40,063 nt of DNA, from the NCBI GenBank assembly GCA_021205305.1, contig JAJPXU010000048.1, positions 41,218-81,280 on the forward strand, in the 5' to 3' direction. Below are positions 1 through 40,063 of the stretch, piece by piece. The notes beneath the pieces are model-generated. The model ran no database searches. It worked only from the letters and a program-made list of their open reading frames with translations, and was not told where the DNA came from. How positions within the stretch are numbered: the stretch's first letter is position 1; each line of letters begins with the position of its first letter. Source of the stretch: Lachnospiraceae bacterium (GTDB lineage Bacteria; Bacillota; Clostridia; Lachnospirales; Lachnospiraceae). The position numbers were made by a program, and so were the translations under genes.

Positions 1-99
1 AAATGCTTGTAAACATTCCATTTATGTTAACCGGTTGCTTTTGTAATCCGTTGAAAACCCGGCCTAAAGCATTGATTTTGCGGTGACGACGGCCGCGGT

Positions 100-486
100 A
101 TGCTGACCAATACCGTCGAAAAAGGCAAGATCTGCACCATCAAAATGCGGATCCTTTTCCATGAAGATTTGCAGGAACCGGTCGCCGCATTTACGATCAA
201 AGACATGAAAGGAACGGAGATTACCGGCACCAATACCATGTACGAGAAAGTTGCGCTGCCCGCCAAAGCCGGAAGTGTCGCAGAAGTCGAGTTTACCCAG
301 GAGATGAACTTACAGGGTGGAAACTATCTGATCTCTTTTGGCTGTACCGGCTATATGGACGGCGAATTTCACGTTTTTCACCGGCTCTACGACGCCTGTA
401 ATATTACCGTGATATCCATCAAAGATACCGTTGGATTTTATGATATGAACTCAGAAGTAACTGTCACAACATCAATGCAGGCATAA
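100..486 (+). pseudogene. C-terminal (Wzt_C-like) domain of an ABC-type polysaccharide exporter ATPase, probably a truncated remnant
   Basis: Translation ...GRGMLTNTVEKGKICTIKMRILFHEDLQEPVAAFTIKDMKGTEITGTNT... resembles the Wzt C-terminal carbohydrate-binding beta-sandwich. No ABC domain is present, and the same frame has a stop (tga) at 73-75. Confidence 0.6.
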
Positions 487-574
487 AGCTTCCGCAGCAT
501 ATCTTTCATTGCCGCTACCATCCGGAAGTGCGTACGATTAACGAGACAAAGCGAATGCAGGAGGAGTTGATATT

Positions 575-1513
575 ATGCAGGAAAAAATTGGCAGCGTCAT
601 CCTTGATGACACCTGCTACCCCGGTGAAGACCGCTACAGCGACGGAGCCATAGAACACAAGCTCCTCGACATCGCAAAGAGCTGTAAAAGCGAGGCAGAC
701 TATAATGCAGCGATCGCCAGGGAAAAAAGCTGGCCTGTGATGTACCATTTTTCTCACATCCGCCACAATCTTCTCTCCTGGGTACCCATTACGAAACAGG
801 ATACGGTACTGGAGATCGGTGCCGGCTGCGGGGCTGTCACCGGTGCGCTCGCCCAAAAGGCCGGGAGCGTCACCTGCGTGGAGCTTTCCCGGCAGCGCAG
901 TCTCATCAATGCCTGGCGAAACCGCGATTATGATAACATTACCATCTTACTGGGCGCGTTCGAAGATATCGAAAAACGTCTCACCGAAAAATACAATTAC
1001 ATCACCCTGATCGGAGTATTCGAGTATGCCGCCCTATACACAAAAGAAAAAAATCCTTTTGTCAGCATGCTCTCCACAATCGCGCGCCATCTGGCGCCCG
1101 GCGGAAAGATCCTGATCGCAATTGAAAACCGGCTTGGACTCAAATACTGGGCCGGCTGCACGGAAGACCATGTAGGCAGGCTGTTTGAGGGACTGGAGGG
1201 ATATTCGCGCACGCCTGCGTCCGGTGTGCGCACCTTCTCAAAGCTGGAACTGGAGAGGCTTTTTGCGGAAGCCGGAAATTTCAAAGCCACGTTTTACTAT
1301 CCCTACCCGGACTATAAGTTTCCGTTTTCCATTTACTCCGACCGCTATCTTCCGCGCAAAGGAGACCTGAAAAACAACCTCAACAATTACGACCGCCGTC
1401 GGCTTCTTCTGTTTGATGAGGGAAAGGTATTCGACAGTCTCGTCGAAAATGGACTATTCCCGCAGTTTTCCAATTCTTTCCTTATTTTCCTGGAGATGGA
1501 GGAACGGCCATGA
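575..1513 (+). CDS. class I SAM-dependent methyltransferase
   Basis: 312-aa ORF with VLEIGAGCGAVTGAL motif I and a plausible RBS (aggaggag) upstream; overlaps the next ORF by 4 nt (ATGA). Confidence 0.85.
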   Translation: MQEKIGSVILDDTCYPGEDRYSDGAIEHKLLDIAKSCKSEADYNAAIAREKSWPVMYHFSHIRHNLLSWVPITKQDTVLEIGAGCGAVTGALAQKAGSVTCVELSRQRSLINAWRNRDYDNITILLGAFEDIEKRLTEKYNYITLIGVFEYAALYTKEKNPFVSMLSTIARHLAPGGKILIAIENRLGLKYWAGCTEDHVGRLFEGLEGYSRTPASGVRTFSKLELERLFAEAGNFKATFYYPYPDYKFPFSIYSDRYLPRKGDLKNNLNNYDRRRLLLFDEGKVFDSLVENGLFPQFSNSFLIFLEMEERP

Positions 1514-2736
1514 AAACGATCATCTATTCAAAATATTCCAATGAGAGAAGCCGGGCGTTCTCTATCCGCACGGATATTCTGGAACTGGAATGCAGCAATA
1601 TCCGCTGCGTCCGCAAAACCGCGGTGTACCCGGAAGGCAAAGAGCACATACAGGCGCTTTACCGCCATTATCAGGCACTTTCGGCCCTGACAGACGGCAC
1701 AAAGCTCTCCTGGAACCGCTGTATCCCGGTGACGGATGGCGTCGAGCTGGAATACATCGAAGGGGTTTCCCTGGAAGAACAGCTGCTCTTCACCCTGCAC
1801 ACGCAAGGCACAGACGCCTGTGCAAAGGAATTTCTGGACTGCCTGCGCTTCCTGCGCTCTCTTCACACCGGAGCACAGTTCGCGCCCTGTGAGGAATTCC
1901 GCCTGGTCTTTGGGGATGTCTCTCTTCCGGTCGGCACGGATTGCGCGCCGTGTACGGACATTGACCTGCTCTGTGAAAACATTCTGGTCTCGGACGGGCG
2001 CTGGATTGCAATCGACTATGAATGGAGCTTTGATTTTCCAATCCCCGTAAATTTTCTTCTCTACCGGATCATTCTGCATTTTACAGACAATGCAAACCGT
2101 GGGGAAGAATTCCGGCATTTTGATTTTATGGGACAAATGGGAATCACCGAGGAGGAAAAAAACGCTTTTGCGGCTATGGAAGCACATTTTCAGCAATATA
2201 TCCTCCAGAATCACGTCCCCATCCGGAATCTCTATCCCGAGATCAGCGAAGGCTGTTATATACCGGAGGATCATTTTGCGTCAGAAGATTTGCAGGTTTA
2301 TTTTGACTGCGGCGACGGGTTCCGCGAAGAGAATTCCATGCTTTACCGTATGCGCGAAGAACCGCTCCGGCACCTGCGGCAGGAAATCCCTCTTCCGGAT
2401 GGCCTGAAAGCCCTCCGGATTGACCCAGGCTGCCATGCCTCGATGGTGCATCTTAGTGAATTTCACTTCGATTCGCAGGCAGAACAGGCCGCTTTTTGCC
2501 TGCGCGAAGGTACTGTGAACGACGACTGGATTTATTTTTCGGAAGAAGATCCGAATATCTTCGTCACAGAAATCCCCCAGGGTGCCAAACACTTCCTCAT
2601 AGAATTCGAATCCTACCAGCCGGGGCAGGCTCCCGTGGAAGCGGCCAGTCAGCTGGTGAAAAAATATCAGGCGCTGAAGAATTCACGCCTGATTCGCTGG
2701 AAGGACACCGTGACCTCCGTCTTAAAGCCCTCATAA
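1510..2736 (+). CDS. hypothetical protein with kinase-fold-like motif (DIDLLCENILV...IDYEW), surface polysaccharide cluster
   Basis: 408-aa ORF translationally coupled to the methyltransferase; D-x5-N...DxE pattern resembles aminoglycoside/choline phosphotransferase catalytic motifs. Confidence 0.6.
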   Translation: MKTIIYSKYSNERSRAFSIRTDILELECSNIRCVRKTAVYPEGKEHIQALYRHYQALSALTDGTKLSWNRCIPVTDGVELEYIEGVSLEEQLLFTLHTQGTDACAKEFLDCLRFLRSLHTGAQFAPCEEFRLVFGDVSLPVGTDCAPCTDIDLLCENILVSDGRWIAIDYEWSFDFPIPVNFLLYRIILHFTDNANRGEEFRHFDFMGQMGITEEEKNAFAAMEAHFQQYILQNHVPIRNLYPEISEGCYIPEDHFASEDLQVYFDCGDGFREENSMLYRMREEPLRHLRQEIPLPDGLKALRIDPGCHASMVHLSEFHFDSQAEQAAFCLREGTVNDDWIYFSEEDPNIFVTEIPQGAKHFLIEFESYQPGQAPVEAASQLVKKYQALKNSRLIRWKDTVTSVLKPS

Positions 2737-2916
2737 TGAGTATTCTGGCTATTTGGGCTCGTTGCTTCACAGAAATCACCAAATATCTGCGCCAGCGCGT
2801 CTGCCTGACTTGCTGCTTCGCGGGAATAGCGTCAATCTGGTCATGGTTTGGCTTGCAGCAGTCAAACAGAATTACATCCGTAACTATGAGAATTAATTTG
2901 GGAGAAAACCAAAATC

Positions 2917-5439
2917 ATGAGTATAAAGAAGATAAAAATTGATCAGGAAATGTTTGGCTGGGAACCTGGCGGCACCTTTATCCTAAGCGGATGGAAGGTC
3001 ACAGGCCCCGGCGAATCAGCCATCTTCCAGGTATTGGATGAGTCTGACTCGCCGGTAGCGGCGGAATGTATCACGCTTCCGCGTCCGGACGTTGTCGGCC
3101 TTCACCCGGAATATGCCCCGATGCAGGCCGAACTGGACTTTCAAATCACCGTGCCTGACATAGAACGTTTTATAGAAGAACACCAAAAGCTAACGGTTCT
3201 GCTGCGCGTGGGCGGCACCAGCCGCATCCTCTTTGCACGAAGTACAGAAAAACTGAAAAAAGCTTACTACGATTCCTCCATCCAGTATTTTCTGGATGTC
3301 TGCGGATGCGTCGACAATGTAATTACCATCCGCGGCTGGATTGTAGATATTACTGGTGAATGCTTTCCCCAGATCACAGATGAAAATGGGAAGCCTTTGT
3401 CCATTCAGCCCAAACGCTCTATCCGCCCCGATCTGGTGGACGCCCTGCATCTGAATCCGGACTTTTACCAGGAACGCTCCTGGGGCTTTTCTTTTACCAT
3501 GCCCAGAGATGCGTTTCACGGTTCTGCTCTGCTGATCCGGATGCAGAATCCCTATACAGACAAATCCATCCGCCTCTCCACCCAGCGTCTGGCGTGGATG
3601 GGAACCAGCGCGGGCCGATGTCTGATTTTGCTTACCCGCTTCAGCCCCGGCCGTCTTTGGGGGGAGATCCGCCGCAAAGGACCAAAGGGTTTCCTTACAC
3701 ACCTGCGGAACGCAAGCATGCTCACTGACATTCCCTACGCAAACTGGCGCAAACAGCACAGTCTTAGCCGTGCACAGCTGCGCAGACAGCGGAAAGAACA
3801 CTTTCCTTATGAGCCCCTGCTCAGCATTGTCATTCCGCTTTACAATACGCCGGAACGCTATCTGCGGGAACTGCTGGATTCCATTCTCGCACAGACTTAT
3901 CCCCATTTTGAAGTCTGCCTGGCGGATGGAAGCACGCAGCCGGAGCCAGCCGCACTAATCGAAAAACAGTATAGCCGGGAACCACGCATCCGCCTGCTGC
4001 GCCTTGAGAAGAATGATGGCATTTCCGAGAACACAAACGCAGCAATCCGCATGGCAAAGGGAGAGTTTCTGGTCTTCTCTGACCACGATGACCTGTTGGA
4101 GCCAAACGCACTCTATGAACTGGTAAAGCGCCTGAATGAAAATCGGACACTGGATCTGATCTATACCGATGAAGATCTGACCGATGAAGGTTCCAGGCAT
4201 TTTAGCAATCCCCGCTTCAAGCCCGACTTCAACCCGGACTTTCTGCGAAGCATCAACTATATTTGCCATCTGACCATGGTGCGCACTTCCCTGGCATTTG
4301 ATGTGGGGCTTCTGCGGAAACAATGTGACGGCGCGCAGGATCATGATTTTCTCCTGCGCTGCATCGAAAAGACCGACCGTGTCAGCCATATTCCAAAGAT
4401 CCTTTACCACTGGCGCGCCTACAGCGGCTCTACCGCCGGCAACCAGGACAGCAAGCAATACGCCATTGATGCCGGAAAGCTGGCACTCACCGAGCATTAC
4501 GCAAGGCTGGGCTATGAAGCTGAGGTAGAGTATACCGATATCTTTATCATGTACCGGATGCGGCTGAAGGTAAAGTCTCCGCTTCCAATGGTCAGCATCG
4601 TAATCCCGAACAAAGACCATCTGGAGCTTCTGGACGCCTGCGTACAGTCCATTTTCGCCAAGACAGACTATGACAATTATGAGGTTCTTATCGTAGAAAA
4701 CAACAGCGAAACAGCGGAAACATTTGCCTACTATGAGAAGATGAAGCGTGCGCATGCGAATTTCCGCGTAGTCACCTGGCAGGGCGGCTTTAATTATTCC
4801 GCCATCAACAATTTTGGCGTCCGCCACGCGAAAGGAGAATATCTGGTCTTTTTAAACAATGACACCGAAGTCATCTCCCCCTTCTGGATTCGGGAAATGC
4901 TCGGATTCTGCCAACGGGAAGATACGGCTGCGGTAGGGGCAAAACTCTATTACGCGGACGGCCAGGTACAGCACGCTGGCGTAGTGATCGGCATCGGAGG
5001 CTTTGCCGGACATATCCATCCTTTCAGCAGCCGCGCGGATACCGGCTATCTGGGCCGTCTGAAGGCTGTGCAGGATATCAGCGCGGTCACCGCGGCCTGC
5101 ATGATGGTGAAACGCTCCGTCTTTGAAGCCATCAATGGCTTCGACGAAAATTTTGTAGTCGCACTAAATGATGTCGACCTCTGCCTGCGCATCCGTGAAC
5201 AAGGTTACCTGATTGTGATGGATCCCAATGTAGAACTCTACCACTATGAATCCAAATCTCGGGGATATGAGGACACACCGGAAAAACAGGAACGATTCCA
5301 AAAAGAGATCCGCCGCTTCCAAAGCCGCTGGAAAGACTTTCTGGAAGCAGGAGATCCCTATTATAGTCCGCATTTGACTCTCCTGGACGGAGGCTGCGGC
5401 ATCCGCCAGGAAGGAGAAGCAATGAACACAACGGAATAA
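2917..5439 (+). CDS. glycosyltransferase with two GT2 domains
   Basis: 840 aa; LSIVIPLYNTPERYLRELLDSILAQTYPHFEVCLADG and VSIVIPNKDHLELLDACVQSIFAKTDYDNYEVLIVENNS are two GT-A starts; FLNNDTEV and DVDLCLR motifs. Confidence 0.9.
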   Translation: MSIKKIKIDQEMFGWEPGGTFILSGWKVTGPGESAIFQVLDESDSPVAAECITLPRPDVVGLHPEYAPMQAELDFQITVPDIERFIEEHQKLTVLLRVGGTSRILFARSTEKLKKAYYDSSIQYFLDVCGCVDNVITIRGWIVDITGECFPQITDENGKPLSIQPKRSIRPDLVDALHLNPDFYQERSWGFSFTMPRDAFHGSALLIRMQNPYTDKSIRLSTQRLAWMGTSAGRCLILLTRFSPGRLWGEIRRKGPKGFLTHLRNASMLTDIPYANWRKQHSLSRAQLRRQRKEHFPYEPLLSIVIPLYNTPERYLRELLDSILAQTYPHFEVCLADGSTQPEPAALIEKQYSREPRIRLLRLEKNDGISENTNAAIRMAKGEFLVFSDHDDLLEPNALYELVKRLNENRTLDLIYTDEDLTDEGSRHFSNPRFKPDFNPDFLRSINYICHLTMVRTSLAFDVGLLRKQCDGAQDHDFLLRCIEKTDRVSHIPKILYHWRAYSGSTAGNQDSKQYAIDAGKLALTEHYARLGYEAEVEYTDIFIMYRMRLKVKSPLPMVSIVIPNKDHLELLDACVQSIFAKTDYDNYEVLIVENNSETAETFAYYEKMKRAHANFRVVTWQGGFNYSAINNFGVRHAKGEYLVFLNNDTEVISPFWIREMLGFCQREDTAAVGAKLYYADGQVQHAGVVIGIGGFAGHIHPFSSRADTGYLGRLKAVQDISAVTAACMMVKRSVFEAINGFDENFVVALNDVDLCLRIREQGYLIVMDPNVELYHYESKSRGYEDTPEKQERFQKEIRRFQSRWKDFLEAGDPYYSPHLTLLDGGCGIRQEGEAMNTTE

Positions 5440-5440
5440 A

Positions 5441-5480
5441 AAAACCTCCGGTTTCGTCTGTCAGTGAAACCGGAGGTTTT
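5441..5480. terminator. bidirectional intrinsic terminator between convergent GT2 and rfbB
   Basis: Perfect 15-bp inverted repeat aaaacctccggtttc / gaaaccggaggtttt, A-tract on one side and T-tract on the other. Confidence 0.9.
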
Positions 5481-5571
5481 CTGAAGCCTTTTTCTTTTTC
5501 GCCAGGCGCACAAACCATTCAAATGAAAAGCGCAAGTCTTCGTCCTGCCGTTCTGCGTCAATGCTTCTTTC

Positions 5572-6654
5572 TTATCTTCCTTTGTACATTTCGTCGTAAT
5601 ATTTCTGATAATCACCGCTGGTAACATTAGCCATCCAGTCTTCGTGCTCGAAGAACCAGCGGATCGTAAGCCGAATACCATCCTCAAACTTCGTCTCCGG
5701 CTCCCAGCCTACCTCCGCGCGAATCTTATCCGGAGCAATCGCGTACCGGCGGTCGTGTCCCTTGCGGTCCGTCACATAGGTGATCAGCTTTTCACTGACA
5801 AGCGCCTTGCGCGGATCATCATCCGGGAGCATTTCCTGCAGCGTATCCAGAATAATATGAATAATCTGAATATTCTGTCTCTCATTGTGCCCGCCAATAT
5901 TGTAGGTTTCAAACAGGCGCCCTTTCTCCTGTACCAGATCAATCCCCTTCGCGTGATCCTCCACATAAAGCCAGTCGCGGACATTTTTGCCGTCTCCGTA
6001 CACCGGGAGCGGCTTGCCCTGGAGCGCGTTATTGATAATCAGCGGAATCAGCTTCTCAGGAAACTGGTATGGACCGTAATTATTGCTGCAGTTCGTAATA
6101 TTTGCAGGAAAACGATACGTGTCCATATAAGCTTTTACCAGCATATCGGAAGAGGCCTTGCTTGCAGAGTATGGACTGTGCGGAGCATAGGGAGTCGTCT
6201 CATAAAAATACTCGCCCTCTTTTTCCAGAGAACCATATACCTCATCCGTCGAAACATGAAGGAACTTTTTCCCTTCCTTAAAAGTACCATCCGGAAGTTC
6301 CCAGGCTGCTTTCGCCGCATTCAGCATTACCAGCGTACCCAGCACATTGGTCTTTACAAAAACTTCCGGATCCCGGATGCTTCGGTCTACATGGCTCTCC
6401 GCTGCGAAATGAACGACGCGGTCAATGTCGTTTTCTTCAAAAATCCGGTTGATCGCCTCTGTGTCACAGATGTCAGCACGAATAAACGTATAGTTTTCCA
6501 GATTCTCCACATCACGCAGGTTCTCCAGATTTCCCGCATAGGTCAGCTTATCCACATTAATAATGCGAATCTCATCCCCATATTTGCGAAACATGTAGTG
6601 AATGTAATTCGAGCCAATGAAGCCGGCTCCTCCTGTTACAAGGTATGTTCTCAT
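5572..6654 (-). CDS. rfbB: dTDP-glucose 4,6-dehydratase
   Basis: MRTYLVTGGAGFIGSNYIHYM, YSASKASSDMLVKAY, SNNYGPYQFPEKLIPL. Start moved to 6654, which has GGAGG 6 nt upstream. Confidence 0.93.
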   Translation of the reverse strand: MRTYLVTGGAGFIGSNYIHYMFRKYGDEIRIINVDKLTYAGNLENLRDVENLENYTFIRADICDTEAINRIFEENDIDRVVHFAAESHVDRSIRDPEVFVKTNVLGTLVMLNAAKAAWELPDGTFKEGKKFLHVSTDEVYGSLEKEGEYFYETTPYAPHSPYSASKASSDMLVKAYMDTYRFPANITNCSNNYGPYQFPEKLIPLIINNALQGKPLPVYGDGKNVRDWLYVEDHAKGIDLVQEKGRLFETYNIGGHNERQNIQIIHIILDTLQEMLPDDDPRKALVSEKLITYVTDRKGHDRRYAIAPDKIRAEVGWEPETKFEDGIRLTIRWFFEHEDWMANVTSGDYQKYYDEMYKGR

Positions 6655-6686
6655 GATTATCCTCCAAGTTTTCTGATGTATATTTG

Positions 6687-6726
6687 TCCGGGGAAACGGC
6701 TCCACAGAAGCAGCCGTTTCCCCGGA
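6687..6726. other. perfect 15-bp inverted repeat / terminator-like hairpin
   Basis: tccggggaaacggct (6687-6701) and agccgtttccccgga (6712-6726), 10-nt loop; lies between the rfbB start and the polysaccharide deacetylase gene end. Confidence 0.75.
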
Positions 6727-6784
6727 GTATAACCTGTTTCAAGGCACTCACGCGGATGAATTTGCAGGGAACTGCTGCGAAGCA

Positions 6785-8431
6785 TCAATCATATTCCGAA
6801 CTCATCGTTCCGGCCGCATCTGTAAGCTCAGCCACAGTATCCGGCCGCAGCGGATCCCACACCGCACTCACATCAAAGAGATCCGCGAGATAATCGGCAT
6901 TGTAATACATCCGGTATCCGTCAATGTTTCTCCGTCCCATACGCATGGACGTGCCGTTAAACTGTACCCAATACTGAGTCGAATCCACACAGCAGAAGAT
7001 GTTGTACCCCTGCTCTTTCAGGTAGACATAATATTCATTGTCCTCTGAATACTCCGTCCAGTTGCTGATGTCCGCACCAAACGCAAAGATAATAATATCC
7101 GTCTCTCCGACAATCGTCTCGACATTATTCTTCCAACGCTCCGTGTCAGTCATCGTCCCATCCAGGCCTTTCACCATCGGATCAATATGCCCCCAGGTAT
7201 GGCTCGCGAATTCCCAACCATCGGCTTTCAGAGCATCCGCGACAGCTGTCGCCGTATCTACCTCATTCTGCCAGGCTTCTTCGTCAAAATCCGGATTTTC
7301 TTCCAGATATTCCTTTTGCCAGCTCGTAAGGCGGTCTTCATCACGCGTCAGGTAAACCTCATCTGTCCGGTAGCCAAGCACACCTTCATAGCCAGTCAGC
7401 GCAATCGTTCCCTTGTGTCCGTGATAAGAAAAATCCGGGTGCAAATCTACAAAGGTATCAATCCAGGGAATCAAATCATAATCACCAACGGAAACCGTGC
7501 CGTCATCCTCAATATATTCCGCTTTTACATCGCCGTTCTCATCCAAAACCAGCCGCGACGCAAACCCGTCTCCGTCCATATAATGATAATAATTCACATC
7601 ATCCTGTGAAAGTACAAACGGTATTTTCCCTTCCGGAAGCAGAATCTCTTTGCGGGTCACCGTTCCATCCTCGTTTACTTCACACATATCATGCATGCTG
7701 ACCATGACATAGCCTTCCTCATACATGATCTCCATGATCGAGGAAAATTCATCCATTGTTACCATATACTGGTTGTACCCTTCTGCGTAAAGGTCTCCGT
7801 CAAACGCTTTGGACGCATCCCAGATAATTGTATGGAAAAAGATGTGTGTCACCTCTTCCGGTGCCCACGAAACGCAGTTTGCCTTCGTTTTCTCATAACT
7901 GGAAGCCGCCTGCTGCAGCGTCTCGCTTGCCTCATAATATTCCGAAGCCTGCACACAGGCAATCGCTTCGTCATAATCATACATGGCAGCCAGGTTCTCC
8001 GCCTCCATCAGCACCGCGTCAATCTCCGCCTCCTCGGCGGTCGTAAATGTATCATCGTCATCTGTATCAGCAGCATCAGAGAGTGCTGTAGCCATCGTAT
8101 CCGTCGCGTCCTGGCTGTTTTCTGCGCTATCCGCATCTCCCGTCTCGTCCTGTGCCGTGACCAGAGCCTCGCCATCTTCCACTGTTCCGGAGCCATCCGT
8201 TTCTGCGCCCTCCTCTGACAAAGCCCCTGTCTCTGCTGTATCCGAACCGCTCTGTAACTGATTGCTCTGGGAAGTCCTCTTTACCACTTCGGGAACCACT
8301 ACTTCTTTGACCAGAAGCACTCCCATCACTACAAGAACCAGTATAAGCACCGATATGATGCATTTCATGATCAACTCATTTTTCCGTCTTTTCGTGCGCC
8401 GCTCCTGCGGATTATAATCCTGGTCTGTCAT
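6785..8431 (-). CDS. membrane-anchored polysaccharide deacetylase (NodB-like) family protein
   Basis: N-terminal TM (ISVLILVLVVMGVLLV), acidic low-complexity linker, then VTHIFFHTIIWDASKAF...IPFVLSQDDVNYY and ASHTWGHIDP. Start 8431 preceded by gaaggaggg. Confidence 0.7.
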   Translation of the reverse strand: MTDQDYNPQERRTKRRKNELIMKCIISVLILVLVVMGVLLVKEVVVPEVVKRTSQSNQLQSGSDTAETGALSEEGAETDGSGTVEDGEALVTAQDETGDADSAENSQDATDTMATALSDAADTDDDDTFTTAEEAEIDAVLMEAENLAAMYDYDEAIACVQASEYYEASETLQQAASSYEKTKANCVSWAPEEVTHIFFHTIIWDASKAFDGDLYAEGYNQYMVTMDEFSSIMEIMYEEGYVMVSMHDMCEVNEDGTVTRKEILLPEGKIPFVLSQDDVNYYHYMDGDGFASRLVLDENGDVKAEYIEDDGTVSVGDYDLIPWIDTFVDLHPDFSYHGHKGTIALTGYEGVLGYRTDEVYLTRDEDRLTSWQKEYLEENPDFDEEAWQNEVDTATAVADALKADGWEFASHTWGHIDPMVKGLDGTMTDTERWKNNVETIVGETDIIIFAFGADISNWTEYSEDNEYYVYLKEQGYNIFCCVDSTQYWVQFNGTSMRMGRRNIDGYRMYYNADYLADLFDVSAVWDPLRPDTVAELTDAAGTMSSEYD

Positions 8432-8490
8432 TTGTCCCTCCTTCAATCCATTCCACACTGTTTTTCTCTGTATCAAAACACCCTGCTTGT

Positions 8491-9069
8491 CTATTCAGGC
8501 AAACCCGCCAGAGTAAGCGAAATGTTCACAGACTGCGTCGTCTCCGCACCTGTTTCCACTGTCTGTACATCCTCACCGGCAGCCGTCTCCTGCTCGCTGC
8601 CATCCGCCTGACTGGCAGCCGTGTTCTGGTCTTCTTCCTGGCTGTCAGAGGAATCCTGACTCGTCATTGATGTCATCTCCGTTTCTGACTCTTCTTCCGT
8701 CTGGATCTCCTGCCCGGCGTCATCCTTCCCCGTAAGGGCGGAAAGCTCCGTCTCCTGCACATTCGTCCCCATACGCTCAGATCCTGTCTCCAGGCTGCCA
8801 TACCCCAACACGATCTCGTAAAAGATCGCAGCAATCAGTATCACAATCAATGCGAGTAATGCACCCCAGAGCAGACGCATTTTGGCATCCGTCTCCTCGT
8901 CCCTGCGCCTGCGTCCGGAAGATGCCGCAAGATGCTCCTTCGGCACCGTCCCGATCGGCTGCGCACGTCTGCTGCGCCTGCCCTCCTGCGGCGCCTCCTC
9001 AGGCTCACTTCCATCGGGATTCCCCGTATAGACACGGGAACGCCCAAGCGTCTTCTTCTGTTCATCCAT
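8491..9069 (-). CDS. hypothetical single-TM protein with acidic low-complexity extracytoplasmic tail
   Basis: Start MDEQKKTLGRSRVYTG at 9069; TM LLWGALLALIVILIAAIFYEIVL; Glu/Thr/Ser-rich C-terminus; same strand as and just upstream of the deacetylase. Confidence 0.6.
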   Translation of the reverse strand: MDEQKKTLGRSRVYTGNPDGSEPEEAPQEGRRSRRAQPIGTVPKEHLAASSGRRRRDEETDAKMRLLWGALLALIVILIAAIFYEIVLGYGSLETGSERMGTNVQETELSALTGKDDAGQEIQTEEESETEMTSMTSQDSSDSQEEDQNTAASQADGSEQETAAGEDVQTVETGAETTQSVNISLTLAGLPE

Positions 9070-9286
9070 GTCTTTTCTCCATTCCAAACCGCCGGAAACA
9101 AGATCCCCGCGTCTCCGGCAAATCAACCCAGCTGCCCGCCGCATTCCATTTTGGCAGGCCTGTAACAACTCCATTCATTCAATAAATGAGTATACCATGA
9201 CATCGGCTTTGTTTCAACGAGGCAATCTTATTTTTCTCTTATTTTTTCCACAAGTTCAGAACAGCATCGAACAGCAATTTCCCCAC

Positions 9287-9315
9287 TTTACGAAATTCGT
9301 TTCCAATGGTATACT
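9287..9315 (+). promoter_or_regulatory. putative sigma-A promoter for the DUF4364-fprA pair
   Basis: TTTACG (9287-9292), 17-nt spacer, TATACT (9310-9315); start codon at 9360. Confidence 0.55.
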
Positions 9316-9359
9316 AGGTTTCGCGTGGCATGGCAACACATTTAGAGAGGTGAGCACTG

Positions 9360-9872
9360 ATGTCTGAACCGATTACACTCTACAAACTGATCATTCTGTA
9401 TATGCTGGACAAGGCGGATTTTCCGCTGACGGACGCACAGATCTCTGATTTCATCCTGAATCAGGGCTATACCGATTATTTTACTCTTCATTCGGTACTC
9501 GGTGACCTGGAGGACAGCCAGATGATCCACAGCGAAACGATCCAGGACTGCGTATATTATACCATCAAGGATTCCGGCACGGAGGCGCTGAAGTATTTCC
9601 GCCACCGCATCTCGCCTTCCATCCGTCAGGAAGTAGACCGGTATATGGCAGAAAATAAAGTTCGGATGCGTGATGAGGTTTCCGTACTTGCAGATTATTA
9701 CAAAACGACGAGTGGGGATTACTCTGTACGCTGCCTCGTAAAAGAAAAATTTTCCAACCCAATCGACCTGACCATCACGGTCGCGACGGAGAGCCAGGCA
9801 AAAACCGCCTGCCGCCGCTGGCGCGAACACAGCCAGCGCATTTATCAATTCATTATGGAGGAGTTATTATGA
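9360..9872 (+). CDS. DUF4364 family protein
   Basis: 170 aa, MSEPITLYKLIILYMLDKADFPLTDAQISDFIL...; typical of the Clostridia family; RBS gagaggtg upstream. Confidence 0.85.
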   Translation: MSEPITLYKLIILYMLDKADFPLTDAQISDFILNQGYTDYFTLHSVLGDLEDSQMIHSETIQDCVYYTIKDSGTEALKYFRHRISPSIRQEVDRYMAENKVRMRDEVSVLADYYKTTSGDYSVRCLVKEKFSNPIDLTITVATESQAKTACRRWREHSQRIYQFIMEELL

Positions 9873-11098
9873 AAGACATGCATGTTTCCGACTCTGTCGC
9901 CTATGTCGGTGTGGATGATACCACACTTGACCTGTTCGAGAGTCAGTACAAAATACCTTATGGTGTTTCTTACAACTCGTACATCATTTTTGACGAAAAA
10001 ATCGCCGTCATGGACACTGTAGACCCGCGCGGCACAGACGAATGGCTGGCAAATGTGCGGGCAGCACTTGGCGAACGAAAGCCGGATTACCTCGTAGTAC
10101 AACATCTGGAGCCGGATCATTCCGGCAGCATCCGCCGCTTCGTAGAGGCGTATCCGGATGTCACCCTCGTCGGCAACCAGAAGACCTTTCCTATGATTGA
10201 ACAATTTTTCGGAATAAAGCTTGCAGCGGAAGCCGCCGCCTCTTCGGATACGTCCGCAAACGCCTCGAGCACACCGGAAGCAGCCATCCAGTCCGTAAAA
10301 ACGCTCACGGTCGCTGAGGGCGGTACGCTCTCTCTTGGCAGCCATACACTCCAGTTTTTCATGGCGCCATTCGTACACTGGCCGGAGGTTATGGTTACAT
10401 ATGAGCAGACGGAAAAGCTGCTGTTCTCTGCAGACGGTTTCGGCACATTCGGTGCGTTAAGCTCTGACATTGACTGGATTACCGAAGCCAGACGCTACTA
10501 TATCAACATTGTCGGGAAGTACGGTCCGCAGGTTCAGACCCTTTTAAAAAAGGCCTCCGGACTTTCCATCGCCGCGATTCTCCCGCTTCATGGCCCGGTT
10601 CTAAAAGAAAACCTTGGCTATTACATCGACAAATACCTTACCTGGAGCAGCTATGCGCCGGAAGAAGAAGGCATTGTGATCGCTTACGCTTCTCTGCATG
10701 GCAATACAGCAAAGGCAGTTCGCCGCTTTGAAGAAATTCTCCGGCAGAAGGGCGTCGAAAACATAGCTGTATTTGACTTAAACCGCGACGATATGTCCGT
10801 GGCAGTCGAGTACGCATACCGTTATGACCGCCTTGTGCTTGCCTCGGTCACCTACGATGCCTCGCTCTTCCCGGCTATGGAGGATTTCCTGTATCACCTG
10901 AAGATCAAGAACTTCCAGAACCGCAAGGTCGGCTATATTCAAAACGGCACCTGGGCTCCGGCGTCTGCAAAATTTATGAAAACGCAGATTGCCGGGATGA
11001 AAAATATGACCGAAGTCGACCCCGTCGTAACCATCCGCTCTTCGCTCAACGCGGAAAGTCTTGCAGAACTGGAAGCTCTGGCGGACGCTCTGGTATAA
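9869..11098 (+). CDS. FprA-type flavodiiron protein (A-type flavoprotein)
   Basis: Metallo-beta-lactamase-like HLEPDHSG and FSADGFGTFG, C-terminal flavodoxin domain IAYASLHGNTAKAVRRFEEIL; overlaps DUF4364 by 4 nt. Confidence 0.92.
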   Translation: MKDMHVSDSVAYVGVDDTTLDLFESQYKIPYGVSYNSYIIFDEKIAVMDTVDPRGTDEWLANVRAALGERKPDYLVVQHLEPDHSGSIRRFVEAYPDVTLVGNQKTFPMIEQFFGIKLAAEAAASSDTSANASSTPEAAIQSVKTLTVAEGGTLSLGSHTLQFFMAPFVHWPEVMVTYEQTEKLLFSADGFGTFGALSSDIDWITEARRYYINIVGKYGPQVQTLLKKASGLSIAAILPLHGPVLKENLGYYIDKYLTWSSYAPEEEGIVIAYASLHGNTAKAVRRFEEILRQKGVENIAVFDLNRDDMSVAVEYAYRYDRLVLASVTYDASLFPAMEDFLYHLKIKNFQNRKVGYIQNGTWAPASAKFMKTQIAGMKNMTEVDPVVTIRSSLNAESLAELEALADALV

Positions 11099-11214
11099 AA
11101 TATCCGCCCGTGCACAATCGAGTAGGAGATGGCCTTCTGCCTCCTACTCGCCGCGCGGGCCGGGGTGCGGCATAAGCCGCAAAATTCCTTGCCCGGGCCC
11201 TGCGCATTCAAAAA

Positions 11215-11239
11215 AGCAGCCAAAATCGGCTGCTCTTTT
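11215..11239. terminator. bidirectional terminator between fprA and rpe
   Basis: agcagcc (11215-11221) / ggctgct (11228-11234) flanked by A- and T-rich tracts. Confidence 0.75.
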
Positions 11240-11298
11240 ATCTCCAAAAACAATTTTTCCTTTTATTCGTATAGCAAAACGGAAACGCTCTGCCCATC

Positions 11299-11976
11299 TT
11301 ATTCGTATCCGTTGTATTCCGACATCACACCCAGCATTTTCTCCACATTTGCAGCACGATCACCGTTAAACACCGCAGAACCGGCCACGCAGACATTCGC
11401 CCCGGCTGCAAGAACCGTCCGCAGCGTCTTATCATTTATGCCGCCATCCACCTCAATATCAAGCGGAAGCCCCAGTTCAAGCGCTTTCTGACGAAGGGCA
11501 CGGATCTTTCCGGTCATCTCAGGGATATATGCCTGTCCGCCATACCCCGGATTTACCGTCATAATCAATACCATATCGAGATACGGAAGCACATAATCAA
11601 GGACACTCAGAGAAGTAGCCGGATTGAGCGCAACCCCCGCGCGCAGCCCAAGGCTCTTGATATCGTGAAGAACCCGCTGCAGATGTTTTGCGGTCTCAGC
11701 GTGTACGGTAATGCTGTCTGCGCCGCAGGCGGCGAAATCCGCTATGTATTTCTCCGGCTCAGTGATCATCAGGTGGACATCAAAGACGCTGTCCGTCGCA
11801 CTGCGGATGGAAGAAATCACAGGCATACCAAAAGAAATGCTCGGCACAAAAACACCATCCATCACATCGATGTGCAGGTAGCTGGCGCCTGCCTTTGCCA
11901 CAGTCTCTACTTCATTGCCCAGATGCTTAAAATCAGCCGCCAGAATAGACGGTGCCAGTATATTTTTCCGCTCCAT
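11299..11976 (-). CDS. rpe: ribulose-phosphate 3-epimerase
   Basis: LAPSILAADFKHLGNEV, YLHIDVMDGVFVPSISFG, MTVNPGYGGQAYI. Start at 11976 (MERKN), preceded by gggaga. Confidence 0.95.
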   Translation of the reverse strand: MERKNILAPSILAADFKHLGNEVETVAKAGASYLHIDVMDGVFVPSISFGMPVISSIRSATDSVFDVHLMITEPEKYIADFAACGADSITVHAETAKHLQRVLHDIKSLGLRAGVALNPATSLSVLDYVLPYLDMVLIMTVNPGYGGQAYIPEMTGKIRALRQKALELGLPLDIEVDGGINDKTLRTVLAAGANVCVAGSAVFNGDRAANVEKMLGVMSEYNGYE

Positions 11977-12000
11977 GTTTGTTCTCCCTGTATTTTCGTC

Positions 12001-12192
12001 GTTCTTTTGTAACAGTTCAGAACAGCATCGAAATGAAAAGACAGACTGTGCAGGTTTACCTGCTAAAGGCTGTATTTTCATTTCGGGATGGGCGAAACGC
12101 CCATCAAGCCTCAGACATATGACGCGTCAGCGGCATATAGCCTTCAAAGAAGGCGGTCTGTGGCCTGCTGTTCTGAATAGTTACGTTCTTTT
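12001..12192. mobile_element. MITE-like element A (12009-12184) with 8-bp target duplication GTTCTTTT (12001-12008 and 12185-12192)
   Basis: Ends GTAACAGTTCAGAACAGCAT (12009-12028) and CTGCTGTTCTGAATAGTTAC (12165-12184) are near-perfect inverted repeats, flanked directly by identical 8-bp gttctttt; related copy at ~25298-25431. Confidence 0.85.
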
Positions 12193-12275
12193 TATCGGTT
12201 ATCTTGCGTACTTCGCAGCGGATGCTAAAAAATCACAAGCAATTATTATAGTAAACGACGTAAGTCGTTTAACTT

Positions 12276-13217
12276 TCAATATTTCCGCCTGCCCTTCAGT
12301 TCCTCGGCCAACAGCTCATAGCTCTCATATCTTGCCCGGTGGATTTCCCCTTTTTCTACTGCCTCCTTCACGGCACAGTCCGGCTCTTTTAGGTGCATAC
12401 AGCCCTGAAACCGGCAAAAAGACTCATACGGAGCAAATTCGTGAAAATAGTCTTTCAATTCTTCGTATTCGATATCCTGTAAATAGAGGGAACTAAAACC
12501 AGGAGTATCCAGGATATAGCTGCTGACAGGAAGTTCTCCTTCCTGATCATATATATCCGTATCCGCCTCCGCATCTTCTTTCCCGTATGATTTCAATACC
12601 AATAACTCTGTGTGACGGGTCGTGTGCTTCCCACGGTCGATTTTCCGGCTGATCTCTCCTACTTCCATGTGTTCTTCCGGCAAAAAACAATTGGTCAGGG
12701 AAGATTTCCCGACTCCGGACGGACCTGCCAGCACAGTCGTCTTCGCTTCCAGAAGTACACGGATTTCATTCAGGCCTTCCTTCTGCGCAGCGCTTACAAA
12801 ACGCACTTCGCAGCCGCAGCCGCGGTAAATCTGCTCCAAATCCCGCGCCTGCCCTTCGTCGGCCAGATCGGTCTTATTAAAACAAATGATGACAGGGATC
12901 TCCTGACGGTTCATGAGGATCAGGAATCGATCCAGCAGATTCAGGTTAGGCTTAGGGTGTGTCAGCGCAAATACCACCATCGCCTGATCGACATTAGCGG
13001 TAGCCGGCCGAATCAGCATATTTTTTCGCGGCAGCAGAAAGTCAACATTTCCGGTCTGTTCTTTTTCATCCAATATGGAAATCTCGACATCGTCACCAAC
13101 AAGAGGCTTCACCTTTTCCTTGCGGAATATGCCCTTTGCCCTGCACTCGTAAACCTCTCCATTTTCGGCGTGAACGTAATAAAACCCGCCGACTCCTCTG
13201 ATTATCTTTCCACGCAT
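12276..13217 (-). CDS. rsgA: ribosome small subunit-dependent GTPase A
   Basis: Circularly permuted GTPase: CFNKTDL, AGPSGVGKSSLTNCF, ILDTPGFSS, CRFQGCMHLKEPDCAVKEAV. Confidence 0.94.
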   Translation of the reverse strand: MRGKIIRGVGGFYYVHAENGEVYECRAKGIFRKEKVKPLVGDDVEISILDEKEQTGNVDFLLPRKNMLIRPATANVDQAMVVFALTHPKPNLNLLDRFLILMNRQEIPVIICFNKTDLADEGQARDLEQIYRGCGCEVRFVSAAQKEGLNEIRVLLEAKTTVLAGPSGVGKSSLTNCFLPEEHMEVGEISRKIDRGKHTTRHTELLVLKSYGKEDAEADTDIYDQEGELPVSSYILDTPGFSSLYLQDIEYEELKDYFHEFAPYESFCRFQGCMHLKEPDCAVKEAVEKGEIHRARYESYELLAEELKGRRKY

Positions 13218-13316
13218 TCATCCTCCAGCGGATTTCCTTTTATCCTGAATGACTCCAGGCAGGACAAGTCCTGACCTACAGGCGATATCCGCGTTCTTCA
13301 TCGACTTAACCTTGCT

Positions 13317-15593
13317 CTACGAGGTAACCTCCGAAAATGCAATCCCGGAATACTCAATCTTGCTGATGACCTCCCCTGTGTCTTCATCCAGCAGGTAGAC
13401 ATATGCGATGCCCGTAGATACTCCGCTCGCACCTTCCACCTGGAGCGTATACGGAAAAGTCGTCGTTCCTTCAAAAACCGTCGTCTCTGTACCGTTCTGA
13501 TAAAGCGTAATCCGCACAGGCTGCCCGGTGTATCCGGACGGTGCTGTCAGAGACGCGTTGCACATCCAGGTACCACTGGCTGTTGCATCTGAGGAAGAAG
13601 TCGTACTGCTGCTGTCCTCAATTGTGATATTGTCATCCTCTGACGTACCGGATGAAGTATCCGGTCCTGTACTGATATAGAGAGTGACCGTACTTCCCGC
13701 GGGAACCTGATTATCTGTATCCTGAGCACTGGTACGCGTCACCATACCTTCACTGATCGTATCACTTGCCTCATAAGCGTAGGCTGCGGTCAACCCAAGC
13801 ATTTCCAGAGCTTCTTCTGCCCGTTCCACCGTATAACCGGTCAGATTCCAAAGGGTTTTGTATTCCGTCACCGTTTCTTCCGTCTCCTCCGGTCCCTGGC
13901 TGACATAAAGTGTAATCGTGTCGCCCGTGCTTACCAGTTCACCGTATTCCGGATCGGTCGATATAATATAACCGCTCGCTACGGTATCGCTGTACTGCGT
14001 CTGATCCACAGTGTATTTCAGCCCTTTTGTAATCAGAAGCGCCTGCGCCTGCGTAAGCGCCATGTTGCTGAGATTATCCAGAACAAACTCTGCTTCTGTC
14101 TCTGATTCCGTCTCAGACTCGGTCTCCTTTTCCGTCTGCTTCTCGCTCTCCGTCTCAGATTCTGTAGAAGTCTCTATCACGATATCTTCCCCATCCGCAT
14201 CTGATTTTTTACTGCCAGAGAAATTCATCAGTCCAAATGCTTTCGCCAGGAGCACCAGGAAGATAATGCCAACGATAACTGCAATAATAATCCCGCCTAA
14301 TGTTACCGCTTTCTCAAGCTTGGGATTCAGGTCACTGTCTGTATCATCGCTGTTTTTCCTGCGCGTCTGCGTGTGTTCAAATGACTCATCCAGCTGATAT
14401 CCTTCTTCCTGGCCGTCTTCCCCTTCATCGTAATCGTCCAGGTCACCATAAGCACCGTCAAAGGAACCATAATAACCGGAATCATCCATGCTTTCTGTCC
14501 GGTAGCCCGCATTCCAGCGCGTGCCGTCGTAAGAACTATCCACAGGAGAGACATCCTGATACTGGCTTTTCTGGTAATAGCTGCCCGGCTGATAAGCACG
14601 GCTCTGTACCGAACCGGTCTCCTGCGCATGCATATTTGCCGCCGCGCCTACATTCAGCGTCTCATCATAAGACGGCATACGCTGCTCCGCTTTAATCTGC
14701 GCCATCTCCTCTTTCGACATCACGATGGTCTGCGAAGTGCGGTCGGGCACCACCCAGGTCACAAAATCTCCCTCCGGATTCACCAGAGACTCCCGCAAAT
14801 CACGAATCAGCTCCGCCATATTCGGATAACGGCGATCCGCGCTTTTCTGCGTGCATTTCAAAATAATCTGATTTGTACTATATGGAATTTCCGGAAATTC
14901 TTCTTTCGGACCATGCAATTCATCCTGCAAATGATGCAGTGCAATCGCCACTGCTGAATCACCGTCAAACGGGACATGTCCGGTCAGCATCTCGTACATC
15001 GTAATACCGAGCGAATAAATGTCACTCTTCTCATCGCTGTACCCGCCCCTCGCCTGCTCCGGCGACGTATAATGCACAGAGCCCATCATAGTAGACGTAA
15101 TCGTATTCGAGGTTGCCGCGCGCGCGATTCCAAAATCTGCCACCTTTACCTTGCCGTCAGTCGAAATAATAATATTCTGCGGCTTCACATCCCGGTGAAT
15201 GATTCCATTGTTATGCGCGGCCTCCAGGCCGGCTGAAATCTGGAGCGCAATACTGGTCATTTCTCTCGCTGACAGATGCCCCTTACTCGCAATATATTCT
15301 TTCAGAGTAATCCCTTCCACCAGCTCCATCACAATATAATTGATCCCGGCTTCTTCCCCGACATCGTAAATATTGACAATATTCCCGTGCGCCAGACCGG
15401 CGGCTGCCTGTGCTTCCGCCCGGAACTTCGAGACAAGTACCTTATCGTCACGAAACTCATTTTTCAGCACCTTAACAGCCACAAAACGGTTCAGCTTATG
15501 GTCCTTTGCCTTATAAACGTCGGCCATGCCGCCGGAACCAATTCGGGACATGATCTCATACCTGTTCTGAATAAACACTCCTGCACTTAACAT
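13317..15593 (-). CDS. prkC: PASTA-domain Ser/Thr protein kinase (PrkC/Stk1 family)
   Basis: IGSGGMADVYKA, HRDVKPQNI, single TM, PASTA repeats; next to PP2C phosphatase. Confidence 0.93.
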   Translation of the reverse strand: MLSAGVFIQNRYEIMSRIGSGGMADVYKAKDHKLNRFVAVKVLKNEFRDDKVLVSKFRAEAQAAAGLAHGNIVNIYDVGEEAGINYIVMELVEGITLKEYIASKGHLSAREMTSIALQISAGLEAAHNNGIIHRDVKPQNIIISTDGKVKVADFGIARAATSNTITSTMMGSVHYTSPEQARGGYSDEKSDIYSLGITMYEMLTGHVPFDGDSAVAIALHHLQDELHGPKEEFPEIPYSTNQIILKCTQKSADRRYPNMAELIRDLRESLVNPEGDFVTWVVPDRTSQTIVMSKEEMAQIKAEQRMPSYDETLNVGAAANMHAQETGSVQSRAYQPGSYYQKSQYQDVSPVDSSYDGTRWNAGYRTESMDDSGYYGSFDGAYGDLDDYDEGEDGQEEGYQLDESFEHTQTRRKNSDDTDSDLNPKLEKAVTLGGIIIAVIVGIIFLVLLAKAFGLMNFSGSKKSDADGEDIVIETSTESETESEKQTEKETESETESETEAEFVLDNLSNMALTQAQALLITKGLKYTVDQTQYSDTVASGYIISTDPEYGELVSTGDTITLYVSQGPEETEETVTEYKTLWNLTGYTVERAEEALEMLGLTAAYAYEASDTISEGMVTRTSAQDTDNQVPAGSTVTLYISTGPDTSSGTSEDDNITIEDSSSTTSSSDATASGTWMCNASLTAPSGYTGQPVRITLYQNGTETTVFEGTTTFPYTLQVEGASGVSTGIAYVYLLDEDTGEVISKIEYSGIAFSEVTS

Positions 15594-15604
15594 ATTCTCT
15601 CCCC

Positions 15605-16324
15605 TTAAGCCTCAGCGAGAACCACAGAGATATTATCTTTTCCCCCGTTTTTGTTCGCTTCATTCACCAGATGCTGCGCCGCCTCCTTCGGTGAATGGCA
15701 TTTTTTGACTATCTGCAGAATCTCCTCGTCTTCGACCATATTGGTAAGGCCGTCTGAGCAGAGAAGAATATGATCGCCCGGTTCCAGCTTCACATCGAAA
15801 AAATCCACCCGCACAGGCGATTTCACCCCAATCGCCCTGGTAATGACATTCTTATCCGGATGAGACCGCGCATCCTTACGCTGTAGTTCTCCCATCCGCA
15901 CCATCTCTTCCACCAGAGAATGATCTCTGGTAATCTGAGAAATCTCCTGATCCATCAGATACAGTCTGCTGTCACCAACATTGGCTACATAAAGATATCC
16001 ATCCTTGACGACCGCGGCCACCACGGTCGTCCCCATTCCTTCCAATGCCTTATCTGTGGAAGCTTTCTCAATAACCCGGTCATTCGCAAAATGAATCGCT
16101 TCCGAGAGCAGCGGGATCGGCCTTTTTTCCTGCGCCTGTCCCAGATACTCAATCATAGACTCTACCGTGTAGCGGGAAGCCAGATCTCCCGCATTGTGTC
16201 CGCCCATCCCGTCCGCAACAATCATCAGATTCGGAAGATTTCCAACCGGCTGGTCGGAAGCATAAATAAAGTCCTGGTTAGACGCCCGCCTCTTACCAAT
16301 GTCTGTGACGCTGTAAACCTTCAT
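15605..16324 (-). CDS. prpC: PP2C-family Stp1/PrpC protein phosphatase
   Basis: RRASNQDFIY, IVADGMGGHNAGD, ILLCSDGLTNMV. Start at 16324 (MKVYSVTDIG). Confidence 0.92.
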   Translation of the reverse strand: MKVYSVTDIGKRRASNQDFIYASDQPVGNLPNLMIVADGMGGHNAGDLASRYTVESMIEYLGQAQEKRPIPLLSEAIHFANDRVIEKASTDKALEGMGTTVVAAVVKDGYLYVANVGDSRLYLMDQEISQITRDHSLVEEMVRMGELQRKDARSHPDKNVITRAIGVKSPVRVDFFDVKLEPGDHILLCSDGLTNMVEDEEILQIVKKCHSPKEAAQHLVNEANKNGGKDNISVVLAEA

Positions 16325-16449
16325 TGTTCTGTCCTTTCTCTGTAATCTGCGCATAAATCCTGCTTGTGAGGGTCCCATCTTTCTGCGCAGACCACGCCAC
16401 TATTTACAAAACCTTTTTTGTGCGACTCTTCATTATAAAGTACAGGACT

Positions 16450-17556
16450 TTATCGTGCCTGCTCCATGTACCCCTTGCGGAGCTGTCCGCAGGCGCCGCT
16501 TATGTCGCGTCCCATCTCTCTTCTTATACTAACAGCTTTCCCGTATTTTTCAAGCTTATTTTTAAATGCAATCACTACCTGACGGTCAGGCTGCGTATAA
16601 TCCCGTTCCCTGATTGGATTCACCGGGATCAGATTGATATGGCAGCTCATTCCTCCAAGCATTTTCGCAAGGCGTTCCGCGTCTTCCTGTGAGTCATTCA
16701 CCCCGCCTACCAGACTATACTCAAACGTAACTCTCCGTCCGGTCTGCTCAAAATAATACCGGCAGGCGTCAATCACATCGTTCAATTCATATTGATAGGC
16801 AACCGGCATCAGTGCCTTTCGTTTTTCCTGTGAGGAAGCGTGCAAAGAGAGCGCAAGCGTAATCTGCAGCCGTTCCTGCGCCAGTTCACGGATTTTTTCT
16901 ACAAGTCCACAGGTCGATACCGTAATATTTCGCTGACTGATATTCAGACCATTTTCATCCGATAAAAGCCGGATAAAGCGAAGCAGGTTGTCATAATTAT
17001 CCAAAGGTTCTCCAGTTCCCATAACCACCAGATGGGAAACGCGCTCCCCAGTCAGCCGCTGGATCGCGTAAACCTGGTCGAGCATCTCCGATGGAAGCAG
17101 ATTTCTCGTAAGTCCCCCGATTGTAGAGGCACAGAACCGACAGCCCATCCGACAGCCGACTTGAGAAGAAATACAGACCGAATTTCCAAAATGATAGCGC
17201 ATCAGTACACTCTCGATCACATTGCCATCAGCGAGACCAAACAGATATTTTTCTGTCCCGTCCACCTCTGAAACGAGTCGCTCCACCAGCGTATGCGCGG
17301 TATATGTATATTTTTCACGAAGCTTTTCCCGAAAAGCTTTCGGCAGATTCGTCATCTCATCGTACTCGCGCGCCAGCTTCTGGTGCATCCACTGATACAG
17401 CTGCTTTGCGCGGAATGGTTTTTCACCAAGTGCGGTCACCTCCGCGGTAAGCTCTTCCAGTGTCAGAGATTTTATATCCGTCTTGGGCTCCATCACCGCA
17501 TTTCTCATTTCCGGTTCCAAATTTGCCGCTGTTTCTTTGCCAGCTTGTTCCTGCAT
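16450..17556 (-). CDS. rlmN: 23S rRNA (adenine(2503)-C(2))-methyltransferase
   Basis: Radical SAM CRMGCRFCAS, MGTGEPLDNYDN, FEYSLVGGVNDS. Confidence 0.95.
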   Translation of the reverse strand: MQEQAGKETAANLEPEMRNAVMEPKTDIKSLTLEELTAEVTALGEKPFRAKQLYQWMHQKLAREYDEMTNLPKAFREKLREKYTYTAHTLVERLVSEVDGTEKYLFGLADGNVIESVLMRYHFGNSVCISSQVGCRMGCRFCASTIGGLTRNLLPSEMLDQVYAIQRLTGERVSHLVVMGTGEPLDNYDNLLRFIRLLSDENGLNISQRNITVSTCGLVEKIRELAQERLQITLALSLHASSQEKRKALMPVAYQYELNDVIDACRYYFEQTGRRVTFEYSLVGGVNDSQEDAERLAKMLGGMSCHINLIPVNPIRERDYTQPDRQVVIAFKNKLEKYGKAVSIRREMGRDISGACGQLRKGYMEQAR

Positions 17557-17559
17557 GAT

Positions 17560-18912
17560 TCAGTTCCTCCCAAGGCGCGCGATAAAAAATCCGTCGGACT
17601 GGTGTACACCCGGCAAGAGTTGAATAAATCCGCCCGCGGTCGTGCGGCATTTCAATTCCTCGCAAATATACGGATCAATGCTCTCAAGATGAAATGGAAA
17701 GTTTTCCAAAAACCATTTGATGTTGTACTGATTCTCATCGGCTCCTACCGTACAGGTACTGTAAATCAAAGTCCCGCCCGGGCGGACATAATTCTGCACA
17801 TTCTGAAGAATCCGCCGCTGCAGCCGGATAATATCCTGCTGCTGCTTTTCCGACATTTTATATTTGATATCCTGTTTTTTGCGGATCACACCGAGGCCGG
17901 AACAGGGGACATCCGCCAGCACAATATCGGCCTTTCCTCTGGACTCCTCGTCCATCACGGTCGCATCCATCCGCATCGCACGGATATTAATTGCCTCCGT
18001 CCGCTCGATGTTTTCCTGCATCATCTGCACCTTGCGCTCAGAGATATCCCGCGCCTCCACATAACCGCTGCCCATTAGCTTATCTGAGATATGCAGGCTC
18101 TTTCCTCCGGGAGCCGCACAGACATCAATGCAATAGTCCCCCCAGTTCGGCGCAGCTACCTCTGCTACAAGCATAGAACTGATATCCTGCACTTGAATCC
18201 ATCCCTTGCGAAACGCAGAAATAGCTCCAATATAATTGTAATCCGATATTTCCAACGCGTAATCGAGATAAGGGTGCTGCTTTACCGTGATGTTCTGTGC
18301 AGTGAGCTCCTGCACGATCTCTTCTTTGGATGCTTTTGCCAGATTACAGTGCACTACCGTGCCTTTACTTATATGGGAATCCCGGCACATAATCTCCGTC
18401 GTCTCATAACCGAACTGTGTCACCCACTTATTGATCATCCAGATAGGAAACGAATATTTGACAGACAGATAGCGCATGGGCTCCCGCTGGGGATCCGGAT
18501 AGCGCACCTGGGAAAGCCTGCGCGCAGTATTGCGCAACACGCCGTTAACAAAGCCCTTCAGATTGTAAAACCCTTTTTTCTGCGCCAGCCGAACGGCCTC
18601 GTTGCAGACCGCGGAATCGGGCACGCTGTCCATATATTTGAGCTGATACACGGACATGCGCAGCAGGTTACGAATCAATGGCTTCATATTATAAACCGGC
18701 ACATTGGAAAACTGCTCAATAATATAATCGATCTGGATCATGTGCTCCAGTGTGCCTTCTACGACTCTCGTGATAAACGCGCGGTCCCGCTTTTCCAGAT
18801 ACTGGTATTTCTCCAGCGTCTCCCGCAATACCACATGGCTGTATGCCTCTTCCTCGGTGATTTCCATCAGCATACCAAGACATATTTCACGAATATTTAC
18901 CGGTTTCGTCAT
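17560..18912 (-). CDS. rsmB: 16S rRNA (cytosine(967)-C(5))-methyltransferase
   Basis: NusB-like N-terminus and NOL1/NOP2/sun domain: CIDVCAAPGGKSLHI, ADVPCSGLGVIRKKQDIKY, IYSTCTV. Confidence 0.93.
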   Translation of the reverse strand: MTKPVNIREICLGMLMEITEEEAYSHVVLRETLEKYQYLEKRDRAFITRVVEGTLEHMIQIDYIIEQFSNVPVYNMKPLIRNLLRMSVYQLKYMDSVPDSAVCNEAVRLAQKKGFYNLKGFVNGVLRNTARRLSQVRYPDPQREPMRYLSVKYSFPIWMINKWVTQFGYETTEIMCRDSHISKGTVVHCNLAKASKEEIVQELTAQNITVKQHPYLDYALEISDYNYIGAISAFRKGWIQVQDISSMLVAEVAAPNWGDYCIDVCAAPGGKSLHISDKLMGSGYVEARDISERKVQMMQENIERTEAINIRAMRMDATVMDEESRGKADIVLADVPCSGLGVIRKKQDIKYKMSEKQQQDIIRLQRRILQNVQNYVRPGGTLIYSTCTVGADENQYNIKWFLENFPFHLESIDPYICEELKCRTTAGGFIQLLPGVHQSDGFFIARLGRN

Positions 18913-19607
18913 CTGCGCCGTCTCCCTCCTGACAAAAGCACCAGCCGCAGCAGCTGCAGCCCAGAAGCCGCAAGACTGGCTACATATGTCAATGCCGCCG
19001 CCCCGAGCACTTTTCGCCCAGCCGCTATCTCCTGGTCTCCCAGAATATGTGTATCTTCCAGAATCCGCAGAGCACGGGAGGAAGCATTAAACTCTACCGG
19101 CAGTGTCACCAGCTGAAACAGTACCGCCAGCGTAAACAATACAATTCCTGCCGTAATCAGCGGCTGAAAGGATAAAATCCACCCAAACAGAAAAATCGGC
19201 CATCCCAACGAAGAGCCAAAATTTGCCACCGGCACCAGCGAGCTGCGAAACGCGAGCGGCGCGTACCCCACCTGATCCTGCACCGCATGCCCGCACTCAT
19301 GCGCCGCCACGCAGACTGCCGCAACAGAGCTCGAGCCATAGGTGCTGTTTGAAAGGCGCAGCGTCTTTGTGCGCGGATCATAATGATCCGTCAGTTCACC
19401 GGACACCCGCTCAATCCGCACGTCGTAAAGTCCGGCACTCTGCAGCACCTTCTGCGCCGCCATCGCCCCGGTCAGGCTGCGCATACTGCGCACATTGTCA
19501 TATTTACGGAATGTATTTTTCACATGAGCCGATGCGGCCAGAGAAAGCACCAGCCCGATTATTACCAGCAGATACGTCCAGTCAAATCCGTAATATCCAT
19601 AATACAT
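18909..19607 (-). CDS. zinc metallopeptidase, YugP-like, multi-TM
   Basis: AAHECGHAVQDQ (HExxH) with several TM segments; 4-nt overlap with rsmB. Confidence 0.88.
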   Translation of the reverse strand: MYYGYYGFDWTYLLVIIGLVLSLAASAHVKNTFRKYDNVRSMRSLTGAMAAQKVLQSAGLYDVRIERVSGELTDHYDPRTKTLRLSNSTYGSSSVAAVCVAAHECGHAVQDQVGYAPLAFRSSLVPVANFGSSLGWPIFLFGWILSFQPLITAGIVLFTLAVLFQLVTLPVEFNASSRALRILEDTHILGDQEIAAGRKVLGAAALTYVASLAASGLQLLRLVLLSGGRRRR

Positions 19608-19638
19608 TGGGCACTCCTCCTCATTTCAGCAAAGCTTT

Positions 19639-20649
19639 TTATATATTCTCCCCAGTTTTCACCGGATAACCGCGCAAAAATGCATCGATAGACATCCGTT
19701 TTTTTCCTTCCGGCTGCAGTTCCAGAATCGAGAGAATTCCGTCTCCGGTTTGGACATAAAGTGCTTTTTTGGTAACCGCGCATACGGTACCGAAAACATC
19801 CGGATTTTGCGCCGCAGCCTGCGGCTGTTCTTCTTCCATCTGTGATTGCCCCGCCAAGATCTGATACCGTCCTTCCGCTGCTTCTTCCACGACCTCCGCC
19901 TTCCAGATTTTCAGCAGTTTCCCGTGAAATCTGGTCCAGGCGCCCGGCCACGGATCCAGGCCGCGAATCCGGCATTCAAGCTCCTGCGCACGCATGCTCC
20001 AGTCGATACGCCCATCCTCTTTTGTCAGCATCGCCGCATAAGGCGTTGGACTATCCGCCGGCTGTTTTTCAAAATGGGCGCTGCCATTTTCAAGCACCTC
20101 CAGCGTCTCCAGCAGCAATCCGACTCCCGTCTCACTTAGCTTGTCAAACAGGCTCCCGCCCGTCTCGTTCTTATCAAGCGTCACTGTTTTTTGCAGAATC
20201 ATATCCCCGGTATCAAGCCCGGCATCCATGCGCATCGTGGTCACACCAGACTCCTTTTCGCCGTTGATCACTGCCCACTGAATTGGCGCAGCGCCGCGGT
20301 ATTTCGGAAGCAGCGACGCGTGGACATTGATGCAGCCGTATTCCGGCAAATCAAGAATCGCCTGCGGAATGATCTGTCCGAAGGCCACTACCACAATTAC
20401 GTCAGGAGCCAATTCTTTCAGCAGCTCCATCCACTGCGGTTCACGGATTTTTACCGGCTGGTACACCGGAATCCCGGACTCCGCCGCAACTGCCTTCACC
20501 GGCGTCATCTGCAGCGCACCGCTGCGGCCCTTTGGCTTATCCGGCTGGGAAAAAACCGCCTGTACCTGGTACTTTTCTGACGCAATCAGCGCCTTTAATG
20601 TACCCACTGCGAAATCCGGCGTCCCCATAAAGACAACATTTTTCAACAT
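19639..20649 (-). CDS. fmt: methionyl-tRNA formyltransferase
   Basis: VVFMGTPDFAVGTLKALI, NVHASLLPKYRGAAPIQWAVINGEKESGVTTM. Confidence 0.95.
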   Translation of the reverse strand: MLKNVVFMGTPDFAVGTLKALIASEKYQVQAVFSQPDKPKGRSGALQMTPVKAVAAESGIPVYQPVKIREPQWMELLKELAPDVIVVVAFGQIIPQAILDLPEYGCINVHASLLPKYRGAAPIQWAVINGEKESGVTTMRMDAGLDTGDMILQKTVTLDKNETGGSLFDKLSETGVGLLLETLEVLENGSAHFEKQPADSPTPYAAMLTKEDGRIDWSMRAQELECRIRGLDPWPGAWTRFHGKLLKIWKAEVVEEAAEGRYQILAGQSQMEEEQPQAAAQNPDVFGTVCAVTKKALYVQTGDGILSILELQPEGKKRMSIDAFLRGYPVKTGENI

Positions 20650-20655
20650 ACCATA

Positions 20656-21186
20656 TCACTCTTCTTCCTCGTCAGTCACCTCAAACAGGTCGCCTTCCAC
20701 TTTTTCCACATACATGATTCCCTGTAGATGGTCACATTCATGGCAGATTGCGCGCGCCAGAAGGCCTCTGCCCTCCACCACAAATTCCTTCATATTCTCA
20801 TCAAATGCTTTTACCTTTACATATTCCGGGCGCGTCACCATTCCCGCCTGACCCGGCAGGCTTAAGCAGCCTTCCTGCCCCGTCTGCTCACCGGATGTCT
20901 CCAGAATTTCCGGATTGATCATCACCAGCGGGCCGTCTCCGCAGCCAATTCCCGGCTTAGTATTCGCATCTTCCGTATTCTCTTCGCCCGCGTCTCCGAT
21001 ATCGATCACGACGATCTGCTTTAAAATCCCGACCTGCGGCGCGGCCAGTCCGACGCCGTTTGCCTCATACATCGTATCCAGCATGTCCCGGATCAGCAGC
21101 TTCGTGCGCGGGCTTACATATTGCACCGGGCGGCACGCCTTTGCCAGTTTCTCATCTCCGTAAATTCTGATCTGCCTCAAAGCCAT
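20656..21186 (-). CDS. def: peptide deformylase
   Basis: GVGLAAPQVGI, QEGCLSLPG, ICHECDHLQG. Confidence 0.95.
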   Translation of the reverse strand: MALRQIRIYGDEKLAKACRPVQYVSPRTKLLIRDMLDTMYEANGVGLAAPQVGILKQIVVIDIGDAGEENTEDANTKPGIGCGDGPLVMINPEILETSGEQTGQEGCLSLPGQAGMVTRPEYVKVKAFDENMKEFVVEGRGLLARAICHECDHLQGIMYVEKVEGDLFEVTDEEEE

Positions 21187-21190
21187 TGTT

Positions 21191-23668
21191 TTAATCCTGC
21201 CTTTCAAAATTAATCATAATATCATGAAAGCCGCTGTTCATCTCAATATATTGTTCCATATAATTTTTGATGGATGTCAGGGCTTTGGAATCCTTGTGTC
21301 TGATGTATAAAACCATGCGGTAAATATCTTTCACCTTCGCGATCGCTTCGTCCGAAGGTCCCATAACGACTGCGTGATACTTTTCCGCCAGCTGACCGGC
21401 AAACCGTGCCAGATAACCGGCCGCCGCAGCCAGCCGCTCCTTGTCCTCCGAGGCGCAATGCACCGACATCAGACTTCCCGTCGGCGGGTAGCCCGAAAGG
21501 GAACGGTAGCTCATTTCCTGTTCGTAAAAAGGTTCATAGGTCTGCGCCGCCGAGCAGGTGATCGCGTAATGCTCCGGCAGGTAGGTCTGAATCACCACCT
21601 CACCCGGAATCGTTCCGCGCCCGGCTCTGCCCGCCGCCTGCGCCAGGAGCTGATAGGTACGTTCTGCTGCCCGAAAATCGCTGACATTCAGCGACATATC
21701 TGCCGCAAGCGCGCCAACCAGCGCGACCTGCGGGAAGTCATGGCCCTTTACAATCATCTGTGTGCCGATCAGAATATCCGCCTCATGAGCGCCGAACGCC
21801 CGCAAAATCTCCGCGTGTCCATCCTTCCCTCTCGTCGTGTCCGCATCCATCCGCAAAATCCGCGCCCCGGGAAAGGCGGCAGCCACCACAGCCTCAATCT
21901 GCTGCGTCCCCGCCTTAAACCCGCCAATAAAGGGTGATCCGCAGACCGGACATTTTTTCACTGCCCGTTCTTCATACCCGCAATAATGGCAGACCAGCCG
22001 TCCGCCCTGGTGAAGCGAAAGGGACACATCGCAGTGCGGACACTTCATCACATGACCGCACGAACGGCAGGAGACAAATCCCGCATAACCCCGGCGGTTG
22101 AGAAACAGCATACATTGCTGCCCCTGCTCCAGGTGTGTGCGCATTTTTTCCAGCAGCGTACGGCTTAAAATCGAACTGTTTCCGTCCCGCAACTCCTTAC
22201 GCATATCTATAATCGTCACATCCGCAAGCTGCCCGCCCGTCGGGCGGTGTTCCATTACAAGCAGGGTACTCATTCCATTTTTCGCCGCATAATATGACTC
22301 CAGAGAAGGTGTGGCGGAACCAAGCACCAGAACCGCTCCCTCCAGCGCCGCACGCTTGCGCGCAACCTCCCGCGCGTCATAGCGCGGCGTCGTCTCACTT
22401 TTGTAGGACGGCTCATGTTCCTCGTCAATAATAATCAGACCCAGGCGTTCAAATGGCGTAAACAGTGCCGAGCGCGGCCCGATCATCACATCAATGTCGC
22501 CCTCCTTCGCCCGCTCGAACTGGTCATACCGCTCGGCCTGCGAAAGCCGCGAGTGCAAAATCGAAATCCGGTCGCCGAACGCATGGTAAAAGCGGACGAC
22601 ATTCTGATAGGTCAGTGAAATCTCCGGAATCAGCAGGATCGCCTGCTTTCCCTGCCGCAGCGTCTCCGCGATCAGCTCCATATAGACAGCCGTTTTGCCA
22701 GTGCCGGTCGCACCGTGGATCAGGAACTCCGTACAGCCAGTTGTGTCTGGCTGAGACTGGAAAACAGATTCTGGATGCCGTTCCCTTCCACGCAAGGACG
22801 CACAGATCGTGTCTACTGCCTTTCGTTGCTCAAGCGTCAAGGTAAAACCAGTAACGGAATGCTCGTTTCCAATTGGCGAATCGTCTTGTATACTTCCATT
22901 ACGCGCATTCTGATGTTTATTCTGGTCAGATCCGGCAGTTGTTCCTGGCAAGTATTTTTGATCAATTCCAGTGCCTGCGCTCATAAGATTGGCCTGCGCC
23001 GAATCCACTCGCTCGCCACACAGGCTTTCATTCAACGAGGGCTGCGCATTTTCCTGCATCTGCGTTCTCAACTGCTCCAGAATCGCAGGTGTACGATATA
23101 CCTGCTCTGCCTCACACCGGATGATCCCCATCTGCTCCATCGCGCGCAGCACCGGCTGCGTAATGCGAAGCGCACCCGTCACCACCTCCTGCGGGAGCAC
23201 CGGCTCTTCGATCAATGCCTCCAAAAGCCGCGCCCGCGCCGTCTGATGTTTTTTCCGCAATTCCTCCAGCTGGCTCTTCGCATCCTCCGCACAAATCGCC
23301 AGACTGACGCTCTTTTTCTTTTTCGGAGCAGCCTTATCCCGAAACGGAAGCGCCGTGCGCAGCGCCTGCACAGTCGTCGAGCCATAATAATCGCGCATCC
23401 AGAGCGCCAGCGCAATCAGCTTCGACTGCGCGCCGCCAAGCTCCGTCACGCGCCTGACAATTGTCTTCATCTTTTCCGGGGGACACTTCAGACTCGTCGA
23501 AATGCGGAGTACATATCCCTTTTTCAGCCGATTCCCGTTTCCAAACGGAAGCTCCACCACATCCCCCGGCTCCAGAACATCCGCCAGCTCCGGCGGAATC
23601 CGGTACTGAAACGTCTGATCCAGCTTACTGTGTGAGATATCAATGATGATATCCGCGTACAAATCCAT
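21191..23668 (-). CDS. priA: primosomal protein N' (replication restart helicase)
   Basis: GATGTGKTAVYMELI, IIDEEHEPSYKS, zinc-binding CRSCGHVMKCPHC...CHYCGYEERAVKKCPVCGS. Confidence 0.95.
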   Translation of the reverse strand: MDLYADIIIDISHSKLDQTFQYRIPPELADVLEPGDVVELPFGNGNRLKKGYVLRISTSLKCPPEKMKTIVRRVTELGGAQSKLIALALWMRDYYGSTTVQALRTALPFRDKAAPKKKKSVSLAICAEDAKSQLEELRKKHQTARARLLEALIEEPVLPQEVVTGALRITQPVLRAMEQMGIIRCEAEQVYRTPAILEQLRTQMQENAQPSLNESLCGERVDSAQANLMSAGTGIDQKYLPGTTAGSDQNKHQNARNGSIQDDSPIGNEHSVTGFTLTLEQRKAVDTICASLRGRERHPESVFQSQPDTTGCTEFLIHGATGTGKTAVYMELIAETLRQGKQAILLIPEISLTYQNVVRFYHAFGDRISILHSRLSQAERYDQFERAKEGDIDVMIGPRSALFTPFERLGLIIIDEEHEPSYKSETTPRYDAREVARKRAALEGAVLVLGSATPSLESYYAAKNGMSTLLVMEHRPTGGQLADVTIIDMRKELRDGNSSILSRTLLEKMRTHLEQGQQCMLFLNRRGYAGFVSCRSCGHVMKCPHCDVSLSLHQGGRLVCHYCGYEERAVKKCPVCGSPFIGGFKAGTQQIEAVVAAAFPGARILRMDADTTRGKDGHAEILRAFGAHEADILIGTQMIVKGHDFPQVALVGALAADMSLNVSDFRAAERTYQLLAQAAGRAGRGTIPGEVVIQTYLPEHYAITCSAAQTYEPFYEQEMSYRSLSGYPPTGSLMSVHCASEDKERLAAAAGYLARFAGQLAEKYHAVVMGPSDEAIAKVKDIYRMVLYIRHKDSKALTSIKNYMEQYIEMNSGFHDIMINFERQD

Positions 23669-23719
23669 ATGCCGTCCTCTCGGTAATTGTTCTAATCTGA
23701 TGCTCTTACCACTTTTATT

Positions 23720-25216
23720 CTAACCCCTTTTATCTTCCTCCAGAATCTCGCGGATCAGCACCCGCTCATCCATCGGATACTGCACGCCGCGGATTTCCTG
23801 GTAATCCTCGTGTCCTTTGCCTGCCAGAACGATGATATCGCCCGGCTCACCATGGTGAATCGCCCAGGCAATGGCCTCCTTGCGGTCAGTAATCCTGATA
23901 TACTTCCCATCCGTCTTCTCTATGCCCGTTACGATATCCTCAATAATCGCCTCAGGCTCCTCAAAACGCGGATTATCAGAAGTAATCACCGTCAGATCCG
24001 CAAGCTTTCCGGAAACCTCTCCCATCTCATAACGACGAAGCTTCGAGCGGTTCCCCCCGCAGCCAAATACGCTGACCAGGCGATGCGGATGATATTCCCG
24101 CAGCGTCTCCAGAAGGCTCTGGAGCGCCATCGCGTTGTGCGCATAATCAATCATCAGCGTGAACTCGTCGGAAACCTTTACCAGTTCAACACGGCCCTTC
24201 ACCTTTGCCACCTTCAGCGCTTTCTGGATATCTTCGATCCCTACCTTAAAATGGCGGCAGATCGCAATCGCTGTCAGAGAATTATATACACTAAACTTAC
24301 CCGGAATGTCAATCTCAACATCAAAAGAAGTCTTATCCGCCTCACCCGACGCGGTTTCATCTTTCCATGAAACGGTATACGCGATTCCCAGATACCCCGG
24401 CCGCGATACCAGCTGTAAGTTTTCTGCGCGCACACCCGCCTGTTCCGACAGGCCAAAGGTCTCCACCTCACAGGTATGCCCCTTTAGAATCTCCTCCAGA
24501 TGTGCGTCATCCGCATTCAGAATCCCATATTTACACTGTTTAAACAGGCGGCTTTTACACTCCAGGTAATCCTCAAAGCTTTCATGCTCCGCCGGTCCGA
24601 TGTGATCCGGCTCAATATTTGTAAAAATCCCAATCTCAAACGGAATCCCCGCCGTGCGCTCCAGCATCAGCCCCTGCGAAGAAACCTCCATCACCACCAC
24701 CTGGCAGCCCGCGTCCGCCATGCGGCGGAAATATTCCTGAATCGTATAAGACTCCGGCGTTGTATTGTGCGCCGGGATCTTCTCCTCACCGATAATCGCC
24801 TCAATCGTCCCAATCAGGCCAACCTTATAACCAGCCGACTCCAGAATCGACTTTACCATATAAGTCGTCGTCGTCTTGCCCTTCGTCCCGGTCACACCAA
24901 TGATGCGCATCTCATTCGCCGGATATCCAAAATACGCCGCCGACATCAAAGCCATCGCATAGCGCGTATCCGCCACGCGAATCACAGTCACATCCTCCGG
25001 CGCTTCCACCGCATCCTGCACGACCAGCACCTTCGCGCCCTTCGCCACCACATCCGGCACATACTTGTGTCCGTCCGTCACTGCTCCCTTTATACAAAAA
25101 AACAGAGAACCCTCCTCGACCTTCCGCGAATCATTGACCAGTTTTTTCACATCCGTGTCAACAGTTCCCTGCAAACATTCATATTCCATCCGCTCAAGCA
25201 GTTTTTCCAGCTTCAT
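23720..25216 (-). CDS. murE: UDP-N-acetylmuramoyl-L-alanyl-D-glutamate--2,6-diaminopimelate ligase
   Basis: GVTGTKGKTTTTYMV; SDNPRFEEP contains the DNPR motif associated with meso-DAP specificity. Confidence 0.94.
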   Translation of the reverse strand: MKLEKLLERMEYECLQGTVDTDVKKLVNDSRKVEEGSLFFCIKGAVTDGHKYVPDVVAKGAKVLVVQDAVEAPEDVTVIRVADTRYAMALMSAAYFGYPANEMRIIGVTGTKGKTTTTYMVKSILESAGYKVGLIGTIEAIIGEEKIPAHNTTPESYTIQEYFRRMADAGCQVVVMEVSSQGLMLERTAGIPFEIGIFTNIEPDHIGPAEHESFEDYLECKSRLFKQCKYGILNADDAHLEEILKGHTCEVETFGLSEQAGVRAENLQLVSRPGYLGIAYTVSWKDETASGEADKTSFDVEIDIPGKFSVYNSLTAIAICRHFKVGIEDIQKALKVAKVKGRVELVKVSDEFTLMIDYAHNAMALQSLLETLREYHPHRLVSVFGCGGNRSKLRRYEMGEVSGKLADLTVITSDNPRFEEPEAIIEDIVTGIEKTDGKYIRITDRKEAIAWAIHHGEPGDIIVLAGKGHEDYQEIRGVQYPMDERVLIREILEEDKRG

Positions 25217-25262
25217 CTCATCGGTTCTCCTTTGTCATTTCTCCCTATTATAAATATGAAAC

Positions 25263-25431
25263 AGGTGCGGGCACAGTCACATGCCGCAGTTTCTGAACTC
25301 CATCCCAAAATGAAAATACAGTCTTTAGCAGATAAATCTGCACATCTCCGCTTCGCTCCGGTCGGTGCTAAACGAGCGCCACTGGCGCTCAGCACCTGTT
25401 TTTTCATTTTGATGCTGTTCTGAACTGTTAC
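25263..25431 (-). mobile_element. MITE-like element B, related to the element at 12009-12184 (one intact GTAAC end at 25431)
   Basis: Minus strand reads GTAACAGTTCAGAACAGCATCAAAATGAAAAAACAG...TGTGCAGATTTATCTGCTAAAGACTGTATTTTCATTTTGGGATGG, near-identical to element A except for a ~50-nt internal hairpin insert. Confidence 0.75.
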
Positions 25432-25434
25432 TAA

Positions 25435-25608
25435 CATTTTACCACGATAAGCAGAGTTGGACAAGGAGGAAATCTTTTTGGGGAAACTTCATCTTTAGAA
25501 GTGTATCAGGCTTTCAAATCAGTACAATGGAGTCCATATACTTCCGATAAGGAACTGTCTGAAATAACAGCAAAATTATTTCGTAACAGATTCTTAGCTC
25601 AACTATAG
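25435..25608 (+). pseudogene. open frame without start codon, possible 3' remnant of an unknown gene
   Basis: Frame reads HFTTISRVGQGGNLFGETSSLEVYQAFKSVQWSPYTSDKELSEITAKLFRNRFLAQL*; begins right after the end of MITE-like element B; no ATG. Confidence 0.35.
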
Positions 25609-25617
25609 AAGTGGGAG

Positions 25618-25899
25618 ATGACAGATGGCATGAAAATCTATTGGGACGGAAAAAGCAAAAATATCATCGGAACCAGACTGTTAGAATTGCGAAACGAAGA
25701 AGGAATTTCCCAAAAGACGCTGGCTGCCAGGCTACAGACAGAAGGATCTGAATTCAATGAACTGACCGTTCTGCGAATCGAAAAAGGCCAGCGTTTTGCC
25801 AGTGATTTTGAAGTCAGGGCAATCGCAAAGCATTTCCATGTATCTGCCGACTACCTTCTGGGCCTGACAAACGAAAGAAGAAAGGACACGGAAAAATGA
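25618..25899 (+). CDS. XRE-family HTH transcriptional regulator
   Basis: GTRLLELRNEEGISQKTLAARLQ...ADYLLGLTNERR. Confidence 0.88.
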   Translation: MTDGMKIYWDGKSKNIIGTRLLELRNEEGISQKTLAARLQTEGSEFNELTVLRIEKGQRFASDFEVRAIAKHFHVSADYLLGLTNERRKDTEK

Positions 25900-26138
25900 A
25901 CGATTCAGAAAAGCAACTCGGAGAAATGATAAAAAAAGCACGCAAAGAACACCAGTGGACAGCAAATCAATTAGCCGAACAGCTCGGCGTATCTACACAC
26001 TATGTAAGGAACCTGGAATGCGGAAAATGCTCGCCGAGTCTCAAAGTATTCTGTAAAGCCATGAGACTGCTCGGTCTTTCCGCAGACGATTATGTCTATC
26101 CGGAAAGAGCAGAAAGTTTGACAAGTGCAGAAATGTAA
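25896..26138 (+). CDS. second XRE-family HTH regulator
   Basis: IKKARKEHQWTANQLAEQLGVSTHYVRNLECGKCSPSLKVFCKAMRLLG; 4-nt overlap with the previous CDS. Confidence 0.85.
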   Translation: MNDSEKQLGEMIKKARKEHQWTANQLAEQLGVSTHYVRNLECGKCSPSLKVFCKAMRLLGLSADDYVYPERAESLTSAEM

Positions 26139-26220
26139 GGCTCGGTCGGCAACACAATTATCCGCTTCGACATGAAAGAAAAAATCCTGCTCCAAAAGCG
26201 AGCGGCATTTCTCACATAAA

Positions 26221-26384
26221 CCGGGAGGATAAGCTATCGCAAGGTGCATACTCCAAAAAAATCGGGAGAGGTATGTCATCACCGGGTGACATTACTCCAA
26301 AAAACCGGGAGATAAGCCCTCCTCGGGTGGCATTCCTCCAAAAATCCGAGGATAAGTCCTCCCCAAGTGGGATATGTCCTCGCC
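26221..26384. repeat. tandem imperfect hairpin-repeat array, 4 units of ~41-43 nt (possible degenerate 5th at ~26180-26220)
   Basis: Units start at cggga/cgagg at 26222, 26263, 26306, 26347; consensus CGGGAG-rTAAGyC...GGGTGrCATwCTCCaaaaa; each is an imperfect inverted repeat. Confidence 0.75.
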
Positions 26385-26388
26385 GCCG

Positions 26389-26748
26389 CTATCTGTCACT
26401 CGTCAAAAACGATTCCGCCGTCATGCGAACTCCCTGCGCCATCCCCTGTATCCAGCACTCTCTGCATTTCTGCTCTGTAATTTTTTCCGAATAATCCTTA
26501 TAAGCATCAAACAAATCTGCTGCCCCAACAGAAAGCTGTGCGCGCAGTTCCTCCTCAGCCGTATCGCACAGTTCCAGAAGATCCTGAAACTCACTCGTCT
26601 GTGGAAAATATATTTCTTCTGACAAGTATCTCTCGTCAAAAAGCCGTCCCAAATCTGACTTCGAATCATAAACCATTTCCCCGGTTCTCTCACTTTCTAC
26701 GTATAATTCCAGTAAAGTGATTATACACGGAAAAATGTCCCTTGTCAT
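26389..26748 (-). CDS. hypothetical protein (small helical, DUF6809-like at most)
   Basis: 119-aa ORF overlapping the CobW start by 4 nt. Confidence 0.55.
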   Translation of the reverse strand: MTRDIFPCIITLLELYVESERTGEMVYDSKSDLGRLFDERYLSEEIYFPQTSEFQDLLELCDTAEEELRAQLSVGAADLFDAYKDYSEKITEQKCRECWIQGMAQGVRMTAESFLTSDR

Positions 26749-27692
26749 CCAAGTTGTGCTTGGATAGCCTCCTCGTTCAAACTCTCGCCGATCACAATCA
26801 GAACCTCCTGTCCAATCTGGATTGAACTAAGCGTGATCTCGCTGCGGGTCGCGTTCAATTGCACCCACGTGTCCTCCTTCTGCGCATCCGCGCCCGGCAC
26901 GCGCAGAAACCCTTTTATGCGAAACACATTGCCACAGGCTTCATCCATAAAAATCCGCCCGACCGCCGTGCGCAGTTCATCTTCAGACATACGTACATTC
27001 ATAAAATATACCGATGAAAAACGCTCATCCTCCGCGCTTCTTTTCTGAAAGCTCTCATTCCGATATCCGCAGGAAAGGATTCTTTCAAAGTCCGATTCGG
27101 TAAACAGATTCCAGTCGCCCACTATCACGTCAGAGCCAAACCGGCGGCTGCACCGCGCCGTCTCCATCGCACGATTCAAATGTCGTATCGTCTCCGCAAT
27201 CTCTGCTTCCGAAGCTTCCTGACTTTTACTCATCACCACACAGCCTCCGTCAGCGACCTCCGACGCCAGAAGATACTCCGCCTCCTCCGACAAATCCGTT
27301 TCCAGCTTCGCATCCACAATCGCAATCACATTTCCAATCTCATACCACTGATCCAGCGGCTCCTCATGAAGCACATCAAAAAACTCATCCACATCATAAA
27401 TCCCGGATGGTTCTACCAGCACACGGTCATAGCCACACATCCCCATCGCAATCAGCTTCGACTTAAAACGACGGCGATGACAGTCCCGATGACACCCACC
27501 GGCCACCATCTCCAGCTCACAATGATCTCCCATAAGATCCTGCAGCAGCATCATATCCACATTCACCGCGCCATAGTCATTCTCCAGAATGCCGATATTC
27601 ATTCCTTTTCTTATCAGGAAATCCGCATACTTCTTCAGAAAAGTCGTCTTGCCTGCACCCAAAAATCCTGTAATCAGATCAATCTTTATCAT
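26745..27692 (-). CDS. CobW/COG0523-family GTPase
   Basis: ITGFLGAGKTTFLKKY, ILENDYGAVNVD, VEPSGIYD; metal motif region reads GGCHRDCHRRR. Confidence 0.85.
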   Translation of the reverse strand: MIKIDLITGFLGAGKTTFLKKYADFLIRKGMNIGILENDYGAVNVDMMLLQDLMGDHCELEMVAGGCHRDCHRRRFKSKLIAMGMCGYDRVLVEPSGIYDVDEFFDVLHEEPLDQWYEIGNVIAIVDAKLETDLSEEAEYLLASEVADGGCVVMSKSQEASEAEIAETIRHLNRAMETARCSRRFGSDVIVGDWNLFTESDFERILSCGYRNESFQKRSAEDERFSSVYFMNVRMSEDELRTAVGRIFMDEACGNVFRIKGFLRVPGADAQKEDTWVQLNATRSEITLSSIQIGQEVLIVIGESLNEEAIQAQLG

Positions 27693-27842
27693 ACTGTCAC
27701 ACCACCGCCTTATATTCCATCATTTTGCTCTCCATCATCTTATCTGTCTTCCTTTATGATACATTTTTTAGCAGTTAATAGCAAGATAGAAATCGAACTC
27801 TTTTTCTTTCTTCAATCGCGAGATCATCTCGCCCATACTCTC

Positions 27843-27891
27843 AGTTATCGCGTCACTTTTTTCAAAAAAGCAAAAAAGTGACGCGATAACT
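27843..27891. repeat. 20-bp perfect inverted repeat, 9-nt spacer
   Basis: agttatcgcgtcactttttt (27843-27862) / aaaaaagtgacgcgataact (27872-27891); a second hairpin gcgaga-tca-tctcgc lies just upstream (~27828-27842). Confidence 0.9.
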
Positions 27892-27952
27892 TGCTTTTTC
27901 CACTGAATCGGAGTATACTGACAGCAGCCAACAGTCAGGAGGGTCACGGAAA

Positions 27953-29179
27953 ATGCTATTTAAACGTGAAAAATATTTAAAGAGAATTCGTCCCTTTTTT
28001 GATGCCGAGGATATTATCAAGGTAATTACCGGTATCCGTCGGTGCGGGAAGTCCAGCTTAATGCAAACAGTTGCGGAGGAACTGCTGGCCCGTGGAGTTA
28101 ATCCGGACAATATTATTTATCTTGACCTTGACAGCAGGAAATACAGAAAAGTCAAAACCGCCGATCAGTTGGAAACGCTAATTGAAAGTCTCATCAAAAA
28201 CAATGGCCGCAATTACCTATTCATTGATGAAGTACAGAATGTACTTGGATTCGAAGAAGTAATCAACGGTTTCCGCACTGACGGCGGATTCTCCATTTTC
28301 ATCACCGGTTCCAATTCTTACCTGCTCAGCGGTGAACTGATTACTAAACTCACCGGACGCTATCTGGAATTTGAACTGTTCACACTAAGCTATGATGAAT
28401 ACTTGCAGTTCAAGCAGTTTTATCAGAAACCAATCCTTCTAAATCCGACCATGGAATTCAACCGGTATATTCTGGAAGGAGGATTTCCCAGAACGATTGC
28501 CATCGACGATGACCGTGCAAAACAAACCTATGTTGCAGGAGTCATTCAGGAAATTTTTGAGAAAGACATCAGACGACGAATTAAAATTAAGGACATCGCG
28601 GCCTTTGATGCTGTAAGAGATTATCTCATCAACAATTTCGGTGCAACCACCAGCATTAAAAGTCTGACAGATGCGTTAGTTAAAAACGGAATCAAAACCA
28701 CCAGAGCCACAGTATCCAAATATGTCCAGGCTCTGACGGACGCTAAAATTCTTTATGAATGCAATCGTTTCGACATGAAGTCCAAAAAATCTCTAGCCGG
28801 CGCGAAAAAGTATTATCTGGCCGATCTGAGTCTGTATTTCTCCCGGAACACGGACAATCGGATCAATTACGGTCCTGCGTTAGAAAACATTGTCTATCTC
28901 TATGCCCGCAGTCTGGACTATGCCATCAGTGTAGGACGAATCGGAAAACTTGAGTGTGATTTTATCTTCCGGAGTCCTGCCGGGGACTATTCCTATATGC
29001 AAGTGGCCTATACAATCCTGCTCAGTCAGGAAACGGAAGATAAGGAATATCGTCCACTGGAAGAAATTCGGGACAACTATACTAAATATGTAGGAACAAC
29101 AGATTATGTGTTGCAGAAGCGCAATGGCATCCGGCACATTAATCTGATTGACCACATGGCGTCGTGTGAAATATTCTGA
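27953..29179 (+). CDS. AAA-family ATPase with DUF4143 (AAA_14-type)
   Basis: ITGIRRCGKSSLMQTV Walker A, YLFIDEVQNV Walker B, GSNSYLLSGELITKLTGRYLEFEL, C-terminal nuclease-like DUF4143 region. Confidence 0.88.
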   Translation: MLFKREKYLKRIRPFFDAEDIIKVITGIRRCGKSSLMQTVAEELLARGVNPDNIIYLDLDSRKYRKVKTADQLETLIESLIKNNGRNYLFIDEVQNVLGFEEVINGFRTDGGFSIFITGSNSYLLSGELITKLTGRYLEFELFTLSYDEYLQFKQFYQKPILLNPTMEFNRYILEGGFPRTIAIDDDRAKQTYVAGVIQEIFEKDIRRRIKIKDIAAFDAVRDYLINNFGATTSIKSLTDALVKNGIKTTRATVSKYVQALTDAKILYECNRFDMKSKKSLAGAKKYYLADLSLYFSRNTDNRINYGPALENIVYLYARSLDYAISVGRIGKLECDFIFRSPAGDYSYMQVAYTILLSQETEDKEYRPLEEIRDNYTKYVGTTDYVLQKRNGIRHINLIDHMASCEIF

Positions 29180-29200
29180 AAATCAGGTATTGCTAATTAT

Positions 29201-30736
29201 TTACTCCTCCAGAACCTTCTTATAAGGTGCAACCATACCTTCCGTCATCTGCTTCCCTGCTTTGGCGCGCAGCTTTGGATTGTTCATCAGGGCACCCACC
29301 AGCATCATCAGAAGAATCTGTCCCTTCTTCTTCTGCGGGAAATCATAAATGCCGTGCTTTTTATAAAACTGGTGATCCGCTCTCATAAAGCCACGCATAA
29401 CATAAATCAGATCACGGAATATTTTCATGCCGCCCACGCCGTAAAAGTTCTGCGGCTGGACATACCCATGGCGCAGTGCGTAAATCAGCCGCGCATTCAT
29501 CTTTTTGATTTCCTCTGAATTAGCAGCCATACCGCAAAGAAAATTGTGACCAACCTCACAGCGCGCCTCAATCACCATGCGCAGATTATCCTCTGCTTCC
29601 AGGTTACCGGCAATCAGATACCCCATCGGCATCCCCATCGTAACCGTGCGGTGCCCATTACAGAACTGCCGGTCATCATAAAGCTTAAAGCGAGTCCCCA
29701 TCGAATGATCCTGAATCGTAAACGCATAAACAATCGCGTCCGCACTTTGAATCTGTTCCCGCAGCATTTCGGCAAATCCATCCTTATAAATACAGGTGCC
29801 GTCCGCCGCACAATGGAAGCAGCTGATGCACCCTCCCTGAAACGGAAACTCCTCTATATTAATCACGCGGGCAGGATACGGACAGACAGACTGAAAATCA
29901 GCAATCATCGCAGAAAGAACGGAATCACCCGGTTTTATAGAAGCTACAATCACGATATCCTTATTTCTGGTTCCTGCTTTTATCCCTGTCCTTCCCTTTC
30001 TTGTTTTCGTTTTCTTTATTGCTGCTGTTTTCTTTGCCCCTGGTTCGTCCTGTTTTTCTGCGGTCTGTTTCTTCATCTGCCAGGGAGCTTCCACGCTTTT
30101 CTTCTCAGTATCCGCATCTGAAAGTCGGTCTTCCGGCTCATCCATCACCTGGCCGTTGTTTGTATATGCATTTACAGCAGCATTCTGCTCTTCTCCCGAT
30201 AGAGCAGAGCTTCCCATCGTTTTTTCTGAAATAGCAGGAACCGAGGCAGGCTCATAAAGATCATGTTGTACACAATACTCCACATACTTCCAAAACTTTC
30301 TCGCATCTAGCTGTCCCTGTTTTGTCGGCAGATCTTCCATATCCGCTGACAATCCCTTAATATATTTAAGACCAAAGTCCGCACAGTTGTCCTGGATAAA
30401 ACGATGCGCTGTCACATCAAAAAAGTGCTTAGAAGTTGTAATCTGCGTCGCAAACTTTCCGGAGACATCGCATTCGCTCTCCTTCATTAATCGAATAAAA
30501 CGATGCAGCTGTGCCGGAGCCAGAAACGTATACACCGGATAGCAAAACACAATCAGATCCGCCCACTCCAGAGCTTTCACCGCCGATGACATATCTTTCT
30601 CGAAAGAGCGAGTTTTCTGACCAACATCCAGTATTTCATACGAATGCTCTGGATATTGTTTCTGTAAATACAGACAGGTATGTAGTGTAATGCTATTTTT
30701 TCCCTTTGGGGAACCGTTTAAAATTAATACGTTCAT
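29201..30736 (-). CDS. fusion of two flavodoxin-like/NAD(P)H-dependent FMN reductase domains
   Basis: Domain 1 MNVLILNGSPKGKNSITLHTC...VFCYPVYTF; domain 2 IVIVASIKPGDSV...GCISCFHCAADGTCIYKD; Lys/Thr-rich linker. Start at 30736 with gggaga RBS. Confidence 0.75.
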   Translation of the reverse strand: MNVLILNGSPKGKNSITLHTCLYLQKQYPEHSYEILDVGQKTRSFEKDMSSAVKALEWADLIVFCYPVYTFLAPAQLHRFIRLMKESECDVSGKFATQITTSKHFFDVTAHRFIQDNCADFGLKYIKGLSADMEDLPTKQGQLDARKFWKYVEYCVQHDLYEPASVPAISEKTMGSSALSGEEQNAAVNAYTNNGQVMDEPEDRLSDADTEKKSVEAPWQMKKQTAEKQDEPGAKKTAAIKKTKTRKGRTGIKAGTRNKDIVIVASIKPGDSVLSAMIADFQSVCPYPARVINIEEFPFQGGCISCFHCAADGTCIYKDGFAEMLREQIQSADAIVYAFTIQDHSMGTRFKLYDDRQFCNGHRTVTMGMPMGYLIAGNLEAEDNLRMVIEARCEVGHNFLCGMAANSEEIKKMNARLIYALRHGYVQPQNFYGVGGMKIFRDLIYVMRGFMRADHQFYKKHGIYDFPQKKKGQILLMMLVGALMNNPKLRAKAGKQMTEGMVAPYKKVLEE

Positions 30737-30833
30737 AACTATCTCCCTAATTTTTTTTATTCTGTCCATGCGTGTGTATATGCCATTTATGAAAGTCGTC
30801 CACAAATGGCAATATTGTATCGTTTGTCACTAA

Positions 30834-31001
30834 TCAATATTCCATTGTCGCAAAAAATACAGTTCTCTTGTCTTTACAAAATTCGTTAATTAATGTCGTT
30901 TTACCTACTCTCCACCACCCATAAACAGTGGCCACTTCAAGCTTATCGCTTTTGTACATGGTATTTAGCCGTTTTAATTTCTTCTCTCTCCCAATAAACA
31001 T
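30834..31001 (-). pseudogene. N-terminal remnant of an AAA ATPase (archaeal-type ATPase/DUF234-like)
   Basis: Minus strand reads MFIGREKKLKRLNTMYKSDKLEVATVYGWWRVGKTTLINEFCKDKRTVFFATMEY* (55 aa); Walker A present but the remaining domains are absent. Confidence 0.75.
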
Positions 31002-31136
31002 TCCATGTCTCCTATGACTTTCCTAGGGACACAAACACCGTTTCAAAACACTTCATTACGATATACTTCATTATAATGACGTTCATTTGTCAAGAGAAAT
31101 TCTAGCGATACAGCTTATAAGCCATCCTCATAAATC

Positions 31137-31541
31137 TTACTCATCCTCAACTCCTCTAACCTTTTCATACAAAGTCTTCTCCAAATCACTCAAAGCCGGG
31201 ATAAAGCTGTCACGAATTAGAAGCAGCATTTCGCTTGCCTCGTCTTCATCATATACTTGAGCAATCATGTTGCGCTTCTTTAACATCGTAAGCCACACAC
31301 TGTCGTCATTGACAAACCCAGTCTTATAACCCAGCTGCAGGATTTCGCGTGGTGAACCCGTTTCCGCGCTTTCCACACCATGCAACCTTAACGCCGCTTG
31401 CAAGGCTTTCCACGCAAGCTCAAAAGATATGTTGAATTGGCCGATAACTCCTGTTCTATATATAACATCATTATCAGCCATCGTAAAATCAGCTTCCTTC
31501 AAATCACTTAAGCAATTCGAAAAATTATCAAGCTTCTTCAT
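31137..31541 (-). CDS. HEPN-family protein (HI0074/nucleotidyltransferase substrate-binding type), candidate toxin of MNT-HEPN pair
   Basis: GVIGQFNISFELAWKALQAAL, GSPREILQLGYKTGFV, RNMIAQVYDED; overlaps the MNT gene. Confidence 0.88.
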   Translation of the reverse strand: MKKLDNFSNCLSDLKEADFTMADNDVIYRTGVIGQFNISFELAWKALQAALRLHGVESAETGSPREILQLGYKTGFVNDDSVWLTMLKKRNMIAQVYDEDEASEMLLLIRDSFIPALSDLEKTLYEKVRGVEDE

Positions 31542-31824
31542 AAATCAAAACCCCATCCCTCTCAATTTCATGCTCTAATTCTTCGCTTATTCCTTTATCA
31601 AGATCTATGATATCGAACATAAGCAGCGTATGGGAGCACTCCTCTAGATCTAAATATAATCCTGTCACATCACCGCCGCTGACTGCAATATCGATGTCAC
31701 TTCTTTCTGTATGTGTACCTCTTGCCCGCGAGCCAAAAAGTATAACCTTTTTGACAGCACGTTGCTTGGCAAATCGGCAAATGTCTCTTCGAACTTTGTC
31801 AGGAATATTATATTTCATACCCAA
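31528..31824 (-). CDS. minimal nucleotidyltransferase (MNT) antitoxin-type protein
   Basis: KKVILFGSRARGTHTERSDIDIAVSGG. Confidence 0.9.
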   Translation of the reverse strand: MGMKYNIPDKVRRDICRFAKQRAVKKVILFGSRARGTHTERSDIDIAVSGGDVTGLYLDLEECSHTLLMFDIIDLDKGISEELEHEIERDGVLIYEEA

Positions 31825-32760
31825 TCGCCCCCAACTTCTTCCTTATTTCATCCTCCAACTCATGCGACTTTGCAAACATCTCAGAAAGCTCCGATGTAAG
31901 CCGTGTCATTTTCTCCTCGAACGGCTCGCCATCGTCCTCCTGCTCCTCAATGCCAACATAACGTCCAGGTGTCAGAATGTAATCCTGCTTTGCAATATCC
32001 TGCGTAGTTGCTACTGCGCAAAAGCCTTTCACATTTTCCAGAGTGCCATTTTGAAAAGCGGTAAAGGTATCCGCAATTTTCGCAATATCCTCATCGGTAA
32101 AGTCACGGTGCTTTCTATCCACCATATATCCCATCTTACGAGCATCAATAAACAGCGTCTTACCTTTCTGTTTTTTGCCCTTCGTAATGAACCAAAGCGT
32201 TACAGGAATAGTCACGCTATAGAAAAGCTGCGTCGGCATCGCAACGATACCCTCAACCAAGTCATCTTCAATAATATTCTTTCTAATTTCGCCCTCACCG
32301 GAGGACTGCGTGGACAGTGCGCCGGTGGCAAGCACCAGACCAAGTCTTCCGTTCGGTGCGAGATGGTGAATCATGTGCTGAATCCATGCATAGTTGGCGT
32401 TCCCGGCTGGAGGAGTTCCGTACTTCCAGCGTTTGTCTTCCTTCAGCTTGTCCTGTCCCCAGTTTGAGAGGTTGAATGGCGGATTTGCCATAATAAAATC
32501 CGCTTTCAGGGTAGGATGTAAATCGTTAAAAAAGTGTCCGCCTGATACGGACCGAGGTCTGCGTCGATGCCACGGATTGCCATGTTCATCTTTGCCATTT
32601 TCCATGTATCAGCATTAGACTCTTGACCATATACAGAAACAACACCGCGATTGTTGCTGCGAGCTTGTACATACCAAGCACTCTGTACGAACATACCCCC
32701 AGAACCACAACAGGGATCTATCCGGACGCTATCTTTGATACAAACACTATCTGTGCAAGT
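31808..32760 (-). pseudogene. type I restriction-modification N-6 adenine DNA methyltransferase (HsdM), 5'-truncated and frameshifted
   Basis: Frame 1 DPCCGSGGMFVQSAW...GIDADLGPYQADTF, frame 2 FFNDLHPTLKADFIMANPPFNLSNWGQDKL; break at A6 tract 32528-32533; no N-terminal HsdM domain upstream. Confidence 0.85.
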
Positions 32761-32914
32761 AGGGCAAAAGCCGCCAGAAAAGCCCGGAAAACGGGCATTT
32801 TCGCAGGATTCCGTGCCGAAAAAAGCGAAGAGAAGCCCGCTGGCTGATGCTATTGGATTGTAATCATATGCTGCTGCCGACATCGGTTTTGTCCCCACCT
32901 TTCCGTAAGAATGA

Positions 32915-33011
32915 GCTATTGCCAAAAAGTACAGGCTATTGCCAAATTATATAGCTAATGCCAAAAGGTATGAGCTATCGCCAAATGGTTTAGCTACCGC
33001 CAAAAGGTATC
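32915..33011. repeat. five-unit 19/20-nt direct repeat array
   Basis: GCTAnyGCCAAAnnnTAnn units start at 32915, 32935, 32954, 32974, 32993 (spacings 20,19,20,19). Confidence 0.85.
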
Positions 33012-33020
33012 ATCAAGTAA

Positions 33021-34867
33021 TCAAGTTGCATCGCTTTCCTTCTTCTGAATGAGTTCGTATGCTTCTTCCTCTGAGATTTCATGAATTTCATTCATGATAG
33101 AAGAGTTCCCAAAACCATATGGAGAATCCGGTGGTTCCGTGGAATCATATCCATGAAGCCTGTCCATAATCTCACATTTATCATCAGCTTTCCATTCTCC
33201 GTCCTGATAAAGATAATATTCCCCGGATTCCATTTTCCCGACAAGAGAATCGTTAATCAGATAATATTTCTTCTCCGACTGACACTCCGTACTAACATGT
33301 TCATCTGTTTGTGAAACATTATGTTCCTCATCTGCTCCAAGGCGCTTTAATGCCTCCTGCGCGTTTTCTTCTCCCTGCTCAGCCGCTGCCTTATAATATT
33401 TCTTTGCCATTTCTATATCGGGTTCTCCGATATCTCCATTCTCATAAAACCAGCCTATGTTTGTATAGGCAAGCCAATCTCCCAGCCTGGCAGCTTCTTG
33501 ATAATAATCCAGTGCAGCGTTGATATCTTTTTTACACCTTGCCCTTTCGCATACATTGCACCCAGCTGATTAAAACAATACGCGTCATCCGCCAGTGCTC
33601 CACGCCTGTAATACCGTTTTGCCTGTTCATAATCTTTCGACCTTCCCAGACCTTCTTGATAATATAATCCGACATAGAAGCACGCACCTTCATATCCTTC
33701 ATCTGCAAGCTGTTTGAAAATTGGAAAAGCTTTTTTGTAATTTTTTCTGGTTCCATGTCCCCAGTGATAACAATTTGCATAATTGAAGAGTCCTTTGTCA
33801 TCACCGGATTCAGCTGCTTTTTTATACCATTTAAAACACTCTTTGTAATCTGGTTCTCCTAACTCTCCATACTCATATATGTTGCCCAGATTTATCATTG
33901 CTGTCGTATTACCAGCATCAGCTGCTTTTTCGTAGATTTCTATAGCCTTCCGGACGTCTTTCTCTATTCCAAATCCGTTTTGATACATCCAGGCAAGATT
34001 TGAAAGTCCCTGATTGTCCCCTGCTTTTCCTGCTAATTGATAAAATTGAAGAGCAGCTTTATAATCCTGTTCAACGAATGTTCCTTTTTCACATGCATAG
34101 CCTAACTGTGTCAGAAGTTCCGCTTCTCCTTTACTCCAACTCCAGTTCTCTTTTGCTTTTATTGAAATAGTCGGTGCAATATCCTGCATGAGGTATTTTT
34201 CCTGAACATAAGGAACAAATTTCAAATCTTCCTCTCCAACACTTATCATTATTATATTGCCATTTTCTTCTGTAACATACTTTGCCAGTAAAACTATCGG
34301 GTAAGAGCTTCTGTATATTGAATGATATAAAACCAAATAATGGTTGTTATCTTCACTTACTGCAATACTGTCAATTCCGACATTATCCATTTCTGTAGAA
34401 AACAGCTTCGCAATAACTTCTGGCTTATCCCACCGGATCGGGAGCACACTGATTTGAGACTTTCCGTCTTTCAATCCTACAGCAAAAACGTCATTTCCAT
34501 TTTCATTCGAGTTTTTTACCACGAAATTAGTAACTCCTTCCTCTGATTTGACATCCAGCTTCTTTGTTGTACCTCCCAATATCTCATCCATAAACTCATC
34601 AACACTGTAATTTCTATCGTCAACACAGGAATGTTTACAAGCTCTGTTGATCATTCCAAAACGCTTCAACTCTACATTAACGAGAATACCCGGATAATTA
34701 TCATTCCAAGCTACACACCGGAAGCCTTTTCTTTTCAAAATTTCTTTAAATTCTTCCCGCTTCGCTTTATCACGCTCTAAGACCATATAAGGCAAACTTT
34801 TTCGTTCTTCCCAATATGCGCCTTTGCAGTTCTCGCGATAATGCTCATAATAAACTTCCATTAGCAT
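33021..34867 (-). CDS. Sel1-repeat (TPR-like) protein, split into two ORFs (34867-33455 and 33410-33021 frames) by a frame break at 33527-33533
   Basis: Repeats such as AANQGLSNLAWMYQNGFGIEKDVRKAIEIYEKAADAG; across the break the other frame continues D-I-N-A-A-L-D-Y-Y-Q-E-A-A-R-L-G-D-W-L-A-Y-T-N-I-G-W, a Sel1 repeat. Confidence 0.75.
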
Positions 34868-34940
34868 CTGATATATACCTTTTTCTTTCAGTCTCCGCGT
34901 CTTTCAATTCAGCAGCTTTTTCATAATATTCCCTATGTTT
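34845..34940 (-). pseudogene. Sel1-like fragment in frame directly after the ADPRG stop
   Basis: KHREYYEKAAELKDAETERKRYISDANGSLL* follows the TGA of the upstream gene in the same frame. Confidence 0.4.
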
Positions 34941-35819
34941 TCATAAATGATAGCGGCTCCGTCTCCTTGGCTCATAAAATTTCTTCCACCTTCTGAGTAC
35001 GTCTTGCAGCGGTTCATCCAGGTAGGATATCGCTTTATCCTTCATCCAATCAGGAATTCCATAGGCTGCTTCTGCGATGCTGCCGGTGATAGCGGCAAGG
35101 GTATCGCTGTCGCCACCAAGGGAGATGGCATTTCTGATGGCATCCTCAAAATCAGTACTTTCCAGGAAAGCTATGATAGCCTCCGGCACTGTCCGTTGGC
35201 AGGTTTCGTTAAACTGATAGGTCGGCCTGATTTCATCTAACGTTCTGTTCAAGTCATACCCGTATTCAGCTTCGATATGTTCCTTAATACGTTTCTTGCA
35301 TTCTGCAGGATTATCGTTGATTGGCGTTTCATAATCCCCGTAAAAGCCGCCAAAATAATAGCGGCACATGAAGATTGCATCTGCAGTCGCGAGTGCTCCT
35401 TTGACTCCCTCTGGGTGATTATGTGTTACCTCTGCAGAAAGCTTTGCACCATTTCTGCCATTTGATGGCCACATTCCGGTTCGTGCTGTAAAGCCACAGT
35501 CCATCATCCACCCACATGGGGATACCCTCATGGCCGAGCCATTTCCGAAGCTGTTATATGGTTCACGGTTTTCAGAAAAAATCCATACTCCGAAATTCCC
35601 GCCGTACCCGGCATCAGGATACATTCGACCATATTTTTTCATAGAGTCAATGAAATTATCCCGCTCACCACCGTTCATGATTGCGTCTGCTACTGCACAG
35701 GTCATAACAGTATCGTCTGTGAAAAAGCAATCATCCCGAAACAATGGGAAATCCTTTGTTTTAATATTGTTCCATTCGTAGACGGATCCTACGATGTCAC
35801 CTATAATAGCACCAAGCAT
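34941..35819 (-). CDS. ADP-ribosylglycohydrolase (DraG-like) family protein
   Basis: MLGAIIGDIVGSVYEW, CFFTDDTVMTCAVADAI, SLGGDSDTLAAITGSIAEAAYG. Confidence 0.93.
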   Translation of the reverse strand: MLGAIIGDIVGSVYEWNNIKTKDFPLFRDDCFFTDDTVMTCAVADAIMNGGERDNFIDSMKKYGRMYPDAGYGGNFGVWIFSENREPYNSFGNGSAMRVSPCGWMMDCGFTARTGMWPSNGRNGAKLSAEVTHNHPEGVKGALATADAIFMCRYYFGGFYGDYETPINDNPAECKKRIKEHIEAEYGYDLNRTLDEIRPTYQFNETCQRTVPEAIIAFLESTDFEDAIRNAISLGGDSDTLAAITGSIAEAAYGIPDWMKDKAISYLDEPLQDVLRRWKKFYEPRRRSRYHL

Positions 35820-35846
35820 TCTGTTCTACCCCCGTTTCCTCATCTA

Positions 35847-36710
35847 TCAAATGAGTTCCATTTCTCTCTGGAGTCTCTCATATTCCTTCTTAGCATCAAC
35901 GGCTTTCTTTTCTGCTACATCCAATTCAGCCTTCGTTCTAATCTCAAATACTATTTTTTCCATAAGGCTTTCGTCCGGAACACTGAGGAAACCCTTTTCA
36001 ATACCAGCGGGGTATTGAAAAAGCTTGTCCCCGGACGGGAAAGAAATGTGCAGTTTGCCATCGTAACCCTGAGCTTCTCTGGCAAACCGCTCGGCATGGA
36101 GTTTCATGATAGCCTCATTGCTTTGAACCGCATCCAATAGCTCATCGCACATATGGTAATATTTTTCGAGAGAAAAATCCGCGCCGGACCCGAAATCATC
36201 GCCAAATTCTATGCAGTTAGCCCAGTTTGTGGCTTCTGTCGACTTAAAGATATAATTCTCCCATGGCCTCCACAGATTGAGGTAGTAAATCACGTCATTT
36301 ATTTTTTGTGGATACTTCCACGAGCCGCTTTCATAGTTCTTAATCCGGCTGTTAATCTTATCCATGAATGAGAGAATGCGTCCCTGGCGGGCCACTAAAT
36401 CGCCGCCGTCATCGGAAAAGAGCTCACGAAAGCACTGGCGCACAAATTCTACTTCCGAGTCCTGTTTGAGCAACATACGGATTCCGCCTATGGGATGCAC
36501 AGACTTATTGTCTATCAGATTGGTTTTTCCTACCTCCTCCATAGCAGTCTTAAACATGGAGGCAAAGTCATCCGCATCAATGTCCCAATACTTCACGAAA
36601 TGGCTCTCGACACGCCATTTATAGCCCTCGTCATGAGAATCAAGAGCATTCAGATCATCAAAACGGTTGATGTACTGTTCAAAAACACTTGAAAGGTTTT
36701 CGTTATTCAT
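35847..36710 (-). CDS. hypothetical protein, possibly related to N-terminal domains of McrB-like ATPases
   Basis: 287 aa, HDEGYKWRVESHFVKYWDIDADDFASMFKTAM...; tight spacing with neighbours. Confidence 0.5.
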   Translation of the reverse strand: MNNENLSSVFEQYINRFDDLNALDSHDEGYKWRVESHFVKYWDIDADDFASMFKTAMEEVGKTNLIDNKSVHPIGGIRMLLKQDSEVEFVRQCFRELFSDDGGDLVARQGRILSFMDKINSRIKNYESGSWKYPQKINDVIYYLNLWRPWENYIFKSTEATNWANCIEFGDDFGSGADFSLEKYYHMCDELLDAVQSNEAIMKLHAERFAREAQGYDGKLHISFPSGDKLFQYPAGIEKGFLSVPDESLMEKIVFEIRTKAELDVAEKKAVDAKKEYERLQREMELI

Positions 36711-36771
36711 GCTGCGCCTCCATTTCCAGAAATGTCAAACCCTCACTGGAATCCCAAATCTTGTACTTCAT
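36703..36771 (-). CDS. possible 22-aa small ORF overlapping the start of the 287-aa gene
   Basis: MKYKIWDSSEGLTFLEMEAQHE*; AAAGGG upstream; overlaps the downstream ATG. Confidence 0.3.
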   Translation of the reverse strand: MKYKIWDSSEGLTFLEMEAQHE

Positions 36772-36777
36772 AACCCT

Positions 36778-37044
36778 TTAAAACCATGCACTATGCATCT
36801 CTGATAAAAACTCTTCAGTTATTGGAAAGCCGGAGGACTCTCCAATTACAGAGTCAATTCCACAATATGGACATATAGCGGTTCCGCGGCGGTCACAGCC
36901 ATTGTCCTCAACTATCCATTCCTTAATTTCAGACGGTTTGAATATCTTAAGGCAGTAAAAACATCCGCAGATAGAATCTTTCTCTAATTCAGGCTTATGA
37001 TTATTGCTATACGTGTGAGCCGTGTTATAATCAAACTTCTTCAT
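36778..37044 (-). CDS. small protein with two CxxC motifs (probable zinc ribbon)
   Basis: 88 aa, CGCFYCLKIFKPSEIKEW...AICPYCGIDSVIG. Confidence 0.6.
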   Translation of the reverse strand: MKKFDYNTAHTYSNNHKPELEKDSICGCFYCLKIFKPSEIKEWIVEDNGCDRRGTAICPYCGIDSVIGESSGFPITEEFLSEMHSAWF

Positions 37045-37608
37045 TTATTGAGCAGAGCTCCCTTCTAAATATGCTTTCAGAGCTACAAGTTCTTTATAAT
37101 AGTCAATCTTACTGAACCGAAATGAAAAATCATATTCCCAGTCCCTATGGTTGTGCTCGAAGTTTTCCCAATAAACGTAATTCTCATCCTGCCTGAAATG
37201 AGCAACGACTGACCAGCATCCAGCATCTCCGCATTCCCAACAGCACAATAACTCTAATCCACAATCATGAGCATATGAACCTTCTGTGAATGCTTCAATA
37301 AGCCCATCATAAATCCAGCGAAGTTCTCCATGTCCGTACATAGGTTCATTCGCGTTCCCACAGCACGGATTTTCTTTGAGAAAACGTTCGCAATCCATCT
37401 TGTTTGCAATATCACAAAAGTCCTCGCCGTTTATAACAATGCGTACTGACTTACAATTTGTAGGGAATGAAATCGCCCATTCCTCCTTAGCCTTTACCGG
37501 ATTAAACACCTCGAAGTGAATGACATCACAGTTTTCTGGTGAGATAGTCGCGTCTTCTTTATAATCGCTATACGCATTGTCACCTTTTGTTTCGCCTACA
37601 ACGCCCAT
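37045..37608 (-). CDS. hypothetical Cys/Trp-rich protein
   Basis: 187 aa, directly abuts the downstream gene; CCWECGDAGCWSVVAHF. Confidence 0.55.
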   Translation of the reverse strand: MGVVGETKGDNAYSDYKEDATISPENCDVIHFEVFNPVKAKEEWAISFPTNCKSVRIVINGEDFCDIANKMDCERFLKENPCCGNANEPMYGHGELRWIYDGLIEAFTEGSYAHDCGLELLCCWECGDAGCWSVVAHFRQDENYVYWENFEHNHRDWEYDFSFRFSKIDYYKELVALKAYLEGSSAQ

Positions 37609-37630
37609 AAATCATGCTCCCTCGCCTAAA

Positions 37631-37885
37631 TCAATCATCCATGAACGCTTCAAAATACTCCATCTGGTCAATCCAGGACAAATCATAATCGATAGAGTTC
37701 CATTCTTTCAGGTCATCGACAAAATAGCGGTCTGGATATTTCTTCATCAGTTCCGCTTTCATCTGTCGTTGTTCCTTTTTGGATGCCGGTACCCACTTTG
37801 TGCCACCGAAAAATCCTTTGACCGGCTTCTTACGGATATCAATAGCCGGGAGGTCTTTTCTCAATCGATTCTTTTTCCCAAACAT
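37631..37885 (-). CDS. hypothetical protein, 84 aa
   Basis: ORF in gene train with short gaps on both sides. Confidence 0.5.
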   Translation of the reverse strand: MFGKKNRLRKDLPAIDIRKKPVKGFFGGTKWVPASKKEQRQMKAELMKKYPDRYFVDDLKEWNSIDYDLSWIDQMEYFEAFMDD

Positions 37886-37899
37886 GTTGTATCTCCTGA

Positions 37900-39708
37900 T
37901 TATTCAAGGCTGACCCCATAAAGGCGTATGGTCTGCTCTGAACCTTTATCAGCGATTGATTTACCCATTGCACTTTCAATCACCAGCATAATGGCCTTTG
38001 CTCTTTCCACGAAGTAAGTATCAAAGTCATCGTGGATGAAGGCTTCATAATTCACAAGGTGCGATTCAACACGAGCCCTGTATTGTGATTCGTCAATTTC
38101 TGCCTTCTTCAGGATTTTTTTACTGTATTTACTTGGAGCTTCTCCGCCAATTTGCCGGTTGGATTCTGGAAGCAGCGGAGTTTTGTTTACGATACTGTTC
38201 CATTTTTCTCTCGGATATCCCTGCTGGATGCAATATGCTTCTGGGAAGATATGGTGGATGTCAGGAGCTTCATCCATACTCTTGACGATATCCATTGTGG
38301 TTCCCTTAACAAAATCCCTGCAGCTTTCCCGGTAAACAAGTGCCATAATACCCTTGTAGGCAGCACTGTTTCGCGTTTGCAATGATATCAATCTGGTGGC
38401 AGAGAAGTACGCACTGTTAATGGTGCGATTCAAGCTCGGCTTGCCCTGAATAGCTGCAACGATATCTTCTATATCATTTGCGTACCGTGTCTCGTTTGCA
38501 CCTCCGTACATCTCGCCCATGATACCGCACCAATACCATTGCTTGAGTATATTTTGGGATTGCGGGAGATTGAACATACTTTTCCCTATAACAGCGCAGA
38601 TAGCCGCCAGAGGGATTAGCTGTGTGGTATATGGCAAGTCTCTCATTCGGAATACGTATTGGCTGAAAAGAAACTTCCGAGCCATTTTATATCCTTCAAG
38701 CACAGCCATTTTATTCGCCTGATACGACTCAAATGGTAATGCGAGTACATCTTTCTTCTTACAGGTGGTCATAGTATCAGCAAAATAACTGCTGTAAAGA
38801 GTCACTGTTGTGAGGAATGCGGTTTCGTCAACGCCATGCATGACATCAGTATTAAGCGGCTCATCCTTGCCCCAGATAATATCACGGCATTGTTCCCAAT
38901 CTTTGCGAAGATCGAATTCGTATGTGGCAAATGTAGCTGTCACCAACTCGAACACTGTCAGAGAAACGCCGCCAGTATTCACATTTTCAAACACCTTGCA
39001 AACAGCTTCACGAGGAGTTTGACGACCAAGTGTAATGACTGGCAGTTTATATCCAGTGATAGTTTCTATCACGTCTGTGCGAAACTGCTTGTATCTCTCC
39101 ATGAAGCTCTTTTCGTAGTTATGGTATTCCTTGTATCCATCCGCCCAATCTTCTCTGGCACTGCTGTCAAAAATGATATTGATGGGGAACATCTCATTTT
39201 CGTATTCCATTTCCTTGGTCGACAGGTCCAAAAGAATTTTACGGTCAAAGTCTGTCTTTACCTTTCGGTCATCTGGCACCGGCACTACAGCATCATATCT
39301 GTCTTGACTTTCGTCAAGGCATTTTTTCATATCCAGATAATAATATCGCCGAATATCTTTTCCTTTATCTGTCTTCGTGTCGACAGGGTCTTTTGACATG
39401 GTTACGCGATACATGGATGTAAGGCGCTGCTGACCGTCCAAAATCAGATAGTCCGGTGTGACACCCTGAACCTCTACACCTTCTATGGTGCGATATTTAA
39501 ATCTCACATTTTCATTACCATACTCAAGCCTCATGATAGCACCCATAGGGTACCCTTGTGACAGGCTGGCAAGGATTCCCCTGATTCGACCGTCATCCCA
39601 TGTCCAGCCCCTTTGGAATTCAGGTAGTTGAGCTTTCCCTGTGCTGACATCTCGCATGAGTTCGCTAAGTTCTGTATCTATAGATCTTGGAGCGATATTA
39701 ATAGCCAT
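37900..39708 (-). CDS. DUF262 + DUF1524 (GmrSD-like) protein
   Basis: LPEFQRGWTWDDGRIRGILASLSQGYPMGAIM, LILDGQQRLTSMY (DUF262); C-terminal DIHHIFPEAYC...N (HNH/DUF1524-like). Confidence 0.88.
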   Translation of the reverse strand: MAINIAPRSIDTELSELMRDVSTGKAQLPEFQRGWTWDDGRIRGILASLSQGYPMGAIMRLEYGNENVRFKYRTIEGVEVQGVTPDYLILDGQQRLTSMYRVTMSKDPVDTKTDKGKDIRRYYYLDMKKCLDESQDRYDAVVPVPDDRKVKTDFDRKILLDLSTKEMEYENEMFPINIIFDSSAREDWADGYKEYHNYEKSFMERYKQFRTDVIETITGYKLPVITLGRQTPREAVCKVFENVNTGGVSLTVFELVTATFATYEFDLRKDWEQCRDIIWGKDEPLNTDVMHGVDETAFLTTVTLYSSYFADTMTTCKKKDVLALPFESYQANKMAVLEGYKMARKFLFSQYVFRMRDLPYTTQLIPLAAICAVIGKSMFNLPQSQNILKQWYWCGIMGEMYGGANETRYANDIEDIVAAIQGKPSLNRTINSAYFSATRLISLQTRNSAAYKGIMALVYRESCRDFVKGTTMDIVKSMDEAPDIHHIFPEAYCIQQGYPREKWNSIVNKTPLLPESNRQIGGEAPSKYSKKILKKAEIDESQYRARVESHLVNYEAFIHDDFDTYFVERAKAIMLVIESAMGKSIADKGSEQTIRLYGVSLE

Positions 39709-39752
39709 TGCTTTTGCCTTTCTTTTTCATAAACTTTGTACACTCAACCACT

Positions 39753-39983
39753 TTACATTTTCTCTGAAAGCGCCTTACCTAAAATCTCATATAGTTTTCT
39801 TGCTTCCTCCTCAGTGAGAGTGATGCCTTTTCCCATTTTCTCATGTTCAGGAGCCCAGTCTCGAATATCATATTTCGGAGCAGCTCCATTCCAAGATATA
39901 AGATTCAGTTCCTTTGACCATCCCTTGGGGCTAGTGGAAATCTCCCCGATTCGTTCTTTAATTTCGTATTTGATATCTGGCAT
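39753..39983 (-). CDS. PC4/YdbC-family ssDNA-binding protein
   Basis: KYEIKERIGEISTSPKGWSKELNLISWNGAAPKYDIRDWAPEHEKMGKGITLTEEE. Confidence 0.9.
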   Translation of the reverse strand: MPDIKYEIKERIGEISTSPKGWSKELNLISWNGAAPKYDIRDWAPEHEKMGKGITLTEEEARKLYEILGKALSEKM

Positions 39984-39997
39984 AGTAAAATCTCCTG

Positions 39998-40063
39998 TTA
40001 TTTTGCGTCTTTTTCTACAAGAGCAATTTCTTTCTCACTTAAATGGTACTCTTCGTATAATAT
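39998..40063 (-). CDS. 3' end of a gene running off the window
   Basis: Minus frame ILYEEYHLSEKEIALVEKDAK* open to the window edge. Confidence 0.4.
   Translation of the reverse strand: MLYEEYHLSEKEIALVEKDAK

Follow-up and report, generated by a model that had tools for sequence, protein, structure and literature searches.

The 176-bp segment at positions 12009-12184 of the window (the whole 40,063-nucleotide stretch of DNA analysed here) is a genuine multicopy MITE. It carries 19-bp inverted ends and is bordered on both sides by a perfect 8-bp duplication, GTTCTTTT. The two arms, 12009-12027 and 12166-12184, are 19 nt each and 89% complementary; in the orientation of the window the element starts GTAACAGTTCAGAACAGCAT... 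and finishes ...CTGCTGTTCTGAATAGTTAC. The segment is short, it is present in many copies and it contains no transposase gene. Folded with DNA parameters it reached -62.6 kcal/mol, compared to -21.0 (sd 3.2) for shuffled sequences (z -12.9). Its copies, ends, 8-bp duplications, empty sites, independent insertion, compensatory changes and module insertions lead us to consider it very probable that we are dealing with a non-autonomous MITE that was inserted in trans between rsgA and rpe with an 8-bp stagger, and whose body consists of conserved branched hairpins. The family has apparently not been described so far. Features of the element, and a second member of the family in the window, are listed in Table 1.

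Table 1. Features of the MITE upstream of rpe and of a second family member, in window coordinates
Feature	Position	Strand	Remarks
Left target-site duplication GTTCTTTT	12001..12008	.	8 bp
176-bp MITE	12009..12184	+	The strand shown runs hairpin A-B-C and is antisense to both rsgA and rpe
Left terminal inverted repeat	12009..12027	+	Its outer 12 bp, GTAACAGTTCAG, agree with the family-wide end GTAACWRTTCAG
Hairpin A	12029..12085	+	Module site 1 after GACAG (in relatives)
Hairpin B, GATGGGCG/CGCCCATC	12087..12105	+	Module site 2 is the hairpin B loop
Branched hairpin C, two inner hairpins	12108..12164	+	Module site 3 in the 3' part
Right terminal inverted repeat	12166..12184	-	GTAACTATTCAGAACAGCA read inwards
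Right target-site duplication GTTCTTTT	12185..12192	.	8 bp
Second, decayed copy of the MITE family	25247..25431	-	Module at site 1; right terminal repeat not recognisable

Copies were counted in the element's own genome, a 3.12 Mb draft in 173 contigs, by combining searches with fetched stretches. This census yielded 13 copies that are nearly full length, along with numerous partial ones. The end pattern GTAACWRTTCNGAACAGC, allowing up to 3 mismatches, occurred 261 times (132+129), compared to 8 times (5+3) for the reversed-pattern control. Matches to the element were also present in 36 of the 47 genomes of the genus. From the fetched loci of the genus we collected 52 distinct GTARC...GYTAC elements, a set that comprises this family, a sister family and 2-3 probable chance pairs. 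Their flanks agreed at 8/8 positions in 19 elements and at 7/8 or better in 27, while left flanks paired with the right flanks of other elements gave 0.15% (8/8) and 0.64% (at least 7/8). The other copies carry the same terminal inverted repeats, and their target duplications vary from copy to copy.

The insertion separates rsgA (complement 12276-13217) from rpe. Comparison with relatives places the rpe start at complement(11974..11976); 24 nt separate it from the duplication, and an unchanged CAGGGAGAACAAACATG leader adjoins this start, between the duplication and the gene. The insertion created an in-frame upstream ATG (12081), which would lengthen rpe by 35 codons through the element (11977-12081, minus strand). 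This open reading frame start was rejected as the start of rpe, since it is an artefact located inside the element and the native start in relatives differs. The orthologous rsgA-rpe spacers of two relatives, L121 (RsgA 91% identical) and L124, are devoid of the element, that of L121 having diverged so that it does not represent the pre-insertion sequence base for base. In L122 and L123, a copy of the element is found in the same spacer at a different position and in the opposite orientation, with the duplication AAATGAGG. The empty spacers together with this copy at another site indicate that the rsgA-rpe spacer was hit at least twice independently. In the window the insertion accounts for about 184 extra bases in the spacer, near the rpe ribosome-binding site. 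No sigma-70-like promoter was found in the rsgA-rpe region, and its single terminator-like site (11937-11952) falls within rpe, outside the element. An influence of the insertion on rpe expression is possible. The earlier note had delimited the 176-bp segment with its inverted ends and 8-bp duplication, and these boundaries proved exact. It had read the segment as a MITE-like, non-autonomous element sitting in the 5' region of rpe, a reading now borne out by copies with different duplications, by empty spacers and by the independent insertion in L122/L123. The comparison that it proposed with the whole genome and with relatives showed a multicopy element flanked by differing 8-bp duplications, and the empty sites to be looked for were those of L121 and L124. 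Its reading was to fall if no other copy had a duplication or if all rpe loci carried the segment; other duplicated copies exist, and so do rpe loci without the element.

A common fold was derived from an alignment of 32 diverse copies, aligned by sequence only. It comprises 51 pairs, distributed over an outer stem made of the terminal repeats, hairpin A, hairpin B and branched hairpin C, and 97.6% of the corresponding cells are paired in the alignment. Two-sided changes were observed at 31 of the 51 pairs, compared to a shuffled mean of 13.9 and to 6-11 when the pairing was slid by 1-3 columns, and the covariation score was 0.301 as against 0.118 after shuffling. Unpaired junction bases are conserved in the same alignment, and the three-hairpin layout is common to distant copies despite wide sequence divergence. 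In DNA palindromes, template switching from one arm to the other can also produce compensatory changes in the absence of selection. Wobble pairs made up 26 of 1589 paired cells in one set and 33 of 1405 in another (1.6-2.3%), the latter including a few wrong-strand matches. Among 12 tRNAs from these loci they were commoner (16 of 256, 6.25%), and their scarcity in the element argues against ordinary RNA selection alone. This low-wobble argument is itself opposed by the conserved unpaired junction bases and by a strand asymmetry, one strand being the better folder in 26 of 29 distant copies, possibly because of shared loops. The polarity of GU versus AC, taken as an indicator of RNA, was 26 to 7 over all pairs and 8 to 5 when helix-internal pairs only were counted.

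A covariance model of the fold recovered members in 60 of 397 sampled Lachnospiraceae genomes, representing 56 genera; the best E-value was 1e-11 or lower in about 30 of the 60, and the weakest matches may be due to chance. Copy counts per genome are lower bounds, as six candidates were scored in each. Among 69 distant copies, 38 keep at least 9 of the 12 positions of GTAACWRTTCAG at both ends. Duplications were perfect (8/8) in 11 of these 38 and matched at 7/8 in 5 more (16/38 at 7/8 or better), with control values of 0.0% (8/8) and 0.64% (at least 7/8). Exact 12-mer ends GTAACWRTTCAG numbered 192 in genome G075 and 56 in genome G102, with a control count of 0 in each case. These two end-rich genomes of other genera provide good material for a transposase hunt.

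Members of the family differ in size. A module of about 52 bp, consisting of a hairpin GGYGCT...AGYRCC followed by GACCGAAGYGRARCGKAGA, occurs at three fixed places: in hairpin A it follows GACAG, in hairpin B it occupies the loop, and in hairpin C it lies in the 3' part. An element carries it either singly or twice. Direct reading showed that the arms of the module hairpin co-vary between copies (GAACGTCC/GGACGTTC, GATCGTCC/GGACGATC and GGACATCC/GGATGTCC). Altogether, element forms span about 21 to 279 bp, with reduced forms of 115, 64, 58, 50, 45, 38, 26 and 21 bp, and perfect duplications were found at size variants of 26, 50, 58, 134, 176, 227 and 277 bp. The 115-bp form is present at several sites with different flanks, indicating that reduced forms moved or arose repeatedly. 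The smallest forms are palindromes made of the two ends alone: one of 26 bp (L274:4839-4864), with a perfect 8-bp duplication GTTAAATT, and two of 21 bp (L313:3998-4018 and L298:3342-3362), whose flanks agree at 7/8 and 6/8 positions. The sister MITE family, GTAACTATTCAGGACAGTACCTCGC...GTGAAGGTACTGAACAGTTAC, is about 134-175 bp long and has other hairpins, with common tips and 8-bp duplications. Members of the sister family, with tips GTAACTATTCAGGACAGTAC / GTAACTGTTCAGTACCTTCA, were seen at L234:1995-2128 and in many places in G007, G011 and G014. The common tips and 8-bp duplication of the sister family point to one recognition system serving several bodies.

IS66 elements in general have GTAA tips and generate 8-bp duplications, and the earlier note had on this basis named an IS66 transposase as the mobiliser. 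The 8-bp target duplication expected of an IS66-derived MITE is indeed present. The IS66 transposase profile PF03050 gave no match in the element's own genome, and it was absent from the MITE-rich relatives G010, G011, G015, G019, G020 and G021. Elsewhere in the genus IS66 is present (25 of 47 genomes), and its readable ends, GTAAGCGATGAATAA, GTAAACGTCAAA, GTAAATGTAAAACC, GTAAGCAGGAAATAATCC and similar, differ from those of the MITE after GTAA. The MITE end pattern, at up to 2 mismatches, was found in no IS66 locus of the genus. The full IS66 element with the same ends that the earlier note had suggested searching for was thus missing from the own genome and from the IS66 loci of the genus. 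With the gene absent from these genomes and no matching end among those readable, its attribution to IS66, which rested only on GTAA and 8 bp, was not supported, and the mobilising enzyme is probably not of the IS66 type.

Other candidates were rejected as well. An origin from IS6/IS26, which have a similar core and an 8-bp duplication, was discarded as the IS6-like elements of the genus begin GGTAGTGTCAAA. Such elements were observed at L324-L329 and L331, where the ends are GGTAGTGTCAAA and the transposases measure about 480-525 aa; they resemble the long Clostridia members of IS6/IS26 mentioned in PMC6807381. The IS256 profile PF00872 was absent from G000, G010, G011, G014, G015, G019 and G021, and its single weak match in G020 was an IS6-like gene, leaving no true member in the eight MITE-rich genomes. 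MITE ends were absent among the inspected loci of DDE_Tnp_1 (PF01609) elements. Two convergent end pairs lying 3.7 kb apart in G075 were considered as an autonomous element and turned out to enclose ordinary genes between separate MITEs. In the own genome, orphan ends run into MITE sequence or decayed copies. No autonomous partner with the MITE ends was found among the IS66, IS6, IS256 and PF01609 loci or the end-motif pairs examined. A multicopy IS could be lost at the ends of draft contigs; where contig-end motifs were inspected, they led into MITE sequence.

How the element moves can be proposed from these data. A transposase would recognise roughly GTAACWRTTCAG at both ends and insert the element into AT-rich sites with an 8-bp staggered target duplication. 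The enzyme that does the cutting would be of the DDE type and would be supplied in trans, from elsewhere in the genome. The body is a fixed, branched set of hairpins (A, B and C), which the paired terminal repeats close and which relatives across Lachnospiraceae have in common. The folded nucleic acid, be it extruded or single-stranded DNA or a transcript, may matter for persistence or mobility: the fold may aid movement when extruded, protect a host transcript, or merely persist by arm-to-arm template switching. We tentatively put forward a more specific proposal, itself rather doubtful, in which these elements would form a family-wide class whose branched hairpin body is a functional unit, a folded DNA or RNA serving movement or host tolerance, equipped with exchangeable hairpin cassettes at fixed positions and served by a dedicated DDE-type transposase acting in trans and having no transposon of its own.

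Several other explanations were weighed against this scheme. If the family were derived from IS66 and mobilised by an IS66 transposase whose donor has since been lost or remained unassembled, the GTAA tips and the 8-bp duplications would be accounted for, and IS66 does occur in the genus (25/47 genomes). However, IS66 is missing from the host genome and from six MITE-rich relatives, and the remainder of the end sequence differs from the IS66 ends of the genus, so that we regard this origin as improbable. The strong compensatory covariation, the conserved unpaired junction bases and the bias of 26/29 distant copies towards one strand as the better folder would fit a conserved host structured RNA (leader, attenuator or small RNA) that became multicopy by chance and is not a transposon. 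As a sole explanation this is refuted by the 8-bp duplications found at a large share of copies. It also conflicts with the empty orthologous spacers, with the presence of both orientations relative to rpe, with the scarcity of wobble pairs by comparison with the tRNAs of the same loci and with the lack of any match to the covariance models of 4227 Rfam families at E-values up to 1, which together make it very unlikely.

The elements might also be ordinary MITEs with a functionless fold, in which template switching at replication maintains the complementarity of the palindromic arms. The few wobble intermediates agree with this, as do the reduced and expanded hairpin forms, which are of the kind made by replication slippage. 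Arm-to-arm correction would not, however, preserve the common three-hairpin layout and the conserved unpaired junction bases, and we consider a functionless fold possible, if on balance unlikely. REP sequences are palindromes that occur in many copies and may depend on a chromosomal transposase (PMC3733652), and a palindromic repeat mobilised in this way by a tyrosine transposase (REP/RAYT-like) would explain the high copy number, the palindromic organisation and the fact that no autonomous copy was found. But REPs bear GTAG at one end and their transposase acts on single-stranded DNA (PMC3733652), whereas the Lachnospiraceae element has GTAAC repeats at both ends and 8-bp duplications. Such chemistry makes neither duplications nor paired inverted ends; the duplications refute this last explanation, to which we give almost no credence. 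The non-autonomous MITE inserted in trans, with its body of conserved hairpins, is the reading we retain.

Structured MITEs are a known class in prokaryotes; this family, with the fold that it has preserved, seems to be new. The element was unmatched in phage and plasmid collections, and in the literature searched we found neither these end sequences printed in a relevant context nor a description of the family. A close parallel in architecture is provided by the BOX elements of Streptococcus, which are multicopy, intergenic, strongly folded and presumed non-autonomous, and which combine core parts with a variable hairpin module, boxB, whose folding depends little on the remainder of the element (PMC3049150). 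These features are common to both elements, but the Lachnospiraceae element has a module of about 52 bp at three alternative positions, GTAAC ends and 8-bp duplications, and its relatives identified with the covariance model span 56 genera of one family. RUP, SPRITE, ERIC and Correia elements share with it terminal inverted repeats, target duplications, AT-rich sites and stable stem-loops if transcribed (PMC3049150, PMC10969869, PMC2229807), whereas its ends differ from theirs and its branched fold of three hairpins shows two-sided covariation at 31 pairs across distant copies. QMITE2 of Coxiella burnetii, also a MITE, is similar in size, has duplications of 7-9 bp and gives a transcript that folds strongly; it differs by its host and its longer terminal repeats of 23-29 bp, and modular variants are not described in the part of the source consulted (PMC10969869).

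Prokaryotic MITEs are usually regarded as decayed IS remnants, the interiors of which drift freely. In the family reported here, compensatory change has kept the interior fold across dozens of genera while the sequence diverged, pointing to selection or active maintenance of this fold. The natural size series, from about 21 to 279 bp with or without modules, gives access to the minimal needs of a transposable DNA, and the 12-bp recognition sequence offers a handle for finding the missing transposase. The family also allows many intergenic repeats of gut Lachnospiraceae that carry no label to be annotated; some of these lie in the leaders of operons, as at rpe.

Follow-up and report, generated by a model that had tools for sequence, protein, structure and literature searches.

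A murE-like gene of a Lachnospiraceae bacterium is preceded by a hairpin-rich repeat (element B), which differs from a second repeat (element A) in the same window, i.e. the whole stretch of 40,063 nucleotides that was analysed, by changes on both arms of its stems. Base-pair covariation is often read as the strongest evidence that an RNA has a function, and a sequence-only reading of the window had proposed that the structure is maintained either as an RNA or as single-stranded DNA for mobility. What, then, is B, and at which level do its paired bases change together?

Elements A and B and their family

A and B belong to one repeat family, as had been claimed from the sequence: the start of B at 25431 (minus strand), GTAACAGTTCAGAACAGCATC, is identical to the start of A at 12009 (plus strand). 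Chance is excluded by four matches to AGTTCAGAACAGCATC in the window with up to three mismatches (0.32 expected), by 59 BLAST matches to B in the host genome (G000, a draft assembly from a Lachnospiraceae genus) and by 173 family-type 15-base ends with at most one mismatch in that genome, compared with one for a reversed-pattern control. The two elements comprise the following features:

12001..12008, plus strand: left 8-bp target duplication of A, GTTCTTTT
12009..12184, plus strand: element A, a MITE copy of 176 bp, complete at both terminal inverted repeats (TIRs)
12185..12192, plus strand: right 8-bp target duplication of A, GTTCTTTT
25289..25299, minus strand: rearranged right boundary of B, GAGTTCAGAAA; AGTTCAGAAA is common to the two closest species
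25300..25431, minus strand: element B, an A-type MITE copy of which the 5' (left) part is kept and the right end is lost or rearranged
25306..25321, minus strand: 3' arm of the long stem P1 in B, CTGTATTTTCATTTTG
25328..25341, minus strand: hairpin GCAGA-TTTA-TCTGC in B, in which pair 46-51 covaries
25345..25396, minus strand: nested repeat H in B, GGTGCT GAGCGCC AGT GGCGCTC GTTT AGCACC plus the tail GACCGGAGCGAAGCGGAGA, absent from A
25396..25411, minus strand: 5' arm of P1 in B, CAAAATGAAAAAACAG
25414..25431, minus strand: left TIR of B, GTAACAGTTCAGAACAGC, an exact TIR match

Element A runs from GTAACAG to ATAGTTAC over 176 bp, with rsgA (12276-13217, minus strand) on one side and a ribulose-phosphate epimerase gene (11299-11976, minus strand) on the other. 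Its inverted ends agree at 16 of 18 positions, i.e. the TIR pair GTAACAGTTCAGAACAGC/GTAACTATTCAGAACAGC is slightly unequal; complete A-type copies carry the 18-bp inverted ends GTAACNRTTCAGAACAGC. As for B, the start at 25431 given by the sequence-only reading stands, whereas the far end at 25263 has to be moved: copies match the B query up to position 141 (BLAST), hence family similarity stops at 25300, and 25263-25299 is flank or a rearranged end of B. A full-length copy in the host genome (G000:C157) is 96% identical to B across the length of B. No target duplication is found in B, in line with the earlier observation, but A and the family do have one of 8 bp.

This duplication is sharply defined. 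Among 126 complete copies it is exact in 30 and has at most one mismatch in 53, while duplications of other lengths (4-7 and 9-12 bp) are exact in none to two copies; mean flank identity is 0.70 at 8 bp vs 0.30-0.46 at other lengths. The duplicated targets are A+T-rich. By size, at most one mismatch separates them in 24 of 43 type I copies that reach 140 bp or more and in 15 of 49 elements no longer than 70 bp. Element sizes span from below 60 to 328 bp, and 54 of 55 copies lie outside ORFs, with one inside. The family thereby combines the hallmarks of a MITE, i.e. TIRs, a duplication of fixed length, a 176-bp non-coding core and dozens of copies in each genome. Long TIRs with 8-bp duplications are typical of DDE-type elements, which move as double-stranded DNA, and the TIRs, the sharp 8-bp duplication and the copy number together indicate that the MITE was moved by a DDE-type transposase.

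Exact 18-base ends were found in 16 of 47 genus genomes (controls 0), and 242 ends in the congener G118 with two mismatches allowed (controls 0); beyond the genus, only one of 99 sampled family genomes has such an end. A second interior type of around 143 bp with the same TIRs occurs mainly in rumen Lachnospiraceae (L239, L253, L270, L294, L297, L338 and L344). Comparison of A with plasmids and phages gave no match, and a literature search that reached few subscription papers found no account of such repeats in Lachnospiraceae. A MITE family with IS66-type ends and this unusual modular hairpin interior is new.

The window also holds a lone left-end fragment, AAGTTCAGAACAGCATCGAA (9248-9271, plus strand), which precedes an ORF with its start at 9360 by around 90 bases; it is a third, decayed copy of the family.

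Transposase type and the murE insertion

The GTAAC ends together with the 8-bp duplications suggest IS66. ISDge4, a member of the ISBst12 group of IS66, is described with an 8-bp repeat and with TIRs that read GTGACTACTCAGCA/GTAACTGCTCAGCA (PMC12898284). Early TIR scans of IS66 loci gave nothing; a looser TIR pattern, prompted by the ISDge4 paper, led to a complete 2,267-bp single-ORF IS66-type element in the congener G108 (locus L232, 1218-3484), with TIRs GTTACTATTCAC and a perfect 8-bp duplication, ACTATTTT. Its ORF encodes an IS66 transposase of 530 aa, which matches PF03050 above the cut-off and NF033517 below it. The closer MITE end is identical to the TIRs of this element at 10-11 of 14 positions; since several 14-mers within L232 score as high (one reaches 11 identities, five reach 10), the TIRs by themselves give a weak match, and it is the 8-bp duplication and the end geometry that carry weight. 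At this identity the L232 element represents a related end type and not the partner of the MITE.

No autonomous element with exactly these MITE TIRs and a transposase was found in the draft genomes searched. As candidate partners, TIR pairs 450-8000 bp apart in the loci examined were rejected, enclosing only host genes or no IS structure, as were repeated ORFs inside lone TIRs (host or phage genes only) and a 1.96-kb TIR pair in G118, which contains a host gene; viral contigs gave 81 scattered TIR matches and no IS-like pairs. IS66 genes are present in 21 of the 47 genus genomes, with no IS66 gene or PF03050 match in G000, G114, G118, G119 and G120, the genomes richest in MITE ends. Draft assemblies often lose multi-copy IS, so that missing IS66 genes, or a missing partner, in such assemblies and MAGs are weak evidence.

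Two features define the site of B:

23720..25216, minus strand: murE-like Mur ligase gene downstream of B, with Mur_ligase, Mur_ligase_M and Mur_ligase_C domains
25436..25464, minus strand: predicted murE promoter, TTGTCC-17 bp-TAAAAT with an extended -10 TG; B begins 4 bases past the -10 hexamer

Besides the host, the element occupies the same place in the murE leader in G120, G108, G118, G114 and G119; the promoter is conserved in these six species and in two others, G112 and G117, which keep it with the element absent. B is an orthologous insertion, i.e. one old event just past the extended -10 of murE in six species, and this age explains its missing target duplication. From this position B is predicted to lie at the start of the murE transcript, which it would be expected to form. 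The interiors of the orthologous copies vary: G120 and G108 have nearly bare ends without stem P1, G118 and G114 carry H of another stem type and G119 has a short form. The folds of the orthologous leaders likewise differ among species, and with interiors and folds both differing, a conserved murE leader RNA is not supported.

Repeat H and the origin of the covariation

Element A folds into one closed tree (-91.6 kcal/mol, z = -12.3 vs dinucleotide shuffles), and the remaining 132 bases of B reach -44.9 kcal/mol (z = -4.0, likewise vs dinucleotide shuffles). The two-arm stem changes from A to B had been described correctly, i.e. CGAAAT/ATTTCG to CAAAAT/ATTTTG and GCAGG-TTTA-CCTGC to GCAGA-TTTA-TCTGC. 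Both changes (pairs 22-76 and 46-51) are present in 5 of 39 distinct aligned copies; they are hence not private to B and are mostly inherited, within a subfamily. Across these 39 copies, 2,630 of 2,768 paired cells are Watson-Crick. Covariation had been set beforehand as the check on a maintained structure, and paired positions do exceed a tree-aware null: with substitutions redistributed across a FastTree tree (400 replicates), the summed G over 71 pairs is 87.0 vs 12.6 ± 9.0 (null maximum 55.6), the structure being the fold of A, a choice that favours pairing in general and not covariation. Double changes on the same branch number 10, compared with 1.1 under the null (maximum 4). The covariation in the MITE family is real, and the idea of a maintained structure holds on this ground and on the fold of A, but neither of the two levels proposed for it does.

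The extra hairpin of B without counterpart in A (25345-25396) is also real. It is a copy of a separate repeat, H, of around 52-54 bp, composed of the stems S1 and S2, the loop AGT, the linker GTTT and the tail GACCGRAGCGRAGCGKAGA. The exact H tail occurs in 34 of the 47 genus genomes, with 37 occurrences in G000 and 48 in G116 (controls 0). In a set filtered for pairing, H has 8 types of S1 and 17 of S2, almost all of them paired without a fault, and a summed G of 280 vs 43 ± 18 under the null; without this filter, 77 copies give 979 Watson-Crick cells out of 1,042. A-type MITE forms with or without H measure 176, 225, 227, 277, 279 and 327-328 bp. By eye, H seems to be nested in another H, in either orientation, at L015, L108 and L177, and larger composite palindromes with other hairpins inserted surround H-like tails at L504, L011 and L019. 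GA-cis RNA matches (RF02987) were seen at loci with H or the MITE, i.e. L510 (1399-1480, overlapping H), L505 (2324-2407) and L288 (2337-2420).

It is possible, though we lean the other way, that H is a small mobile hairpin which prefers hairpin loops and is independent of the MITE, a reading compatible with the MITE explanation of B. In its favour, H occurs without a MITE TIR in G101, G115 and G121, its presence or absence is independent at three MITE sites (forms from 176 to 327-328 bp), and it apparently lies within itself. It is further found inside Clostridiales-1 RNA matches (RF01699) of congeners, where it fills or replaces one model loop in L497 (1462-1671, minus strand) and has its tail matched within L524 (1441-1666, minus strand). 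Seven of 26 H copies outside the MITE sit between inverted flanks of a level reached by 2.5% or less of random placements, but it is just these seven, so that H tends to be nested in larger palindromes without always being so. Moreover, filled and empty MITE sites differ, by eye, by an exchange of H for 2-3 bases with no duplication seen, no enzyme is known for it (Y1_Tnp is absent from the H-rich genomes G000, G107, G114 and G116, and no transposase is linked to H), and recombination among palindromic repeats could spread H as well. Doubtful, in our judgement, is the wider proposal that H represents a distinct class of bacterial mobile hairpin of around 54 bp, which would enter the loops of hairpin repeats and structured RNAs, its nested palindromes staying perfectly paired through concerted mutation of both arms and not through RNA selection.

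It is unlikely that the repeats are expressed as structured RNAs or serve as cis-regulatory leaders, with the paired changes reflecting selection on an RNA fold. The covariation above the tree-aware null would agree with it, as would the fold of A at 12 sd below shuffles, the start of B at the predicted murE transcription start and the occurrence of H within two Rfam Clostridiales-1 RNA matches. In a working RNA strand, however, G-U should outnumber A-C at variable pairs, and this is not so: in the 39-copy alignment, G-T is found at 13 and A-C at 14 positions on the modelled strand (leaving aside two positions at which G-T prevails), and in H the count is 7 vs 24. Copies close to gene starts show no preferred orientation (13:17), cmscan against Rfam at the gathering score matched neither A nor B, and the murE leaders of the six species differ in fold, P1 being missing in G120 and G108. 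The earlier suggestion of a structure kept as an RNA is not supported on these points, and the changes at paired bases of B, though real, are no sign of an RNA at work at the murE site.

Far less probable still is mobility as single-stranded DNA, i.e. that a Y1 (RAYT) transposase acted on them as on REP/BIME-like or IS200/IS605-type elements: multi-copy intergenic hairpins and Y1_Tnp genes in 25 of the 47 genus genomes would suit it, but long TIRs and 8-bp duplications of the DDE double-stranded DNA type are foreign to Y1 elements and rule it out for the MITE, Y1_Tnp being absent from the host genome and from the copy-rich G114 as well.

Template switching makes compensatory changes in a single step (PMC8794818). 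Given this known process, the random orientation and the lack of a wobble excess, hairpin upkeep at the DNA level (template switching and gene conversion) is preferred over RNA selection. We infer that template switching lies behind the paired changes of the MITE; selection acting on the structure might also have produced this pattern of covariation.

Taken together, we consider it likely that B, an old copy with a damaged right end, belongs to a non-autonomous IS66-type (ISBst12-like) MITE of Lachnospiraceae, a common element of gut bacteria, with hairpins kept up at the DNA level and an insertion at murE that predates the divergence of its carriers. An IS66-family transposase, absent from the draft genome or since lost, would have acted in trans, moving the MITE copies as double-stranded DNA. 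Between its TIRs the element is a hairpin tree whose branches come and go, H included at three fixed sites, and whose paired positions change jointly. The two-arm changes would arise mainly in DNA, by template switching within hairpins and gene conversion among copies, and could thus keep the palindromes intact without a conserved RNA function. B itself inserted just past the murE -10 box before the six species diverged, its interior being remodelled differently across them later.

Here, a mobile DNA element whose ends are clearly those of a transposon covaries strongly, turns over its hairpins as modules and has no conserved fold at an orthologous site; in six species it is placed at the predicted transcript start of murE, an essential cell-wall gene. 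The MITE is a concrete test case for covariation that arises in DNA, and may matter for the reading of some Rfam 'structured RNAs' of gut Clostridia, as Clostridiales-1 carries the same nested repeat H. H and the origin of the covariation are, in our view, the more interesting part.

Comparison with known systems

The MITE shares with the ISBst12 group of IS66 (ISDge4, PMC12898284) the TIR start GTNACT(A/G)(C/T)TCA, slightly unequal ends and the 8-bp duplication; unlike that group, it is without a transposase gene, its exact TIR is different and a cognate full-length element was not found. Clostridiales-1 RNA (RF01699) is a structured element of related bacteria, into which H is inserted in L497 and which it overlaps in L524, while A and B do not match it. 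Short palindromes set within other palindromes, which build up larger and elaborate repeats, are also described for the nested repeats of Volvox organelles and for the double-hairpin elements of Allomyces mtDNA cited in the same source (PMC2670323); both are organellar, are likened here by description, and have no IS66-type ends described in the available portion of that source.

Parallels are also found among bacterial MITEs (reviewed in PMC10969869). QMITE2 of Coxiella burnetii, for example, is like the present family in its TIRs, 7-9-bp direct repeats, intergenic location, stable predicted fold and non-autonomous nature, but differs in that our MITE has a multi-branched interior whose branches are gained and lost at fixed sites, giving elements from below 60 to 328 bp. 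The BOX elements of Streptococcus pneumoniae (PMC3049150) are likewise modular, in that hairpin modules may or may not be present inside them, and they too have TIRs and target duplications; in these, boxB modules stand in tandem between boxA and boxC, whereas H occupies three sites apart from one another and is found outside the MITE as well.
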